Assembly: GCA_947631015.1 (NCBI GenBank)
Contig: CANRJS010000011.1
Span: forward strand, 1 to 54,390
Direction of reading: 5' to 3'
Length of the DNA stretch: 54,390 nucleotides
Origin: an uncultured Clostridia bacterium
GTDB taxonomy: Bacteria > Bacillota > Clostridia > Oscillospirales > JAAYOS01
Position numbers and translations under genes: made by a program. The notes under the pieces were generated by a model that made no database searches, was not told where the DNA came from, and saw only the letters and a list, made by a program, of their open reading frames with translations. Positions 1-54,390 of the stretch are shown here, one piece after another (within the stretch, counting starts at the first letter, position 1; each line of letters starts with the position of its first letter).

Positions 1-675
1 AAGCACACAAAGGGGAGAAAACCAAGGTTTTCTCCCCTTTGTACCCCTCTTTCCTTTGACCGGAAAGTCTCTGCGACGCGGGACATCTGCCCGTAGCTTA
101 GTACAAGCGCCCGCGCTCATACTTTCCCCTAGAACAGAAAGTTCCGTCTTCTCGGGGAAGTATCTGCATTACGCTTATAGTGTGAGCGTAGGACCGGACT
201 TTTATTTCTACTACGCAGGAACTGTTCGATGTCGTCGAATACAGTGGGAAAGTCGGATATGTACCCCAGAAACTCACCCGGTCGGATGATAGATGTGTTT
301 GATACAGAGTGTGTCCTGTTATGCGGGTTGCGGTTGTGTGTCGTATTCAGGAGAGGGATTTTTAAGGGAGAGGGCGAAGCCCTCTCCCTTAAGCGCGCTT
401 TTTGGCTACTTTTTGCGCGAGCAAAAATGTAGCGCGTGCGTGCTCGAACCTTTTCCGCATAGATACATTCTACAGCACGCACTAGCATTGTCCGCTTCGC
501 GGACAATGCCCAACACTTTCTTCACGAAACTGTGCGGGGCGGCACAGCCCCGCCGGGGGTGCGGGGGCAGCGCCCCCGCAAGGTGTCGGTAGAGCTCTGC
601 TCTACCAAGGACGCGGGGTCTCGCCCCGCAGATTCCTGCGGGGCTTCCCCGCTATACGGGTGTGGGCACAGCCTC
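1..675 (-). repeat. Family A nested palindromic repeat, copy 1 (one arm cut by window edge)
   Basis: This fills the gene-free stretch before the GH5 gene. Positions 1-432 match the core of the complete copy at 31116-31574, in reverse orientation. The core is bounded by two strong hairpins: AAAGGGGAGAAAACC with its complement (9-40), and TTAAGGGAGAGGGC with its complement (362-391). Beyond the core lies an arm of G+C-rich hairpins, including CATTGTCCGC/GCGGACAATG (485-507), GTAGAGC/GCTCTAC and GCGGGG/CCCCGC stems, ending at the GH5 stop codon. No conserved reading frame was found. The other arm lies outside the window. Confidence 0.8.
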
Positions 676-679
676 GCGA

Positions 680-2272
680 CTATCTGTATATCAGCCTCTC
701 GAGCGTGACGCTTCCCTCTGTGCAGGCGACGCGGACGGTCGTCTCGCTTGCCGCGCGAAGCGACGTGCGGACGGTGTTTCCCTCATGCGTGAGCGCGAGC
801 GGCGCGCCGTCCTGCGTGAGCGATATCCTGCCTGCGCTTCCCTCCGACATCTCGAGCGTGAGCGTCGTACCCTCCCGCGAGCCGAAGAAGGTGTACTCCA
901 CACTCTCGCCCTCGTGAAGCGCGAGACGCAGAGCGTCCCACGAGCAGTCGAATCCGAAGCGCCGCGCTGGCCACTCCTCCGGCTCGACTATCTTCACGCC
1001 GGAGCCGCGCCGGTAGCCGCAGAGCGCGTCCCCGCAGCAGTGTCCCACTGCCGAGCCCTCGTCGAAGTCGACGGCGCGGAGCGAGCACCCCGGCAGGCGG
1101 AACACCGACGCCGTAACGCGCGGGTTCTCCTCGCAGTTCTCAAGAAGCATATTTTCAAGATATTCGTCAAACATCGCCCAAGCTTCGTCATAGCCCGGAC
1201 GCTCGCCGCCGTTCGCGTAGTCGGTGAACTTCTGCCAGCCGTGCGGCATCTTCACAGAATAGGGCGAGTTGTCGGTCTGCATCTTCTTCCACGGCCAGAC
1301 GTTCACGCCTATCCCCAGCCGGAACGCGAGCGGATAGAGCGCCGCGAACCACTCCGGCGTGTTCTCGCCGGTCTCGCCGAGCCAGAGCGGCTTGTTCCAG
1401 CGCTCTGAGAGCTCAAGCCACTCCCTGTAAGTGCCCATGTCAGGCATGACGGCGTAGCGGTGGAAGTGTATGACCATGTTCTCGTCGTAGTCCTCGCAGA
1501 AGACGGCGGGGTTCGTCGCCCAGTGGTGCCCTTCTATCGAGAACATGTGCCGCTTGTCGTACTTACGCACCTCCGCTATGGCGTCGCGGTAGAACCGGCG
1601 CAGCTTCGGCAGGAGATGACCCGTCGGGCGGGTCGAACCGTTGTGTCCGTCCGGGCGTATCGGCTCGTTCAGAAGGTCATAGCCGCCGACTATCCACCTG
1701 TCGGCGTACCGCCGCGCGAGCTCTCCCCAGAGCGCTATGCCCTTCTCGTAGCTGTCCGCGTCGGTGAAGAGACGAGGGAAGTCGTCGATGCAGTCGTCGA
1801 TATTCGAGCCGGTCTGCCCGCCCGGCGCGCCGTGCAGGTCGAGGAAGGCGTATATCTTAGCCTCCTCGCACCAGCGGAGAAGGTCGTCTATCAGCCGGAA
1901 GCCGTCCTCGAGGAAGGTGACGCCCGGCTCGTCCGCCATAAAGACGCGCCAGTTCATCGGCACGCGGACGGAGTTGTATCCGAGCTCCGCCATCCGCAGG
2001 ATGTCCTCCCGGCGTATGTAGTTCTTTCGGAAGCGCGGCCAGAAGGACGCGGCGTAGTCGCTCCCCGCGAGCTCGCGGACGACCGCCTCTATCCGTCTCG
2101 GACGGTCGGCGCGCCGTCCCGCGCGCCACATGTACCCCTCGCAGAGGAGCCAGTTACCGAGCCCCCAGCCCGCAAGAAGTATCGGCTCGCCCGCGCTGTT
2201 CACTATCCTGCGCCCGTCGACGCGGAGGAAGCCGTTCACGCGGTTACGCGAAAGCATTTCGGTTATCGTCAT
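680..2272 (-). CDS. Glycoside hydrolase family 5 protein (cellulase/mannanase-like), cytoplasmic
   Basis: This 530-residue protein has a GH5-type TIM barrel, probably cutting beta-1,4-linked glucan or mannan oligosaccharides. The sequence DLLNEP places the acid/base glutamate at about residue 203, and WLGETGE places the nucleophile at about residue 300. LDLHGAPGGQ near 145 is the conserved strand seen in exo-glucanase-like GH5 members. The last 130 or so residues look like a beta-sandwich appended to the barrel. There is no signal peptide, so it should act inside the cell on imported oligosaccharides. The start is preceded by GAGGGAGTG. It is the last gene of an operon with an HD protein 16 bp upstream and a TetR regulator. 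Substrate is not determined from sequence. Confidence 0.88.
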   Translation of the reverse strand: MTITEMLSRNRVNGFLRVDGRRIVNSAGEPILLAGWGLGNWLLCEGYMWRAGRRADRPRRIEAVVRELAGSDYAASFWPRFRKNYIRREDILRMAELGYNSVRVPMNWRVFMADEPGVTFLEDGFRLIDDLLRWCEEAKIYAFLDLHGAPGGQTGSNIDDCIDDFPRLFTDADSYEKGIALWGELARRYADRWIVGGYDLLNEPIRPDGHNGSTRPTGHLLPKLRRFYRDAIAEVRKYDKRHMFSIEGHHWATNPAVFCEDYDENMVIHFHRYAVMPDMGTYREWLELSERWNKPLWLGETGENTPEWFAALYPLAFRLGIGVNVWPWKKMQTDNSPYSVKMPHGWQKFTDYANGGERPGYDEAWAMFDEYLENMLLENCEENPRVTASVFRLPGCSLRAVDFDEGSAVGHCCGDALCGYRRGSGVKIVEPEEWPARRFGFDCSWDALRLALHEGESVEYTFFGSREGTTLTLEMSEGSAGRISLTQDGAPLALTHEGNTVRTSLRAASETTVRVACTEGSVTLERLIYR

Positions 2273-2288
2273 CTTACGTCACTCCCTC

Positions 2289-2780
2289 TCAAAGGCCGAA
2301 GATCGTCCGGCAGAGACGCCGGCCGGTCTCGGTGCGGAATATCTTCTCATATGCGGACTCCACCGCCTCGCGCGGCGACGAGTCCTCAAAGAGATTTACG
2401 AGGAAGTCCGCCTCGACGAGGATGCGGTAGTCCGGTGCGTTGATGTTGTCGTAGGTGTGGTGGTGCGCGACGAGCCACGCCGCGCGCTCCGCCGTCTCCG
2501 CCGAAAAGCCGCAGTCAATGAGCATCGTCCTTGCCGGCTCCGCGCCAAGCTCCTCCTGATACTTCCCCGCGGCGCTGCCGTACTTCTCGAGCGCGGGCTT
2601 TATGCCAATGTCGTGGACGTAGGCCGCCGCCTCGAGCGTGTTCTGCTCCTCCGGGGAAAGCCCCTCTCCCCGCCCGATGAGCGCGGCGAAGGCGTGTACC
2701 TTCAGAAAGTGCTGTATCCTTTGCGGACACCCCGCCTCGTACTCGGTCATGGCGAGGCAAAGTCTGTCAAGTCCGGTCAT
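2289..2780 (-). CDS. HD domain phosphohydrolase
   Basis: This 163-residue protein is a compact HD-domain metal-dependent phosphohydrolase. The metal ligands are visible as a histidine near residue 27 (FLKVHAFA), the AAAYVHDIG signature near 53, and a downstream LVAHHHTYD histidine cluster followed by EADFLVN. These small proteins usually act on nucleotides or other phosphate monoesters, but the substrate cannot be read here. A strong ribosome site (AAAGGAGGGG) precedes the start. It lies 13 bp after the TetR gene and 16 bp before the GH5 gene, so the three are probably co-transcribed. The link to sugar use is only by position. Confidence 0.85.
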   Translation of the reverse strand: MTGLDRLCLAMTEYEAGCPQRIQHFLKVHAFAALIGRGEGLSPEEQNTLEAAAYVHDIGIKPALEKYGSAAGKYQEELGAEPARTMLIDCGFSAETAERAAWLVAHHHTYDNINAPDYRILVEADFLVNLFEDSSPREAVESAYEKIFRTETGRRLCRTIFGL

Positions 2781-2793
2781 ATCGACCCCTCCT

Positions 2794-3363
2794 TTACTCT
2801 ATCTCGAACTCCGGGTGGTTGAGCATACTCGTTATGCAGTGCGCGATAGTCTCCGGCTCCTCACGGCAGCCGCCGTCGAGCCACAGCGAGATCACCGCGA
2901 TGAACCCCTCCTTGAAAAATTCGAAGTAGTAGGCAGTCTCGATGTCGGTGACGCCGAGCCGTTTCATCATCGGTCGGACGAACTGCTCGAGCAGCTGCCC
3001 GAAGCCCCAGTCGATGTTCCTCCTCCCCACGCTCTGGCGCAGATATGCGTGGTAGAAGCTCCGGTTCTCCTTCAGGTGGCCGAGTATGGCAAGGAGGTAT
3101 TCGGCGGAGAACATGGACTTGTCGTCGTCATACACCTCCGCGACCTTTTCGAAGATGTCCTTGCCTATCTCCTGCTCTATCTCGTCCATCAGCTCCGCCA
3201 CGCTGTCATAGTGGCTGTAAAAGGTGGAGCGGTTGACCTCGGCCTCGTCGCAGAGGGCGCTCACGGTGACGTCGAGGATGTCGTCCCGCGCGAGCATGTC
3301 CAGCAGCGCAAGCTTGAGGCGCTCGCGTGTCTCCCGAGCGCGGCGGTTGTTCTTCGTGTTCAT
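2794..3363 (-). CDS. TetR/AcrR family transcriptional regulator
   Basis: This 189-residue protein has the TetR N-terminal DNA-binding domain at about residues 8-55: a basic first helix, then ALCDEAEVNRSTFYSHY, the typical helix-turn-helix. The C-terminal part (60-185) is the variable ligand/dimer region, ending with a segment common in gut Clostridia TetR proteins (FFKEGFIAVISLWLDGG). The start has a clear GGAGGTGAG site. It is first in an operon with an HD protein and a GH5 glycosidase and may control them. A promoter with TATAAT on the minus strand lies at 3426-3454. The effector is unknown. Confidence 0.9.
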   Translation of the reverse strand: MNTKNNRRARETRERLKLALLDMLARDDILDVTVSALCDEAEVNRSTFYSHYDSVAELMDEIEQEIGKDIFEKVAEVYDDDKSMFSAEYLLAILGHLKENRSFYHAYLRQSVGRRNIDWGFGQLLEQFVRPMMKRLGVTDIETAYYFEFFKEGFIAVISLWLDGGCREEPETIAHCITSMLNHPEFEIE

Positions 3364-3425
3364 GCCTCACCTCCATTAATCATACACATATCGGATTTTT
3401 GTTGTGGCGCTTTTTCCCTGACTCA

Positions 3426-3454
3426 ATTATACTATACTCAGAACGAAACAACAA
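3426..3454 (-). promoter_or_regulatory. Sigma-A-like promoter of the tetR operon
   Basis: Reading the minus strand, TTGTTG is followed by 17 bp and a perfect TATAAT. It sits about 65 bp upstream of the TetR start codon. Confidence 0.6.
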
Positions 3455-3476
3455 GCGTCGCGATAATAAACGAGAG

Positions 3477-3513
3477 AAAAATCGGAACGGGCAGGACGCC
3501 CGTTCCGATTTTT
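3477..3513 (-). terminator. Rho-independent terminator after the XRE regulator
   Basis: A 16-bp perfect stem (AAAAATCGGAACGGGC and its complement) with a 5-nt loop and T-runs on both sides lies just after the XRE stop codon. It could end transcription on either strand. Confidence 0.85.
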
Positions 3514-3516
3514 GTC

Positions 3517-3855
3517 CTATTTCCCCAGCGCAAACGCCTCGAGCAGCTTGCAGAGTATGTCGTGCGCTATTGCAAACTGTTCGGGAGGCAGACGTTCAAG
3601 CCGCTCGGTTATATCCTGAACATTGTTTTTGGCCGTATCTGCAAACAGCAGCGTATTGCTCGATATAGACAGGGTGTTGCAAATCTTCAACAGCAGCGTA
3701 AGCGAAACGCCCACCGTTCCCCGTTCTATTGCGGACAGGCTTTTGGGGCCGATACCTATCATCTCGGAAAATCGTTCCTGCGTGTAACCGGCTCTCTCGC
3801 GCTCACGCTTGATGTTCGCGCCGACAAGCACATTTATGTCCTTCCGTTCTTTCAC
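3517..3855 (-). CDS. XRE-family helix-turn-helix regulator
   Basis: This is a 112-residue DNA-binding protein. Residues 10-65 form a Cro/CI-type helix-turn-helix (IKRERERAGYTQERFSEMIG, then SLSAIERGT). The C-terminal 45 residues may mediate dimerisation. I chose the GTG start at 3855 because GGAGGTGA lies 8 nt upstream. The longer frame begins at 3909, which is only some 18 bp from the -10 box at 3927-3932 and leaves no room for a ribosome site. Targets are unknown. It is flanked by terminators, so it is probably a single-gene unit. Confidence 0.82.
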   Translation of the reverse strand: MKERKDINVLVGANIKRERERAGYTQERFSEMIGIGPKSLSAIERGTVGVSLTLLLKICNTLSISSNTLLFADTAKNNVQDITERLERLPPEQFAIAHDILCKLLEAFALGK

Positions 3856-3926
3856 AGCGCCGTCACCTCCGAGCATTCGTTTATGCAGCAATGAAACCCT
3901 TCCGAACACATTGAAACATTATAATT

Positions 3927-3954
3927 ATCATACCACCAAAGCGATTTTTGTCAA
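3927..3954 (-). promoter_or_regulatory. Sigma-A-like promoter of the XRE gene
   Basis: On the minus strand a perfect TTGACA is followed by 16 bp and TATGAT. The distance to the GTG start at 3855 is about 70 bp. Confidence 0.7.
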
Positions 3955-4002
3955 CCTAAAACTCATTTGCGAAAGCCTTCGTAAAAAGTTCCCCGAGAGC
4001 AA

Positions 4003-4038
4003 AAAATCGGGAGCGGTCTTTTGACCGCTCCCGATTTT
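4003..4038 (-). terminator. Terminator after the OB-fold-like lipoprotein
   Basis: A 16-bp perfect stem (AAAATCGGGAGCGGTC and its complement) with a TTTT loop and flanking T/A runs lies 30 bp after the lipoprotein stop codon. Confidence 0.85.
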
Positions 4039-4067
4039 CATTAGTTGCTGTTTTGTGCGCTCTCCGC

Positions 4068-4802
4068 TCAGCCGACGGTCTTGATGGAGGTGATGTGGGT
4101 GTTGACGCCCTCGTACCAGTAAAGGAAGCCCTCGATGTCGACGGTGTCGCCGACGTTCAGGGTGCCGACGGTGGTGTAGACGTCGCTGTCGGGGCCGGTG
4201 AGGTAGACCTCGACGCAGAACTCATAGCTCGCGCCGTTGTAGCCGACGGTGACATAGATGTCGTCGCCCGGCTCGTCGTTCTTGTAGGAGATGTTCTCGA
4301 TGGTGAGGCCCTTGAAGGCGACCTTCTCGTTCTGGTGCTTGATGAGGTCGTCGGTGCCGAGCAGGCTCGTCACGTCGGTTGGCGTGGCGGTCCAAGTGTC
4401 GCCGGAGACTATCTCGAAGGTAGCGCCCTCTGCGACCTCGACCTCGCCGGACCACTCGGTCTTGTAACCGGTGACGTTGATGCGGGTGCCGGGAGTGAGC
4501 TTCGCGGCGTCCTCCTCGGAGCAGGTCATGTTGTAGATGAAGTACGCGCCGTCCGGGCTCTGGGCGTAGACGGTGATCTTGCCGTCCCACCAGGACTGGG
4601 TGGCCTGGACGTAGGTGTCGAGCTTGACCTCGCTGTCAACGGCAGCGGCCTCGTACTCGGCGTGGGTCATGTAACCCTCGGCAGGAGCAAACGCCTCGGG
4701 GCTGGTGCCGCCCTCTCCGCTGTCACAGCCGGTGAAGGCCATCATCGCAAACACCATGACGGCAACGAGCAGAAGAGAAGTAAACTTGGATACTTTCTTC
4801 AT
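4068..4802 (-). CDS. Secreted lipoprotein with two OB-fold-like repeats
   Basis: This 244-residue lipoprotein starts MKKVSKFTSLLLVAVMVF and has a lipobox ending at Cys25 (AFTGC), so it should be anchored outside the membrane. AGGAGG lies 7 nt upstream of the chosen ATG. The mature part seems to hold two similar beta-barrel units. The first spans roughly 55-125 with LTPGTRINVTGYKTEW; the second spans 155-244 with LNVGDTVDIEGFLYWYEG. This LxxGDxVxVxGxL pattern resembles OB-fold domains of bacterial surface lipoproteins and nucleases. It has its own promoter downstream of the ABC transporter operon. The function is not known. Confidence 0.75.
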   Translation of the reverse strand: MKKVSKFTSLLLVAVMVFAMMAFTGCDSGEGGTSPEAFAPAEGYMTHAEYEAAAVDSEVKLDTYVQATQSWWDGKITVYAQSPDGAYFIYNMTCSEEDAAKLTPGTRINVTGYKTEWSGEVEVAEGATFEIVSGDTWTATPTDVTSLLGTDDLIKHQNEKVAFKGLTIENISYKNDEPGDDIYVTVGYNGASYEFCVEVYLTGPDSDVYTTVGTLNVGDTVDIEGFLYWYEGVNTHITSIKTVG

Positions 4803-4842
4803 ATTTATCCTCCTAAATCGTTTTCCAAATTTGGACAACGCT

Positions 4843-4871
4843 ATTATATACCATGCTCCCATAGAAATCAA
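4843..4871 (-). promoter_or_regulatory. Sigma-A-like promoter of the OB-fold-like lipoprotein
   Basis: On the minus strand TTGATT, 17 bp and a perfect TATAAT. The -35 overlaps the stop codon of the solute-binding protein gene, so the lipoprotein has its own transcription start. Confidence 0.65.
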
Positions 4872-6481
4872 CGGTGATATTGTCTCTTTTTTGACACTGC
4901 GGTAAGCGCCAAATACAACAATATGACGACCCACACCGCCGCTATCGAAACAATGAGCGCCGTCGAAGCCGCCGGCAGCGGCCCCATATCCTCCCCCGGC
5001 GCGACGCCGCCGGCGCGTCCCGCTTCGTCGAGGTGGTAGAGCGTGGTCGTGTCGCCGTACAGCTTTTCGAGATATTCGGCGTCGACGGTCTGTTTGCGCC
5101 GCACCGACTTCGTGACCTCCTCGATAAGCGATCCCGCCGCGTCCCGGAGCGACGCCGAGCCGTTGAACACCGGCGTGACGAAGGTGTTATCCATATTGTC
5201 GATAAGCAGCTCCGCCGCCTGTATCTTTATCGGGTAGTGGAGGTCGTTGTCCTCCCCCGCCGCCGCGAGGTACGCCAGATAGTCCGGGTCGCTCTGCGCC
5301 TTGGAGGTCACGGGGACGTAGCCCTCGGTCTCGGAGTAGGCGATCTGCACGTCGTTTGTGAGAAGGTACTGCGCGAAGAGCCAGCTTGCAAGCACCTCCT
5401 GCGGGTCGCTCTTGTTGAATACGCACACTGACGGTCCCTGCGAGATCATGCAGGGGTTTTCCGGGTCGTACTGCGGTATAGGCTTTACGACCGTCTCGAA
5501 GTCGATAAGCTTGTCCTCGCTGATATCAATAAGCGGCGCGTCCGCGCCCATCCACGTCGCGCCGGCGGTGGAGTCGACAGCGAACACGCACTGTCCGGCG
5601 TTGAGGAAGTTTGCGGGGTAGCCGGATATCTTGAAGGTGGAGAAGGCTCCGCTCCCGGTGTGCGCTGCTATGCCGCGAAGGAAGCCGTCGGTGACGTCGT
5701 TGAAAATGCCGATGTTCCCCTCCTCGTCCGAGTAGCCCGCGCCGCGCTGACGGAGCATCTGTATCATCATGTTGTCGGTCGACTTGTATATGAACGGTAT
5801 CATGACGTTGCCGCCGTTCAGGACAAACGTCCCGTCCGGATTCTTCGCCGTCGCGGCCTCCGCGACCTCCCACACGAAGTCCCAGGTCAGCGTCTCCGGG
5901 ACGGTGTAGCCGAGCTTTTCGACGTAGGTCTTGTTGATGTAGCACGCCTCGGTCGAGCGCATGTACGGCAGGGCGTAGTAGTGGCCGTCTATCGCGCACT
6001 CGTCGAGGAATTTCGGGACTATCTCACTCTCCGCCGGCCCGTCGAAGCGGAGCTCGCTCCCGCCGAGGCCGTAGCGCGCGTCGCGGAACAGCTCGTCGAG
6101 CATGACGACGCTGTTCCGCCCCGTCATGTAGGTCGCGATGTGGTCGGGGTAGGTGATGCAGACGTTCGGCGTCGTGTCGGTCGCGATATTCGTTATGACG
6201 TCGTTGTATATCCGGCCGTAGTCGGTGTAGAGGCGCATATTGACCTTGATGTTCGGGTAGAGCGCCTCAAAGTCGGATATTGCCTTGTTGTAGATGTTCA
6301 CCTGCGTGACGTTCGTGTCGTTCTTTGCCCAGAAGGTTATCTCGTAGCTGCGCGAGGCGTCAAAATCCTCCGGCATGACGAACTGATCCCGACCGCGCGA
6401 GCCGTGGCAGCCTCCGAGCGGAAGAATGAACATGACGGCGGCAAGCATCAGCGCCGCCGCTCTTTTCAAAGCCGCGTTCAT
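4868..6481 (-). CDS. Carbohydrate ABC transporter solute-binding lipoprotein with C-terminal membrane segment
   Basis: This 537-residue protein is the substrate-binding component of the adjacent sugar importer. It has a lipoprotein signal with Cys25 (LPLGGC). The family 1 binding fold begins with EITFWAKNDTNV and a motif FEALYPNIKVN typical of sugar-binding proteins. YALPYMRSTEACYINK and TWDFVWEVAE are also typical hinge-region patterns. Unusually, the C-terminus carries a hydrophobic helix (about 506-527, ALIVSIAAVWVVILLYLA) followed by a basic tail, so the protein would be tethered at both ends. Its start overlaps the stop of the upstream permease by 4 bp (ATGA), so translation is probably coupled. 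Confidence 0.9.
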   Translation of the reverse strand: MNAALKRAAALMLAAVMFILPLGGCHGSRGRDQFVMPEDFDASRSYEITFWAKNDTNVTQVNIYNKAISDFEALYPNIKVNMRLYTDYGRIYNDVITNIATDTTPNVCITYPDHIATYMTGRNSVVMLDELFRDARYGLGGSELRFDGPAESEIVPKFLDECAIDGHYYALPYMRSTEACYINKTYVEKLGYTVPETLTWDFVWEVAEAATAKNPDGTFVLNGGNVMIPFIYKSTDNMMIQMLRQRGAGYSDEEGNIGIFNDVTDGFLRGIAAHTGSGAFSTFKISGYPANFLNAGQCVFAVDSTAGATWMGADAPLIDISEDKLIDFETVVKPIPQYDPENPCMISQGPSVCVFNKSDPQEVLASWLFAQYLLTNDVQIAYSETEGYVPVTSKAQSDPDYLAYLAAAGEDNDLHYPIKIQAAELLIDNMDNTFVTPVFNGSASLRDAAGSLIEEVTKSVRRKQTVDAEYLEKLYGDTTTLYHLDEAGRAGGVAPGEDMGPLPAASTALIVSIAAVWVVILLYLALTAVSKKRQYHR

Positions 6482-7347
6482 CCCTTTGTGCCCCCTCTCG
6501 AGACGCCCTCCATTATCATCTTGCGGAATATCACAAAGAGGACGATGAGCGGGACGGATATAGCCACCACCGCCGCCATCATGGCGGGGATGTTCTCGCG
6601 GCCGAAGCCGCTCTCGCGTATCGCCTGTATGCCGTTACTGACGAGGTAGTAGTCCGCGTCGTCGGTGATGAGCCTCGGCCAGACGTAGCTGTTCCAGCAT
6701 TCTATCACCTTCAGTATCGTTATCGTGACGATGGTGGGGCGGCATATCGGTATCATGACCTTGAACATGTACTTGAGGTCGGACGTGCCGTCCACCTTTG
6801 CCGCGTAGTAGAGCTGATCCGGCACCTGCTCGAAGTTTTCTTTGAGCAGGTAGATGTAGAACACCGACGTCACCGACGGAAGTATCAGTCCGGTGAAGGT
6901 GTTCCGCAAATCGAGATTCGTTATCGTGACGAAGTTCGTTATGACCACGAGCTCGCTCGGTATCATCATCAGCGACAGGAAGAGCAGGAACACGAGGTTC
7001 TTGCCCCGGAACTCGAGCCGCGCGAAGGCGTATGCTGCAAGCACCGTTACGACGAGCATTATAGCCGTCGTTCCCACGGTGAAGATTATCGTGTTGAGGA
7101 AGTACCTCCCGAGCGGCACCGAGGTAAACGCCTCGACGTAGTTCTCGAGGGTCGGAGCCACCGTGTAGAGCTGCGGGATGTACTCCGAGTTGTAAGCGCC
7201 GTAGCCCTTTATCGAGGTGAGCACCATCCAGTAGAACGGGAAGAGCACGACGAGCCCCCAGAACACCAGAAACAGGTATACAAGCGCCCGGAATATCTTC
7301 TTCCGTATCCGCGCGGCCTTTCCCGCGCCGGTAAAGTTTTTATCCAC
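6478..7347 (-). CDS. Carbohydrate ABC transporter permease, MalG type
   Basis: This 289-residue inner-membrane protein has about six membrane segments. The first is at 20-45 (VYLFLVFWGLVVLFPFYWMV). The cytoplasmic coupling loop follows the family pattern YAAKVDGTSDLKYMFKVMIPICRP at about 180-205, which corresponds to the EAA loop that docks on the ATPase. It is the second permease in a gene order of ATPase, permease, permease, binding protein, 26 bp after the first permease. With it, it forms the membrane channel for an oligosaccharide. The exact sugar cannot be read from sequence. Confidence 0.93.
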   Translation of the reverse strand: MDKNFTGAGKAARIRKKIFRALVYLFLVFWGLVVLFPFYWMVLTSIKGYGAYNSEYIPQLYTVAPTLENYVEAFTSVPLGRYFLNTIIFTVGTTAIMLVVTVLAAYAFARLEFRGKNLVFLLFLSLMMIPSELVVITNFVTITNLDLRNTFTGLILPSVTSVFYIYLLKENFEQVPDQLYYAAKVDGTSDLKYMFKVMIPICRPTIVTITILKVIECWNSYVWPRLITDDADYYLVSNGIQAIRESGFGRENIPAMMAAVVAISVPLIVLFVIFRKMIMEGVSRGGTKG

Positions 7348-7373
7348 GTTTCAGACTCTCCTTCCCCGCGGCG

Positions 7374-8270
7374 TTACGAGTTGTAGTGGACGTGCTTCCG
7401 CGAGACGAGCAGGTTTATGACGGTTATCGTGAGGACTATCACAAACAGCACTATCGCCGCCGCCGAGGCGTAGGACGGATACCCTCCGCTCGAGCCATAC
7501 AGCATGTCGTAGACGTAGCCCACGATGGTGTTCATTCCGGCGGCGTTGAGGTTCGTGCCGAAGAGCGCCACCGCGTCGCTGTAAGCCTTGAACGCGCCGA
7601 TGAATCCGGTTATCACCAGATAGACTATCGACGGTGAGATCATCGGCAGCGTTATCTTGCGGAATACGCGGAAAGGCGGCGTGTTGTCTATCCTCGCGGC
7701 GTTGTAGTAGTCCTTGCTCACCGAGGCGAGCGCGCTCGTGAGTATCAGTATCTTGAACGGCAGGACTATCCAGACCGTGTAGAGACAGAGCACGAACATC
7801 TTCGCCGCGTAAGGTCCGTCGATAAAGTCCACCGGTCCCGCGCCGAACCAGCTAAGCATCAGGTTCACAAATCCGTCGGTGTACGGCGTCCTCTGAAAGA
7901 GTATCATGAAGACAAGGCCGACGGCGAGGGTGTTTGTCACATACGGCAGGAAGTACACCGTCTGAAAGAGCCGGCGCAGGCGCTCTATCGAGTTCAGCGC
8001 AAGCGAGATGACGAGCGCGAGCCCGGTCGATACCGGAACGGTGATTATTACGAGGATGAAAGTGTTCTTTATCGCCTGGAGGAAGTATGGGTCGCGCAGG
8101 ATGTAGGAGTAGTTGAAGGTCCCGACGCCCGCGTAGGTCTGCGAGGCGAAGTTGTAGCTCTCCTCAAAGGAGTAGACGAACACGTCCACGAGCGGGTAGA
8201 CAAGGAAAAAGCCGAGAAAGAGTATCGCGGGCAGGAGGTAGAGCCATCCCTTTGCGCTTCTTTTACCCAT
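7374..8270 (-). CDS. Carbohydrate ABC transporter permease, MalF type
   Basis: This is a 298-residue membrane protein with about six helices. Its EAA loop is YYNAARIDNTPPFRVFRKI near residue 200. I chose the ATG at 8270 (MGKRSAKGWLYLLPAILFLG), which puts the first helix near the N-terminus as usual. A longer frame would extend 14 residues upstream into the ATPase gene. The start overlaps the end of the ATPase gene by 8 bp, which implies one transcript. It pairs with the MalG-type permease downstream. Confidence 0.92.
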   Translation of the reverse strand: MGKRSAKGWLYLLPAILFLGFFLVYPLVDVFVYSFEESYNFASQTYAGVGTFNYSYILRDPYFLQAIKNTFILVIITVPVSTGLALVISLALNSIERLRRLFQTVYFLPYVTNTLAVGLVFMILFQRTPYTDGFVNLMLSWFGAGPVDFIDGPYAAKMFVLCLYTVWIVLPFKILILTSALASVSKDYYNAARIDNTPPFRVFRKITLPMISPSIVYLVITGFIGAFKAYSDAVALFGTNLNAAGMNTIVGYVYDMLYGSSGGYPSYASAAAIVLFVIVLTITVINLLVSRKHVHYNS

Positions 8271-9372
8271 CGGCGCGCCTCCCGTCAAGCCGCAGCCCGG
8301 TGTCCGCCGCAAAGACGAACGCCTTTCCGGGCTTTATGTCAAAGCGGACGGTCCCGCCGCCGAGCATTGCGATATTCTCCGCGCTCACTATCGAGCGCAC
8401 CGTCGCCGCCTCCGACGCGTCGTGCTCCGCGAGGACGCTTATGTCGCGCCCCATGACCTCCACGCCGCGCAGACGGCACCCGAGCGCGCCGTCCGGCGCG
8501 GGGATAAGTCCCTCGGGGCGGACTCCGACTATGACCTCGCCGTCCGGTATGCCGTCCGCCGGGAGGATGCAGTCCCCGCCGACGTACACCTCTCCGCCGC
8601 GCACCGCGCCCCGGAAGGTGTTTATCTGCGGGTTGCCGAGGAACTTCGCGACAAAGAGGTTAGCGGGAGAGTCATAGACCTCCTGCGGCTTTCCTATCTG
8701 GTTGACGACGCCGCTCTGCATGACGATTATCCTGTCGGAAATGCTCATCGCCTCATCCTGGTCGTGGGTGACGAACACCGTCGTTATGCCGGTCTCGCGC
8801 TGGATGCGGCGTATCTCCTCGCGGGTCTGGAGGCGCAGCCGCGCGTCGAGGTTAGAGAGCGGCTCGTCCATGAGAAGGATGCGCGGCATCTTCACGAGCG
8901 CCCGCGCTATCGCGACGCGCTGCTGCTGACCGCCGGACAGCTCCGCCGGCTTGCGGTCCATGAGACCGTCTATCTGCACGAGGCGCGCCGCCTCGTCGGT
9001 GCGCTTCTTTATCTCCTCGCGGCTGAGCTTCCTGTCCCCCTTGAAGTTCTGGAGCGGGAACATGATGTTCTGCATGACCGTGAGGTGCGGATAGAGCGCG
9101 TAGTTCTGGAAAACCATCCCCACGCCGCGCTGCTCAGCCGGGAGGTCGGTGACGTCCTCCTCGCCGAAGAATATCCTTCCCTCCGTGGGCTGAAGCAGTC
9201 CGCAGAGCAGGTTGAGTATCGTGCTCTTGCCGCAGCCGGAGGGGCCGAGCAGGCCGATAAGCTCGCCGTCCTCTATCTCGAAGCTCACGTGCCCCGCCGC
9301 AACGACGTCCTCGCCCTTCTTCCTGCCCCTCGCTGGAAAGATCTTTGTCAAGTCCCTGACGGAAACCTTCAT
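8263..9372 (-). CDS. Sugar ABC transporter ATP-binding protein (MsmX/UgpC-like)
   Basis: This 369-residue ATPase powers the sugar importer encoded downstream. Walker A is GPSGCGKST near residue 42, the Q-loop is MVFQNYALYPH, the signature is LSGGQQQR, and Walker B is RILLMDEPLSNLD. The region after about 235 is a TOBE-type regulatory domain, as in MalK/UgpC. The ATG at 9372 follows GCAGGAGGAATT. Many Clostridia share one MsmX-like ATPase among several sugar transporters. Here the gene leads a dedicated operon, so it at least serves this transporter. Confidence 0.94.
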   Translation of the reverse strand: MKVSVRDLTKIFPARGRKKGEDVVAAGHVSFEIEDGELIGLLGPSGCGKSTILNLLCGLLQPTEGRIFFGEEDVTDLPAEQRGVGMVFQNYALYPHLTVMQNIMFPLQNFKGDRKLSREEIKKRTDEAARLVQIDGLMDRKPAELSGGQQQRVAIARALVKMPRILLMDEPLSNLDARLRLQTREEIRRIQRETGITTVFVTHDQDEAMSISDRIIVMQSGVVNQIGKPQEVYDSPANLFVAKFLGNPQINTFRGAVRGGEVYVGGDCILPADGIPDGEVIVGVRPEGLIPAPDGALGCRLRGVEVMGRDISVLAEHDASEAATVRSIVSAENIAMLGGGTVRFDIKPGKAFVFAADTGLRLDGRRADG

Positions 9373-9428
9373 ATAATTCCTCCTGCGTCCCGCGCGGAAG
9401 TCCGCGCGGGCGATGCGCTCTCCCAATA

Positions 9429-9457
9429 ATTATAACCTCATGCCGCCGCATTTGCAA
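9429..9457 (-). promoter_or_regulatory. Promoter of the sugar ABC transporter operon
   Basis: On the minus strand TTGCAA, 17 bp and a perfect TATAAT lie 57 bp upstream of the ATPase start. It is arranged back-to-back with the MATE promoter. Confidence 0.75.
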
Positions 9458-9495
9458 GCGGTTTCATATTCTTTAGGGCGCGCCCCGAGGCGGTG

Positions 9496-9523
9496 TTGCA
9501 ATTTTCCCGCGCTTTGCTATAAT
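9496..9523 (+). promoter_or_regulatory. Promoter of the first MATE exporter gene
   Basis: TTGCAA, 16 bp and a perfect TATAAT precede the gene by about 120 bp. The leader contains a small inverted repeat, GTGAAGC/GCTTCAC (9601-9617). Confidence 0.75.
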
Positions 9524-9641
9524 ATTGACAGAAACACGTCCGAGGCCTCAAGCGAGACCGTGCGGCCACGCTTTGGCACGTCGGACGCGAGCTTTTCGCC
9601 GTGAAGCCCCGCTTCACGGCGGGATATACCCGGAGGACTTC

Positions 9642-10985
9642 ATGCAGAGCACAGGCAACGATTTTTCACAGGGTTCGGTAAAGAAGCGGATAATCGCGCA
9701 GGGGATACCGCTCACCGTCGCGCAGATAGTCCAGCTCCTTTACAACGTGGTCGACAGGATATACATCGGTCACCTCGAGGATATAGGCGACATCGCGCTC
9801 ACGGGACTCGGGATAACCTTTCCCGTGATAGTCCTCGTCGCGGCGTTCACAAACCTCTTTGCGAGCGGCGGCGTGACGCTCTTCTCGATAGCGCGCGGTC
9901 AGCGCGACGAGGATGAGGCTAAGAACATCCTCGGCAACGTCGCGTCGCTGCTCGGCATATCGTCGGTGGTGCTCTTCCTTGTCTGCTTCTTCCTGCGGCG
10001 GCCGATACTCTACCTCTTCGGCGCGAGCGACCTCTCGGTGAAGTACGCGGACGAGTACCTCGGCATCTACGTCTTCGGCACGGCGTTCTCGATGTTCGCG
10101 ACCGGGCTCAACGGCTACATAAACGCGCAGGGCTTCCCGAGGATAGGAATGCTCACGACGGTCATCGGCGCCGCGCTCAACATCGTGCTCGACCCGCTGT
10201 TCATATTTGTGTTCCACATGGACGTGCGCGGCGCGGCGCTCGCGACGGTGATAAGTCAGGGCGTCTCCGCCGTGTGGGTGCTCCGCTTCCTCACGGGAAA
10301 GAAGGCGCTTCTCAGGATAGAGCGGAAGCGCATCCGCATAGAAGCCGCGCGCACGCGGAGGATAGTCACGCTCGGCATCCCCGGCTTTGTCATGCAAGGC
10401 ACGAACAGCCTCGTGCAGATAGTCTGCAACAACCAGCTCCAGACCTTCGGCGGCGACCTCTACGTCGGCATACTCACCGTTCTCAACTCGGTGCGCGAGA
10501 TACTGTCGCTGCCAATCTCCGGCATAAACAGCGGTGCGCAGCCGGTGCTCGGCTTCAACTACGGCGCGGGGAAGAACGGGCGCGTCAAGGAGGGCATCCG
10601 CTTCACCGCGCTCATCGGCACGGTGTACACCTGCCTCGCGTGGATAGTCGTTCTGCTCCTGCCGAAGCAGATGATAAGCATTTTCACCGACAAGGCGGAG
10701 ACCATCTCCGTCGGCGCGGAGATGCTTGACATCTACTTCTTCGGCTTCGTGTTCATGGCGTTCCAGTTCGTCGGACAGACGACCTTCCAGGCGCTCGGCA
10801 AGGCGAAGCAGGCGGTGTTCTTCTCGCTTCTGCGGAAGGCCATGATAGTCGTTCCGCTGACGCTCGCGCTGCCGTACATGGGCTTCGGCGTGGAGGGAGT
10901 GTTCCTTGCGGAGCCTATCTCGAACGTCATCGGAGGGCTCGCGTGCTTTATCACGATGTGGGTGACCATTTACCGAAAGCTCTGA
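9642..10985 (+). CDS. MATE family multidrug/cation exporter
   Basis: This 447-residue integral membrane protein belongs to the MATE/MepA-like exporters, which expel organic cations or metabolites using a sodium or proton gradient. The N-terminal half contains IVQLLYNVVDRIYIGHL, the typical first-helix motif. The duplicated second half contains GINSGAQPVLGFNYGAG, the family's characteristic loop. About twelve membrane helices are expected. I chose the ATG at 9642 because CGGAGGA lies 6 nt upstream; the frame is open further upstream but without support. It is divergent from the sugar ABC transporter and ended by a strong terminator. Confidence 0.93.
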   Translation: MQSTGNDFSQGSVKKRIIAQGIPLTVAQIVQLLYNVVDRIYIGHLEDIGDIALTGLGITFPVIVLVAAFTNLFASGGVTLFSIARGQRDEDEAKNILGNVASLLGISSVVLFLVCFFLRRPILYLFGASDLSVKYADEYLGIYVFGTAFSMFATGLNGYINAQGFPRIGMLTTVIGAALNIVLDPLFIFVFHMDVRGAALATVISQGVSAVWVLRFLTGKKALLRIERKRIRIEAARTRRIVTLGIPGFVMQGTNSLVQIVCNNQLQTFGGDLYVGILTVLNSVREILSLPISGINSGAQPVLGFNYGAGKNGRVKEGIRFTALIGTVYTCLAWIVVLLLPKQMISIFTDKAETISVGAEMLDIYFFGFVFMAFQFVGQTTFQALGKAKQAVFFSLLRKAMIVVPLTLALPYMGFGVEGVFLAEPISNVIGGLACFITMWVTIYRKL

Positions 10986-10991
10986 ATTTTG

Positions 10992-11028
10992 CGGAAGCGT
11001 ACGGGAAAATCCCGTACGCTTCCGTTTC
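10992..11028 (+). terminator. Terminator after the MATE exporter
   Basis: A 14- to 15-bp stem (CGGAAGCGTACGGGA and its complement) with an AAA loop, followed by TTTCCTTT, lies directly after the stop codon. Confidence 0.85.
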
Positions 11029-11084
11029 CTTTCATCTTTTAACGGCTATTTTCGGAATTATGCTTACAGATTTGACATAAACCA

Positions 11085-11112
11085 TTGACAAAACATACAG
11101 TGGTATTATAAT
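11085..11112 (+). promoter_or_regulatory. Strong promoter with long leader before the His/Cys-rich lipoprotein
   Basis: A perfect TTGACA, 16 bp and a perfect TATAAT. The leader to the lipoprotein start is about 175 nt and contains two G+C-rich hairpins (GCGCGGAAG/CTTCCGCGC at 11145-11163, and GGCGC repeats after it). No leader gene was recognised. Confidence 0.75.
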
Positions 11113-11292
11113 TAAATGCGAGAAAGGTTCATGGTCGTATGACGCGCGGAAGGCTTCCGCGCGCCGCGCCGACAGGCGCCCCCTGTCCTGCGTTATTTTT
11201 GGGAGAAGGTGGGTCCGATGGGCTGATTATTCGCATTGAAACTGCTGCTAAAAACAAACAAAAAGATGTAAAAGGAGTTTCTATAGTTAGTT

Positions 11293-11607
11293 ATGAAAAA
11301 GGTTCGTATATACAGAAGCGTTATATGCTTCGCCGTGCTGTGTTGCTTCCTTCTGCCTATCGGCTGCACCTCTACCGGTACGAATGACAAACAGGATGTT
11401 TCGTCCGCTCCGGGCGTGACGACGGTGGCGTTTGTCAGCGGTATGGGCTGCGACGACCCGACCTGCACCGACCCCGAGCACCATCACGACTGCCCGGAGG
11501 ACTGCGAGGACTACAGCCATCATCACCACTGCGGTCTCGACTGCACCGAGGAGAGCCATCATCACGAGGGCGAGCACCACGACGAGCATCACAACGGCGA
11601 TTTGTAA
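11293..11607 (+). CDS. Small His/Cys-rich lipoprotein, probable metal binder
   Basis: This 104-residue protein has a lipoprotein signal with a lipobox ending at Cys25 (LLPIGC), so it should sit on the outer face of the membrane. A short Ser/Thr linker is followed by a tail of about 52 residues with 6 cysteines and 14 histidines. The tail contains a repeated unit of about 13 residues, HHHDCPEDCEDYS then HHHCGLDCTEES, and ends with HHHEGEHHDEHH. Such tails bind Zn, Ni or Cu in other proteins; the metal here is inference. AAAAGGAG lies upstream of the ATG. I do not recognise the family. It stands alone, ahead of a family A repeat. Confidence 0.8.
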   Translation: MKKVRIYRSVICFAVLCCFLLPIGCTSTGTNDKQDVSSAPGVTTVAFVSGMGCDDPTCTDPEHHHDCPEDCEDYSHHHHCGLDCTEESHHHEGEHHDEHHNGDL

Positions 11608-11621
11608 GCCGCGAAAAGGTT

Positions 11622-12153
11622 TTGCGGGAGCGAAGGCTGTGCAGCGGGGGCAAGCCCCGCACCCGTATAGCGGGGAAGCCCTGCGGGCATCCGCGGTGCG
11701 AGACCCCGCGTCCCTGAGTGAGGCAGAGCCTCACGGGCATTTTGCAGGGGTTGCGCCCCCCGTGCCTCTAGCGGGGAAGCCCCGCAGGAATCTGCGGGGC
11801 TTCCCCGCGGCCCTAGTAGAGCGGAGCTCTACCGACACCATGCGGGGATTGCATCCCCGCACCCTGCGTTACTTTTTGCTTGTGCAAAAAGTAACCAAAA
11901 AGCACACAAAGGGGAGAAAACAAAGTTTTCTCCCCTTTGTACTCCTTTTTCCTTTGACCGGAAGGTCTCTGCTACGCGGGACGTCCGTCCGTAGCTTAGT
12001 ACAAGCTCCCCGCTTATATTCTCGCCTAGAACCGAAAGCTTTGTTTTCTCGGGGACGCTCTGCATTACGCTTATAGTGTGAGCGTAGGACCGGATTTTTA
12101 TATCTACTACGCAGGAACTGTTCGATGTCGTCGAATACAGTGGGAAAGTTTGA
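11622..12153 (+). repeat. Family A nested palindromic repeat, copy 2 (truncated)
   Basis: This fills the convergent gap between two lipoprotein genes. It has one full arm of hairpin units (GCGGGGAAGC..., GTGAGGCAGAGCCTCAC, GTAGAGCGGAGCTCTAC), the TTACTTTTTGC/GCAAAAAGTAA boundary palindrome (11870-11895), the AAAGGGGAGAAAAC hairpin and the first part of the core. The core stops at about 12153, where the sequence becomes unlike the other copies. The second arm is missing. Confidence 0.8.
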
Positions 12154-12189
12154 GCTTCCGGGGCGGCGGCACCGCAGCAGATTTTTCTC

Positions 12190-13167
12190 TCAGGCAAGTT
12201 TGAGGTTGAGCGTCAGGACGTATTCCTCGCCGGAGCCGTCCTCGTTCTCGGCAAAGCGTATGGTCATACGGTAATCGGCTTCCGTGTCGGGGAAGTACCC
12301 GTCGGCTCTTACGAGCACTATACGCTCGTCATCCTCCTCGGGGTACGAGCGCAGGGTACCTACGGAGGATTCCCGTCCTTCCACCGCCGGCATTTCTTCC
12401 CACTCTCCGTCCTTCAGCCACTCCAGCTTTGAGCTCTCGGCAAACAGAGTCTTTTCCCCGTTTCTGCGGAGCGTCAGCATGAGCGTCACTTTTTTGTCTG
12501 TATCGGAATATGTGTGTTCGAACCCACGTTTGAGGCCGGGGTTATACCCACGGCTGTCAAGCGACAGCAGGTCAAACGGGCGGTCGGTGATTTCCGGCAC
12601 GACTACGGTGTGCGACAGCTCGTATTCCTCATCTCCGAGGTTCTGCTTCACGGGCAAATTCTCGTCCATCACATTCCTGAAATAATACGTCACCCTGTAC
12701 GTCCCGGGCTCCGAGAAAAACGGAAAGTCCGTCGCTATCACGTGCGTGGAATCCGGATACAGCACCACAATATCGAAGGGCGATACATTTCGTGATGCTC
12801 CCGCACCGCAGGCGGTCACGGTCCCGTCCTCATTCAGCCGCTCAATATCACAGAAATCCCACGAATCAACTTCTCCGCGGCTGTCCGTCTGCGCGAGGCA
12901 CCTGTCGTTTTTCATCACTACGCGGATAGAACAAGGCCGCTCAGCACGGAACAACCCGTAGTCAAACCCCACGGTCTCAATGGTCGCGATGTCCGTATCC
13001 CCGGACAGTCCCTCCACCGTGTTCTCGCTGCCATACGTGCCGACGGTTATAACCTCGTCCGCGTATCCGAAGTCGGCGTTCCTCTCCTCCTCACAGCCGA
13101 CGGCGCCCGCGAGCATCAACGCGGCGACGGTAAGCGCGGCAACGCGTTCGATAAATCCGAGTTTCAT
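12190..13167 (-). CDS. Lipoprotein of a three-member paralogous family (copy 1)
   Basis: This 325-residue protein has a lipoprotein signal ending at Cys25 (LAGAVGC) and should face the outside. The middle contains FFSEPGTYRVTYYFRNV, and the end contains ADYRMTIRFAENEDGSGEEY. The same two signatures recur in the proteins at 35202-36203 and 36324-37361. The pattern of alternating hydrophobic residues suggests two beta-sandwich (Ig-like) domains, one around 60-190 and one around 200-325. A GGGGAGGTGAG ribosome site precedes the ATG. I do not recognise a named family and no enzymatic motif is visible. It may bind a surface ligand, but this is a guess. Confidence 0.75.
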   Translation of the reverse strand: MKLGFIERVAALTVAALMLAGAVGCEEERNADFGYADEVITVGTYGSENTVEGLSGDTDIATIETVGFDYGLFRAERPCSIRVVMKNDRCLAQTDSRGEVDSWDFCDIERLNEDGTVTACGAGASRNVSPFDIVVLYPDSTHVIATDFPFFSEPGTYRVTYYFRNVMDENLPVKQNLGDEEYELSHTVVVPEITDRPFDLLSLDSRGYNPGLKRGFEHTYSDTDKKVTLMLTLRRNGEKTLFAESSKLEWLKDGEWEEMPAVEGRESSVGTLRSYPEEDDERIVLVRADGYFPDTEADYRMTIRFAENEDGSGEEYVLTLNLKLA

Positions 13168-13298
13168 GACAGGCTCACCTCCCCAGTACGGTTCAAATGT
13201 TTTTTAAGAATATCATTCGTCAAAGCGCAATAAATGCGGCTCTTTACGCAATTTTATTATAGCATCTGCCCGGCAAAATTTCAAGTGATTTCCCCGCG

Positions 13299-13334
13299 AA
13301 AAGCACCGGAGGGTCTCCCCTCCGGTGCTTTTTT
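13299..13334 (-). terminator. Terminator after the GH120 gene
   Basis: A 14- to 15-bp stem (AAAAGCACCGGAGGG and complement) with flanking A and T runs lies 36 bp past the GH120 stop. It could serve the minus strand. Confidence 0.8.
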
Positions 13335-13369
13335 GCTCATTATCAATACAAAGCCGTTTCAACGAATGT

Positions 13370-15352
13370 TCAGTCGCGCCAAATCTCCCCCGCCGCCTCG
13401 TCCGGCGAGACGAACGGCCCCGGAAGCGCGTCCGTGCCGCGATGCTCGCCGAGGAAGTCGCGGTCAAACACTATCTCGGTGCCGTCCGGGTTCTCGAACC
13501 TCTGCTCCGGCTCGAAGGCGTACCCGAGGACGTCGCTTGTGACTATGCCGCAGCGGAAGCCGCCGAGGAAGTCGTAAAGATTCGTGTCTATCGAATACGC
13601 GCCGTCCTTCTCCGCGAGCGTCACCTTCACGCCGTCCCCGCAGACGAGGTTGTGCTTCTCGTGCTCATACGGCTGCGCGCCGCCGAGATAGGCGTTGCCC
13701 TCCGCCCAGACGGGCAGGTGCGAGAAGTGCCACTTCGCAAGCTCCATCATGTTTGCGGGCTCGTCGAGCTTGAAGTTTGCTATCCACTCGTCGTAGGTCG
13801 GATACCCGTTGAACACGGACGTGCCGACCGTCTGGTTTTCCACCATGTGAAATCCCATGTCCACCTTCTCCTCGGCCTTCTCCGCCGGCCAGTTCTGGAC
13901 GAAGATGTTGTTGTAGAAGCGGTCGTCGCCGTGGAGTATCGTCATAAAGCCCGCGACCTCGGTGCGGTGGCGGATGTGGTAAGGCGTATAGCGGTCGTCC
14001 GTGCCGCCGCCGACGGAGGTGAACGCGCCGAGTATCAGGTTGTGGACGAGCGCCACGCCCTCGGTTGCGATACGCACCGACGCCTTCGAGAGCATGATGT
14101 TGTTGTCAATGAGCGTCGGGCCGTGGCCGACCTCGACAAACACGTCCTGACTCATCATGCCGCCCGCGGCGCGCGCCGCGCTCTCCGGCGGATAGTTGTC
14201 GTGCAGAAGGTTGGCGGTGATGCGCGTGCCCTGCGCCTGCCAGTCGCACCATATTCCCATGGTGCAGTTGTGGATGTGGTTGCGGCGCATGGTGACGTCA
14301 ATCGCGGCGTGCAGCTTGATGCCGGATATCTCCGCGCCGCCGAGCTGCTGCATGTTGTTGATGTGGTGGATGTGGTTGTCCTCTATCGTGCTGAAGACGC
14401 AGCCCATCCGTCCGACGATACCGGTCTGCTCGCAGTGGTGGATGTTGCAGCGGCGGACGATGTGGCTGCCGACCTTCTCCTTGAGCCAGCCGTGGTATTG
14501 CCCACGGCAGACCGCGTCCCGCTCCATCTGCGTCGGGCTCTTGACGTGCTTACGCGTGAAGTAGTGGTCGTTTTCCGGGTCGTAGTACTTGCCGAGCGAG
14601 ATACCGCAGCATTTGCTGTTCGAGATGTCGCAGTCCTCGATTATCCAGCCCTTCGACCAGTGCGGGCCCACCATTCCGTCCTGGAAGGCGGCGGGCGGAG
14701 CCCACGTCGTCGCGGCCTTCTCGACCTTGAAGCCGGAGAAGGTTATGTATCCTACGCCGGTCTTTGAGGGCATGAAGCAGCGCCTGCGGACGTTTATCTC
14801 GACGTCCTCCTCGTTCGGGTCCTTCCCCTGGAAGTTCGCGTATATCACCGTCTCGCCGCCGTCCTGCTCGGTATACCACTTGTACACCGACCACTCCGGC
14901 TCCCACGAGGGCTCGTATACCTTCCCCTCAAGGCATTCCTCGAGCGTCTCGGTCTCGTAGAGCTGGCGGCTATTGAGATAGACCGCGCCGGTGTGGCGCT
15001 TCGCGGGGGCGAAGTACCAGTCGCCGCCGACTATCGTGGTGTAGGGGTTGTATGCGCCGAAGACGCCGTTATTCACCCTCATGACCCACGTGTTCCCCTC
15101 GTAGTGCTTCCACGACTTTGCCGGCTCCGCGCCGGTTATCACCGCGCCGAGCGGAACTTCGCTGCGGTAAACTATCCGCGCGTCCTCCGTACCGCCGTTC
15201 TGCGGGTCGACGCTCTCGCGGTACACGCCGGGCGCGACGACTACCTCGTCGCCCGGGCGCGCGATGAGCGCCGCGTCCGAGATGCGCTTGAAAGGACGCT
15301 CCTTTGAGCCGTTTCCCTCGCGCGGGGCGGCCACGTTGACATAGATTACCAT
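13370..15352 (-). CDS. Glycoside hydrolase family 120 beta-xylosidase (right-handed beta-helix)
   Basis: This 660-residue protein resembles GH120 beta-xylosidases such as XylC of Thermoanaerobacterium, which release xylose from xylo-oligosaccharides. The N-terminus (YVNVAAPREGNGSKERPF) is the start of a parallel beta-helix. Family motifs include YANFQGKDPNEEDVEINVRR near 171-190 and GPHWSKGWIIED near 229-240. The expected catalytic pair is Asp370 in WCDWQAQGTR and Glu407 in DVFVEVGHGP. The loop between them is about 14 residues longer than in XylC as I recall it. There is no signal peptide, so it acts inside the cell. It is transcribed alone, divergently from the beta-mannosidase operon. Confidence 0.88.
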   Translation of the reverse strand: MVIYVNVAAPREGNGSKERPFKRISDAALIARPGDEVVVAPGVYRESVDPQNGGTEDARIVYRSEVPLGAVITGAEPAKSWKHYEGNTWVMRVNNGVFGAYNPYTTIVGGDWYFAPAKRHTGAVYLNSRQLYETETLEECLEGKVYEPSWEPEWSVYKWYTEQDGGETVIYANFQGKDPNEEDVEINVRRRCFMPSKTGVGYITFSGFKVEKAATTWAPPAAFQDGMVGPHWSKGWIIEDCDISNSKCCGISLGKYYDPENDHYFTRKHVKSPTQMERDAVCRGQYHGWLKEKVGSHIVRRCNIHHCEQTGIVGRMGCVFSTIEDNHIHHINNMQQLGGAEISGIKLHAAIDVTMRRNHIHNCTMGIWCDWQAQGTRITANLLHDNYPPESAARAAGGMMSQDVFVEVGHGPTLIDNNIMLSKASVRIATEGVALVHNLILGAFTSVGGGTDDRYTPYHIRHRTEVAGFMTILHGDDRFYNNIFVQNWPAEKAEEKVDMGFHMVENQTVGTSVFNGYPTYDEWIANFKLDEPANMMELAKWHFSHLPVWAEGNAYLGGAQPYEHEKHNLVCGDGVKVTLAEKDGAYSIDTNLYDFLGGFRCGIVTSDVLGYAFEPEQRFENPDGTEIVFDRDFLGEHRGTDALPGPFVSPDEAAGEIWRD

Positions 15353-15393
15353 ACGGATTCCTCCTTTGTATTTTTGCAGGTCACTGTACCATA

Positions 15394-15422
15394 AGTATAA
15401 ACCCTCGCCGCGCGGAAGTCAA
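15394..15422 (-). promoter_or_regulatory. Promoter of the GH120 gene
   Basis: On the minus strand TTGACT, 17 bp and TATACT lie about 40 bp upstream of the start codon. It is divergent from the promoter at 15481. Confidence 0.7.
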
Positions 15423-15480
15423 CGTGGATAAGGCCTCGCTTTATCCGTTCTCATGCAGAGCGGTTTTTTGCAAAAAACGA

Positions 15481-15509
15481 TTGACAGCGGCGCTCCGCGA
15501 ACTTATTAT
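15481..15509 (+). promoter_or_regulatory. Promoter of the beta-mannosidase operon
   Basis: A perfect TTGACA, 17 bp and TATTAT lie about 57 bp upstream of the GH2 start. The spacer holds the inverted repeat GCGGCGC/GCGC-like sequence, which might be an operator. Confidence 0.7.
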
Positions 15510-15565
15510 TTATCTGTAAAAGTATGCCGCGCCGCGCGCGGCAGTTTGAAACGGAAGTGATACGC

Positions 15566-18028
15566 ATGATAACCGAACGGCTGACAGGAAGTTGGACTTT
15601 AACTAACGTCCGCACGGGTGCGTCCGTCCCCGGGACGGTGCCGGGGAGCGTGTACTACGACCTCCTCGCGGGCGGGCTCATGGAGGACCCGTACTGGCGC
15701 GACAACGAGCTGAAAGCGCTGAAGGTGATGGACGACGACTTCGAGTACCGCACTACATTCGACGCGCCGGAGGCTCTGCTTTCCGAGGAGCACATAGTCC
15801 TTCATTTTGACGGCATCGACACCGTCGCGGACATCTCCCTCAACGGCACTCCGCTCGGCCACGTCGAGAACATGCACAGGATATGGGAGTTCGAGGTGAA
15901 GGGCGTCCTCCGCGCGGAGTCAAACGAGCTCTCGGTCATACTCCGCTCGCCGACGAAATTTGTCGCGGACGCCTACGAGCGTGACCCTATCGGCGGTCAG
16001 GAGGACGCGATGCGCGGCTTCCCGCACCTCCGCAAGGCGCACTGCATGTTCGGCTGGGACTGGGGTCCGCGCCTGCCGGACGCGGGCATCTGGCGCGACG
16101 TGTCGCTTGTCGGATGGACGAGGGCGCGCTTCGAGAACGTCTACGTCACGCAAAAGCACGAGAACGGCAACGTCTCTCTCCGCCTCGAGACGGAGGCGGA
16201 GCTTTCCGATCACACCGTCACCGACCTCTCGCCGGAGAGCGGGCTTTCACTCCGCGTCACGGTCACCGACCCGGACGGCAAAACGTCGGTCGCGGCCGAG
16301 GGTGCGGCGGCGCTCGGGGATATCTCCATTCCCTCCCCGCGCCTCTGGTGGCCGAACGGCTTCGGCAGTCAGCCGCTCTACACCGTCCGCGCGGAGCTTA
16401 TTTGCGGCGGCGCCACGCTCGACACATGGGAGCGGCGGATAGGTCTACGCACAATGACGGTGCGCCGAGAGAAGGACGAGTGGGGCGAGAGCTTCTGCCA
16501 CGAGGTCAACGGCGTCCGCATATTCGCGATGGGCGCGGACTACATACCCGAGGACAACATCCTCCCCCGCGTAACGCCGGAGCGCACCCGCCGTCTGCTC
16601 GAGGACGCGGCGGCGGCGCACCACAACTGCATCCGCGTCTGGGGCGGCGGCCACTACCCCTCCGACACTTTCTACGACATCTGCGACGAGCTCGGTCTTG
16701 TCGTCTGGCAGGACTTCATGTTCGCCTGCGCCGTCTACCGCCTCACCGATGAATTTGAGGCGAACATCACGGCGGAGTTTGTCGACAACGTGAAGCGCCT
16801 GCGCCACCACGCGTCGCTCGGACTGTGGTGCGGCAACAACGAGATGGAGATGTTCGTGAAGTCCGGCAGCTGGGTGAACAGCCCGAAGGAGCTCTCCGAC
16901 TACATCAAGATGTACGAGTACATCATCCCGAAGGTGCTGAAGCAGTACGACCCGAACACCTTCTACTGGCCGGCAAGCCCGTCCTCCGGCGGCGGCTTCG
17001 ACGAACCGAACGACGAGAATCGCGGCGACGTCCACTACTGGGACGTCTGGCACGGGAGCAAACCGTTCACCGAGTACCGGAAGTTCTTCTTCCGCTATGT
17101 CTCGGAGTTCGGGTTCCAGTCCTTCCCGTCGCTTGCGACGTGCGAGACCTTCACCCTGCCGGAGGACCGCAACATCTTCTCCTACGTCATGGAGAAGCAT
17201 CAGCGGAACGCCGCCGCGAACGGCAAGATAATGAACTACATGGAGCAGACCTACCTCTACCCAACGGGCTTCGACACCGCCATCTACGCCTCGCAGCTCA
17301 TGCAGGCAGACGCGATACGCTACGGCGTCGAACACTTCCGCCGCAACAGGGGGCGCTGCATGGGCGCGGTCGTCTGGCAGCTCAATGACTGCTGGCCGGT
17401 GGCAAGCTGGTCCTCGATAGATTACTTCGGGCGCTGGAAGGCGCTTCACTACAGCGAGAAGCGGTTCTTCGCGCCGGTGCTGCTCTCCTGCGAGGAGGAG
17501 AGCGTCCTCACACAGGACGTAAACCCCAACGCGCAGCCCTACGAGGTAAAGAAGTCGATACGCCTGAACGTCGCAAACGAGACGATGTCTCCCGCCCGCG
17601 TCGAGGTGCGCTGGGCACTCCGCGACGCCGGAGGGAACGTTCTCCGCGAGGGACGCAGGGAGGTCGAGGCGGCTCCGCTCTCCTCGGTGTGGCTCGAACG
17701 CGAGGACATGCAGGACGCCGACCTCTACACAAACTACGTCAGCTACGACTGCTATTCGGACGGAAAGCTCATCTCCGGCGGGACGGTGCTGTTCGTGCCG
17801 CCGAAGCAGTTCCGCTTCGAGGACCCGCACCTCACGGTCTCGCTCGAGGGGGACGAGATAGTCGTCCGCGCCGACGCCTACGCCCGCGCCGTCGAGATAA
17901 GGAACGAAACGGACGATCTCGTCCTCGAGGACAACTACTTCGACATGAACGCGGGCGAGCGGCGCGTGAAGATTCTCCGCGGCGAGCCCACGGGTCTCCG
18001 CGTCCGCAGCGTTTACGACATCAGATAA
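15566..18028 (+). CDS. Glycoside hydrolase family 2 beta-mannosidase
   Basis: This 820-residue protein matches GH2 beta-mannosidases, which release mannose from the non-reducing end of beta-manno-oligosaccharides. The N-terminal sugar-binding domain contains GSVYYDLLAGGLMEDPYWRD, typical of the mannosidase branch. The catalytic barrel contains GNNEME with acid/base Glu426, and SEFGFQSFP with nucleophile Glu514. QDFMFACAVY and CIRVWGGGHYPSD are further branch-specific motifs. There is no signal peptide. I chose the ATG at 15566 (MITERLTGSWTL), which fits the family N-terminus. It starts an operon with a lyxose/mannose isomerase 15 bp downstream. Confidence 0.93.
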   Translation: MITERLTGSWTLTNVRTGASVPGTVPGSVYYDLLAGGLMEDPYWRDNELKALKVMDDDFEYRTTFDAPEALLSEEHIVLHFDGIDTVADISLNGTPLGHVENMHRIWEFEVKGVLRAESNELSVILRSPTKFVADAYERDPIGGQEDAMRGFPHLRKAHCMFGWDWGPRLPDAGIWRDVSLVGWTRARFENVYVTQKHENGNVSLRLETEAELSDHTVTDLSPESGLSLRVTVTDPDGKTSVAAEGAAALGDISIPSPRLWWPNGFGSQPLYTVRAELICGGATLDTWERRIGLRTMTVRREKDEWGESFCHEVNGVRIFAMGADYIPEDNILPRVTPERTRRLLEDAAAAHHNCIRVWGGGHYPSDTFYDICDELGLVVWQDFMFACAVYRLTDEFEANITAEFVDNVKRLRHHASLGLWCGNNEMEMFVKSGSWVNSPKELSDYIKMYEYIIPKVLKQYDPNTFYWPASPSSGGGFDEPNDENRGDVHYWDVWHGSKPFTEYRKFFFRYVSEFGFQSFPSLATCETFTLPEDRNIFSYVMEKHQRNAAANGKIMNYMEQTYLYPTGFDTAIYASQLMQADAIRYGVEHFRRNRGRCMGAVVWQLNDCWPVASWSSIDYFGRWKALHYSEKRFFAPVLLSCEEESVLTQDVNPNAQPYEVKKSIRLNVANETMSPARVEVRWALRDAGGNVLREGRREVEAAPLSSVWLEREDMQDADLYTNYVSYDCYSDGKLISGGTVLFVPPKQFRFEDPHLTVSLEGDEIVVRADAYARAVEIRNETDDLVLEDNYFDMNAGERRVKILRGEPTGLRVRSVYDIR

Positions 18029-18043
18029 CAGGGAGGAATATCA

Positions 18044-18724
18044 ATGAAGCGTTCGGAAATAAACGCGGCTCTCCGCGAGATGGAGGCCATGATAAAGGAG
18101 CACCGCTTCGAACTGCCGCCCTTCTGCCACTTCACCCCGGAGGAGTGGCAGTCGAAGGGTCACGAGTACGACGAGATACGCGACAACATGCTCGGCTGGG
18201 ACATCACCGACTACGGTCTCGGGAACTTCGACAAGGTCGGTTTCTCGCTCATCACGCTCCGCAACGGCAACGTCAAGCTGCCTAAGTACACAAAGACCTA
18301 CGCGGAAAAGCTGCTCTACATCAAGGAGGGGCAGTCCGCGCCGATGCACTTCCACTGGTCGAAGATGGAGGACATCATCAACCGCGGCGGCGGGAACGTC
18401 CTGATTCGCGTGTACAACTCCACGCCGGAGGGCGGCTTTGCCGATACGGACGTCACCGTCCACTGCGACGGCGTTGAGCGCACCGTCCCCGCCGGAACGC
18501 AGGTGCGCCTCCGCCCCGGCGAGTCGATAACGATATACCGCTATATGTACCACGACTTCGAGCTTGAGCCGGGCACCGGTCCCGTCCTGCTCGGCGAGGT
18601 CTCGATGACTAACGACGACAACACCGACAACCGCTTCTACGAGCCGATAGGCCGCTTCCCGGAGATCGAGGAGGACGAGCCGCCCTACCGTCTGCTCTGC
18701 AACGAGTACCCCGAGGCGAAGTGA
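18044..18724 (+). CDS. D-lyxose/D-mannose isomerase (cupin fold)
   Basis: This 226-residue protein matches the D-lyxose ketol-isomerase family, a metal-dependent cupin. These enzymes interconvert D-lyxose and D-xylulose and commonly also D-mannose and D-fructose. The metal-binding cupin motif is visible as APMHFHWSKMEDIINRGGG near residues 102-120, with a second histidine in YMYHDFELEPG near 170. A GGGAGGAATATC ribosome site precedes the ATG. Placed directly after a beta-mannosidase, its likely job is to turn released mannose into fructose. That role is inference from the neighbour. Confidence 0.88.
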   Translation: MKRSEINAALREMEAMIKEHRFELPPFCHFTPEEWQSKGHEYDEIRDNMLGWDITDYGLGNFDKVGFSLITLRNGNVKLPKYTKTYAEKLLYIKEGQSAPMHFHWSKMEDIINRGGGNVLIRVYNSTPEGGFADTDVTVHCDGVERTVPAGTQVRLRPGESITIYRYMYHDFELEPGTGPVLLGEVSMTNDDNTDNRFYEPIGRFPEIEEDEPPYRLLCNEYPEAK

Positions 18725-19149
18725 TGAAGATAGACGGCTTTTCCTACCACCTCGGCGCGGCGGACTGTTTCTGCGAGATGGTCCGCGCCGGCGTGAAGCG
18801 GATAGCGCTCTCGCATCCCTGCGCGTCGAAGGAGGAGCGGGACACGTTCCTTCCCGAGTTTCGTCGGCTCGCGGAGAAGTACGGCGTGAAGTTCTACGTC
18901 GAGGACGACCCGCTTCTCACCGACCTCTTCCCCGTCTCGATGAACAAGGGGAAGTTCAACGTGATATTCTACGCGGACGACAGCGCTCTCGGCGAATATC
19001 TCGCCCTCAAGGAGGAGAAACGCGGCGCGGTCGCGCGAGGCGTCTACGCCTCCGTCCGGCGCGACGTCGCCATACGGTACGGATATCTCCTCTCCTACAC
19101 CGATGAGGGCATCGGCCGCCTTCTCGCGGCAAACGACGAAAAGGAATAG
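18724..19149 (+). CDS. Small protein of unknown function in the beta-mannosidase operon
   Basis: This 141-residue protein starts at the ATG of a TGATG overlap with the isomerase stop codon, so translation is probably coupled. It begins MKIDGFSYHLGAADCFCEMV, then VKRIALSHPCASKEERDTFL. It looks like a small alpha/beta protein with no signal peptide and no membrane segment. Later motifs include NVIFYADDSALGEYL and RRDVAIRYGYLLSYTDEGIG. I do not recognise a family. Conserved-looking His, Cys and Asp residues in the first 40 residues could be a binding site. The operon position suggests a role in mannose or lyxose metabolism. A terminator follows 17 bp later. Confidence 0.75.
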   Translation: MKIDGFSYHLGAADCFCEMVRAGVKRIALSHPCASKEERDTFLPEFRRLAEKYGVKFYVEDDPLLTDLFPVSMNKGKFNVIFYADDSALGEYLALKEEKRGAVARGVYASVRRDVAIRYGYLLSYTDEGIGRLLAANDEKE

Positions 19150-19165
19150 CAGATCGCGGTACATT

Positions 19166-19200
19166 GCGCCCGCCGTCAATCGACGGCGGGCGCTTTTTTT
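19166..19200 (+). terminator. Terminator after the beta-mannosidase operon
   Basis: A 12-bp perfect G+C-rich stem (GCGCCCGCCGTC and complement) with a 4-nt loop is followed by seven T residues. Confidence 0.9.
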
Positions 19201-19515
19201 GCTTGCCGATGTCTCGCAGAGTTTCGCGTCTTCGGCGCGAAATAAATTCAAATCCGTAAATTTCTGCGGCGTGTACAATGCGCCCTCAAACCTATGCCGC
19301 AACCGACTGTCTACGCCGCCAAAGGCGGCGTCCGCGCCTGTTCGCGCGGTTGAAGTTGGCGGCTTTGCCGCCAACTTCGCGGAGCCCCGATTCATTCGGG
19401 GCGAGCATTTAAATCGGAAGGGTTCCCAAGCGCTCCAAAGGAGCGTTTGGGAATTGCGAAAGGGTGCGCCGGGCAATTCATTGCCCGAGCACATTTCGCG
19501 CCGAAGCGAAGCATA
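19200..19515 (+). repeat. Family B hairpin-cassette repeat, copy 1
   Basis: This occupies the gap between the mannosidase operon and spoIIID. Fixed flanking sequences hold hairpins in order: TTTCGCG/CGCGAAA, CCGCC/GGCGG, GTTGGCGGC/GCCGCCAAC, CCCCGA/TCGGGG with loop TTCAT, CCAAGCGCTCC/GGAGCGTTTGG and CGGGCAA/TTGCCCG. The same order with different stems recurs at 45150-45470 and, shortened, at 53200-53340. No coding frame is conserved between copies. Confidence 0.8.
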
Positions 19516-19552
19516 TATTTCAAGCGAACAATACGCGGAAGAGGTGGCGGCG

Positions 19553-19801
19553 GTGAAGAAGGACTTAGAGACGAGGGCGGAGACGCTTGCGCGCTACATA
19601 ATAGCCAACCGTGCAACCGTGCGCGACGCGGCAAAGAGATACGGAATAAGCAAGTCTACTGTACACAAGGACATCTCGGAACGCCTTCCGGCGTTCAACA
19701 GGACGCTCTACGGCGAGGTAAGCGAGGTGCTCGCCCTCAACAAGGCGGAGCGGCACATCCGCGGCGGCGAGGCGACGCGGCGAAAATACGGCGCAAAGTA
19801 A
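19553..19801 (+). CDS. spoIIID: Stage III sporulation protein D (transcriptional regulator)
   Basis: This 82-residue protein is SpoIIID, the DNA-binding regulator that tunes mother-cell gene expression during sporulation. The core ATVRDAAKRYGISKSTVHKD is the family's helix-turn-helix, followed by the ERLPAFNRTLYGEV segment and a basic tail. The start is a GTG at 19553 with AGAGGTGG about 8 nt upstream. This gives the usual length of 80-95 residues. The frame stays open upstream through the family B repeat, but that part is not conserved protein. A terminator follows at 19805. Confidence 0.93.
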   Translation: MKKDLETRAETLARYIIANRATVRDAAKRYGISKSTVHKDISERLPAFNRTLYGEVSEVLALNKAERHIRGGEATRRKYGAK

Positions 19802-19804
19802 AAG

Positions 19805-19849
19805 GCGGCATATCCGAAGAAACGGCTTCTTCGGATATGCCGCTTTTTT
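19805..19849 (+). terminator. Terminator after spoIIID
   Basis: A 17-bp perfect stem (GCGGCATATCCGAAGAA and complement) with a 5-nt loop is followed by six T residues. Confidence 0.9.
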
Positions 19850-19973
19850 CCGCGCCCGCGTCCTTTCGACGGCATTTTCCCGCCCGCCGTGCTATCCTGT
19901 TTTTGTGACAGAAAATATTGCACAGCCCGTATGATTTGTCGATTTTCGGGGAAAAACAGAGGAGGAAGAAAAA

Positions 19974-20279
19974 ATGGATGTGAAAATAGAGCGCCTGCGC
20001 GAGTCGCTGAAAATAAGCCTCAAGGGCGAGCTCGACCAGCACGAGGCGCGCGGGGTGCTGATGCGGTTCGGGGAACTCGAGTCGCAGGCGCTGCCGGCGC
20101 GGTGCGTCCTCGACCTCTCGGCGCTCGGATTTACCGACAGCTCCGGCATAGCCGTACTGCTCGGCCTCGAGCGGAGGGTGCGCGACGCGGGCGGCGAGCT
20201 CACAGTAGTAAACATACCGCCGCAGGCGCGGCGCGTCTTTGACGCTGCCGGGCTCTCCCGCGTGATGCGCTTTGAGTAA
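19974..20279 (+). CDS. spoIIAA: Anti-sigma F factor antagonist SpoIIAA
   Basis: This 101-residue STAS-domain protein releases SigF by binding the anti-sigma factor SpoIIAB. The motif LDLSALGFTDSSGIAVLLG near 43-61 includes the serine that SpoIIAB phosphorylates. Its start has a GAGGAGGAAG site. It is first in the conserved spoIIAA-spoIIAB-sigF operon, 44 bp ahead of spoIIAB. I could not see a convincing sigma-H promoter upstream, although one is expected from the family. Confidence 0.95.
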   Translation: MDVKIERLRESLKISLKGELDQHEARGVLMRFGELESQALPARCVLDLSALGFTDSSGIAVLLGLERRVRDAGGELTVVNIPPQARRVFDAAGLSRVMRFE

Positions 20280-20323
20280 CATCCGCCTCGGAAAACAATA
20301 AAAAGCAGGAGGTTCTACATAAG

Positions 20324-20761
20324 ATGCGACCGATAAACGAAATGACCCTGACCTTTCCCGCGCGCTCGGTAAACGAGGGATTTGCGCGCCTCGCCGCCGC
20401 CGCGTTCGCGGCGCAGCTCGACCCGACCATGGACGAGCTCGGCGACATCAAGACCGTCATAAGCGAGGCGGTGACGAACTGCATCGTCCACGCCTACCCG
20501 GACACGCTCGGCTCCGTCCGCATGCGCTGCCGCATATACCCGGATGGCAGGTTTGAGGCGGCGGTGGCGGACAGCGGCGTCGGCATAGCCGACATCGAGA
20601 AGGCGCGCGAGCCGATGTTCTCCACCGGCGGCGCGGAGCGGAGCGGGATGGGCTTCACGATAATGGAGAGCTTTGCGGACAGCTTCACCGTCCGCAGCCG
20701 CCCCGGAAGGGGCACGACCGTCCGCTTCACGAAGCGCATCTCGCCGCGCGCGAAGAAATGA
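20324..20761 (+). CDS. spoIIAB: Anti-sigma F factor SpoIIAB (serine kinase)
   Basis: This 145-residue GHKL ATPase binds and holds SigF and phosphorylates SpoIIAA in the early forespore. The N-box is visible in ISEAVTNCIVHAYPD (about 46-60), the G1 box in VADSGVGIADI, and the G2 box in ERSGMGFTIM. The length is normal. GCAGGAGG lies upstream of the ATG. Its stop overlaps the sigF start by 4 bp (ATGA), which keeps kinase and sigma factor levels matched. Confidence 0.95.
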   Translation: MRPINEMTLTFPARSVNEGFARLAAAAFAAQLDPTMDELGDIKTVISEAVTNCIVHAYPDTLGSVRMRCRIYPDGRFEAAVADSGVGIADIEKAREPMFSTGGAERSGMGFTIMESFADSFTVRSRPGRGTTVRFTKRISPRAKK

Positions 20762-21477
20762 GCGCCATCGATGAAAAGTACGGCGGCGACGAGCTGCTTC
20801 TTCTCGCGCACGACGGCGACCGCGCCGCGCGCGAGCGCCTTGTCGTCGAGAACAGCGGCCTCGTGTGGTCGGTGGCGCGGCGCTTCTTCGGGCGCGGAGT
20901 GGAGGCGGAGGATCTCTACCAGCTAGGGTGCCTCGGCTTTCTCAAGGCGATAGACGGCTACGACCCGGCGCGCGGGACGCAGTTCTCCACCTACGCCGTG
21001 CCGAAGATAGCGGGCGAGATACGCCGCTTTCTCCGCGACGACGGACCGATAAAGGTCTCGCGCGGCATGAAGGAGCGCGCGGCGGCGATCCGCCGTGCGC
21101 GCGACCGCCTCGCAAAGCAGCTAGGCCGCGAGCCGCGCGTGGGTGAGCTCAGCGACGCCGTAGGTCTCTCCCCCGAGGAGATAGCGGCGGCGGAGCTCTC
21201 TGCGGAAGCGCCCGACTCCCTCCAGCGCGAGACGGCGGACGGTCTTCCGCTCGAAGGTCTTGTGAGCTCGGGGGACATGGAGGAACGCGTGGTGGAGTCG
21301 GTGGCGCTCCGGGACGCGCTGTCAAAGCTCTCCGCACGCGAACGGCTCCTCATCGAGCTGCGCTTTTTCCGCAGCCTCACCCAGCAGCAGACGGCGAAGG
21401 TGCTCGGGGTGTCTCAGGTGCAGGTCTCCCGTCTCGAAAAGAAGGCGCTCGAGGAGCTTCGCCGCCTCATAGCCTGA
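20758..21477 (+). CDS. sigF: Forespore RNA polymerase sigma factor SigF
   Basis: This 239-residue sigma-70 factor directs early forespore transcription. Region 2 is visible as VENSGLVWSVARRFFGRG and EDLYQLGCLGFLKAIDGYDP, followed by FSTYAVPKIAGEIRRFLRDD. Region 3 begins VSRGMKERAAAIRRAR. Region 4 contains ERLLIELRFFRSLTQQQTAK and the helix-turn-helix VLGVSQVQVSRLEKKA. Position in the spoIIA operon makes it SigF rather than the similar SigG. It overlaps spoIIAB by 4 bp. Confidence 0.95.
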   Translation: MSAIDEKYGGDELLLLAHDGDRAARERLVVENSGLVWSVARRFFGRGVEAEDLYQLGCLGFLKAIDGYDPARGTQFSTYAVPKIAGEIRRFLRDDGPIKVSRGMKERAAAIRRARDRLAKQLGREPRVGELSDAVGLSPEEIAAAELSAEAPDSLQRETADGLPLEGLVSSGDMEERVVESVALRDALSKLSARERLLIELRFFRSLTQQQTAKVLGVSQVQVSRLEKKALEELRRLIA

Positions 21478-21555
21478 AACGGCGCAAAAAAGTACCCCTC
21501 TGCATAACATGGTGTGACCCGTAACATCAACATCACACACGCAGGGGGTAAAAAC

Positions 21556-22635
21556 ATGAACGGCAGGACATACTGCTTTTTCCTCGGGGCAAACTCCCCG
21601 AGCGGATTTTTCTCATACTATGACGACCTCATAGACCTCGGCCGCGCGTCGGCGGTATATGTGATAAAGGGCGGCCCGGGCACCGGAAAGAGCGGATTTA
21701 TGCGCCGCGTCGCGCGGTTTCTCACGGAGCGCGGCCTAGAGTGCGAGTATATACTCTGCTCCTCCGACCCGGACTCGCTCGACGGCGCGATATTTCCGGA
21801 GATAGGCGTCGCGTTCGTGGACGGAACCTCCCCGCACGTCGTAGAGCCGCAATACGCATACGCCGTCGAGCGCTACCTTCACACCGGGGCGTTCGTCGAT
21901 ACCGAAGCGCTCGAGCCTCTGCGGGGCGACATCGTCGCCGCGACCGACGCCTACCGCTCCTTCTACGCCGGGGCCTATCGCTGCATCCGCGCGGCGGGCG
22001 AGATAGAGCGGAGCATCGACCGCGCGGTCGTTACCACCGACGCGTCCGCGCGCTCCGTCCGCCGCGCGCAGGGCATAGCCCGCCGCGAGTTCGGCACGAA
22101 AGCCGCGTCCGCGCAGGGGAGAGAGAAGCGGCGCTTCCTCACGGCAAACAGTCCTAATGGCGTCATGACGCTCGAGGCGACCGTCCCCGCGCTCGCGTCG
22201 AAGGTCTACGAGATACAGCCCGCCTACGGGCTCGCCTCCGAGATGCTTCACACTCTGCGCGCGTCGGCGCTCCGTGCCGGATTCGACGTGATAAGCTGCT
22301 TTGCGCCCCTCGACCCGGACGGTACGCTCGCGCACCTCTTTGTCCCCGAGCTGGGTCTGGCGTTCACGACCTGCGCGGGCGCAGTCGCCGACCCCTACCG
22401 CCGGATACACCCGGAGGGGTATCTTGACCGCGACCTGCTTGCGGCAAACAAGCAGAAGCTGAAGTTCCTCCGCCGCACGCGGGACGCGCTGATGGAGGAC
22501 GCCGTCTCCGACCTTGCGGAGGCGAAGCGCCGCCACGACGGTCTTGAAGCGCTGTACCATGACGCGGTGGACTTCGAAGGTCTCACGCAGTTTGCCGACG
22601 AACTTGCCGAGAGCATCATAAGAAAACATCTGTGA
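21556..22635 (+). CDS. P-loop ATPase-like protein with duplicated halves (PRK06851-like)
   Basis: This 359-residue protein has a Walker A motif GGPGTGKS at about 39-46 after CFFLGANSPSGFFSYYDDL. The second half (from about 194) repeats the pattern: FLTANSPNGVMTLEATV, then a strand, then PELGLAFTT matching PEIGVAFVD of the first half. In the second half the Walker A position reads IQPAYGLASEM, so it has lost the Lys-Ser/Thr needed for nucleotide binding. I place it with a family of uncharacterised Firmicutes ATPases often seen near sporulation genes. The ATG at 21556 follows AGGGGG. It lies 78 bp after sigF and may be read through from the spoIIA operon. The biochemical role is unknown. Confidence 0.78.
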   Translation: MNGRTYCFFLGANSPSGFFSYYDDLIDLGRASAVYVIKGGPGTGKSGFMRRVARFLTERGLECEYILCSSDPDSLDGAIFPEIGVAFVDGTSPHVVEPQYAYAVERYLHTGAFVDTEALEPLRGDIVAATDAYRSFYAGAYRCIRAAGEIERSIDRAVVTTDASARSVRRAQGIARREFGTKAASAQGREKRRFLTANSPNGVMTLEATVPALASKVYEIQPAYGLASEMLHTLRASALRAGFDVISCFAPLDPDGTLAHLFVPELGLAFTTCAGAVADPYRRIHPEGYLDRDLLAANKQKLKFLRRTRDALMEDAVSDLAEAKRRHDGLEALYHDAVDFEGLTQFADELAESIIRKHL

Positions 22636-22691
22636 AAATCAACATCAAAAAACACCCAGCGCGAAACAGCCCTCGATCATAAAACAGTATC

Positions 22692-22743
22692 AAAAAGGCC
22701 GTTGACTTTTTACCGGGAAACCGGTGTATCAACGGCCTTTTTT
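22692..22743 (+). terminator. Terminator after the P-loop ATPase-like gene
   Basis: A 14-bp perfect stem (AAAAAGGCCGTTGA and complement) encloses a second small hairpin (ACCGG/CCGGT) and is followed by a T-run. Confidence 0.88.
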
Positions 22744-22779
22744 CAGTATTCAATTTTCAGACTTGCTGAACAGGTAAAA

Positions 22780-23050
22780 ATGCAAGCGGGTTTATCTATT
22801 CGGCAAGTACACTGGGAATAGCCGCTTTAGCGGTGCAAGGGGATGTAGGTCTCGCCTGCCGGCTCGGTCGGTGCTTCTGCCTTCGGCAGAGGTGTCCACC
22901 GGACACCCGCACCCCTTGACGGAGCGAAGCGACGAAACCACTCGGAGGTTGGCTTTTTGCTGTCAGAGATGAAGCCTCGCAGAGCGCACGGCACATGTTC
23001 GCCAGACTATGTGTATAGAAGTGCGCCCTTTCGTTCCTAAAGGGTTTTGC
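22780..23050 (-). mobile_element. Probable oriT fragment of a MOBQ-type mobilizable element
   Basis: The sequence AAGTGCGCCCTT at 23019-23030 matches the nick-site core shared by MOBQ-family origins of transfer such as RSF1010 and pIP501. Upstream lie several inverted repeats: GCCGCTTTAGCGG-like (22819-22832), TCTGCC/GGCAGA (22877-22891) and GTGTCC/GGACAC (22892-22907). No relaxase or other mobility gene is present in the window, so this looks like a relic. No conserved gene was accepted in this stretch. Confidence 0.5.
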
Positions 23051-23501
23051 AACGTCTCGACAAATGATAAGTTGTCATGCTATCAAAACCAGCCGATTTT
23101 TCTTCCTTGAATTGTGGGATATCGCCGTTTTGATAAGGATCGTAGTTGTTCAGATTGCAGCCGAATTCCTTTAGACATCTAATTTTGTTGTCAGAAGTCC
23201 ATTCAACCAGTGATATTCCGTCAAATTCCCCAATGTTTCCCTTGTCCATCTCATTCTTGAAATACCACTCTACAATAGTTTGATTATCCTTGTGGAAAAA
23301 TTGTTTTATGTCCCATACAATGACTTTCCCACGAGTATTCCATTCCGTAAACCAGTGTTTTACAGTAGCGCGATTCTCGTATTTTGGGCCCCAACTTTCA
23401 ATATAGATAACATCATCTGTAAAAACTTCATCTATACCCAAGTCTTTCTGTTGCAACCACATATCAAACCACAGACGCACGATTTTCTCTCTTTCCTGCA
23501 T
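23037..23501 (-). CDS. NTF2/SnoaL-like small protein, A+T-rich and probably acquired
   Basis: This 154-residue protein has the look of an NTF2-like (SnoaL) cone-fold domain: IVRLWFDMWLQQKDLGIDEVF, then DDVIYIESWGPKYEN, and HWFTEWNTRGKVIVWDIKQF. Members bind small molecules or act as hydrolases/isomerases; none can be chosen here. Base composition is clearly more A+T-rich than its neighbours. Codons such as AAT, ATA and AAA, rare nearby, are common, which suggests transfer. The C-terminal 15 or so residues run into the presumed oriT fragment, so the original end may have been replaced. A GAGAGAAAG-type weak ribosome site precedes the ATG. Confidence 0.7.
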   Translation of the reverse strand: MQEREKIVRLWFDMWLQQKDLGIDEVFTDDVIYIESWGPKYENRATVKHWFTEWNTRGKVIVWDIKQFFHKDNQTIVEWYFKNEMDKGNIGEFDGISLVEWTSDNKIRCLKEFGCNLNNYDPYQNGDIPQFKEEKSAGFDSMTTYHLSRRCKTL

Positions 23502-23644
23502 GAACTATTTCCTCCATCAATCCCGATTTGTCGAACAGTTGTCCACTCAACAATTACCACTATATCACACAAATGTGAAGAAGTCAACTGTACGTTAAGA
23601 CAGTTGATCGAATTATTACGAAGTTTCTGCCTACCTCGAACAGA

Positions 23645-23680
23645 AAACGCTCCGGCGATTTGTACTCGCCCGGAGCGTTT
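23645..23680 (-). terminator. Terminator after thrS
   Basis: A stem of AAACGCTCCG-GCGA with TCGC-CCGGAGCGTTT and a 7-nt loop has T-runs on both strands. On the minus strand it lies about 107 bp past the thrS stop codon. The rest of 23502-23787 shows no gene. Confidence 0.75.
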
Positions 23681-23787
23681 CTTTCCGTTGCTAAAGCCCG
23701 TCTTAAAGACAAGCTCAAACAGCACACTGCTTTATGACAGCCTGTAAACCGCGTCAGGCGATTTTATCCGGCTGTGACCTTTTAGGC

Positions 23788-25695
23788 TCAGTCTATCGCC
23801 TTCGTCGCTATCTTCTCGTTGATAATGGCAAGGAAATCCTCGAACGGCATGGCTCCCATGTCCTCGCCCGCGCGGGTGCGGACGGAGACGGTGCCGTTCT
23901 CCGCCTCGCGGTCGCCGACGACGAGCATGTAGGGTATCTTCTGCATCTGCGCCTCGCGGATCTTGTAGCCTATCTTCTCGTTGCGGAGGTCGGCCTCGGC
24001 GGAGATCTTCTCACCCTCGAGCTTCTCACGGAGCGTGGAGGCGTAGTCGTTTGCGCGGTCGGTTATCGGCAGCACCTTCACCTGCACCGGCGCAAGCCAC
24101 GTCGGGAACGCTCCCGCGAAGTGCTCGGTTATCACTCCGATGAACCGCTCTATCGAGCCGAACACGACGCGGTGTATCATCACGGGGCGGTGCTTCTGCC
24201 CGTCCGCGCCGGTGTACTCGAGCTCGAAGCGCTCCGGCAGCTGGCTGTCGAGCTGGATCGTGCCGCACTGCCAGGTCCTGCCGAGGCAGTCCTTGATGTG
24301 GAAGTCGAGCTTCGGGCCGTAGAACGCGCCGTCGCCCTCGTTTACGACGTAGGTCTTGCCCATGTCGGTGATGGCCTGACGGAGGATGTTCTGGTTCTCC
24401 TCCCACTCCTCGACGGTGCCGATGTGGTCCTCCGGCATGGTCGAAAGCTCTATCTCGTAGGGCAGCCGGAAGAGCGAATACACCTCGTCAAAGAGGCGAA
24501 CGACGTTCTTTATCTCGTCGCTCATCTGCTCGCGGGTCATGAATATGTGCGCGTCGTCCTGCGTGAAACAGCGGACGCGGAAGAGACCGTGGAGCGTTCC
24601 GGAGAGCTCGTGGCGGTGGACAAGCCCCAGCTCGCCGCAGCGGAGCGGCAGGTCGCGGTAGGAGTGCGGCTCGGAGGCGTAGACGAGCATACCGCCCGGG
24701 CAGTTCATCGGCTTGATGCCGAAGTTCACGTCGTCAATGACGGTCGTGTACATGTTGTTCTTGTAGTGCTCCCAGTGGCCGGAGCGCTCCCAGAGGCCAC
24801 GGTTGAGCATCATCGGCGTGCTTATCTCGACGTAGCCGTAGCGCTTGTGTATCTCGCGCCAATAGTCAATGAGGCGGTTCTTCAGCATCATACCCTTCGG
24901 CAGGAAGAACGGGAAGCCGGGGCCTTCGTCAAAGAACGCGAACAGTCCGAGCTCGCGGCCGAGGCGGCGATGGTCGCGCTTCTTTGCCTCCTCGAGCATA
25001 CGCAGATGCTCATCAAGCTCGTCCTTTGTCGCAAACGCGACGGCGTAGACGCGGCAAAGCATCTTGCGGTTCGAGTCGCCGCGCCAGTAGGCGCCGGTGG
25101 CGCTCGTCAGCTTGAACGCCTTGAGACGTCCCGTATCCGGGACGTGAGGGCCGGCGCAGAGGTCGGTGAAGTCGCCCTGCTTGTAGAAGCTTATGACGGC
25201 ATCCTCCGGCAGGTCGTCAATGAGCTCTACCTTGTACGGCTCACCGCGCTCCTCCATGAACTTCCGCGCCTCGGCGCGCGGGAGCTCGAAGCGTTCGAGC
25301 GGTATCTTCTGCTTGATTATCTTCTTCATCTCGGCCTCTATCTTCTCGAGGTCCTCCGGCGAGAACGGGGTCTCGACGTCGAAGTCGTAGTAGAAGCCGT
25401 CCGCGATGGCGGGGCCTATCGCAAGCTTCGCCTCGGGATAGAGGTGCTTGACCGCCTGCGCCATGATGTGCGAGGCGGTGTGGCGGAGGGTATGCAGTCC
25501 CTCCGGGTCGTTTGCCGTGAGGAGGTTAAGTTTATCCCCCTCGTGAAGTTCCGTTCGGATGTCGCAGACCTCGCCGTTTATCTCGGCGGCGCAGACCGCG
25601 CGGGCAAGTCCCTCGCTGAGAGTCTTCGCCGCGTCGAAGGCGCTCGCGCCGTCCGCGACGGTGAGCGGACTGCCGTCCTTCAGAATGATGTTCAT
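23788..25695 (-). CDS. thrS: Threonine-tRNA ligase
   Basis: This 635-residue class II synthetase charges tRNA-Thr with threonine. The N-terminal TGS domain (1-60) is followed by the editing domain with HTASHIMAQAVKHLYP, which carries the HxxxH site. The catalytic core has motif 1 region MKNRLIDYWREIH, motif 2 YRDLPLRCGELGLVHRHELS and motif 3 HRVVFGSIERFIG. The C-terminal anticodon-binding domain begins TWLAPVQVKVLPI. Length is normal for the family. The ATG at 25695 follows GGAGGACG. A T-box leader upstream couples expression to uncharged tRNA-Thr. Confidence 0.97.
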   Translation of the reverse strand: MNIILKDGSPLTVADGASAFDAAKTLSEGLARAVCAAEINGEVCDIRTELHEGDKLNLLTANDPEGLHTLRHTASHIMAQAVKHLYPEAKLAIGPAIADGFYYDFDVETPFSPEDLEKIEAEMKKIIKQKIPLERFELPRAEARKFMEERGEPYKVELIDDLPEDAVISFYKQGDFTDLCAGPHVPDTGRLKAFKLTSATGAYWRGDSNRKMLCRVYAVAFATKDELDEHLRMLEEAKKRDHRRLGRELGLFAFFDEGPGFPFFLPKGMMLKNRLIDYWREIHKRYGYVEISTPMMLNRGLWERSGHWEHYKNNMYTTVIDDVNFGIKPMNCPGGMLVYASEPHSYRDLPLRCGELGLVHRHELSGTLHGLFRVRCFTQDDAHIFMTREQMSDEIKNVVRLFDEVYSLFRLPYEIELSTMPEDHIGTVEEWEENQNILRQAITDMGKTYVVNEGDGAFYGPKLDFHIKDCLGRTWQCGTIQLDSQLPERFELEYTGADGQKHRPVMIHRVVFGSIERFIGVITEHFAGAFPTWLAPVQVKVLPITDRANDYASTLREKLEGEKISAEADLRNEKIGYKIREAQMQKIPYMLVVGDREAENGTVSVRTRAGEDMGAMPFEDFLAIINEKIATKAID

Positions 25696-25731
25696 AAAAC
25701 GTCCTCCTTCTTCCGAAGTATTTCCCGAGAA

Positions 25732-25995
25732 ATGAAAACCCACCCTCGGGACGAAAATATCGTCTCAAGGGTGGGGATGATCCTCACGGTTCCACCTTGA
25801 TTGCGCCGCAGATGCGGCGCCGCTCGTTTCCGCTGTAACGTGCGGACGCGTCCCGCTCTACTCGCGCGCGGCGCTTTCGGCGGGCGGCTCGCGGGCGGTA
25901 TGCGCGCGCGCCCCACACGGAGGTTTCAGCCATGCCCCCGCTCTCTTTGGAGGGGTAGAACCCGCGCCGTTGTCCCGGTCAAAGCCTTTAACGGT
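25732..25995 (-). promoter_or_regulatory. T-box riboswitch leader of thrS
   Basis: On the minus strand the T-box signature AAGGTGGAACCGTG is at 25786-25799. It is followed by a terminator stem CCCACCCTTGAGACGA/TCGTCCCGAGGGTGGG (25739-25775) and TTTTCATTT. Upstream is a Stem I-like region with AGAGAGCGGGGGCATGG and an ACC triplet (threonine codon) within CATACCGCCC near 25895-25903, a likely specifier. Binding of uncharged tRNA-Thr should favour the antiterminator formed with the T-box bases. The specifier assignment is tentative. Confidence 0.88.
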
Positions 25996-25998
25996 ACA

Positions 25999-26027
25999 AA
26001 TATATCACGGGGTCATGGGTTTGTCAA
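25999..26027 (-). promoter_or_regulatory. Promoter of the thrS T-box transcript
   Basis: On the minus strand a perfect TTGACA, 17 bp and TATATT lie just upstream of the T-box leader. Confidence 0.75.
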
Positions 26028-26091
26028 GGGGTTTTGCGCCATTCTTCGCCGCCGTACAGCTCCGAGAAGGTCATGAAGCCGGCGTCTGCTG

Positions 26092-26526
26092 TCAGGGCTG
26101 CTTCGTCCCCCGAACATACGCCTGCATGGCGCAGCCGACCTCGCCCTTGGGTATTCTGTGAAAGCCCAGTCCTTCGTAGAAGCTCTCGCGGCCGCTTGCG
26201 GCGACGAGCGTCACTGTCGCCCACGTGCCGGAGGGCAGCATCTCGGATATGAGGTCGACGGCGCGGTTGACGAGCGCCGAGCCTATCCCCTCGCCCCGCC
26301 TATCCGGGCGGACGAGCAGGTCGGCTATGACGAACACATACGCGCCGTCTCCCGCGACGCGAACCATCCCGACGGTCTCGCCGCCGTCCTCTGCGCTCAG
26401 GCGGACGAGTGACGCCGCAAGCGCCTTCTTCAGCCGTCCGCTCTCAAGCGGCTCAAAGCCGCTCGCAAGGCGAAGCTTCTGAAACTCCACCATATTCAGC
26501 CGGTTCTCGTAAACTCTGAATGACAA
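26092..26526 (-). CDS. GNAT family N-acetyltransferase
   Basis: This 144-residue protein is a GCN5-related acetyltransferase that moves an acetyl group from acetyl-CoA to an unknown amine. The acetyl-CoA loop is visible as VRPDRRGEGIGSALVNRAV near 71-89. The C-terminal FYEGLGFHRIPKG segment is also typical. The start appears to be TTG at 26526, with GAGG 6 nt upstream; an ATG 11 codons later is the alternative. It has its own transcription direction on the minus strand, ahead of the thrS leader. Confidence 0.85.
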   Translation of the reverse strand: MSFRVYENRLNMVEFQKLRLASGFEPLESGRLKKALAASLVRLSAEDGGETVGMVRVAGDGAYVFVIADLLVRPDRRGEGIGSALVNRAVDLISEMLPSGTWATVTLVAASGRESFYEGLGFHRIPKGEVGCAMQAYVRGTKQP

Positions 26527-26678
26527 GCTCTCCCTCTCCCCGCGTTATCCGTATATATCCCTGCTCCATTATACTCCCGCACGCTTCCCGTGCGGCATAA
26601 ACTCACCGTAAAATCATACCATATACCGTGCGCCCGCGCAAGCGCCGGACGAAATATTGCTTTTTTCACCAACCGCTC

Positions 26679-26707
26679 TTGCTTTTCTTTCGCAGATAGG
26701 TTAAAAT
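26679..26707 (+). promoter_or_regulatory. Promoter of the Asp23 - FakA-like - RecG operon
   Basis: TTGCTT, 17 bp and TAAAAT lie about 42 bp upstream of the Asp23 start. Confidence 0.65.
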
Positions 26708-26748
26708 AAATTTTGTATAGTGTCAACTTCTGTTTCGGAGGTGGCTTG

Positions 26749-27090
26749 ATGAAGATCTCTCTTGACAGGGGCACCCTTGAGATAACGAACGATGTGCTCA
26801 CCGAGATAATAACCGGAATAGTGAGCGGATGCTTCGGCGTAAAGGGCATGGCCGGGAAGAGTCAGGGCGGCATCGTCCGCCTGATAAAGCGCGAGAGCGC
26901 CCCGCGCGGCGTCACCGTCACGGAAAAGTCGGACGGGACCGTCTCCGCCGGACTGCATGTCGTTATCCGCCACGGCGTCAACATCAGCGCCGTCTGCCGC
27001 TCGATGATAGAGGCGATACGCTACAACGTCGAGGCGCAGACAGGCGTCCACGTCTCGAGCGTGGACATCTGCGTTGACAGCGTGATATAA
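26749..27090 (+). CDS. Asp23/Gls24 family protein
   Basis: This 113-residue protein belongs to the Asp23/Gls24 (YloU-like) family, small proteins linked to cell-envelope homeostasis in Firmicutes. The pattern LEITNDVLTEIITGIVSGCFGVKGM near the start and SAVCRSMIEAIRYNVEAQTG towards the end are family features. The ATG at 26749 has CGGAGGTGG upstream. In most Firmicutes this gene precedes the DAK2-domain gene and recG, exactly the order here. Confidence 0.9.
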   Translation: MKISLDRGTLEITNDVLTEIITGIVSGCFGVKGMAGKSQGGIVRLIKRESAPRGVTVTEKSDGTVSAGLHVVIRHGVNISAVCRSMIEAIRYNVEAQTGVHVSSVDICVDSVI

Positions 27091-27153
27091 GGCGGTCCCC
27101 GGACTTTTACTCGAAAGTACGCCGTTTTTTACGGCTCGGAGGTGTAGAAGGAA

Positions 27154-28800
27154 ATGAATAAGATAGGCGGTTCCATGCTCGCGGCGATGATACTTGGCGG
27201 CGCCGCGGCGGTGGACAATCAGAAACAGGCGATAAACGAACTCAACGTCTTCCCCGTTCCGGACGGGGATACCGGCACGAATATGTCGCTGACGCTGCTA
27301 GCGGCGGCGGGAGAGCTTGAGCGTACCGCTCCCCGCACCGCCGCCGAGGCGGCGGACATCGCCGCCAAGGCGATGGTACGCGGCGCGCGCGGCAACTCGG
27401 GCGTCATACTCTCGCTGCTGTTCCGGGGCTTCGGAAAGTCGCTTGCGGGCAAGACCGAGATAGACGGAGACGAGTTTGCCGAGGCGATGACCGAGGGCGT
27501 CCGCTCCGCGTACAAGGCCGTCATGAAGCCCGCCGAGGGCACGATACTTACCGTCAGCCGCGTCGCAAGCGACTCCGCCAAGAGCTTCTCCATAGAGAAC
27601 CACGACCCCGAGGCGGTGCTGGAGGCGATGCTCGCCGCCGGATGCGCGGCGCTTGAGGAGACCGTCCACCAGAACCCGGTGCTTGAGAAGGCCGGAGTTA
27701 TAGACGCCGGCGGCAAGGGCTTCTGCGTGCTTATCGAAGCGATGCTCCGCACCCTTCGCGGCGAGGTGATAAAGCGCGAGGGCGCGGAGGAGGGCACGAA
27801 GCAGGCCGCCGACTTCTCCGACTTCGCCACCGAGGACATCACCTACGGCTACTGCACCGAGTACATCGTCAACCTCTCCCGCGAGGAGCAGGGCAAGAGC
27901 CACGAGGCTCTGCGCGCGTATCTCGGCAGCCTCGGAGACAGCCTCGTCTTCGTCGAGGACGAGGACATCATAAAGATACACGTCCACACGAACGACCCCG
28001 GCCTCGCCATTCAGGCGGGTCTCAAGCTCGGCTCACTCACGAAGATGAAGATAGACAACATGCGCGAGCAGCACACCGAGAAGGTCATCATCACCGGCAA
28101 GACCCAGCCCACGGCGAACGCGCGCGTCATAGCCGCGCCGGAGAAGCCCTACGGCTTCGTCGCGGTATGCGCCGGAGCAGGGCTCCGCGCGGTGTTTGAG
28201 GACATCGGAGTTGACAGCGTCGTCGAGGGCGGCCAGACCATGAACCCCTCCACCGAGGACATCCTCCGCGCGGTGGACGCCACCCCCGCAGAGACGGTCT
28301 TCGTACTTCCTAACAACAAGAATATCATCATGGCCGCCGAGCAGTGCGTGTCGATGAGCGACAAGAACGTCATAGTCCTCGGGACAAAGACGGTGCCGCA
28401 GGGCGTGAGCGCGATGCTCGCCTTCGACCCGGACGCCGAGACTGCGGCAAACCGCGAGGCGATGCTCGCCGCCGCCGCGCGCGTCCGCACGGGACAGGTC
28501 ACCTACGCCGCCCGCGACAGCCTCTTTGACGACAAGAAGATAAAGCAGGGCGACTACCTCGCCATTCAGGACGGACAGCTCATAGCAAACAACAAGTCGC
28601 TCGTGAGCACGCTCCGCCGCCTCGCAAAAGAACTTGGCCGCAAGCCTGCGGAGTTCGTGACCATCTTCTACGGAGCGGACGTCACCGAGGAGGAGGCCGC
28701 CGAGACCGAGAAGCTGTTCGGCGCGGAGTTCAAGGGCGCGGAAGTGAGCGTCGTTCCGGGCGGGCAGCCGGTCTACTACTACCTCATCTCCGCGGAGTAA
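27154..28800 (+). CDS. DAK2 domain fatty acid kinase-like protein (FakA/YloV)
   Basis: This 548-residue protein matches the YloV/FakA family. FakA phosphorylates fatty acids held by a FakB (DegV) partner so that they can enter phospholipid synthesis. The N-terminal DAK2 domain (about 1-205) holds NVFPVPDGDTGTNMSLTLL, the metal-binding DGDTGTN motif, and ARGNSGVILSLLFRG. The C-terminal half (300-548) carries VFVLPNNKNIIMAAEQ and the DegV-like fold. No FakB is in the window. It is 63 bp after the Asp23 gene and 6 bp before recG. Confidence 0.92.
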   Translation: MNKIGGSMLAAMILGGAAAVDNQKQAINELNVFPVPDGDTGTNMSLTLLAAAGELERTAPRTAAEAADIAAKAMVRGARGNSGVILSLLFRGFGKSLAGKTEIDGDEFAEAMTEGVRSAYKAVMKPAEGTILTVSRVASDSAKSFSIENHDPEAVLEAMLAAGCAALEETVHQNPVLEKAGVIDAGGKGFCVLIEAMLRTLRGEVIKREGAEEGTKQAADFSDFATEDITYGYCTEYIVNLSREEQGKSHEALRAYLGSLGDSLVFVEDEDIIKIHVHTNDPGLAIQAGLKLGSLTKMKIDNMREQHTEKVIITGKTQPTANARVIAAPEKPYGFVAVCAGAGLRAVFEDIGVDSVVEGGQTMNPSTEDILRAVDATPAETVFVLPNNKNIIMAAEQCVSMSDKNVIVLGTKTVPQGVSAMLAFDPDAETAANREAMLAAAARVRTGQVTYAARDSLFDDKKIKQGDYLAIQDGQLIANNKSLVSTLRRLAKELGRKPAEFVTIFYGADVTEEEAAETEKLFGAEFKGAEVSVVPGGQPVYYYLISAE

Positions 28801-28806
28801 GGAAAA

Positions 28807-30855
28807 ATGATACCACTCGACACCGAAGTTAAATACGTCAAGGGCGTCGGAGAGAAAAAAGCCGGGTTTTTAGCAAAACTCGGCATTTTTTCTTTACGCG
28901 ACCTTCTTCGACACTTTCCGCGTGAATACGAGGACCGCCGCACGGTAAAGCGCCTCATCGACATACTGCCGGGCGAGAGTGCCTGCGTCGAGGGCGCGGT
29001 CGTCTCCGCTCCGCAGCTCAGCCGCATCCGGCGCGAGCTCGACATAGTTCGCTGCCGGATAAGCGACGGCTCCGCGACGTGCGAGGTCTCCTTCTTCAAC
29101 CAGAGCTGGCAGCGGAGCCGCCTCGTGCCCGGCGAGGAGTACGTCTTTTACGGGAAGTTCGGCGGCGACCTTCTCCGCCGCGAGCTCACAAATCCGGTCT
29201 TCGAGCCGGTGGGCGAGGCGCGGCAGACCGGGAAGATAGTCCCGGTCTATCCGATGACGGCGGGGCTCCGCCGCTCTGATATCACAAAGCTCATCGAGAC
29301 GGCGCTTGCCGCCGCCGAAGGGCAGTTTCCCGAACCGCTTCCGGCGTCCGTCCGAGAGCGCTTCGGGCTTGTGGACGCAGAAAGCGCCTACCGCTCGATA
29401 CACTTCCCCGAGAGCGACGAAGCCCTCGCGGACGCGCGGCGGCGTTTCGTCTTTGAGGAGCTGTTCCTGCTCTCGCTCGGCCTCCGCCGCGCAAGAGAGG
29501 GCTACTCGGGCACGCCGCCGCACGTCGAACCGAGAGACACGGCGGAGTTCACGCGCGTCCTCCCCTTCCCGCTCACGCACGCGCAGGAGCGCGCAATATC
29601 CGAGATAAAGCACGACCTCTGCTTCGGCACGAGGCCGATGAACCGCCTCGTGCAGGGGGACGTCGGCTCGGGAAAGACCGTCGTCGCGGCGGCGGCGGCG
29701 TGGCTCGCGTGCAAGTCCGGCCACCAGACGGCGTTCATGGCGCCGACCGAGCTGCTCGCGGCGCAGCATTTCCGCTCGCTTGCGCCATTGCTTTCGCGCT
29801 TCGGCATCGCGACCGAACTTCTCACCGGCTCGCTCACCGTAGCGCAGAAACGCGCGGCGCAGTCGAGGATAGCCTCCGGCGAGGTACAGCTCGTGATAGG
29901 CACCCACGCGCTCATATCCGGCGGGGTGGAGTTTCATGACCTCGGACTCGTTATCACCGACGAACAACACCGCTTCGGCGTCCGCCAGCGCGCCGCGCTC
30001 GCCGCGAAGGGCTCCGAAGCGCACATCCTCGTCATGAGCGCGACGCCGATACCCCGCACGCTGTCGCTGATAATTTACGGCGACCTCGACCTGTCCGTCA
30101 TAGACGAGCTTCCTCCGGGACGCACGCCGATAAAGACGTCGGTGATAAGCGCGAACCGCCGCGAGGAGCTGTACGCCTCCATACGCCGTCTCATCGGCGA
30201 GGGGCGACAGGCGTACATCGTCTGCTCCCGCGTCGAGGACAGCGACGAGCCGGATGACGGGCGGAAGGCGGTCGAGGAGTACGCAAAGACGCTCCGCGAG
30301 GAGGTCTTTCCCGACCTGCGCGTCGAGTATGTCCACGGACGGATGAAGCAGAAGCAGAAGGACGAGGTGATGGAGCGCTTCGCCTCGGGCGAGGTGGACA
30401 TACTCGTCGCGACGACCGTCATAGAGGTCGGCATAGACGTACCGAACGCCGCGCTGATGGTCGTTGAGAACGCTGAGAACTTCGGGCTTTCGCAGCTCCA
30501 CCAGCTCCGGGGGCGCGTAGGGCGCGGCCGGTACGAGAGCTACTGCGTGCTCGTGCGCGGCGGCGGAGGCGAGGCGGCAAAGGAGCGCCTCGGCGTCATG
30601 CGCGACACGAACGACGGCTTCAGGATAGCCGAAAGCGACCTCAAACTGCGCGGGCCGGGCGACTTCTTCGGCTCACGGCAGCACGGTCTTCCCGCCCTCC
30701 GCGTCGCCGACCTCGACGCGGACGCCGAGACTATGACGCTTGCAAGCGAGGCGGCGGCAGAGCTCTTCCAAAAGGATCCCGCGCTCGCGTCGCCGGAATG
30801 CGCCGAAACGCTCGCCGCCGTGCGCGCGCTCTTCCGCGAGCAGGCGATGAACTGA
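28807..30855 (+). CDS. recG: ATP-dependent DNA helicase RecG
   Basis: This 682-residue helicase remodels stalled replication forks and Holliday junctions. The N-terminal wedge/OB domain includes VKGVGEKKAGFLAKLGI and HFPREYEDRR. Helicase motifs are all present: QGDVGSGKT (Walker A), DEQHRFGVRQR, MSATPIPRTL, then ATTVIEVGIDVPNA and QLRGRVGRG. The C-terminal LKLRGPGDFFGSRQHG is the RecG-specific signature. The start lies 6 bp after the FakA-like stop. A complete family A repeat begins 8 bp after the stop codon; no separate terminator is visible. Confidence 0.97.
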   Translation: MIPLDTEVKYVKGVGEKKAGFLAKLGIFSLRDLLRHFPREYEDRRTVKRLIDILPGESACVEGAVVSAPQLSRIRRELDIVRCRISDGSATCEVSFFNQSWQRSRLVPGEEYVFYGKFGGDLLRRELTNPVFEPVGEARQTGKIVPVYPMTAGLRRSDITKLIETALAAAEGQFPEPLPASVRERFGLVDAESAYRSIHFPESDEALADARRRFVFEELFLLSLGLRRAREGYSGTPPHVEPRDTAEFTRVLPFPLTHAQERAISEIKHDLCFGTRPMNRLVQGDVGSGKTVVAAAAAWLACKSGHQTAFMAPTELLAAQHFRSLAPLLSRFGIATELLTGSLTVAQKRAAQSRIASGEVQLVIGTHALISGGVEFHDLGLVITDEQHRFGVRQRAALAAKGSEAHILVMSATPIPRTLSLIIYGDLDLSVIDELPPGRTPIKTSVISANRREELYASIRRLIGEGRQAYIVCSRVEDSDEPDDGRKAVEEYAKTLREEVFPDLRVEYVHGRMKQKQKDEVMERFASGEVDILVATTVIEVGIDVPNAALMVVENAENFGLSQLHQLRGRVGRGRYESYCVLVRGGGGEAAKERLGVMRDTNDGFRIAESDLKLRGPGDFFGSRQHGLPALRVADLDADAETMTLASEAAAELFQKDPALASPECAETLAAVRALFREQAMN

Positions 30856-30862
30856 AAATTTT

Positions 30863-31774
30863 GCGGGCGGAGCCTGCAACCGCTTCATGTGGCGTGCCGC
30901 CCCGCACCCCTCCAGCGGGGAAGCCCCGCGAGCAATCGCGGGGCGAGACCCCGCGTCCCTAAGTGAGGCAGAGCCTCACCGGCAGATGTGGGGCATGCCC
31001 CACTCCCATCTAGCGGGGAAGCCCCGCGAGCAATCGCGGGGCGAGACCCCGCGTCCCTAAGTGAGGCAGAGCCTCACCGACACTTCGCGGGGCTGTGCCG
31101 CCCCGCACCCCTGCGCTACTTTTTGCTCGCGCAAAAAGTAGCCAAAAAGCGCGCTTAAGGGAGAGGGCTCCGCCCTCTCCCTTAATAATCCCTCTCCTGA
31201 ATACGACACACAACCGCAACCCGCATAACAGGACACACTCAGTATCAAACAAATCTGTCATCCAGCCGGGTGAGTTTCTGGGGAATATCTAGCTTTCTAC
31301 TGTATTCGACAACATCGAACAGTTCCTGCGTAGTAGAAATAAAAGTCCGGTCCTACGCTCACACTATAAGCGTAATGCAGAAGCTTCCCCGAGGAGACGG
31401 AACTTTCAGTTCTAGGGCAAAGCATGAGCGAGGAAGCTTGTACTAAGCTACGGACGGACGTCCCGCGTCGTAGAGACTTTCCGGTCAAAGGAAAGAGGGG
31501 TACATAGGGGAGAAAACCGTGGTTTTCTCCCCTATGTGTGCTTTTTGGTTACTTTTTGCACAAGCAAAAAGTAACGCAGGGCGCGGGGATGCAATCTCCG
31601 CAAAGTGCTCGTGAGGCTCTGCCTCACTCAAGGACGCGGGGCGCGCCCCGCAGATTCCCGCGGGGCTTCCCCGCTATAACGGGTGCGGGCTCTGCCCGCT
31701 CGGTCGCAGGGGGTCTCGCCCCGCAAATGCTCGCGGGGCTTCCCCGCTAGATGGGTGTGGGCTTCGCCCGCTGA
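30863..31774. repeat. Family A nested palindromic repeat, complete copy
   Basis: This 0.9-kb gene-free element lies between recG and spoIIP. A 459-bp core (31116-31574) is bounded on both sides by the palindrome TACTTTTTGC/GCAAAAAGTA, with CCAAAAAGC(G/A)C(G/A)C just inside as an inverted repeat. Just inside each end is a strong hairpin: TTAAGGGAGAGGGC on the left, GGGGAGAAAACC on the right. Outside are arms of about 200 bp, inverted relative to each other, each made of two G+C-rich hairpin units. The left arm shows the units as a near-perfect 98-bp tandem repeat (30914 and 31012). Nothing in it looks translated. Confidence 0.85.
30914..31109. repeat. 98-bp tandem hairpin units in the left arm of family A copy 3
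   Basis: Two consecutive units start AGCGGGGAAGCCCCGC at 30914 and 31012. Their first 67 bp are identical. Each holds hairpins GCGGGG/CCCCGC, GCGGGG-CGAGA-CCCCGC and GTGAGGC-AGA-GCCTCAC, then a fourth hairpin that differs: GTGGGGCATGCCCCAC in the first unit, GCGGGGCTG...GCCCCGC in the second. Confidence 0.85.
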
Positions 31775-31850
31775 TTGAACACGAGCCTCGTGTTATATTT
31801 TCCCTCCCTCCGGAATATCCTTCACTAGCAAAATGTTGACGGAGGCCGGA

Positions 31851-33068
31851 ATGAGGAAGTTGATAGCCTACGGCGGGGCGCACGTCCGCCGAAGAACCGG
31901 AAGACGCGGGAGAGTTCTCCTGCTTATCGTGCTGTTCGGGGCGGTCGCGGCGTGCGCCGTCGCCGGCGGGAGAGCGCTCGTAAACCTCTCGGAAAATCTC
32001 GACCCGGACTTCTTCGGCGCTGCGCTCGCGGCGGAGCTGGGTCCGTCCGGCTCGCCGCGCGAGGCGCTTCTCGACGCGGCGCTCTCCCCCGTCATGAGCC
32101 TTGTCCGCCGGCCGGCGCCGGAGGACGATGACGGCGCGGCCGCCATCCCTCCCTCCGCTGAGGTGTCCCCGGCGGCGGAGCCGTCCGCTCCACCGCCATC
32201 CGCGCCTCCGAGCGAGGCTCCCATGGCCGAGCCGGACGCGTCGCCCGCGCCCTCCCGCGAGCCGAACGCCGCCGACCTCGACCCGAACATCCGCACCGTC
32301 TCGATAATCCCGAGCGACACGGCGGGCTACGACTACGCGGACGGGGTGTTCATCAAAAACGGCACCTCCTTCGACATAGACGTCAGCTCCTACCTCGAGG
32401 CCGTGCCGGAGTTCGACGGCATGCCGCACATCCTCATAGTCCACACCCACGCGAGCGAGTCCTACTACCCCTCCGAGGAGTACGACTACGAGCCCACCGA
32501 CGTGGAGCGCACCGAAGACACCGACTTCAACGTCGTCCGCGTGGGAGACGAGCTCGAGAGCGTGCTGCGCGGGCGCGGCCTCGAAGTAACGCACATCCGC
32601 GAGATTTTCGACTACCCCTCCTACTCCGGCTCCTACGCACGCACGCTCGAGGCAATAGAGGCGGCGCTTCGGGACGACGGTGAGATCTCCGTCGTCATCG
32701 ACCTGCACCGCGACGCGGTCGAGGGCGCGGACGGCTCGACGTGGCGCGTCATAAGCGAGCAGGAGGACGGCTCCTACGCCGCGCAGTCGATGCTCGTGAT
32801 TGGCACCGACGAGGGCGGGCTCAGTCACCCGAACTGGCGGCAGAACCTTCTCTTTGCCGTCCACCTCCAGAAGTACATCGTCGACCGGCACCCCACCCTC
32901 ATGCGCCCGATAACCCTCTCCCCCTCCCGCTACAACCAGCACGCGACGCCCGCGTCTGTCATTCTGGAGATAGGCGCAAGCGGCAACACCCTTGATGAAG
33001 CGCTCCTCTCCGCGCGGATGATCGGCGGCGAGCTCGCAAATCTCCTAGATGAGCTTGTTTCGGAGTGA
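31851..33068 (+). CDS. spoIIP: Stage II sporulation protein P (peptidoglycan amidase)
   Basis: This 405-residue protein is SpoIIP, the amidase that with SpoIID and SpoIIM degrades septal peptidoglycan during engulfment. A membrane anchor lies near residues 23-48 (VLLLIVLFGAVAACAVAGG), followed by a long Pro/Ala/Ser-rich linker to about 140. The catalytic domain has ILIVHTHASESYYP, then VVIDLHRDAV and a C-terminal VILEIGASGNTLDEAL; His and Glu residues in these motifs are the expected zinc ligands. I chose ATG 31851 with GGAGG 8 nt upstream over an ATG 18 bp earlier. Confidence 0.93.
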   Translation: MRKLIAYGGAHVRRRTGRRGRVLLLIVLFGAVAACAVAGGRALVNLSENLDPDFFGAALAAELGPSGSPREALLDAALSPVMSLVRRPAPEDDDGAAAIPPSAEVSPAAEPSAPPPSAPPSEAPMAEPDASPAPSREPNAADLDPNIRTVSIIPSDTAGYDYADGVFIKNGTSFDIDVSSYLEAVPEFDGMPHILIVHTHASESYYPSEEYDYEPTDVERTEDTDFNVVRVGDELESVLRGRGLEVTHIREIFDYPSYSGSYARTLEAIEAALRDDGEISVVIDLHRDAVEGADGSTWRVISEQEDGSYAAQSMLVIGTDEGGLSHPNWRQNLLFAVHLQKYIVDRHPTLMRPITLSPSRYNQHATPASVILEIGASGNTLDEALLSARMIGGELANLLDELVSE

Positions 33069-33121
33069 AAACGCTCGAAATGCGGCATACTACTCCCCGT
33101 TTTTTTGTGCCGCTTGCCGCC

Positions 33122-33150
33122 TTGAATTTCCCTTCCGACTTAGGTAAAAT
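33122..33150 (+). promoter_or_regulatory. Promoter of the PRPP synthetase - yfbR operon
   Basis: TTGAAT, 17 bp and TAAAAT lie about 65 bp upstream of the PRPP synthetase start. Confidence 0.7.
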
Positions 33151-33215
33151 GTAACTGGGTTCATATCAGCCAAGAAAAGGGAACAGTTGGATCTTTAGGG
33201 GAGGTATATCGACAA

Positions 33216-34313
33216 ATGGAGGTAACCAATCAGGGACCGATCGGACGGCTCGGTATAATCGGTCTTGCGGGAAGCGAAAAGTTCCTGCACAAGGTCGACG
33301 ACTTCATCCGCGAATGGCGTAATGAGGAGGACAGCTTCATCATTGACGCGAAGTGCCCGCGCTTCCAGACCGGCGAGGCAAAGGGTATCATCAACGAGAC
33401 GGTCCGGGGCTACGACCTGTTCATCTTCTGCGACCCGTTCAACCACGGCGTCACCTACAAGATGTACGGCATGGACGTTCCGATGAGCCCGGACGACTAC
33501 TATCAGGACCTCAAGCGCATAATCAACGCGGCGGGCGGCAAGGAGCGCCGCACCACCGTCATCATGCCGATGCTCTACGAGGGCAGGCAGCACCGCCGCT
33601 CCGGACGCGAGAGCCTCGACTGCGCGTCGATGCTGCAGGAGCTCGTGGGTCTCGGCGTGAACAACATCATCACCTGCGACGCGCATGACGCGCGCGTCGC
33701 GAACGCCATCCCCGGCCACGGCTTCGACAACCTCAACCCCGCTTATCAGGTCCTCAAGGCCATCAAACGCGACTTCCCCGATTTCGACTTCGGCAACACC
33801 GCCATCATCGCCCCGGACGAGGGCGCGCTCAACCGCTCGATGTTCTACTCGTCTGTGCTCGGCGTTGACCTCGGAATGTTCTACAAGCGCCGCGACTACT
33901 CCCGCATCATCGACGGGCGCAACCCGATAATCGCCCACGAATTTCTCGGAAATGACCTCAAGGGCAAGAACGCCATAGTCATAGACGACATGATCTCCTC
34001 CGGCGACTCGATGATAGACATCACCGAGCAGCTAAAGGAGCGCGGTGTCGCCAAAATACTTATCTTTACCTCGTTCGGTCTCTTCTCGAACGGCCTTGAC
34101 AGGTTCGACCGCGCGCACGCGCAGGGTCTCTTTGACAAGGTGTACACCACGAACCTGATATATCAGCGCCCCGAGCTGTTCACGCGCGAGTGGTACTCCT
34201 CGGTCGAGATGAGCAAGCTCATCGCCTACGTCATTGACACGTTGAACTGCGACCGCTCGATAAGCGGACTTCTCGACCCCACGGAGAAGATAAACGCGCT
34301 GATGAAAAGATGA
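33216..34313 (+). CDS. Ribose-phosphate pyrophosphokinase, divergent long form
   Basis: This 365-residue protein makes PRPP from ribose 5-phosphate and ATP for nucleotide, histidine and tryptophan synthesis. It resembles PRPP synthetases but is longer than the usual 310-320 residues. Visible motifs are LAGSEKFLHKVDDF at the N-terminus, RRSGRESLDC and TCDAHDARVANAIPG in the middle (divalent cation region), and the PRPP-binding loop VIDDMISSGDSM near 257-268. It overlaps yfbR by 4 bp (ATGA). A canonical short Prs may exist elsewhere in the genome. Confidence 0.88.
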   Translation: MEVTNQGPIGRLGIIGLAGSEKFLHKVDDFIREWRNEEDSFIIDAKCPRFQTGEAKGIINETVRGYDLFIFCDPFNHGVTYKMYGMDVPMSPDDYYQDLKRIINAAGGKERRTTVIMPMLYEGRQHRRSGRESLDCASMLQELVGLGVNNIITCDAHDARVANAIPGHGFDNLNPAYQVLKAIKRDFPDFDFGNTAIIAPDEGALNRSMFYSSVLGVDLGMFYKRRDYSRIIDGRNPIIAHEFLGNDLKGKNAIVIDDMISSGDSMIDITEQLKERGVAKILIFTSFGLFSNGLDRFDRAHAQGLFDKVYTTNLIYQRPELFTREWYSSVEMSKLIAYVIDTLNCDRSISGLLDPTEKINALMKR

Positions 34314-34891
34314 CGGCTCACAAGTTCTTTGCCTACATCAGTCGCATGAAGTTTGTCATGCGGTGGGGGCTCATGCGCAACTCGCTTTCGGACAACCTCG
34401 CCGAGCATTCGTATATGACGGCGGTGCTCGCGCACGCGCTCGGCGTGATACGTCGGGAGGTCTTCGGCGAGGATTGCGACGCGAACCTTCTCGCCGCCGC
34501 CGCGCTCTATCACGACTCGAGCGAGATCCTCACGGGCGACCTTCCCACGCCGATAAAGTACTCGGACAAGACTCTCACCGAGCGCTACAAGGCAATGGAG
34601 CGCTCGTCCGCCGAGCGGCTTGCGGAGTATCTTCCGCCCGAGATGGCGGGGGTCTACCGCCCGCTGCTCACGGAGGATCTTCCGCCGAGGGAGCTCGAGC
34701 TCCTGAAGGCGGCGGACAAGCTCGCGGCACACATCAAGTGCATCGAGGAGCTCCGCACCGGCAACAACGAGTTCCGCCGCGCGGAGACACAGACCCGCGC
34801 CGCGCTCGACGCGCTCGGGCTGAAGGAAGTCGAGTACTTCCGCGAAAACTTCCTCGGCTCGTTTGAGCTGTCGCTTCACGAGCTGGGGTAA
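34310..34891 (+). CDS. 5'-deoxynucleotidase YfbR-like HD protein
   Basis: This 193-residue HD-domain protein matches the YfbR family, which removes phosphate from deoxyribonucleoside 5'-monophosphates. The N-terminus HKFFAYISRMKFVMRWGLMR and DNLAEHSYMTAVLAHAL carry the first histidine. The HD pair is ALYHDSSEILTGDLPTPIKY near 63-82, and a later Asp is in LLKAADKLAAHIKC. It is translationally coupled to the PRPP synthetase gene, so the operon looks like a nucleotide-pool unit. A strong terminator follows. Confidence 0.92.
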   Translation: MTAHKFFAYISRMKFVMRWGLMRNSLSDNLAEHSYMTAVLAHALGVIRREVFGEDCDANLLAAAALYHDSSEILTGDLPTPIKYSDKTLTERYKAMERSSAERLAEYLPPEMAGVYRPLLTEDLPPRELELLKAADKLAAHIKCIEELRTGNNEFRRAETQTRAALDALGLKEVEYFRENFLGSFELSLHELG

Positions 34892-34937
34892 ACGCCGCCC
34901 GGCAGACCGCGCCCGGCTCACGGAATCCGACGTTCTC

Positions 34938-34978
34938 GCAAAACACCGCCCGCAGATCATCTGCGGGCGGTGTTTTGC
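34938..34978 (+). terminator. Terminator after yfbR
   Basis: A 20-bp perfect stem (GCAAAACACCGCCCGCAGAT and complement) with a tiny loop; the 3' arm contains the TTTT run. One of the strongest hairpins in the window. Confidence 0.8.
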
Positions 34979-35091
34979 GCTGTCCTGGCGGGACGGGCGG
35001 CGGCGCGCATCCGGTATGCTCTCGGCGGCGCTGTACGAGCGGCGTGATACCTGAACGGAGCCGTTCGATGCTGTACCGGAGCAGAATAATG

Positions 35092-35120
35092 TTGACAAAT
35101 TCAGCAAAATGTGCTACTTT
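35092..35120 (+). promoter_or_regulatory. Promoter of the membrane-anchored paralogue pair
   Basis: A perfect TTGACA, 17 bp and TACTTT lie about 80 bp upstream of the 333-residue protein start. Confidence 0.6.
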
Positions 35121-35201
35121 TATTATGTCAGTTACACAAAGTTCAGCCGAATTTGCTTTGCAGAACAGGAGGTTTTCCGTCCGACGCGGAGGTGATATCC
35201 T

Positions 35202-36203
35202 ATGATGAAAAGACGTCTTGTCATCGGTCTTGCGGTAGTCGTCGTGATTTCGGGTCTGCTTCTTGCCGCCGTCATGCGCCGCGGCGAGGCGGAAACGAGC
35301 GGCTTCGGGCAGGTTCCCGAGGTGTGCTTCTTTGACGCCGAGCCGGAGTTTACAGCCGTATCTTCCGCGGAGGGCGACACCGACAGACTGCTTCCCCTGA
35401 GTTATGAAAGCCCTTCGGACGTCGGCATTTACGTCACGAATGTGCGCTTTCTCCTGGCCGACGGGAAAACATACCAAGCCGGGTCGCGCCGCTATCCCGG
35501 CAGCTTGCCCGCGCAGGAGAACGAGTTCGGATATATCGAGAAGCGCTCGGACGGCGGCGGGTGGGAGTATTACTCCGAGCTCTCCTACCTCACCTCCGAC
35601 GTCGGAGGCAGCGCCGTTCCGGTCTTCCGTGAATCCATGCCCGTGTGTTTGCCGAGCCACGACCCGGGCGAGTATCGCGTGACCTACTACTTCCGCGAGA
35701 TCCGGGGACAATCGACCCTGGGCGACGAGCTGTATTCCGTTTCGCACACCTACTCTGTCCCGGAGGCGAGCGGGTCTCCGTGCGACGTGCTTGGCGTAAA
35801 GGCGACGCTCGGCGGCTTCGTTCCCTCCGATTGGAGGGACGGACGCGTGACGCTGACGCTTCGCGGCAACGGCGGCGACGCGCCGTGGCTCGACACCGGC
35901 AACATTGGATGGGAAATAAAGAGCGCTTCCGGGCGCTGGGAGGATGTTCCGAACGAAGACGGCGCTTCGGTCGAAGCCGAGACGTCCGCCGCCTATGTCC
36001 GCCTGGCATCGGAGGACAGCACATACGGCTACATCTACAATGACGTCTTCGGCTGCGGCGACGCCATAGCGAGCTACCCCGCGCTTGACGTTCACATCCC
36101 CGAAAACGACGCCGAGTACCGCCTCACCCTCCGCTTCACCGAGAACGGAGACGGTTCGGGAGAGGAATACACTCTTTCGCTCGTTTTTGGCTTTGCCGAG
36201 TAA
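35202..36203 (+). CDS. Membrane-anchored exported protein, paralogous family copy 2
   Basis: This 333-residue protein begins with a short basic stretch and one hydrophobic segment (about 5-25, LVIGLAVVVVISGLLLAAVM) without a lipobox cysteine, so it is probably held by that helix. The shared family signatures are visible as SHDPGEYRVTYYFREI near 150-165 and DAEYRLTLRFTENGDGSGEEY near the end. Two beta-rich domains are likely. AGGAGGT-type sequence (GGAGGTGAT) lies upstream of a double ATG. Copy 1 is at 12190-13167 and copy 3 directly follows. No function can be assigned. Confidence 0.78.
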   Translation: MMKRRLVIGLAVVVVISGLLLAAVMRRGEAETSGFGQVPEVCFFDAEPEFTAVSSAEGDTDRLLPLSYESPSDVGIYVTNVRFLLADGKTYQAGSRRYPGSLPAQENEFGYIEKRSDGGGWEYYSELSYLTSDVGGSAVPVFRESMPVCLPSHDPGEYRVTYYFREIRGQSTLGDELYSVSHTYSVPEASGSPCDVLGVKATLGGFVPSDWRDGRVTLTLRGNGGDAPWLDTGNIGWEIKSASGRWEDVPNEDGASVEAETSAAYVRLASEDSTYGYIYNDVFGCGDAIASYPALDVHIPENDAEYRLTLRFTENGDGSGEEYTLSLVFGFAE

Positions 36204-36323
36204 AGCAACCGTTTCAGCGGAGGTTCAACGCAAACCGAAAGTGTACCGGACAGCAGGTTCTATTTCACTCCTATGACTGTTATTGTCAGTAACGGGCTTG
36301 AACCGTATATGGGGTAACCGAAA

Positions 36324-37361
36324 ATGAATCATCACAACAAAAAAGCAATTTGCTTAGTAATCGCCGTTATCGCTGTATGTATCATTGCGGTGACGGTTAT
36401 GATCTTTATCTTTGCGCGCACGAGTTCAGCGGCGCAGCTCCGGATGTACACGACAACTGAGGACGGCGCTTACACCTTTCCCAAACCGCAAAAGTTTGAG
36501 CCGATAGGCGCTGACGCGGATAAATTTGACATATACTGCGTAGGCGTCATGTCTTCCTACAACAGTTTTGACAATTGGGTTCTGCTCTCTGTGCGCTCAC
36601 TGGACGGGAAATACTACACTATCGGCGACGAGGATGGTTATGGTTACGTGGAGCGTTACGGCAGGGACGGTTGGGAAACGGTTACAGAGGATATCTGGTC
36701 GGAGGAATATTTTGTGAGTACCGACGAATACGGCGGCATCAACTCGCTTATCCTGCCCGACGGCGAAAAAGATCTGAACCACACGACCGCCAAATTGGTC
36801 GGCCTGCCGCTTTTAGAACCGGGACACTACCGTGTTATGTTCCACGCAAGCGGATTCGTATCGGATTTTGAGAAAAGAAAGCCGAGGCAGGAGACATACG
36901 GCGGGCTGGAATTCGGCTTTGAGTATGAGATCCCGGAGCGCAGGTTCCCCGAGGACGGAGAAATGGAACTGCTCTCCCTTTACATGACCTCGCCCGAATA
37001 CACATCCTCTGTCAGGATCGATCCTATCTTTATCACCGGCGGCACGGTGCGGTATATCCGTCCGGAAAGCATAAAGCTGGAACGGCTCGACCCGACGTCG
37101 GGGCAGTATCTTCCGCTTGAGGGCTCGATAGGCTTTTTGTCCGAGTCCAGCGATCCGCTCACAAGATACATTAATATGCTGACCTACCACGGAGACGACA
37201 GTTTAAGCGCCGTATTGGTTCCGGTCACCGGTGTACAAATTTTGGACTGGGGCAGCTTTAACCTCGATGACGAGTATCGCTTGTCCATGACCTTTACCGA
37301 GAACGAGGACGGCTCGGGCGCGGAGTACACCGCCAATTTGAGGCTGCGTTTCAAAGATTGA
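36324..37361 (+). CDS. Membrane-anchored exported protein, paralogous family copy 3
   Basis: This 345-residue protein has an N-terminal hydrophobic segment (about 8-31, AICLVIAVIAVCIIAVTVMI) and no lipobox. It keeps the family end signature DDEYRLSMTFTENEDGSGAEY and a weaker middle signature, LEPGHYRVMFHASGF. The rest has diverged strongly from copies 1 and 2. Its codon use is less G+C-rich than neighbouring genes, which may mean a different history. It follows copy 2 by 120 bp with no terminator between, so the two may share a transcript. Function unknown. Confidence 0.75.
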   Translation: MNHHNKKAICLVIAVIAVCIIAVTVMIFIFARTSSAAQLRMYTTTEDGAYTFPKPQKFEPIGADADKFDIYCVGVMSSYNSFDNWVLLSVRSLDGKYYTIGDEDGYGYVERYGRDGWETVTEDIWSEEYFVSTDEYGGINSLILPDGEKDLNHTTAKLVGLPLLEPGHYRVMFHASGFVSDFEKRKPRQETYGGLEFGFEYEIPERRFPEDGEMELLSLYMTSPEYTSSVRIDPIFITGGTVRYIRPESIKLERLDPTSGQYLPLEGSIGFLSESSDPLTRYINMLTYHGDDSLSAVLVPVTGVQILDWGSFNLDDEYRLSMTFTENEDGSGAEYTANLRLRFKD

Positions 37362-37384
37362 AAGCAGAGAGGTATAACATAATC

Positions 37385-37419
37385 AAAATTGCCCGGGACG
37401 CACGTCCCGGGCAATTTTT
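37385..37419. terminator. Bidirectional terminator between paralogue copy 3 and araD
   Basis: A 16-bp perfect stem (AAAATTGCCCGGGACG and complement) with A/T runs on both sides sits between two convergent genes. Confidence 0.88.
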
Positions 37420-37460
37420 GTCTCGTTAAAAATCCAAAAAGAGGCAATAGTTCTCTTATA

Positions 37461-38156
37461 TCACTTCTGCCCGTAGTAGGCGTTCGGGCCGTGCTTGCGC
37501 ATGAAGTGCTTGTCCGCGACGTGCTGCGGCGCGGGCGCGGCGGCGGGGTCAATGAGCGTCGTATACAGCGCCATCCGCGCGACCTCCTCAAGAACGGCGG
37601 CGTGGTACACCGCCTCCTCCGCGCTCCCGCCCCAGGTGAACGGGCCGTGGCACGCGCAGAGGACGCCCGGGACGTAGCGTGGGTCTATACCGCGCCGCTC
37701 GAAGGTCTCCGCTATGACCTTTCCCGTGTTCAGCTCGTAGCCCGACTCGACCTCCTCCGGCGTGAGCTCGCGCGCACAGGGTACGGAGCCATAGAAGTAG
37801 TCCGCGTGAGTCGTGCCGAAGCACGGGATGTCCCGCCGCGCCTGCGCCCACGCGACGGCGTAGGCGCTGTGCGTGTGCGTGACGCCGCCGATATCCGGGA
37901 AGCGGCGGTAGAGCTCAAGGTGCGTCGGCGTATCGCTCGAGGGACGCAGTTCGCCCTCGACGACGTTTCCCTCGAGGTCGAGCAGGACGAGCTTCTCCGG
38001 CGTGAGTTCTTCGTACTCCACGCCGGAGGGCTTTATCGCGACGAGGCCGCGTTCGCGGTCGATGCCGGAAACGTTTCCCCACGTGTAGAGCACGAGGCCG
38101 CGCCGCGTGAGCTCCATGTTCGCCTTGTATACCTCTTTTCTTAGGGCTTCGAGCAT
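37461..38156 (-). CDS. araD: L-ribulose-5-phosphate 4-epimerase
   Basis: This 231-residue class II aldolase-fold enzyme converts L-ribulose 5-phosphate to D-xylulose 5-phosphate. The zinc and substrate residues are visible in GNVSGIDRERGLVAIKPSGV (about 28-47), THTHSAYAVAWAQA (His pair near 95) and HADYFYGSVPCAR. YHAAVLEEVARMA and the ending KHFMRKHGPNAYYGQ are AraD-specific. I chose the ATG at 38156, which overlaps the kinase stop by one base (TGATG). It is the last gene of the pentose operon. Confidence 0.93.
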   Translation of the reverse strand: MLEALRKEVYKANMELTRRGLVLYTWGNVSGIDRERGLVAIKPSGVEYEELTPEKLVLLDLEGNVVEGELRPSSDTPTHLELYRRFPDIGGVTHTHSAYAVAWAQARRDIPCFGTTHADYFYGSVPCARELTPEEVESGYELNTGKVIAETFERRGIDPRYVPGVLCACHGPFTWGGSAEEAVYHAAVLEEVARMALYTTLIDPAAAPAPQHVADKHFMRKHGPNAYYGQK

Positions 38157-39757
38157 CACTTTCCCGCCTCGCTTTCGATGAGAGTCCTTTCCGCCGCGAG
38201 GAGCGTCTTGAAGCCCTCGAGCCACTTCGCGTAGCCCGCGGCTCCGGACTCGGTCGGCTCGTACCGCTTCGCGTCGGACGCGGCAAAGACTTTCCGCGCG
38301 AGGTAGCTTTCAAGCGTCTCGCCTTCCTCGCGGCGGAGCATGTACGCCGCGAGGAGCGCCATTCCCCACGGGCCGCCCTCGCCGGCGGTGCTCATCGTCG
38401 TCACCGGCGCGCGGAGCGCGTCCGCGAGTATCTGCGCGCCTACGCCTTCTGCCTTGAAGAAGCCTCCGTGGCCGGTTATCCTGTCAATTTTAACGCCCTC
38501 GCCGTCGAGTATCCTCATGCCCGTCGCGAGCGTAGCGACGGCGGAGTACGCCTGCGCGCGTATGAAGTTCGCAAGCGTCAGGCGAGAGTCGGGGCTTCTC
38601 GCCGCGAGCGGACGTCCCTCCGCAAAGCCGGTGACCGGCTCGCCCGAGAGGTAGCCGAGCGTGAGGACGCCGCCGCAGTCCGGCTCGCCCTCAAGCGCCG
38701 CCGAATAGAGCGCGTCGAAGAGCTCGCCGCGCGAGGGCTCCGCACCGAAGAGGTGCGCCGCCTCGCCGAACAGTCCCGCCCACGCGTCGAGGTCGGAGGT
38801 GCAGTTGTTGCAGTGGACCATCGCCACCGGCGCGCCGGTGGGCGTAGTCACCATATCTATCTCCTCGTGGACCTCCCGAAGCGGCCGCTCGAGCACCACC
38901 ATCGAGAATATCGAGGTCCCGGCGGAGACGTTGCCCGTCCTCTCAGCGACGGCGCAGGTCGCGGCCATGCCGGTCCCCGCGTCTCCCTCCGGCGGCGCGA
39001 GCGGAGTGCCCGGTTCGAGCGCGCCCGTCGGGTCAAGGAGCCTCGCGCCCTCGGCGCTGAGCCTACCGGCGTACTCTCCCGCATGAACAGGCTTTGGCAG
39101 TATGTCGAGTATCTTCCACGGCAGGCCGAGGTGCGCGTGGCGCTCGTCAAAGAGGCGCGCCATCCGCGCGTCGTAGCCCGAGCCGTCCGCCGCTATCGGG
39201 AACATCCCGGACGCCTCGCCCACGCCGACGACGTTCTCGCCGCCGAGGAGCGTGTGTATGTATCCCGCTAGCGTCTTTACCTGCGCGATGCTGCGGACGT
39301 GCGGCTCGCCCTCGATTATGGCGCGGTCGATATGCGCGACGCTCCACCGCTGCGGGATGTTGAACCCAAAGAGCTCCGTCAGCTCCCTTGCGCTCCTTCC
39401 CGTTATCGTGTTCCGCCAGGTGCGGAACTCGCAGAGCTGCCGCCCGTCCCTGTCAAACGGCAGGTAGCCGTGCATCATCGCGCTGACGCCGAGCGCCGCG
39501 AGGCGCCTTATCTCCGCGCCGTACTTGTCGCGGACGTCCCGCTGCAGCGCGGCATAGCACTCGCGGACGCCGCGCACCGCGTCCTCAAGGGAGTAGGTCC
39601 ACACGCCGTCTCGGAAGTCGTTCTCCCACTCGAAGGAGCCGCCCGCTATCTGGCGGTGCGCCTCGTCTATTAGGACGGCTTTGATACGGGTGGAGCCGAG
39701 CTCCAACCCGAGCACGGCTCTCCCCTCCTCGATACATTTTTTGATATTTTCGTTCAC
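38156..39757 (-). CDS. FGGY-family sugar kinase (ribulokinase-like)
   Basis: This 533-residue kinase has the FGGY fold. The first ATP-binding strand is AVLGLELGSTRIKAVLIDE near 14-32, and ALGVSAMMHGYLPFD follows near 90. The second domain carries GNVSAGTSIFSMVV and GHGGFFKAEGVGAQILADAL near the C-terminus. With an isomerase upstream and AraD downstream, its likely substrate is L-ribulose, though the sequence alone could also fit xylulose. The start is GTG, 4 bp after the isomerase stop, with an AGAGGTGA ribosome site that overlaps that stop. Confidence 0.9.
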   Translation of the reverse strand: MNENIKKCIEEGRAVLGLELGSTRIKAVLIDEAHRQIAGGSFEWENDFRDGVWTYSLEDAVRGVRECYAALQRDVRDKYGAEIRRLAALGVSAMMHGYLPFDRDGRQLCEFRTWRNTITGRSARELTELFGFNIPQRWSVAHIDRAIIEGEPHVRSIAQVKTLAGYIHTLLGGENVVGVGEASGMFPIAADGSGYDARMARLFDERHAHLGLPWKILDILPKPVHAGEYAGRLSAEGARLLDPTGALEPGTPLAPPEGDAGTGMAATCAVAERTGNVSAGTSIFSMVVLERPLREVHEEIDMVTTPTGAPVAMVHCNNCTSDLDAWAGLFGEAAHLFGAEPSRGELFDALYSAALEGEPDCGGVLTLGYLSGEPVTGFAEGRPLAARSPDSRLTLANFIRAQAYSAVATLATGMRILDGEGVKIDRITGHGGFFKAEGVGAQILADALRAPVTTMSTAGEGGPWGMALLAAYMLRREEGETLESYLARKVFAASDAKRYEPTESGAAGYAKWLEGFKTLLAAERTLIESEAGK

Positions 39758-39761
39758 CTTT

Positions 39762-41237
39762 TCACCTCTTGAACGGGTTCTCGTCCGGGTACGGCAGGTT
39801 TTTGGGCTGATTGTATCCGATGTCCGCGACGCCGAGGTACTTGAACACCTCGTATATCGACGCGCCGTGGCTGCCGAACGCGACCGCCGCGTGGTGCGGG
39901 AAGCGCTTCGCTATAAGGACGTGGCGATAGAAGCGGTCCATCTCGGGTATGCCGAACGCGCCGATGCCGCCGAAGCTCTCGCAGTCCATGTCGATGACCT
40001 CGCCCTCGGCGACGTAGGCTTTGAGCTGCGCGTCCGCCGTGGACTGGAGGCGGTATACGGATACCTTGCCGGGCTTGATGTTGCCCTCTATCGTGCCGCG
40101 CGTGATGTCCGGCTCGGGAAGGTCCGGCTCGAGGTCGCGCTTCATGATAAGCTGATAGCCCATATGCGGATTCTTCAGGAGCGCGGAGCAGGTGTTGCCG
40201 CAGTGGAAGCCCATGAAGGTCTCGCTGAGCTTGTAGGGGTACTTACCCGCGATGTTCTTCTCGTAGAGCGAGGCGGGAACGGTGTTGTTGATGTCAAGCA
40301 GCGTCGTCGCGGAGCCGCTGACGCATGCTCCGATGTACTCGCTGAGTGCGCCGTAGACGTCCACCTCGCAGGAGACGGGTATTCCGCGCCCGGTGAGGCG
40401 GCTGTTGACGTAGCACGGCACGAATCCGAACTCGGTCTGGAACGCCGGCCAGCATTTTGCGGCTATCGCGACATACTCGCGCGCGCCTTTGTGCTGCTCT
40501 ATCCAGTCCTCGAGCGTTATCTCGTACTGCGCGAGGCGCGGGAGCACTCCGGCGTAGGGGTTGTCCGAGCCGAGCTCCGCCGCCATCTCAGCGGCCTTCG
40601 CGGGGATGCGCGGATCGTCCTTATGCTTGTTGTAGGCGACGAGCAGGTCGAGCTCGCTGTTCTCCTCGACCGCGACGCCGAGGTCGTAGAGCGGCTTTAT
40701 CGGCGCGTTGCACGCGAGGAAGTCGTCCGGGCGCGGGCCGAAGGTTATGACCTTCAGCTTCGAGAGGCCGACTATGGCGCGCGCCACCGGCTCAAACTCG
40801 CGGATCATCTCCGCGACCTCGGCGGCGGTGCCGACCGGGTACTCGGGTATGTAGGCGTGTATGCCGCGCAGACCGAGGTTGTAGGAGCAGTTGAGCATGC
40901 CGCAGTACGCGTCTCCGCGTCCGTCGTGCAGGTCGCCGTCTCCCTCGGCCGCCGCCGCGAACATTACCGGCGCGCCGAACCACTCGGCTATAAGCGTCTC
41001 CGGCGTCTCGGGGCCGAAGTTACCGAGGTAGACGACGAGCGCGTTCACGCCGTGCGCCTTCACGTCCTCGACGGCCTTCTTCGCGTCAAGCTCGTTCTCG
41101 ACGGTGACGGGACACTCGTAAAGTCCCTCGCCGTAGGCACGCACGACCGCCGCGCGGCGGCGCTCGCTCAGCGCCATCGGGAAGCAGCTTCTCGACACCG
41201 CTATTATGCCGAGCCTCACTTCTGGTATGTTTTTCAT
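39762..41237 (-). CDS. L-fucose/L-arabinose isomerase family protein
   Basis: This 491-residue protein belongs to the fucose/arabinose isomerase fold. It lacks the familiar AraA start and looks closer to the FucI-like group: MALSERRRAAVVRAYGE, then GVNALVVYLGNFGPETPE. Probable metal/substrate residues lie in PVSCEVDVYGALSEY, LDINNT, MGFHCGNTCSALL and FPHHAAVAFGSHG. It begins the operon isomerase - kinase - epimerase, so it probably converts L-arabinose to L-ribulose here. That substrate is inference from the operon. GGAGGTCAG precedes the ATG. Confidence 0.85.
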   Translation of the reverse strand: MKNIPEVRLGIIAVSRSCFPMALSERRRAAVVRAYGEGLYECPVTVENELDAKKAVEDVKAHGVNALVVYLGNFGPETPETLIAEWFGAPVMFAAAAEGDGDLHDGRGDAYCGMLNCSYNLGLRGIHAYIPEYPVGTAAEVAEMIREFEPVARAIVGLSKLKVITFGPRPDDFLACNAPIKPLYDLGVAVEENSELDLLVAYNKHKDDPRIPAKAAEMAAELGSDNPYAGVLPRLAQYEITLEDWIEQHKGAREYVAIAAKCWPAFQTEFGFVPCYVNSRLTGRGIPVSCEVDVYGALSEYIGACVSGSATTLLDINNTVPASLYEKNIAGKYPYKLSETFMGFHCGNTCSALLKNPHMGYQLIMKRDLEPDLPEPDITRGTIEGNIKPGKVSVYRLQSTADAQLKAYVAEGEVIDMDCESFGGIGAFGIPEMDRFYRHVLIAKRFPHHAAVAFGSHGASIYEVFKYLGVADIGYNQPKNLPYPDENPFKR

Positions 41238-41314
41238 TGTTCTGACCTCCGTTTATGTAATAAAATATCTCGACCCTGTCGGGAATGAACACGTTTTGTC
41301 CGCGCCGCGCGGCT

Positions 41315-42148
41315 TCAGACCTTCTCCGCAAGGTGGCGCGTGTAGTGGAATATGTACTGCTGCGCAAGCCCCGCGTCCTCACCGAAGGCGCCCACCGGGT
41401 CAAAGTCCGGGGGATAGTGCTCCGCAAGGGCGCGCTTCATCCAGACGTCCACCGGGAACGCGTCCCGCTTGCCCGCGCCGAAGAGCAGTACGCAGCTCGC
41501 GACCTTCCGCCCGACGCCCTCGAGGCTGCACAGACGCTTTATCGCCTGCTCGGTCGTCATCGGCAGAAGCTCCGCCGCCGTTATACGCCCCTCCGCGACG
41601 TCCCGCGCGGCGGATATCATGTACGGCGCGCGGTAGCCCGAGCGGAGCGGTGCGAGGTCGTCCGGCTCGAGGGACGCTATCCTTTCCGCGGACGGGAACG
41701 CGTGCCGTCCGCCCGGCAGCTCGTCTCCGAAAAGTCCGCAGAGCCGCTCGACGATGCCGCGTATCCGCGTTATGTTGTTGCATTGGGAGATGATAAAGGA
41801 GCAAAGCGCCTCCCAGAAGTCCTGACCGAGTATCCGTATCCCCGCGCCGAAGGCCGCCGCCTCGCGCGTGAAGTCGTCCCGGGAGATGCGCTCCCGCGCC
41901 GCCGCGTAGTCGCGCTCGAGGTCGAAGTAGCGCCGCCAGACGCTCTCGAAGGTCTCCTCATCCGTCCGAAGCGAGACCTCGTCCCCGCGCCGCTCGACCG
42001 AAAGCTCGCGCCCGAACGCCACGCCGCTCCACACGCCCCGTTCGTCCGGGGTGAAGCGGAAGCACTGTCCGCAGTCGAAGATGAGGGCGGGGTCGAAGTC
42101 CCGCGCAGGAAGGACTACGCTGTCTCCCCGCACAAAATACTCGTTCAA
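41315..42148 (-). CDS. 8-oxoguanine DNA glycosylase, OGG1 type
   Basis: This 277-residue DNA repair enzyme removes 8-oxoguanine and nicks the abasic site. The N-terminal beta domain starts with DFDPALIFDCGQCFRF, as in OGG1/AlkA-like bacterial enzymes. The helix-hairpin-helix GPD motif is LEGVGRKVASCVLLF, with catalytic Lys215, and the conserved Asp234 is in FPVDVW. The start is TTG with AGAGGGGGAAG 9 nt upstream. It precedes the isomerase operon by 77 bp on the same strand but is functionally unrelated. Confidence 0.92.
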   Translation of the reverse strand: MNEYFVRGDSVVLPARDFDPALIFDCGQCFRFTPDERGVWSGVAFGRELSVERRGDEVSLRTDEETFESVWRRYFDLERDYAAARERISRDDFTREAAAFGAGIRILGQDFWEALCSFIISQCNNITRIRGIVERLCGLFGDELPGGRHAFPSAERIASLEPDDLAPLRSGYRAPYMISAARDVAEGRITAAELLPMTTEQAIKRLCSLEGVGRKVASCVLLFGAGKRDAFPVDVWMKRALAEHYPPDFDPVGAFGEDAGLAQQYIFHYTRHLAEKV

Positions 42149-42162
42149 ATCGCTTCCCCCTC

Positions 42163-42191
42163 TTGTTTTTCCCTCGCGGAACAGTTATAAT
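42163..42191 (+). promoter_or_regulatory. Promoter of the DUF6062 - exonuclease operon
   Basis: TTGTTT, 17 bp and a perfect TATAAT lie 52 bp upstream of the DUF6062 start. Confidence 0.7.
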
Positions 42192-42242
42192 AAGCATAAC
42201 TTCACAATTCTTATTATAAAGCAAAAGGTGAGAAGGTGCAAT

Positions 42243-42926
42243 ATGGCTGAAAAAAATTATACCATACCCATCAACGAAGAATTTGACAAATATGACGGCT
42301 GTCCCCTCTGCCGTCTGCACCAGCGCTTCGAGCGGCACAGCCTCGAGTACATCATGGGCGCGGCTATGATGGAGCCGGACGTCCGCCAGATGACGAACCT
42401 CACCGGCTTCTGCCGCGACCACTACGAGAAGATGCTCGCCATGGGCAACCGCCTCAGCCTCTCGCTCATGCTCCAGAGCTACCTCGCGGAGCTCGAGGGC
42501 AAGCTGAAGGGGCCCGGCTCTGCCGGTAAGAAGGGCTACGCGAACTCGCTCGCCTACGTCACCCGCGCAAACGACGGGTGCTTTGTGTGCGAGCGCGCCG
42601 CGCAGACGCTGACGGCGCTCGCCCGCAACGTCGCCTACCTGTGGCAGACCGACGCCGCCTTCCGTGAGAAGTTTGCAAAGCAGGAGTTCTTCTGCCTCCG
42701 CCATGCTACGCTCATGCTCCGCATAGCCGAGCAGGAGCTCGGGAAGAATGCCTCCGGCTTCGCCTCCGCCGTCGCGGAGGTCGCGATAAAGGGTCTCCAG
42801 CCCGCGCGGGACAAGATAGACCGCTTCTGCCGCAGCTTCGACTACCGCTACGCCTCCGACCCGCTCGGGGATGCGTCTCAGGCCGCCGAGGACGCGATAC
42901 ACTGGATACTCGGCGAGAAGATATGA
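42243..42926 (+). CDS. DUF6062 family protein, Cys-rich
   Basis: This 227-residue soluble protein has paired cysteines: DGCPLCRLHQRFERHSLEY near the start, TGFCRDHYEKM, then DGCFVCERAAQTL and FFCLRHATLML. The CPLC...FCRDHY and CFVC...FCLRH blocks look like an internal duplication, each able to bind a metal such as zinc. This matches what I know of the DUF6062 family of Clostridia, whose role is unknown. The ATG at 42243 follows AGAAGGTG. Its stop overlaps the exonuclease start by 4 bp. Confidence 0.82.
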   Translation: MAEKNYTIPINEEFDKYDGCPLCRLHQRFERHSLEYIMGAAMMEPDVRQMTNLTGFCRDHYEKMLAMGNRLSLSLMLQSYLAELEGKLKGPGSAGKKGYANSLAYVTRANDGCFVCERAAQTLTALARNVAYLWQTDAAFREKFAKQEFFCLRHATLMLRIAEQELGKNASGFASAVAEVAIKGLQPARDKIDRFCRSFDYRYASDPLGDASQAAEDAIHWILGEKI

Positions 42927-43489
42927 CGCCTTACCGCTCTCTTGAACGGCTCGACGCGCGCAGGCTCCCGGACGGCGGGAGCCTGCGCTTTACCGTAATA
43001 GACTTCGAGACGAACGGCGCGTTCGGCAGTGAGACCGAGGTGATAGAGTTTGCCGCCGTGAAGGTCGCCTTCGGCGAGCTTCGGAGCGAGGTGTCGAGCC
43101 TCTGCGGCGCGTCCGCGCCGCTCCCGCTTTCCATCACGCGGCTCACCGGCATCACCGACGGTATGCTCGCGGGCAAGCCGAGGTTTGAGGAGTTTCTTGA
43201 ATTTTTGCTCGGGTACATAGCGGACGACATCCTCGTCGCGCACAACGCTCCGTTCGACGTTCCGATACTTCTCTCCTACTGCGCCCGCGCGGGGCTCGAC
43301 TACCGCCCGAGGGTGCTGTGTACGCTCGCAAACTCGCGGCGCGTCTACCCCGGTCTCCCGAGTTACAGCCTCGGCGCGCTCGGAGAGCGCTTCGGGCTCT
43401 TTGACGGCAGGGCGCACCGCGCTCTTGCGGACAGCCGCGCCGCCGCACGCCTGCTTCTGAGGATGCTGGGAGATGTGGATACGCTTTAG
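42923..43489 (+). CDS. DnaQ-like 3'-5' exonuclease
   Basis: This 188-residue protein is a DEDD-type exonuclease similar to the PolC/DnaQ proofreading domain. Exo I is FTVIDFETNG near 23-32, Exo II is ILVAHNAPFDVPIL near 102-115, and Exo III is HRALADSRAAARLLL near 165-179, so it is the DEDDh subtype. It has no polymerase domain and is a stand-alone nuclease for repair or nucleic acid turnover. It is coupled to DUF6062 by an ATGA overlap. A hairpin follows at 43518. Confidence 0.92.
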   Translation: MTPYRSLERLDARRLPDGGSLRFTVIDFETNGAFGSETEVIEFAAVKVAFGELRSEVSSLCGASAPLPLSITRLTGITDGMLAGKPRFEEFLEFLLGYIADDILVAHNAPFDVPILLSYCARAGLDYRPRVLCTLANSRRVYPGLPSYSLGALGERFGLFDGRAHRALADSRAAARLLLRMLGDVDTL

Positions 43490-43517
43490 CCGCATTTAGT
43501 GAAATATCCAAAAGTTT

Positions 43518-43544
43518 GGGCGGGAGACCTTTCGCCTCCCGCCC
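43518..43544 (+). terminator. Hairpin after the exonuclease gene, possible terminator
   Basis: A 9-bp G+C stem (GGGCGGGAG and CTCCCGCCC) is followed by TATGTCTG rather than a clean T-run, so termination is uncertain. The rest of 43545-43728 shows no gene. Confidence 0.5.
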
Positions 43545-43728
43545 TATGTCTGTCAAAAGCCCCGCAGAGAATGCGCCCCCCGACCGACTGCGCCGTCACT
43601 TTCTACCGGGCGCATCAGAATCCCGCGCGGTCGCCGACCGCGTGGGAGCAACTGTATATAATTTCCAAAATGAAAGCCAGCAAAAGCGGAAAAGATACCT
43701 CCACGAACACAAAAAGGCAGGTATCGCT

Positions 43729-44751
43729 ATGACAACAAAACGTGTCGGGGCGCGGACAGTCCGCTTCTCCGAGCCGCCGTCGGTGCTGGGGTACGCGTCG
43801 ATAGTGGGCAAGAAGGAGGGCGAGGGGCCGCTTTCCGAGTATTTCGATTTCATATACGAGGACTCGTACCTCGGTGAAAAGACGTGGGAGCGAGCCGAGA
43901 GCCGGATGCAAAAGGAGGCGTTCGAGCGCGCGGCGGAGAAGTCCGGCGGCTCGACTGCGGACGTGCAGCTCATCTTTTCCGGCGACCTTCTCAACCAGTG
44001 CATCGCCACGAGCTTCGGCCTCCGCTCGACCGGCGTCCCGCTCTGCGGGCTGTACGGCGCGTGCTCGACCTTTGCGGAGGGAATGATGCTCGCCGCGATG
44101 ACTATAGACGGCGGATTTGCCGAACGCGCAGCGGCTATTGCGTCGAGCCACTTCTGCACCTCCGAGCGGCAGTACCGCACGCCGCTCGACTACGGCGCTC
44201 AGCGCACCCCCACCGCACAGTGGACCGTCACCGGCGCGGGCGCGTGCGTCCTCGGTCCGGAGGGCGAGGGGCCGTTTGTCACCCACGCGACGGCGGGACG
44301 GATAGTCGACCTAGGCGTCACCGACCAGAACAACATGGGCGCGGCGATGGCTCCCGCCGCGAAGGACACCCTCTCCGCGCTCTTTGAGGACACCGGCACC
44401 TCACCCGCGGACTACGACCTGATACTCACCGGCGACCTCGGCGCGGTCGGGCTCGAGCTGCTGTTCGAGCTGTTCAAAAAGGACGGCGTCGCCTTCAACC
44501 AAAATCTCGGCGACTGCGGCCTGCTTATCTTCGACCGCGACCGGCAGGACGTCCACTCCGGCGGTTCGGGCTGCGGATGCTCCGCTTCGGTCTTCTGCTC
44601 GTATATTCTCGGGCGGATGCGCGAGGGCGCGATACGGAAGCTCGTCCTCGCCGGCACCGGCGCGATGCTCAGCCCCACCTCAACCATGCAGGGCGAGAGC
44701 GTACCGGGGATCTGTCACGCCGTCGTGCTCAGCACATCGAAGGAGGGGTAA
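43729..44751 (+). CDS. spoVAD: Stage V sporulation protein AD
   Basis: This 340-residue thiolase-fold protein binds dipicolinic acid and takes part in its uptake into the forespore. It has VQLIFSGDLLNQCIATSFGL, then PLCGLYGACSTFAEGM and ERAAAIASSHFCTSERQYR, all characteristic of SpoVAD. Near the end GLLIFDRDRQDVHSGGSGCG and LVLAGTGAMLSPTSTMQGES also match. The ATG at 43729 follows AAAGGCAGG. It is 2 bp ahead of spoVAE. No spoVAC is present upstream, although spoVAC-AD-AE is the usual order in Clostridia. Confidence 0.95.
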   Translation: MTTKRVGARTVRFSEPPSVLGYASIVGKKEGEGPLSEYFDFIYEDSYLGEKTWERAESRMQKEAFERAAEKSGGSTADVQLIFSGDLLNQCIATSFGLRSTGVPLCGLYGACSTFAEGMMLAAMTIDGGFAERAAAIASSHFCTSERQYRTPLDYGAQRTPTAQWTVTGAGACVLGPEGEGPFVTHATAGRIVDLGVTDQNNMGAAMAPAAKDTLSALFEDTGTSPADYDLILTGDLGAVGLELLFELFKKDGVAFNQNLGDCGLLIFDRDRQDVHSGGSGCGCSASVFCSYILGRMREGAIRKLVLAGTGAMLSPTSTMQGESVPGICHAVVLSTSKEG

Positions 44752-44753
44752 CA

Positions 44754-45119
44754 ATGGAGATGCTGTGGGACTACGTTAAGGCTTTCCTCGTCGGCGGCGC
44801 GATATGCGCCATAAGTCAGATCCTGATAGACAAGACGAAGCTCACGCCCGCGCGCATCCTTACCATGTACGTCGTCGCGGGCTTCCTGCTCACCGTCGCT
44901 GGACTGTACGGCCCGCTCGTGGACTGGGCGGGCGCCGGCGCGGCGACGCCGATAAGCGGCTTCGGCTACGTCATAGCCAAGGGCACCGAGAAAGCGGTGA
45001 GCGAGCAGGGTCTGCTCGGCGCGATAACGGGCGGCTTCACCGCCGCCGCCGGAGGCGTCGGCGCGGCGGTCGTGTTCTCGTTTATCGCGAGCCTCATCTC
45101 CCGCCCGAAGGAAAAATAA
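44754..45119 (+). CDS. spoVAE: Stage V sporulation protein AE
   Basis: This 121-residue membrane protein is the SpoVAE(b) subunit of the dipicolinic acid channel. It has about three to four hydrophobic helices, starting YVKAFLVGGAICAISQILID, with TPARILTMYVVAGFLLTVAG in the middle and AAGGVGAAVVFSFIASLIS at the end. GTEKAVSEQGLLGAITGGF is a family signature. AGGAGGGG precedes the ATG, inside the end of spoVAD. A G+C hairpin (45122-45148) follows, then a family B repeat. Confidence 0.94.
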   Translation: MEMLWDYVKAFLVGGAICAISQILIDKTKLTPARILTMYVVAGFLLTVAGLYGPLVDWAGAGAATPISGFGYVIAKGTEKAVSEQGLLGAITGGFTAAAGGVGAAVVFSFIASLISRPKEK

Positions 45120-45121
45120 AC

Positions 45122-45148
45122 GCTGCGGGGATAAAGTATCCCCGCAGC
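45122..45148 (+). terminator. Hairpin after spoVAE, weak terminator
   Basis: A 12-bp perfect stem (GCTGCGGGGATA and complement) with a 3-nt loop starts 2 bp after the stop codon. There is no T-run after it. Confidence 0.5.
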
Positions 45149-45149
45149 T

Positions 45150-45470
45150 CGATGTTGCGGAAAAGCCTCGCAGAGTTCGCCGCAAAAGCCTCGCAGAGTT
45201 TCGCCGCTTTGCGGCGAAATAAAGCCAAATCATTTTTCCAGACGACATGTGCGTCGGGAAAAATACTTCTCGCGCAGCGTGCGTCGAACGGGCGAAGCCC
45301 GTTCCCGCGCTTGTTCGCGCGGTTAAAGTTGCTTGCCATAGGCAAGCAACTTTGCGGAGCCCCGATTCATTCGGGGCGAGCATTTTAATTGAAAAGGCTC
45401 CCAAACGGTCGATAGACCGTTTGGGAATTGCGAAAGGGTGCGCAGCGTAAGCGAGCACATTTCGCGCCGA
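45150..45470 (+). repeat. Family B hairpin-cassette repeat, copy 2
   Basis: This fills the convergent gap between spoVAE and the GerMN gene. It carries the same order of elements as copy 1: TTTCGCCGC/GCGGCGAAA, then AACGGGC/GCCCGTT, GTTGCTTGCC/GGCAAGCAAC, the identical CCCCGA...TCGGGG hairpin, and CCAAACGGTC/GACCGTTTGG. The last hairpin is replaced by a short CGTAAGCG. The phrase GCGAAAGGGTGCGC ... GAGCACATTTCGCGCCG is kept on both sides of it. Confidence 0.8.
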
Positions 45471-45471
45471 C

Positions 45472-46746
45472 TCACGGCTCTATGTCCCCCGCATTTGCAG
45501 ATACGACGGTAAAGGGCTCGCCGTCCACAAGTATCTCTATCTCGGACGTGCCGTAGCCGTTCGCCGCAAGCGTGTGCGCGAGGGCGGCGAGCATCAGCCG
45601 TCCCGAATCTCCCGCGCTGTTTATGCTGTCGTCAAATCCGTCGGCAAAGTTTATTATGCAGCGCGTCGAGTTGCTCCGTATCCTCTCGACGCGGGTCTCG
45701 GTCGGCAGCGCAGAGTCAAAGCCCGCGCCGTCCAGCCCGCCTGTCAGGTACTCGACAAGCAGGCGGTCGAGGCCGTATGCTCCGCTCACGTCGAGCATGG
45801 CGCGCACCGGCTCAACGTACATCCCATCGTTTGACGGCAGATAGACGGTAAACTCCGCGTATCCGGAGTCGCCGTACTCCCCCCGGCACTCCCCGAGCGC
45901 GGCCCCGCCGTACAGCGGCGCGCCGTCCTTGGCAAACAGCACCGTCTTCACCGACGAGCTTGCCGCAAGCGAGTTTGCTATCGCCGCGAGCGCAAACATC
46001 TCGTCCGAACGGCTGCCCTCGGTTATCTCGTCAAAGCTGTCGGAGAAGTCGAGCAGGCAGACGCTGTCGCCGCTGTCCACCTCAAGGAGCTCGAGCGTGT
46101 CCGGAAGTACCGGCTGAAGTCCGCCCTGCGTCGGTCCCTTTATCAGCTCCTCAATTACATACCTCTCGACCGACTCGCCCTCAGGCATGACGATGCCACG
46201 CGTCTCCGCCGAGAGCCTTCCCGTGGAGTCCGAGCGGAAGTAGAGCGTGAGTTCGCGTTCAAACGAACCCTCTCCGGGGTTCTCGTAGGTCACATCCGAG
46301 GCGGACAGAACGTCCTGCGCGCCCTCGGGGTGCGGACTTTCTCCCACGAGTATCCGCACGCTGCTCACGCGCGGGATCTCTAGCATTGTGAGCACGGCGC
46401 AGCCCTCCGCCTCGGAAAGCTCATAGCCGCTCATCCCAAGATATTCTTCGCTGAGGCGCACTATCGCGGTGCCGCCGGCGTACTCCACGCCCACGCATTT
46501 CACGCCCTCCGCAAACGGGCTCTCAAGCCCGCCCGCCGCGGCGGAGTCCGGCGGGTCGATGAGCGCGTGCATGGCGGCGAGCCCCGCGTCCTCACCCTCC
46601 GGGACGGGCGCTTCGACAGACCTCACGCCACTGCCGGAGCCCTCCGGCGCGAGCAGCCACACCGTCACGGTTTCGCCGGTCCGGCATCCGGCGGCAAAGC
46701 CAATGAGCAGCGCCGCCGCGAGCAGTAAGCAGACAGTCCTTCTCAT
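45472..46746 (-). CDS. Lipoprotein with three GerMN-like domains
   Basis: This 424-residue lipoprotein has a signal ending at Cys21 (IGFAAGC). It seems to hold three repeats of the GerMN fold, which is found in the spore germination/morphogenesis protein GerM. They lie at about 25-155, 165-290 and 295-415. Each has a strand, a segment like RYVIEELIKGP or RLLVEYLTGG, and an ending like VCLLDFSDSFDEIT or RCIINFADGFDDSIN followed by a helix. Two or fewer copies are usual as far as I know. Its start overlaps the histidine kinase stop by 4 bp, so the protein may be an output or sensor partner of that system. Confidence 0.83.
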   Translation of the reverse strand: MRRTVCLLLAAALLIGFAAGCRTGETVTVWLLAPEGSGSGVRSVEAPVPEGEDAGLAAMHALIDPPDSAAAGGLESPFAEGVKCVGVEYAGGTAIVRLSEEYLGMSGYELSEAEGCAVLTMLEIPRVSSVRILVGESPHPEGAQDVLSASDVTYENPGEGSFERELTLYFRSDSTGRLSAETRGIVMPEGESVERYVIEELIKGPTQGGLQPVLPDTLELLEVDSGDSVCLLDFSDSFDEITEGSRSDEMFALAAIANSLAASSSVKTVLFAKDGAPLYGGAALGECRGEYGDSGYAEFTVYLPSNDGMYVEPVRAMLDVSGAYGLDRLLVEYLTGGLDGAGFDSALPTETRVERIRSNSTRCIINFADGFDDSINSAGDSGRLMLAALAHTLAANGYGTSEIEILVDGEPFTVVSANAGDIEP

Positions 46747-48140
46747 TGCTCCGCGCCCTCCCGCTTCTTCAGCGACGGGAAAACGACCGTGAACCTCGTC
46801 CCGACGTCCTGCTCGCTCTCTACCGTTATGTTTCCGCCGTAGCGGCGCACCGCATCGTAGACTATGGAGAGTCCGAGGCCGCTTCCTCCTTCGGCGCGGG
46901 AACGCGCCTTGTCCACGCGGTAGAAGCGCTCGAACACCCTTGACACGTCTTCGGCGGGTATGCCTATCCCGGTGTCCTGTATTATCAGTGTGACCTCGCC
47001 GTCCTTGTCGTAGAGGTACACGCGCACCTCGCCCTCCGGACGGTTGTACTTTATCGCGTTCTCGATGAGGTTGAAGACCACGCGGTAGGCGTAGTCCTCG
47101 CTTGCAAATATGTCGCAGCCGTCCTCGAGTTCGAGTTCTATCCTTATGCGCTGCTGCGCGGCGAGCGGCTCGAGCATCCGTCCCGCGCGCTCGACCGCCG
47201 CCGTGAGGTCGACCGTCTCCGCCGGGTCGGCGACGCCCGCGTCTATCCTTGTTATGTCAAGCATACGCTCCGCGAGGCGGTCGAGCCGCTCGGTCTCCTC
47301 GGCTATGTCCATGGCAAACTCGCGCATGGTGTCTGCCGGAACGTCGTCGCTCTGCACCATACTGTCGGCAAGCAGCTTTATCGAGGCAAGCGGCGTCTTG
47401 AGCTCGTGCGAGGCGTCGCTTACGAACCTGCGGCGCATGTTCTCCACCGCCTCGAAGTGGCCGGAGAGTGCGTTCAGCTCCTTTGCGAGGTATGTAAATT
47501 CGTCGTCCCCGCGCTCCTCGGCGCGGCAGGCGTAGTCGCCGTCCCGGACCGTCCGCATCGTCTCGAGCAGCTCGGATATCTTGCGCCCGAATATCCGCGA
47601 GATTATGACGCAGATGCCGACGCCTATGACGAGCACCACTACCGACACGCCGCGGAAATTCCGCCTCAGGTCCGCTATGAGCGCCGCGCGGGACATATCT
47701 GTATCGTAGACGCACACGGCGCCCGCCGGAACGCCGCCTATCATAACGGGACAGCTCGCGACGCTCGTTATCGCGTCCCCGCCGTTCTCGGCGTAGAAGT
47801 AGTCGTTCCCTTCGAGCGCCGCGCGCGTCTCGCCGAGCAGGGCAAGCGAGCCGACGAGGCTCTGCCCCTGCGTGCTGTCGTAGAGCACCCTCATGCGGTG
47901 GTCGGTGACGAGGACGCGGGTCTCATCCGCGTCAAGCAGGCTCATGACGTGCGCGGCGGTCTCCGGCGTGAGCTCGTCGACGCCGGACATGGTCGAGGAG
48001 TACAGCTCCGCGCGCGCGGACAGCGCGTCCTGCTTGCTCTGGAACACGAACTCCTCGCTGACGGAGACGGGGTAGTAGTTCAGAGCCGCGAGCACGCCGA
48101 TAACGATGGCGATGTAAACCATCGCCATCTTGAGCTGCAT
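46743..48140 (-). CDS. Sensor histidine kinase, PhoR/WalK-like
   Basis: This 465-residue membrane kinase has one helix at about 4-21, an extracellular domain of 140 residues (sensor of Cache/PAS type), and a second helix at about 164-182. A HAMP linker follows. The phosphoacceptor is His245 in SDASHELKTP. The ATPase domain shows NLIENAIKYN, DTGIGIP and GSGLGLSI. The response regulator gene lies 43 bp upstream. The signal is not known. GerMN lipoprotein coupling suggests a cell-envelope or sporulation-related signal. Confidence 0.94.
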   Translation of the reverse strand: MQLKMAMVYIAIVIGVLAALNYYPVSVSEEFVFQSKQDALSARAELYSSTMSGVDELTPETAAHVMSLLDADETRVLVTDHRMRVLYDSTQGQSLVGSLALLGETRAALEGNDYFYAENGGDAITSVASCPVMIGGVPAGAVCVYDTDMSRAALIADLRRNFRGVSVVVLVIGVGICVIISRIFGRKISELLETMRTVRDGDYACRAEERGDDEFTYLAKELNALSGHFEAVENMRRRFVSDASHELKTPLASIKLLADSMVQSDDVPADTMREFAMDIAEETERLDRLAERMLDITRIDAGVADPAETVDLTAAVERAGRMLEPLAAQQRIRIELELEDGCDIFASEDYAYRVVFNLIENAIKYNRPEGEVRVYLYDKDGEVTLIIQDTGIGIPAEDVSRVFERFYRVDKARSRAEGGSGLGLSIVYDAVRRYGGNITVESEQDVGTRFTVVFPSLKKREGAEQ

Positions 48141-48183
48141 ACCGAAGCGCGGACGTCTCCGTTCGCGCTTCTCGTCCCCCTCG

Positions 48184-48903
48184 CTACGGCTTGAAATAGT
48201 ATCCGACCCCCCACTTGCGGAGTATGTGTTCGGGATTTGCCGGGTCGCGCTCGAGCTTCATTCGGAGCCGCCGTATGTGCACGTCGACGGTGCGGATGTC
48301 GCCGGGATACTCGTATCCCCACACGACGTTCAGCAGATTCTCGCGGCTGTACACCCTGCCGGGATTTTTCACCATAAGCTCTATGAGGTCGTATTCCTTT
48401 GCGGTAAGCTGGACCTCCTCGTCCTCGAGGAACGCGTTGCGGGTATTCGGGTCGAGCGCTATGCGGCCCTGCACCACGCGTCCTCCGTCCTCCTCCTGCT
48501 CGGGCGGCGCGCTCTCCCGCGTCTGCGGCGCGGACGCGCCGGACGAAGCGGCGCGGCGAAGTATCGCACGGACGCGCACCTTGACCTCCATGACGTTGAA
48601 CGGCTTTGTTATATAGTCGTCCGCGCCGTACTCGAAGCCGATTATCTTGTCGGTGTCCTCGCCGCGCGCGGTGAGCATGATTATCGGCACCTTGGATATC
48701 TCTCTTATCTTCGCGCAGGCCTCGAGCCCGTCCATGACGGGCATCATCAGGTCGAGCAGGACGAGGTCTATCCCTCCTGCCCGCACGGCTTCGACCGCGG
48801 CCGCGCCGTCGTAGGCGCACTCGACCTCGTAGCCGTCGTTTTCGAGGTTGAACTTCAGCCCCTTGACGATGGTCCTCTCGTCGTCCACTACAAGTATTTT
48901 CAC
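48184..48903 (-). CDS. OmpR/PhoB-type response regulator
   Basis: This 239-residue regulator has a receiver domain (1-118) with the acidic pair in LVVDDE, phosphoacceptor Asp51 in LVLLDLMMPVMDG, Thr in PIIMLTARGED and Lys in DYITKPFN. A linker rich in Ala, Ser and Glu follows. The winged helix (about 140-239) ends RKWGVGYYFKP, and VDVHIRRLRMKLE is the recognition helix. The start is a GTG at 48903, with GGGAGGAAA upstream. It forms a two-component pair with the kinase downstream. Confidence 0.95.
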   Translation of the reverse strand: MKILVVDDERTIVKGLKFNLENDGYEVECAYDGAAAVEAVRAGGIDLVLLDLMMPVMDGLEACAKIREISKVPIIMLTARGEDTDKIIGFEYGADDYITKPFNVMEVKVRVRAILRRAASSGASAPQTRESAPPEQEEDGGRVVQGRIALDPNTRNAFLEDEEVQLTAKEYDLIELMVKNPGRVYSRENLLNVVWGYEYPGDIRTVDVHIRRLRMKLERDPANPEHILRKWGVGYYFKP

Positions 48904-48971
48904 GGTTTTCCTCCCAATATCTATGTGTATATGCGTTTCCTGTCTGCCGAAGCCGGGGCTCTGCCCGCGGC

Positions 48972-49331
48972 TCAACCGTCCGTAGTTATGTATTCGCGTA
49001 TGAAGGCATACTTCCCTTCGCCTATGCCCTTGACGCGCATTATGTCCTCCGGCGACCCGAACGGCCCCTCGGTCTCGCGGCTCTCGATTATCGCCTCCGC
49101 GAGCGACTCGCCTATTCCGCTGAGCCGCGAAAGCTCCGCCTTCGACGCGGTGTTTATGTTCACCTTCATGTCCTCCGGCACCGGCGTGGAACTCGCGGCG
49201 GCTCCGCCGCGCTCGCCCGCGACCTCGTAGCTCCCGTCCGGGACGAGCCGTGTTATGAATATCGCGGTCACGGCTATGCAGAACGCCGCCGTCGCCGCGG
49301 CTATCGCCGCGAGCGTCCGTTTGCCGCCCAT
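48972..49331 (-). CDS. ComEA-like helix-hairpin-helix protein
   Basis: This 119-residue protein has an N-terminal membrane anchor (about 7-27, AAIAAATAAFCIAVTAIFI) and a ComEA-type helix-hairpin-helix pair: INTASKAELSRLSGIGESLAEAI and the second motif IMRVKGIGEGKYAFI. ComEA binds incoming DNA in natural transformation. This protein lacks the SLBB domain of full-length ComEA, so it is a short form. GGAGGGG precedes the ATG at 49331. It is 68 bp ahead of the response regulator gene on the same strand. Confidence 0.88.
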   Translation of the reverse strand: MGGKRTLAAIAAATAAFCIAVTAIFITRLVPDGSYEVAGERGGAAASSTPVPEDMKVNINTASKAELSRLSGIGESLAEAIIESRETEGPFGSPEDIMRVKGIGEGKYAFIREYITTDG

Positions 49332-49422
49332 ATCGAACCAACCCCTCCGAAAACCCGAAATATTAAGCGAAAATAAATTTTGCGGGTTTTTCGTTTTTGA
49401 TGGTGCTTTTTTTCGCGCGCTA

Positions 49423-49431
49423 TGGTATACT
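49423..49431 (+). promoter_or_regulatory. Extended -10 promoter before the D,D-carboxypeptidase
   Basis: TGGTATACT is a TGn-extended -10 with no clear -35 at the right distance. It lies about 155 bp upstream of the gene, in the divergent gap with the ComEA-like gene. The remainder of 49332-49587 shows nothing else that I can name. Confidence 0.45.
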
Positions 49432-49587
49432 TTAATGGACGAGTTATGCTCTGCCGGCGGCAATTATCTCCCCGAGCGGGAAAAATATCCGAAGGCGCCG
49501 GCCGCATTTTTTCACGCGCTCTTTCAATTCGCGCCGGCTTATCCGCCGTCTCTATAAAGATTATACACTATTTCGGGAGTATAGACA

Positions 49588-50931
49588 ATGACAAAGATGA
49601 AATTCTTCGCCTCTTTTCTGCTGTTCTGCCTTATACTGACGTTCGCCGCGCCGCTCGCCTCGGCCATTGACGAGGTGCCGGAGATCTCCGCGAAGTCGGT
49701 CATAATCGCCGAGCCGGAGAGCGGCGAGGTGGTCTACGAAAAGAATGCGGACGACCGTTCGGACATCGCGTCGCTCACGAAGATGATGACCGCCCTCATC
49801 GTGCTCGAGGAGGCGGACATGGACTCGGTGGCGACGGTCAGCTACTCCGCGCTCGACGCGCTCGACCCGGACAGCTCTATAGCGGATCTCCGTCCCGCCG
49901 AGGAGATGCGCGTCGAGGACCTGCTGAAGTGCGTGCTCATTCAGTCCGCAAACGACGCGTGCAACGTCCTCGCGGAGCATCTGTACGGCAGCATCGAGGC
50001 GTTCGTCGCGAGAATGAACGAGCGCGCTGCGGAGCTCGGCTGCACGAACACTCACTTCATGAATACCCACGGTCTCACCGAGGATGGGCACTACTCCTCC
50101 GCCCGCGACCTCTACAAAATTGCGCTCGAAGCCTTGAAGCACCCGGAATTTCTCGAAATATGCAACACCGCGCGGGTCGAGATACCCGCGACGAACCTCC
50201 ATGACGCGCGGGTATTCCTCTCCACAAACTATCTCATCTCCACCCAGAAAGTCCCGGACTACGTCTACTACTACGCCAAGGGCATCAAGACCGGCCATAC
50301 CTCAGCGGCGGGCTACTGCCTCACCTCCACGGCGGAGAAGGACGATATTCTCTATATCTGCGTCGTCCTCGGCTCGGAGCGCGACCCGGAAACGAACCGC
50401 ATTGGCTCCTTTGACGACACACGCGCCCTCTACGAGTGGGCGTTCGACAATTTCAGCTATCAGCAGATGGTGACTAAGAGCACCGTCGTCGCGGAGATAC
50501 CGGTGTCGCTCTCGAGCGAGGTGGACTACGTCACCCTCGTCCCGAACGGCTCGATAGAAGCGCTGCTCCCGAACGACTTTGACCCCGACGAGGTGAAGCT
50601 CGACCTTCACCTCGACTATGAGGACGGCATCGAAGCGCCGGTCGAGAAGGGACAGAAGCTCGGCACCGCGTCGGTGACGTGGAACGGCAGGAGCTACGGC
50701 GAGATAGACCTTGTCGCCCTCGGCAGCGCGAGCCTCGACAAGACTCTGCTCCTCATCCAGAACGTGAAGGACTTCTTCGCGCGGCCGTGGGTGCTGTGGA
50801 TAGTCATAGCGGCAGCCGCGCTGATAGTCTTCTACATAATCTTCCTTGTTGTGATAAACTCCAAGCGCCGCCGTCGCCGCCGCTCCGCCTCCAACTACCG
50901 GGGTTCGAGCAGAAGGAGAAGAAGGTACTAA
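49588..50931 (+). CDS. D-alanyl-D-alanine carboxypeptidase (DacF/PBP5-like)
   Basis: This 447-residue penicillin-binding protein trims the terminal D-Ala of peptidoglycan stem peptides. A signal peptide covers residues 1-26 (ends PLASA). The serine-peptidase motifs are SLTK (Ser62-Lys65), SAN (120-122) and KTG (234-236). The domain after 280 is the PBP5 C-terminal beta domain. A C-terminal membrane helix (about 395-422, WVLWIVIAAAALIVFYII) is followed by an Arg-rich tail, typical of sporulation-linked DacF/DacB types. GGGAG precedes the ATG. Confidence 0.94.
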   Translation: MTKMKFFASFLLFCLILTFAAPLASAIDEVPEISAKSVIIAEPESGEVVYEKNADDRSDIASLTKMMTALIVLEEADMDSVATVSYSALDALDPDSSIADLRPAEEMRVEDLLKCVLIQSANDACNVLAEHLYGSIEAFVARMNERAAELGCTNTHFMNTHGLTEDGHYSSARDLYKIALEALKHPEFLEICNTARVEIPATNLHDARVFLSTNYLISTQKVPDYVYYYAKGIKTGHTSAAGYCLTSTAEKDDILYICVVLGSERDPETNRIGSFDDTRALYEWAFDNFSYQQMVTKSTVVAEIPVSLSSEVDYVTLVPNGSIEALLPNDFDPDEVKLDLHLDYEDGIEAPVEKGQKLGTASVTWNGRSYGEIDLVALGSASLDKTLLLIQNVKDFFARPWVLWIVIAAAALIVFYIIFLVVINSKRRRRRRSASNYRGSSRRRRRY

Positions 50932-51137
50932 CGCTTTCGCGGCGAATCGCAGGAGCGGGCTAAAGTCCGCTCCTTTACCAATTCGCCGCGAGAACACTCC
51001 GCTTCGCTCCTCGCGCCTGCGGCGCTTCGACGCACGCTCCGTGCAAAGAGTTTTTTTGCCACGTACACGCCGCGGCAAAAAAAAAAAAACGGATTTGACT
51101 CTATTCGCCGCCTGCGGCGGCGAACTCTGCGAGGCAA
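50932..51137 (-). repeat. Family B-related repeat, copy 4 (reverse orientation, rearranged)
   Basis: Read on the minus strand, it has TTCGCCGCC/GGCGGCGAA, then TCAAATCCG, a run of 13 T residues, GGCGTGTAC and GTGCGTCGAA, all of which match family B copies 1 and 2. Downstream parts differ, with AGGAGCGG/CCGCTCCT (50952-50977) near the carboxypeptidase stop, which may act as its terminator. It lacks the CCAA...TTGG hairpin of other copies. Confidence 0.65.
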
Positions 51138-51172
51138 GCCCCCGCGAAACGGAAGTTTCGCGGGGGCTTTTT
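51138..51172 (+). terminator. Terminator-like hairpin shared with 53342-53375
   Basis: CCCCCGCGAAAC with its complement, loop GGAA, followed by CTTTTTGC. The same hairpin and tail occur at 53342-53375, so it is a repeated module associated with family B. Confidence 0.8.
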
Positions 51173-51193
51173 GCACGGCAATGCAGAAAACTC

Positions 51194-51222
51194 TTGCAAG
51201 CGTTTTCTTTTTGTGGTATACT
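51194..51222 (+). promoter_or_regulatory. Promoter of the second MATE exporter gene
   Basis: TTGCAA, 17 bp and TATACT lie about 30 bp upstream of the MATE start. Confidence 0.75.
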
Positions 51223-51252
51223 GCCTCTTAGCCAAATCTTGGAGGATACGTC

Positions 51253-52647
51253 ATGAAAAGCACCAAAAGCTCCCCCGCCCTCGACCTCACGCAAGGCGAC
51301 CCGCTCCGTCAGCTCGTCTTTTTCGCTCTACCGATGCTCGTGGGCGCGGTGTTCCAGCTCATGTACAACATGGTGGACACCGTCACGCTCGGCAAGTTCG
51401 TCAGCACGTCGGCGCTCGCGTCGGTCGGCGCGACGAGCTCCACATACAGCCTCTTTACGATGGTCGCGAACGCCGTCACGAACGCTGTGTCGATACTCGT
51501 CTCGCAGTCGTGGGGCGCGCGGAACATCGCGAAAATAAAGAAGACCGTCGCGCACTCCATTTACCTCGCGCTCGCGCTGAGCGCCGTGCTCGGACTGCTC
51601 GCGTTCTTCGCGGCGCGGCCGCTCATGGAGCTGCTCGACACTCCGGCGGACATCATCGACGGGTCGGTCACCTACATCCGGATAACCTGCGGGCTCTGCG
51701 TGTCGGTGATGCTCTACAACGTCTCCTCCTCCATCCTCCGCTCCATCGGAGACAGCCGCACGCCGCTCTTCTTTCTCATACTTTGCAGTCTGCTGAATAT
51801 CGCGCTTGACCTGCTGTTCGTGCTCGCGCTCGACGCCGGCGTCGCGGGCGTCGCGTGGGCGACGGTAATATCGCAGGCGGTGTCGAGCGTGCTCTGCCTC
51901 GGCTATATGTGGCTCCGCTACCCAGACCTCCGCGTCTCCCGCGCCGACTTCCGGCCGGACGGAAAACTCCTCGGCTCCTTTGCGCGCATCTCCACGCCGA
52001 TGCTTTTGCAGAGCCTCGCGCTGAGCGTCGGTATGCTCGTCATAACGCGCGTTATAAACTCGCTCGGCTCGGACACCGTCGCGTCCTTCACGATAGGCAG
52101 CAAGGTCGAACAGCTCGTCGTCGTGGCGTTCTCGCAGTTCGCGTTTTCGTTTTCGGTATTCTCCGGGCAGAACTACGGCGCAAAGAAGTACGACCGCATC
52201 GGCTACGGCCTGAAACGCGCGGCGCTGCTGATACTCTGCCTCGTCGCGGTCGCGATGACGATAATGCTCGTGTTTGCTCCGCCGCTCGCGAACATCTTCG
52301 TCGACGCGGACGAGAGTCCGCTCGCGGTGAGCGGCGCCGTCGATATGGTCCGCACCGAGGCCTGCTTTCTCCCGGCGCTCGGGCTCATCTGGCTCTCGTC
52401 CTCCTGCCTGCGCGGGATGGGCAAGGTCGCGCCGACGGTCGTCTCGAGCATGGTCGAGCTGATAAGCAAGATAGCGCTCTCGATAGTCCTCGCGCATTTC
52501 TTCGGGGCGCGAGGCGTGTGGTTCGCTGCGCCGATAGGCTGGGTGCTCGGCATCGTCCCGAACGCGCTGTACTATTTCTTCAGCGGCTGGAAGAAGAAGG
52601 CGCTCGAGGCTGACGCGCGCGAAGCGGCGGCACAGCCGGCAACGTGA
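51253..52647 (+). CDS. MATE family exporter (second copy)
   Basis: This 464-residue membrane protein is a second MATE exporter, not closely similar to the one at 9642. The N-terminal half has VFQLMYNMVDTVTLGKFV, and ALASVGATSSTYSLF. The second half has VVVAFSQFAFSFSVFSGQNYGAKKYDRI, the family's loop, and about twelve helices in all. TTGGAGGAT lies upstream of the ATG. A GNAT acetyltransferase gene follows 26 bp later and may be co-transcribed. Substrate unknown; export of a drug or metabolite is likely. Confidence 0.93.
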   Translation: MKSTKSSPALDLTQGDPLRQLVFFALPMLVGAVFQLMYNMVDTVTLGKFVSTSALASVGATSSTYSLFTMVANAVTNAVSILVSQSWGARNIAKIKKTVAHSIYLALALSAVLGLLAFFAARPLMELLDTPADIIDGSVTYIRITCGLCVSVMLYNVSSSILRSIGDSRTPLFFLILCSLLNIALDLLFVLALDAGVAGVAWATVISQAVSSVLCLGYMWLRYPDLRVSRADFRPDGKLLGSFARISTPMLLQSLALSVGMLVITRVINSLGSDTVASFTIGSKVEQLVVVAFSQFAFSFSVFSGQNYGAKKYDRIGYGLKRAALLILCLVAVAMTIMLVFAPPLANIFVDADESPLAVSGAVDMVRTEACFLPALGLIWLSSSCLRGMGKVAPTVVSSMVELISKIALSIVLAHFFGARGVWFAAPIGWVLGIVPNALYYFFSGWKKKALEADAREAAAQPAT

Positions 52648-52673
52648 TTTTTTGAGAGACTGGGAGGCAAAGC

Positions 52674-53111
52674 ATGGTATCATTGAGACACTTCAGCGAT
52701 TCGGACGCCGCCGTCCTGTCGAAGCTCACGGGCATCGGCATACCCGAGGCAGCGGAGATTATCCGCGAATGGAACAGTCTCGAGTCCGGCGGCGGGCATT
52801 TTGAAATGTTCGCCATAACAAGCGGCGGCATTGTCGGCACCGTCTCTCTGTATCGGCTTTCGGACAGCGTCGTTTCGATAGGTCCCGAAGTCTTCCCGGA
52901 ATTTCGGAGGCGGGGATTTGCAAAGAAAGCCATGCTTCTTGCCATGGAGGCCGCCAAACGCAAAGGATATAAAATCGTGTCGCAGCAGATAAAGAGCGAC
53001 AACGCCGCAAGCATCGCTCTCCACAAAAGTCTGGGCTTCGAGACGGACGGCTACGGCTACACCAACAAAAAGGGCAGGGAGGTTTTCATCTTCCTGAAGT
53101 CCCTGCTGTGA
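52674..53111 (+). CDS. GNAT family N-acetyltransferase (second)
   Basis: This 145-residue protein has the acetyl-CoA binding pattern VFPEFRRRGFAKKAMLLAME near 72-91 and the ending NAASIALHKSLGFETDGYGY, a common GNAT C-terminus. GGGAGGCAAAGC precedes the ATG. It follows a MATE exporter gene by 26 bp, a pairing that may suggest toxin or drug handling, but the substrate cannot be read. A terminator follows. Confidence 0.87.
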   Translation: MVSLRHFSDSDAAVLSKLTGIGIPEAAEIIREWNSLESGGGHFEMFAITSGGIVGTVSLYRLSDSVVSIGPEVFPEFRRRGFAKKAMLLAMEAAKRKGYKIVSQQIKSDNAASIALHKSLGFETDGYGYTNKKGREVFIFLKSLL

Positions 53112-53157
53112 CACGCCTCGCCGTATGACCCCGTACCCCAATACCATCAAAACAACG

Positions 53158-53196
53158 GAAGGACGATACGGCGGAGCCGTATCGTCCTTCTCTTTT
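53158..53196 (+). terminator. Terminator after the MATE - GNAT pair
   Basis: A 15-bp perfect stem (GAAGGACGATACGGC and complement) with a 3-nt loop is followed by TCTTTT. Confidence 0.85.
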
Positions 53197-53199
53197 GGG

Positions 53200-53340
53200 T
53201 TTCGCGCCGATAGGCGGCTTCCGCGCCTGTTCGCGCGGTTAAATTCGGCGCACAGCGCCGAATTTGCGCAGGCGGAATTCATTTCCGCCGAGCATTTCAA
53301 TCGGAAGGGCTCCCAAACGGCGCTCTGCGCCGTTTGGGAT
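53200..53340 (+). repeat. Family B hairpin-cassette repeat, copy 3 (short form)
   Basis: It contains the fixed phrase CGCGCCTGTTCGCGCGGTTA, then the hairpins ATTCGGCGC/GCGCCGAAT, GGCGGAA/TTCCGCC with loop TTCAT, and CCAAACGGCGC/GCGCCGTTTGG. Stems differ from those in copies 1 and 2 while the flanking words (GAGCATTT, CGGAAGGG) are kept. It ends in the shared terminator-like hairpin at 53342. Confidence 0.78.
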
Positions 53341-53341
53341 T

Positions 53342-53375
53342 CCCCCGCGAAACGGAAGTTTCGCGGGGGCTTTTT
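53342..53375 (+). terminator. Terminator-like hairpin ending family B copy 3
   Basis: CCCCCGCGAAAC/GTTTCGCGGGGG with loop GGAA and CTTTTTGCC, a repeat of the hairpin at 51138-51172. Confidence 0.8.
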
Positions 53376-53453
53376 GCCATATAAAATTGAGACTCAGGAG
53401 CAAAAAATATACTGTATCATAACATTATCAATCTTACTCCCAAGGAAGTCTCT

Positions 53454-54332
53454 ATGAAAATGACAACTTTGATTCTTACAGACGAGACCATCGACGCGTT
53501 CGCTCGCGAGCTCGAGGCGAAGCACCGCAGCGTCTGCACGCGCGAAAAGTATCTGCACGACGCGCGTGAGTTCGCGCGGTTCCTCGCGGGGCGTCCCGTC
53601 TCGCCGGAGCTGACGCTTGAGTATCGGGACGCGCTCATTTCCTCCGGCTACTCGCCGTCGAGCGTGAACACGATGTTGGCGTCACTGAACGCTCTGTTCC
53701 GCTTTGTCGGGCGGGAGGACTGCCGCGCCGAGCGGACGCGCGTCCAGCGCGAGGCGTTCCGTCCCGAGGAACGCGAGCTCACCCGCGACGAATACCTCCG
53801 TCTGCTCGGCGCGGCGTCGTCCCGCGAGCGTCTCATCCTCGAGGCGATCTGCTCCACCGGCATCCGCATCTCCGAGCTCCGCTACTTCACCGTCGAGGGT
53901 GTGCAGCGCGGCGCGCTGTCCGTCACCTGCAAGGGAAAAACGCGCTCAATTCTTCTCACGCACAAGCTGAGAACTCTGTTGCTTGAGTATGCGGAGCTCA
54001 ACGGGATAACTTCCGGCGCGATCTTTCTTGACAGGAGCGGAAAGCCCGTCGGGCGCGGAACGGTCTGGGCGATGATGAAGCGCTTGGCTCGGAAAGCGGG
54101 CGTCCCGGAGGCGAAGGTGTTCCCGCACAACCTGCGGAAGCTGTTCGCGAGAATGTTCTACGAGCGGAGCCACGACATCGCGAAGCTCGCGGACGTACTC
54201 GGTCACAGCAGCGTCAACACGACGCGGATCTATATCATGACGACGGGCGCAGAACACCGTGCGATGCTGGAGGAACTCGACCTCATCCCGGACACGGAGT
54301 ACCGACCGTCGGACAGGCGGCGAACGGCATAA
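53454..54332 (+). CDS. Tyrosine recombinase/integrase
   Basis: This 292-residue protein is a complete tyrosine recombinase of XerC/XerD-like size. The N-terminal SAM-like core-binding domain spans about 8-88. The catalytic domain has Arg138 in STGIRISELR, HNLR with His225 and Arg228, His251 in VLGHSSVNTT, and nucleophile Tyr260 in TRIYIM. AAGGAAG precedes the ATG. It stands alone, between a family B repeat and a terminator. It is either a chromosomal stand-alone recombinase or the edge of a mobile element; no partner genes are in the window. Confidence 0.93.
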   Translation: MKMTTLILTDETIDAFARELEAKHRSVCTREKYLHDAREFARFLAGRPVSPELTLEYRDALISSGYSPSSVNTMLASLNALFRFVGREDCRAERTRVQREAFRPEERELTRDEYLRLLGAASSRERLILEAICSTGIRISELRYFTVEGVQRGALSVTCKGKTRSILLTHKLRTLLLEYAELNGITSGAIFLDRSGKPVGRGTVWAMMKRLARKAGVPEAKVFPHNLRKLFARMFYERSHDIAKLADVLGHSSVNTTRIYIMTTGAEHRAMLEELDLIPDTEYRPSDRRRTA

Positions 54333-54336
54333 AAAA

Positions 54337-54366
54337 GAATCGACATTATTGGTATAATGTCGATTC
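54337..54366 (+). terminator. Terminator or palindrome after the tyrosine recombinase
   Basis: A 13-bp perfect stem (GAATCGACATTAT and complement) with a 4-nt loop lies 4 bp after the stop codon. There is an A-run before it but no T-run after it. It might also be a recombinase binding site. Confidence 0.6.
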
Positions 54367-54390
54367 AAGAAGGCCGGACGGTATGCCGCG

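Follow-up and report, generated by a model that had tools for sequence, protein, structure and literature searches.

The window, by which we mean the whole stretch of 54,390 nucleotides that was analyzed, comes from an uncultured Clostridia bacterium and contains three plus-strand copies of a palindromic repeat unit of ~121 nt, in which near-invariant linkers hold hairpins whose stems each come from a small set. The elements of the unit run in the order Hs (CCGCGC-loop-GCGCGG), TT, H2, GCGXA, H3 with a TTCAT loop, GAGCATTTCAATCGGAAGGGC, H4, and AT. In the copy at 45305-45428, the 5' end is formed by the fixed short hairpin Hs, CCGCGC(ttgttc)GCGCGG (45305-45322), and five of the six pairs of this first helix never vary. 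It is followed by the exchangeable hairpin H2, AAAGTTGCTTGCC(ata)GGCAAGCAACTTT (45325-45353); the fixed linker GCGXA (45354-45358, ending in AG when the next base is included, with X at 45357); H3, GCCCCGA(ttcat)TCGGGGC, with an exchangeable stem around its fixed loop (45359-45377); the fixed linker GAGCATTTTAATTGAAAAGGC (45378-45398); and the exchangeable hairpin H4, TCCCAAACGGTC(gata)GACCGTTTGGGA (45399-45426). An alignment of 36 copies has five helices, nearly invariant linkers, and the conserved words CCGCGCC, GCGXAG, and GAGCATTTCAATC. The second copy in the window (19332-19454) carries GGCGGC in H2, CCCCGA in H3, and AGCGCTCC in H4, and the third (53221-53341) carries TTCGGCGC, GGCGGAA, and AAACGGCGC, respectively. 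All of the stems and fixed words quoted in the initial annotation are present in these three copies, with the minor correction that the H4 stem of the 19332 copy has one G-T mismatch. The sequence CCGCGCNTGTTCGCGCGGTT is matched four times in the window with up to three mismatches, compared with an expectation of 0.15. The third copy is followed, at a distance of 113 nt, by the start of a gene for a tyrosine recombinase (Phage_integrase, with a SAM-like N-terminal domain; 53454-54332).

The unit is embedded in a backbone of further palindromes, namely M1 (CCTCGCAGAGTT, a hairpin, and AAATAAA), M2, and 3' modules. At the 45305 copy, and again on the plus strand, M1 (45188-45222) consists of the fixed word GCCTCGCAGAGT, the hairpin TTCGCCGC(ttt)GCGGCGAA, and then ATAAA; M2 (45232-45264) is the hairpin ATTTTTCC..GGGAAAAAT around GACGACATGTGCGTC, with paired stems that vary and an apex that is fixed; and the 3' module, GCGAAAGGGTGCGCAG...GAGCACATTTCGCGCC, occupies 45430-45470. 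The M2 stems around CGGCGTGTACG occur as 24 variants among 36 copies in genome G000. Directly upstream of the unit, and abutting it, lies H1, AACGGG(cgaag)CCCGTT (45287-45303), a position that is probably often held by the target hairpin or by what is left of a preceding unit. Such an arrangement is common: 83 of 144 copies begin no more than 6 nt downstream of the foot of another hairpin, compared with background rates of 8% across the genome and 16% in the vicinity, and 55 distinct hairpins are found in this position. Some copies (8%, versus 2.7% in shuffled sequences) are flanked by direct repeats of 12 nt or more, whose length is not constant. Also present in the window (1-667, 11647-12149, and 30892-31762) is a second complex repeat family with arms of up to 250 nt that are 92% alike and occur in both orientations; the outer pairs of its hairpins, e.g., GTTACTTTTTGC/GCAAAAAGTAAC, differ in a paired manner between copies and between orthologues.

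The phenomenon is real and larger than initially noted, with about 100 copies per genome in four of the five species of one uncultured Clostridia genus. A covariance model of the unit gave 93-127 raw matches per genome in these four species, and none in the fifth (E <= 1e-4 throughout). Since some raw matches are antisense echoes of the palindromes (in the 816 kb of the genome of origin that was assessed, about 50 of 62 matches were judged real from their scores and strands), we put the copy number at roughly 100 per genome. By BLAST, ~45 places in the genome of origin (1.89 Mb, 43 contigs) match the stretch at 45180-45470. The portions sampled were ~0.87 Mb of this genome, 0.79 Mb of G001, and less of G002 and G004. 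Three of the four carrier genomes are rabbit-gut MAGs (Lapin samples). The Hs-H2-H3-H4 unit was detected in 3 of 84,980 species genomes scanned, a set that possibly does not include the genome of origin, and all three belong to this genus. With spurious ORFs through the repeats masked, units are enriched in gaps between convergent genes (24/55, versus 59/301; p = 4e-4, an approximate figure because genes were called by ORF length), and the excess resembles that of other intergenic palindromes.

Genome-wide extraction and clustering of the stems, a check that the initial annotation had proposed, revealed that stems are reused between loci. Among 145 parsed copies from the four species, with stem classes that we defined from common motifs, the counts for H2 were CTTGCC 46, GGCGGC 38, and AGCGGC 27; for H3, GGCGGAA 41, CCCCGA 39, GGGGCAA 19, GGGGCGA 17, and CCGGAA 14; and for H4, CGCGGTC 53, AACGGCG 28, AAACGGTC 18, and AACGCTCC 15. 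The main alleles of each hairpin are present in all four species, and they are reassorted: 52 distinct H2-H3-H4 combinations occur among 104 copies. There is no association between the alleles of H3 and H4, which lie 27 bp apart, or between those of H2 and H4 (mutual information z = 1.0 each), and only a weak one between H2 and H3, which are 6 bp apart (z = 2.6). The linker base X (45357) is strongly tied to the H3 allele (z = 30), compared with z = 0.4 for H2, three bases away. Pairing of X with H3 was looked for and not found, and the tie has exceptions (CCGGAA occurs with G six times and with C three times), which is why X is treated here as a linked passenger moving with H3; a structural role is the alternative. 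The loops of H2 and H4 also occur in inverted form, whereas that of H3 is inverted in 0 of 145 copies. A minority of stems differ by a single base pair or a single mismatch (GTTAACGGC; GTTGCCTGCC opposite GGCAAGCAAC), and point mutation is therefore the source of some alleles. The initial view of hairpin exchange rather than point mutation thus holds for the reused stock and its near-independent assortment, together with the whole-stem differences between orthologues described below, but not for these few alleles.

Covariation within the stems is clean, and the earlier concern that it might be a small-sample effect can be set aside. In the 36-copy alignment, pairing holds in 99.5% of 1328 pair cells (RNAalifold and a count over the named structure), and double changes are found at 18 of 37 pairs, in 190 cells as opposed to 70 +- 7 in shuffles; across the 145 copies, pairing is 99.2% Watson-Crick, with 35 of 4512 pairs deviating. 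Such a pattern could reflect a structured RNA, with selection for the fold and stems that covary by ordinary compensatory mutation. The non-Watson-Crick pairs read on the plus strand of the unit comprise 21 G-T versus 7 A-C, hinting that this is the strand that may fold, and the TTCAT loop of H3, which is never inverted, points the same way. Nevertheless, we consider a structured RNA very unlikely. G-T makes up <0.5% of pairs and intermediates are rare; species 7% apart differ by whole stems, while the same alleles recur across all of the species; loops occur in both orientations, and so do the units relative to codirectional genes (17 antisense, 11 sense). Rfam yielded no family for the unit with either gathering or E-value thresholds, and the best match was at chance level (18 bits versus 50).

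Thirty one-to-one orthologous pairs of loci, with a mean flank identity of 93%, were found by means of their flanking genes. Whole stems are replaced in 18 of the 30 pairs for H2, 15 for H3, and 17 for H4, giving 50 of 90 hairpins in total; orthologues share the stem class of H2, H3, and H4 at frequencies of 0.30, 0.43, and 0.50, compared with 0.23, 0.18, and 0.21 under random pairing. Mixed pairs, in which some hairpins are kept beside others that are swapped, account for 18 of the 30, and six pairs differ at all three hairpins. For example, G001 C2:89528 and G000 C7:55517 have H2, H3, and the rare GGTTCCCA form of the linker in common and differ in H4, while G000 C29:1292 and G002 C15:11499 share H4 and its loop and differ in H2 and H3. 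The 19332 copy differs from its G001 orthologue in H2, H3, and H4 beside an identical 5' side. The 53221 copy and its G004 orthologue have different H2 stems and an identical H3; their H4 hairpins differ at the tip (GCGC to CTCC), with the lower stem and the loop unchanged. The unit itself is present or absent at several orthologous sites, including that of the 45305 copy, where the orthologous G002 locus has kept the backbone and is without the unit. At two orthologous loci, ATA/TAT loops are flipped in place. An ordinary-looking hairpin in the window (53150-53195), GGACGATACGGC(gga)GCCGTATCGTCC, also has an inverted loop (tcc) in its G004 orthologue, implying that palindrome flipping is wider than the family.

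The kept and swapped states of H2 and H4 are uncorrelated and those of H2 and H3 are weakly linked, which implies tracts of tens of bp. Linkers are uninformative on where such tracts end, since their base identity is barely higher between orthologues (0.94) than between paralogues (0.92). In mixed pairs with testable loops (n = 6), five of the six kept H2 or H4 hairpins have the same loop, whereas this share is 23% among unrelated copies that carry an identical stem (p = 0.003), and we conclude that kept hairpins were inherited while their neighbors changed. Replacement does not seem to be a feature of hairpins in general: at hairpins that are unique within these genomes, 0 of 35 stems were replaced in a strict two-flank test, versus 50 of 90 in the family (p = 3e-10, although the two tallies rest on different matching procedures), so copies elsewhere that can act as donors seem to be needed. 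Of 86 replaced alleles, 70 have arms that recur at another place in the portion of their genome that was sampled.

An explanation that still deserves real weight, although we judge it unlikely, is repeated gain and loss of whole units: the unit would be a MITE with the feet of hairpins as its insertion sites, units carrying different hairpins would have come to occupy orthologous sites in separate events, and the mosaic would be old. It would account for the 83 of 144 units that abut a hairpin, for orthologous loci both with and without the unit, for the excess of flanking direct repeats, and for the six pairs in which all three hairpins differ. On the other hand, it is at odds with the mixed pairs and with loops that are shared far above chance in kept hairpins, and it leaves unexplained the unlinking of hairpins 6-27 bp apart within units. 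Pairs that differ at all three hairpins make up 6 of the 24 that are not identical throughout, compared with an expected share of 0.40 under pure independent re-insertion (p = 0.09). As this is only marginally below expectation, re-insertion at hairpin feet contributes and accounts for some of the pairs that differ throughout; it is the loop test, and not the all-different count alone, by which pure re-insertion is disfavored.

We also considered that repeat copies might have been mis-joined in short-read MAGs, given that the four genomes of the genus all seem to be drafts and that the unit plus its backbone exceeds the read length. This we regard as extremely improbable: H2, H3, and H4 lie within ~120 nt, and single reads of ordinary short-read length would probably span their combinations; independent assemblies hold identical orthologues; and the pattern of fixed words and swapped stems recurs in the isolate-derived Vescimonas fastidiosa MM35, a single 861-kb record, and is thus not a MAG artifact. 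On that record, M1-M2 homologues occur at 29 places, with M1 stems of TGCCGCC, TTCCGCC, or CGCGTC after CCTCGCAGAGTT, M2 stems of CACC or CTCT around GCGACATG, and a third hairpin between AGTGTGGAATTTT and AAAATTATGCGCGCAGCA with stems of GTCGC, TGCGC, GAGCC, or GGGCC; swapped-stem modules homologous to M1 are found in other genera as well. Within the order, the backbone was detected in 18 of 295 sampled genomes, belonging to this genus and to one other family, and it was not found in the remaining genera sampled from the family to which this genus belongs. It is also present in five human-faecal phage records. This distribution and the phage records suggest that the backbone may have spread horizontally.

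The explanation that we favor, with slightly better than even confidence, is that the family represents a mosaic palindromic repeat, mobile and non-coding and similar to BIMEs, whose hairpins are exchanged by very short ectopic gene conversion and are also flipped. The ~121-nt Hs-H2-H3-H4 unit would be one insertion module within a string of hairpins, and copies would swap hairpins with the fixed linkers serving as the shared sequence. A hairpin plausibly moves as a whole because pairing is impossible between two different palindromes that meet in a heteroduplex; the mismatched palindromes would be extruded as hairpins, each being fixed or lost in an all-or-none manner. The inverted loops of H2 and H4 would arise by flipping of the palindrome in place. 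Both gene conversion as the enzymology and extrusion as the cause of the unit behavior are inferred, and no transfer from a donor to a recipient was directly observed. The H4 hairpin of the 53221 copy and its G004 orthologue, where four tip pairs are replaced and the loop is kept, would fit simple conversion only with a donor that carried an identical loop.

Two further explanations invoke a dedicated activity. In the first, which we think quite unlikely, the linkers would be recognition words for a structure-guided exchange system that moves stem-loops as single-strand cassettes among the ~100 loci, while the linkers stay in place. In the second, a single-strand transposase or a recombinase would recognize the fixed words and exchange or insert hairpins by their structure, as might be surmised from the hairpins that adjoin fixed words, the TTCAT loop that is not inverted, the hairpin that abuts the 5' side, and the tyrosine recombinase gene next to the 53221 copy. 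That adjacency is a single case, however, and no enzyme gene accompanies the unit. Moreover, a RAYT/Y1 transposase (PF01797) had no match in the five genus genomes (G000-G004) in a search that recovers those of E. coli and other controls, and a reverse transcriptase was likewise absent from all five; we therefore hold such an enzyme to be highly improbable.

If hairpins are indeed exchanged by short conversion tracts, covariation in such repeats would not count as evidence of RNA function, which calls for caution in pipelines for the discovery of structured RNAs; the 36-copy alignment would satisfy standard covariation tests. An old proposal on the evolution of bacterial palindromic repeats, namely gene conversion (Higgins et al., 1988), also becomes directly testable. 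The stems serve as easily scored alleles and the bases in linkers and loops as markers, while the sister species provide replication; tract length, unit behavior, and the use of donors can thereby be counted.

The claim that no described element behaves in this manner was too strong, given REPINs (PMC3116915), the BIMEs of E. coli, which are mosaics of REP types (PMC8266576), and the 1988 proposal of gene conversion for REPs, as it is cited in PMC3733652 and PMC3116915. By the REP definition (a GTAG or CGTC tag at the foot of a 20-40 bp palindrome), the GTAG tag is absent from the feet of Hs and H2-H4 in the 36-copy alignment; by that of REPINs, the ends of the unit in the same alignment, CCGCGCC... 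and ...GGGAAT, are not inverted copies of each other. An attC-like (integron) reading, raised by GTTAGC/GCTAAC words, was dropped on inspection, as the order of the consensus does not fit. In the loose sense of BIMEs, the family does consist of mosaic palindromic units and linkers that are intergenic and found at many loci, and enterobacterial BIMEs are likewise many-copy mosaics of palindromes and linkers that also occupy gaps between convergent genes. The repeat described here differs from them in having neither the GTAG tag nor the Y1 transposase, in its more numerous and longer hairpins with exchangeable stems, and in belonging to another phylum. REPINs have a spacer hairpin between conserved ends in which compensatory changes are common (PMC3116915), and they resemble the present unit in their conserved ends, covarying hairpin arms, high copy number, and mobility; unlike REPINs, the unit has no REP doublet with inverted conserved ends and no RAYT was found, and it contains several different tandem hairpins with discrete, shared stem alleles. 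The backbone repeats of Oscillospirales (CCTCGCAGAGTT...; Vescimonas fastidiosa) have homologous M1-M2 modules, with fixed words and swapped hairpins, whereas the Hs-H2-H3-H4 unit of this genus was not found in V. fastidiosa. Yeast mitochondrial GC clusters and the hairpin elements of sponge and algal mitochondria are likewise non-autonomous, palindromic mobile DNA, and nucleotides flanking GC42 have been interpreted as likely co-conversion (PMC4478555). In GC42, the stems are conserved and the loops vary, whereas in the repeat described here the linkers are conserved and the stems are swapped.
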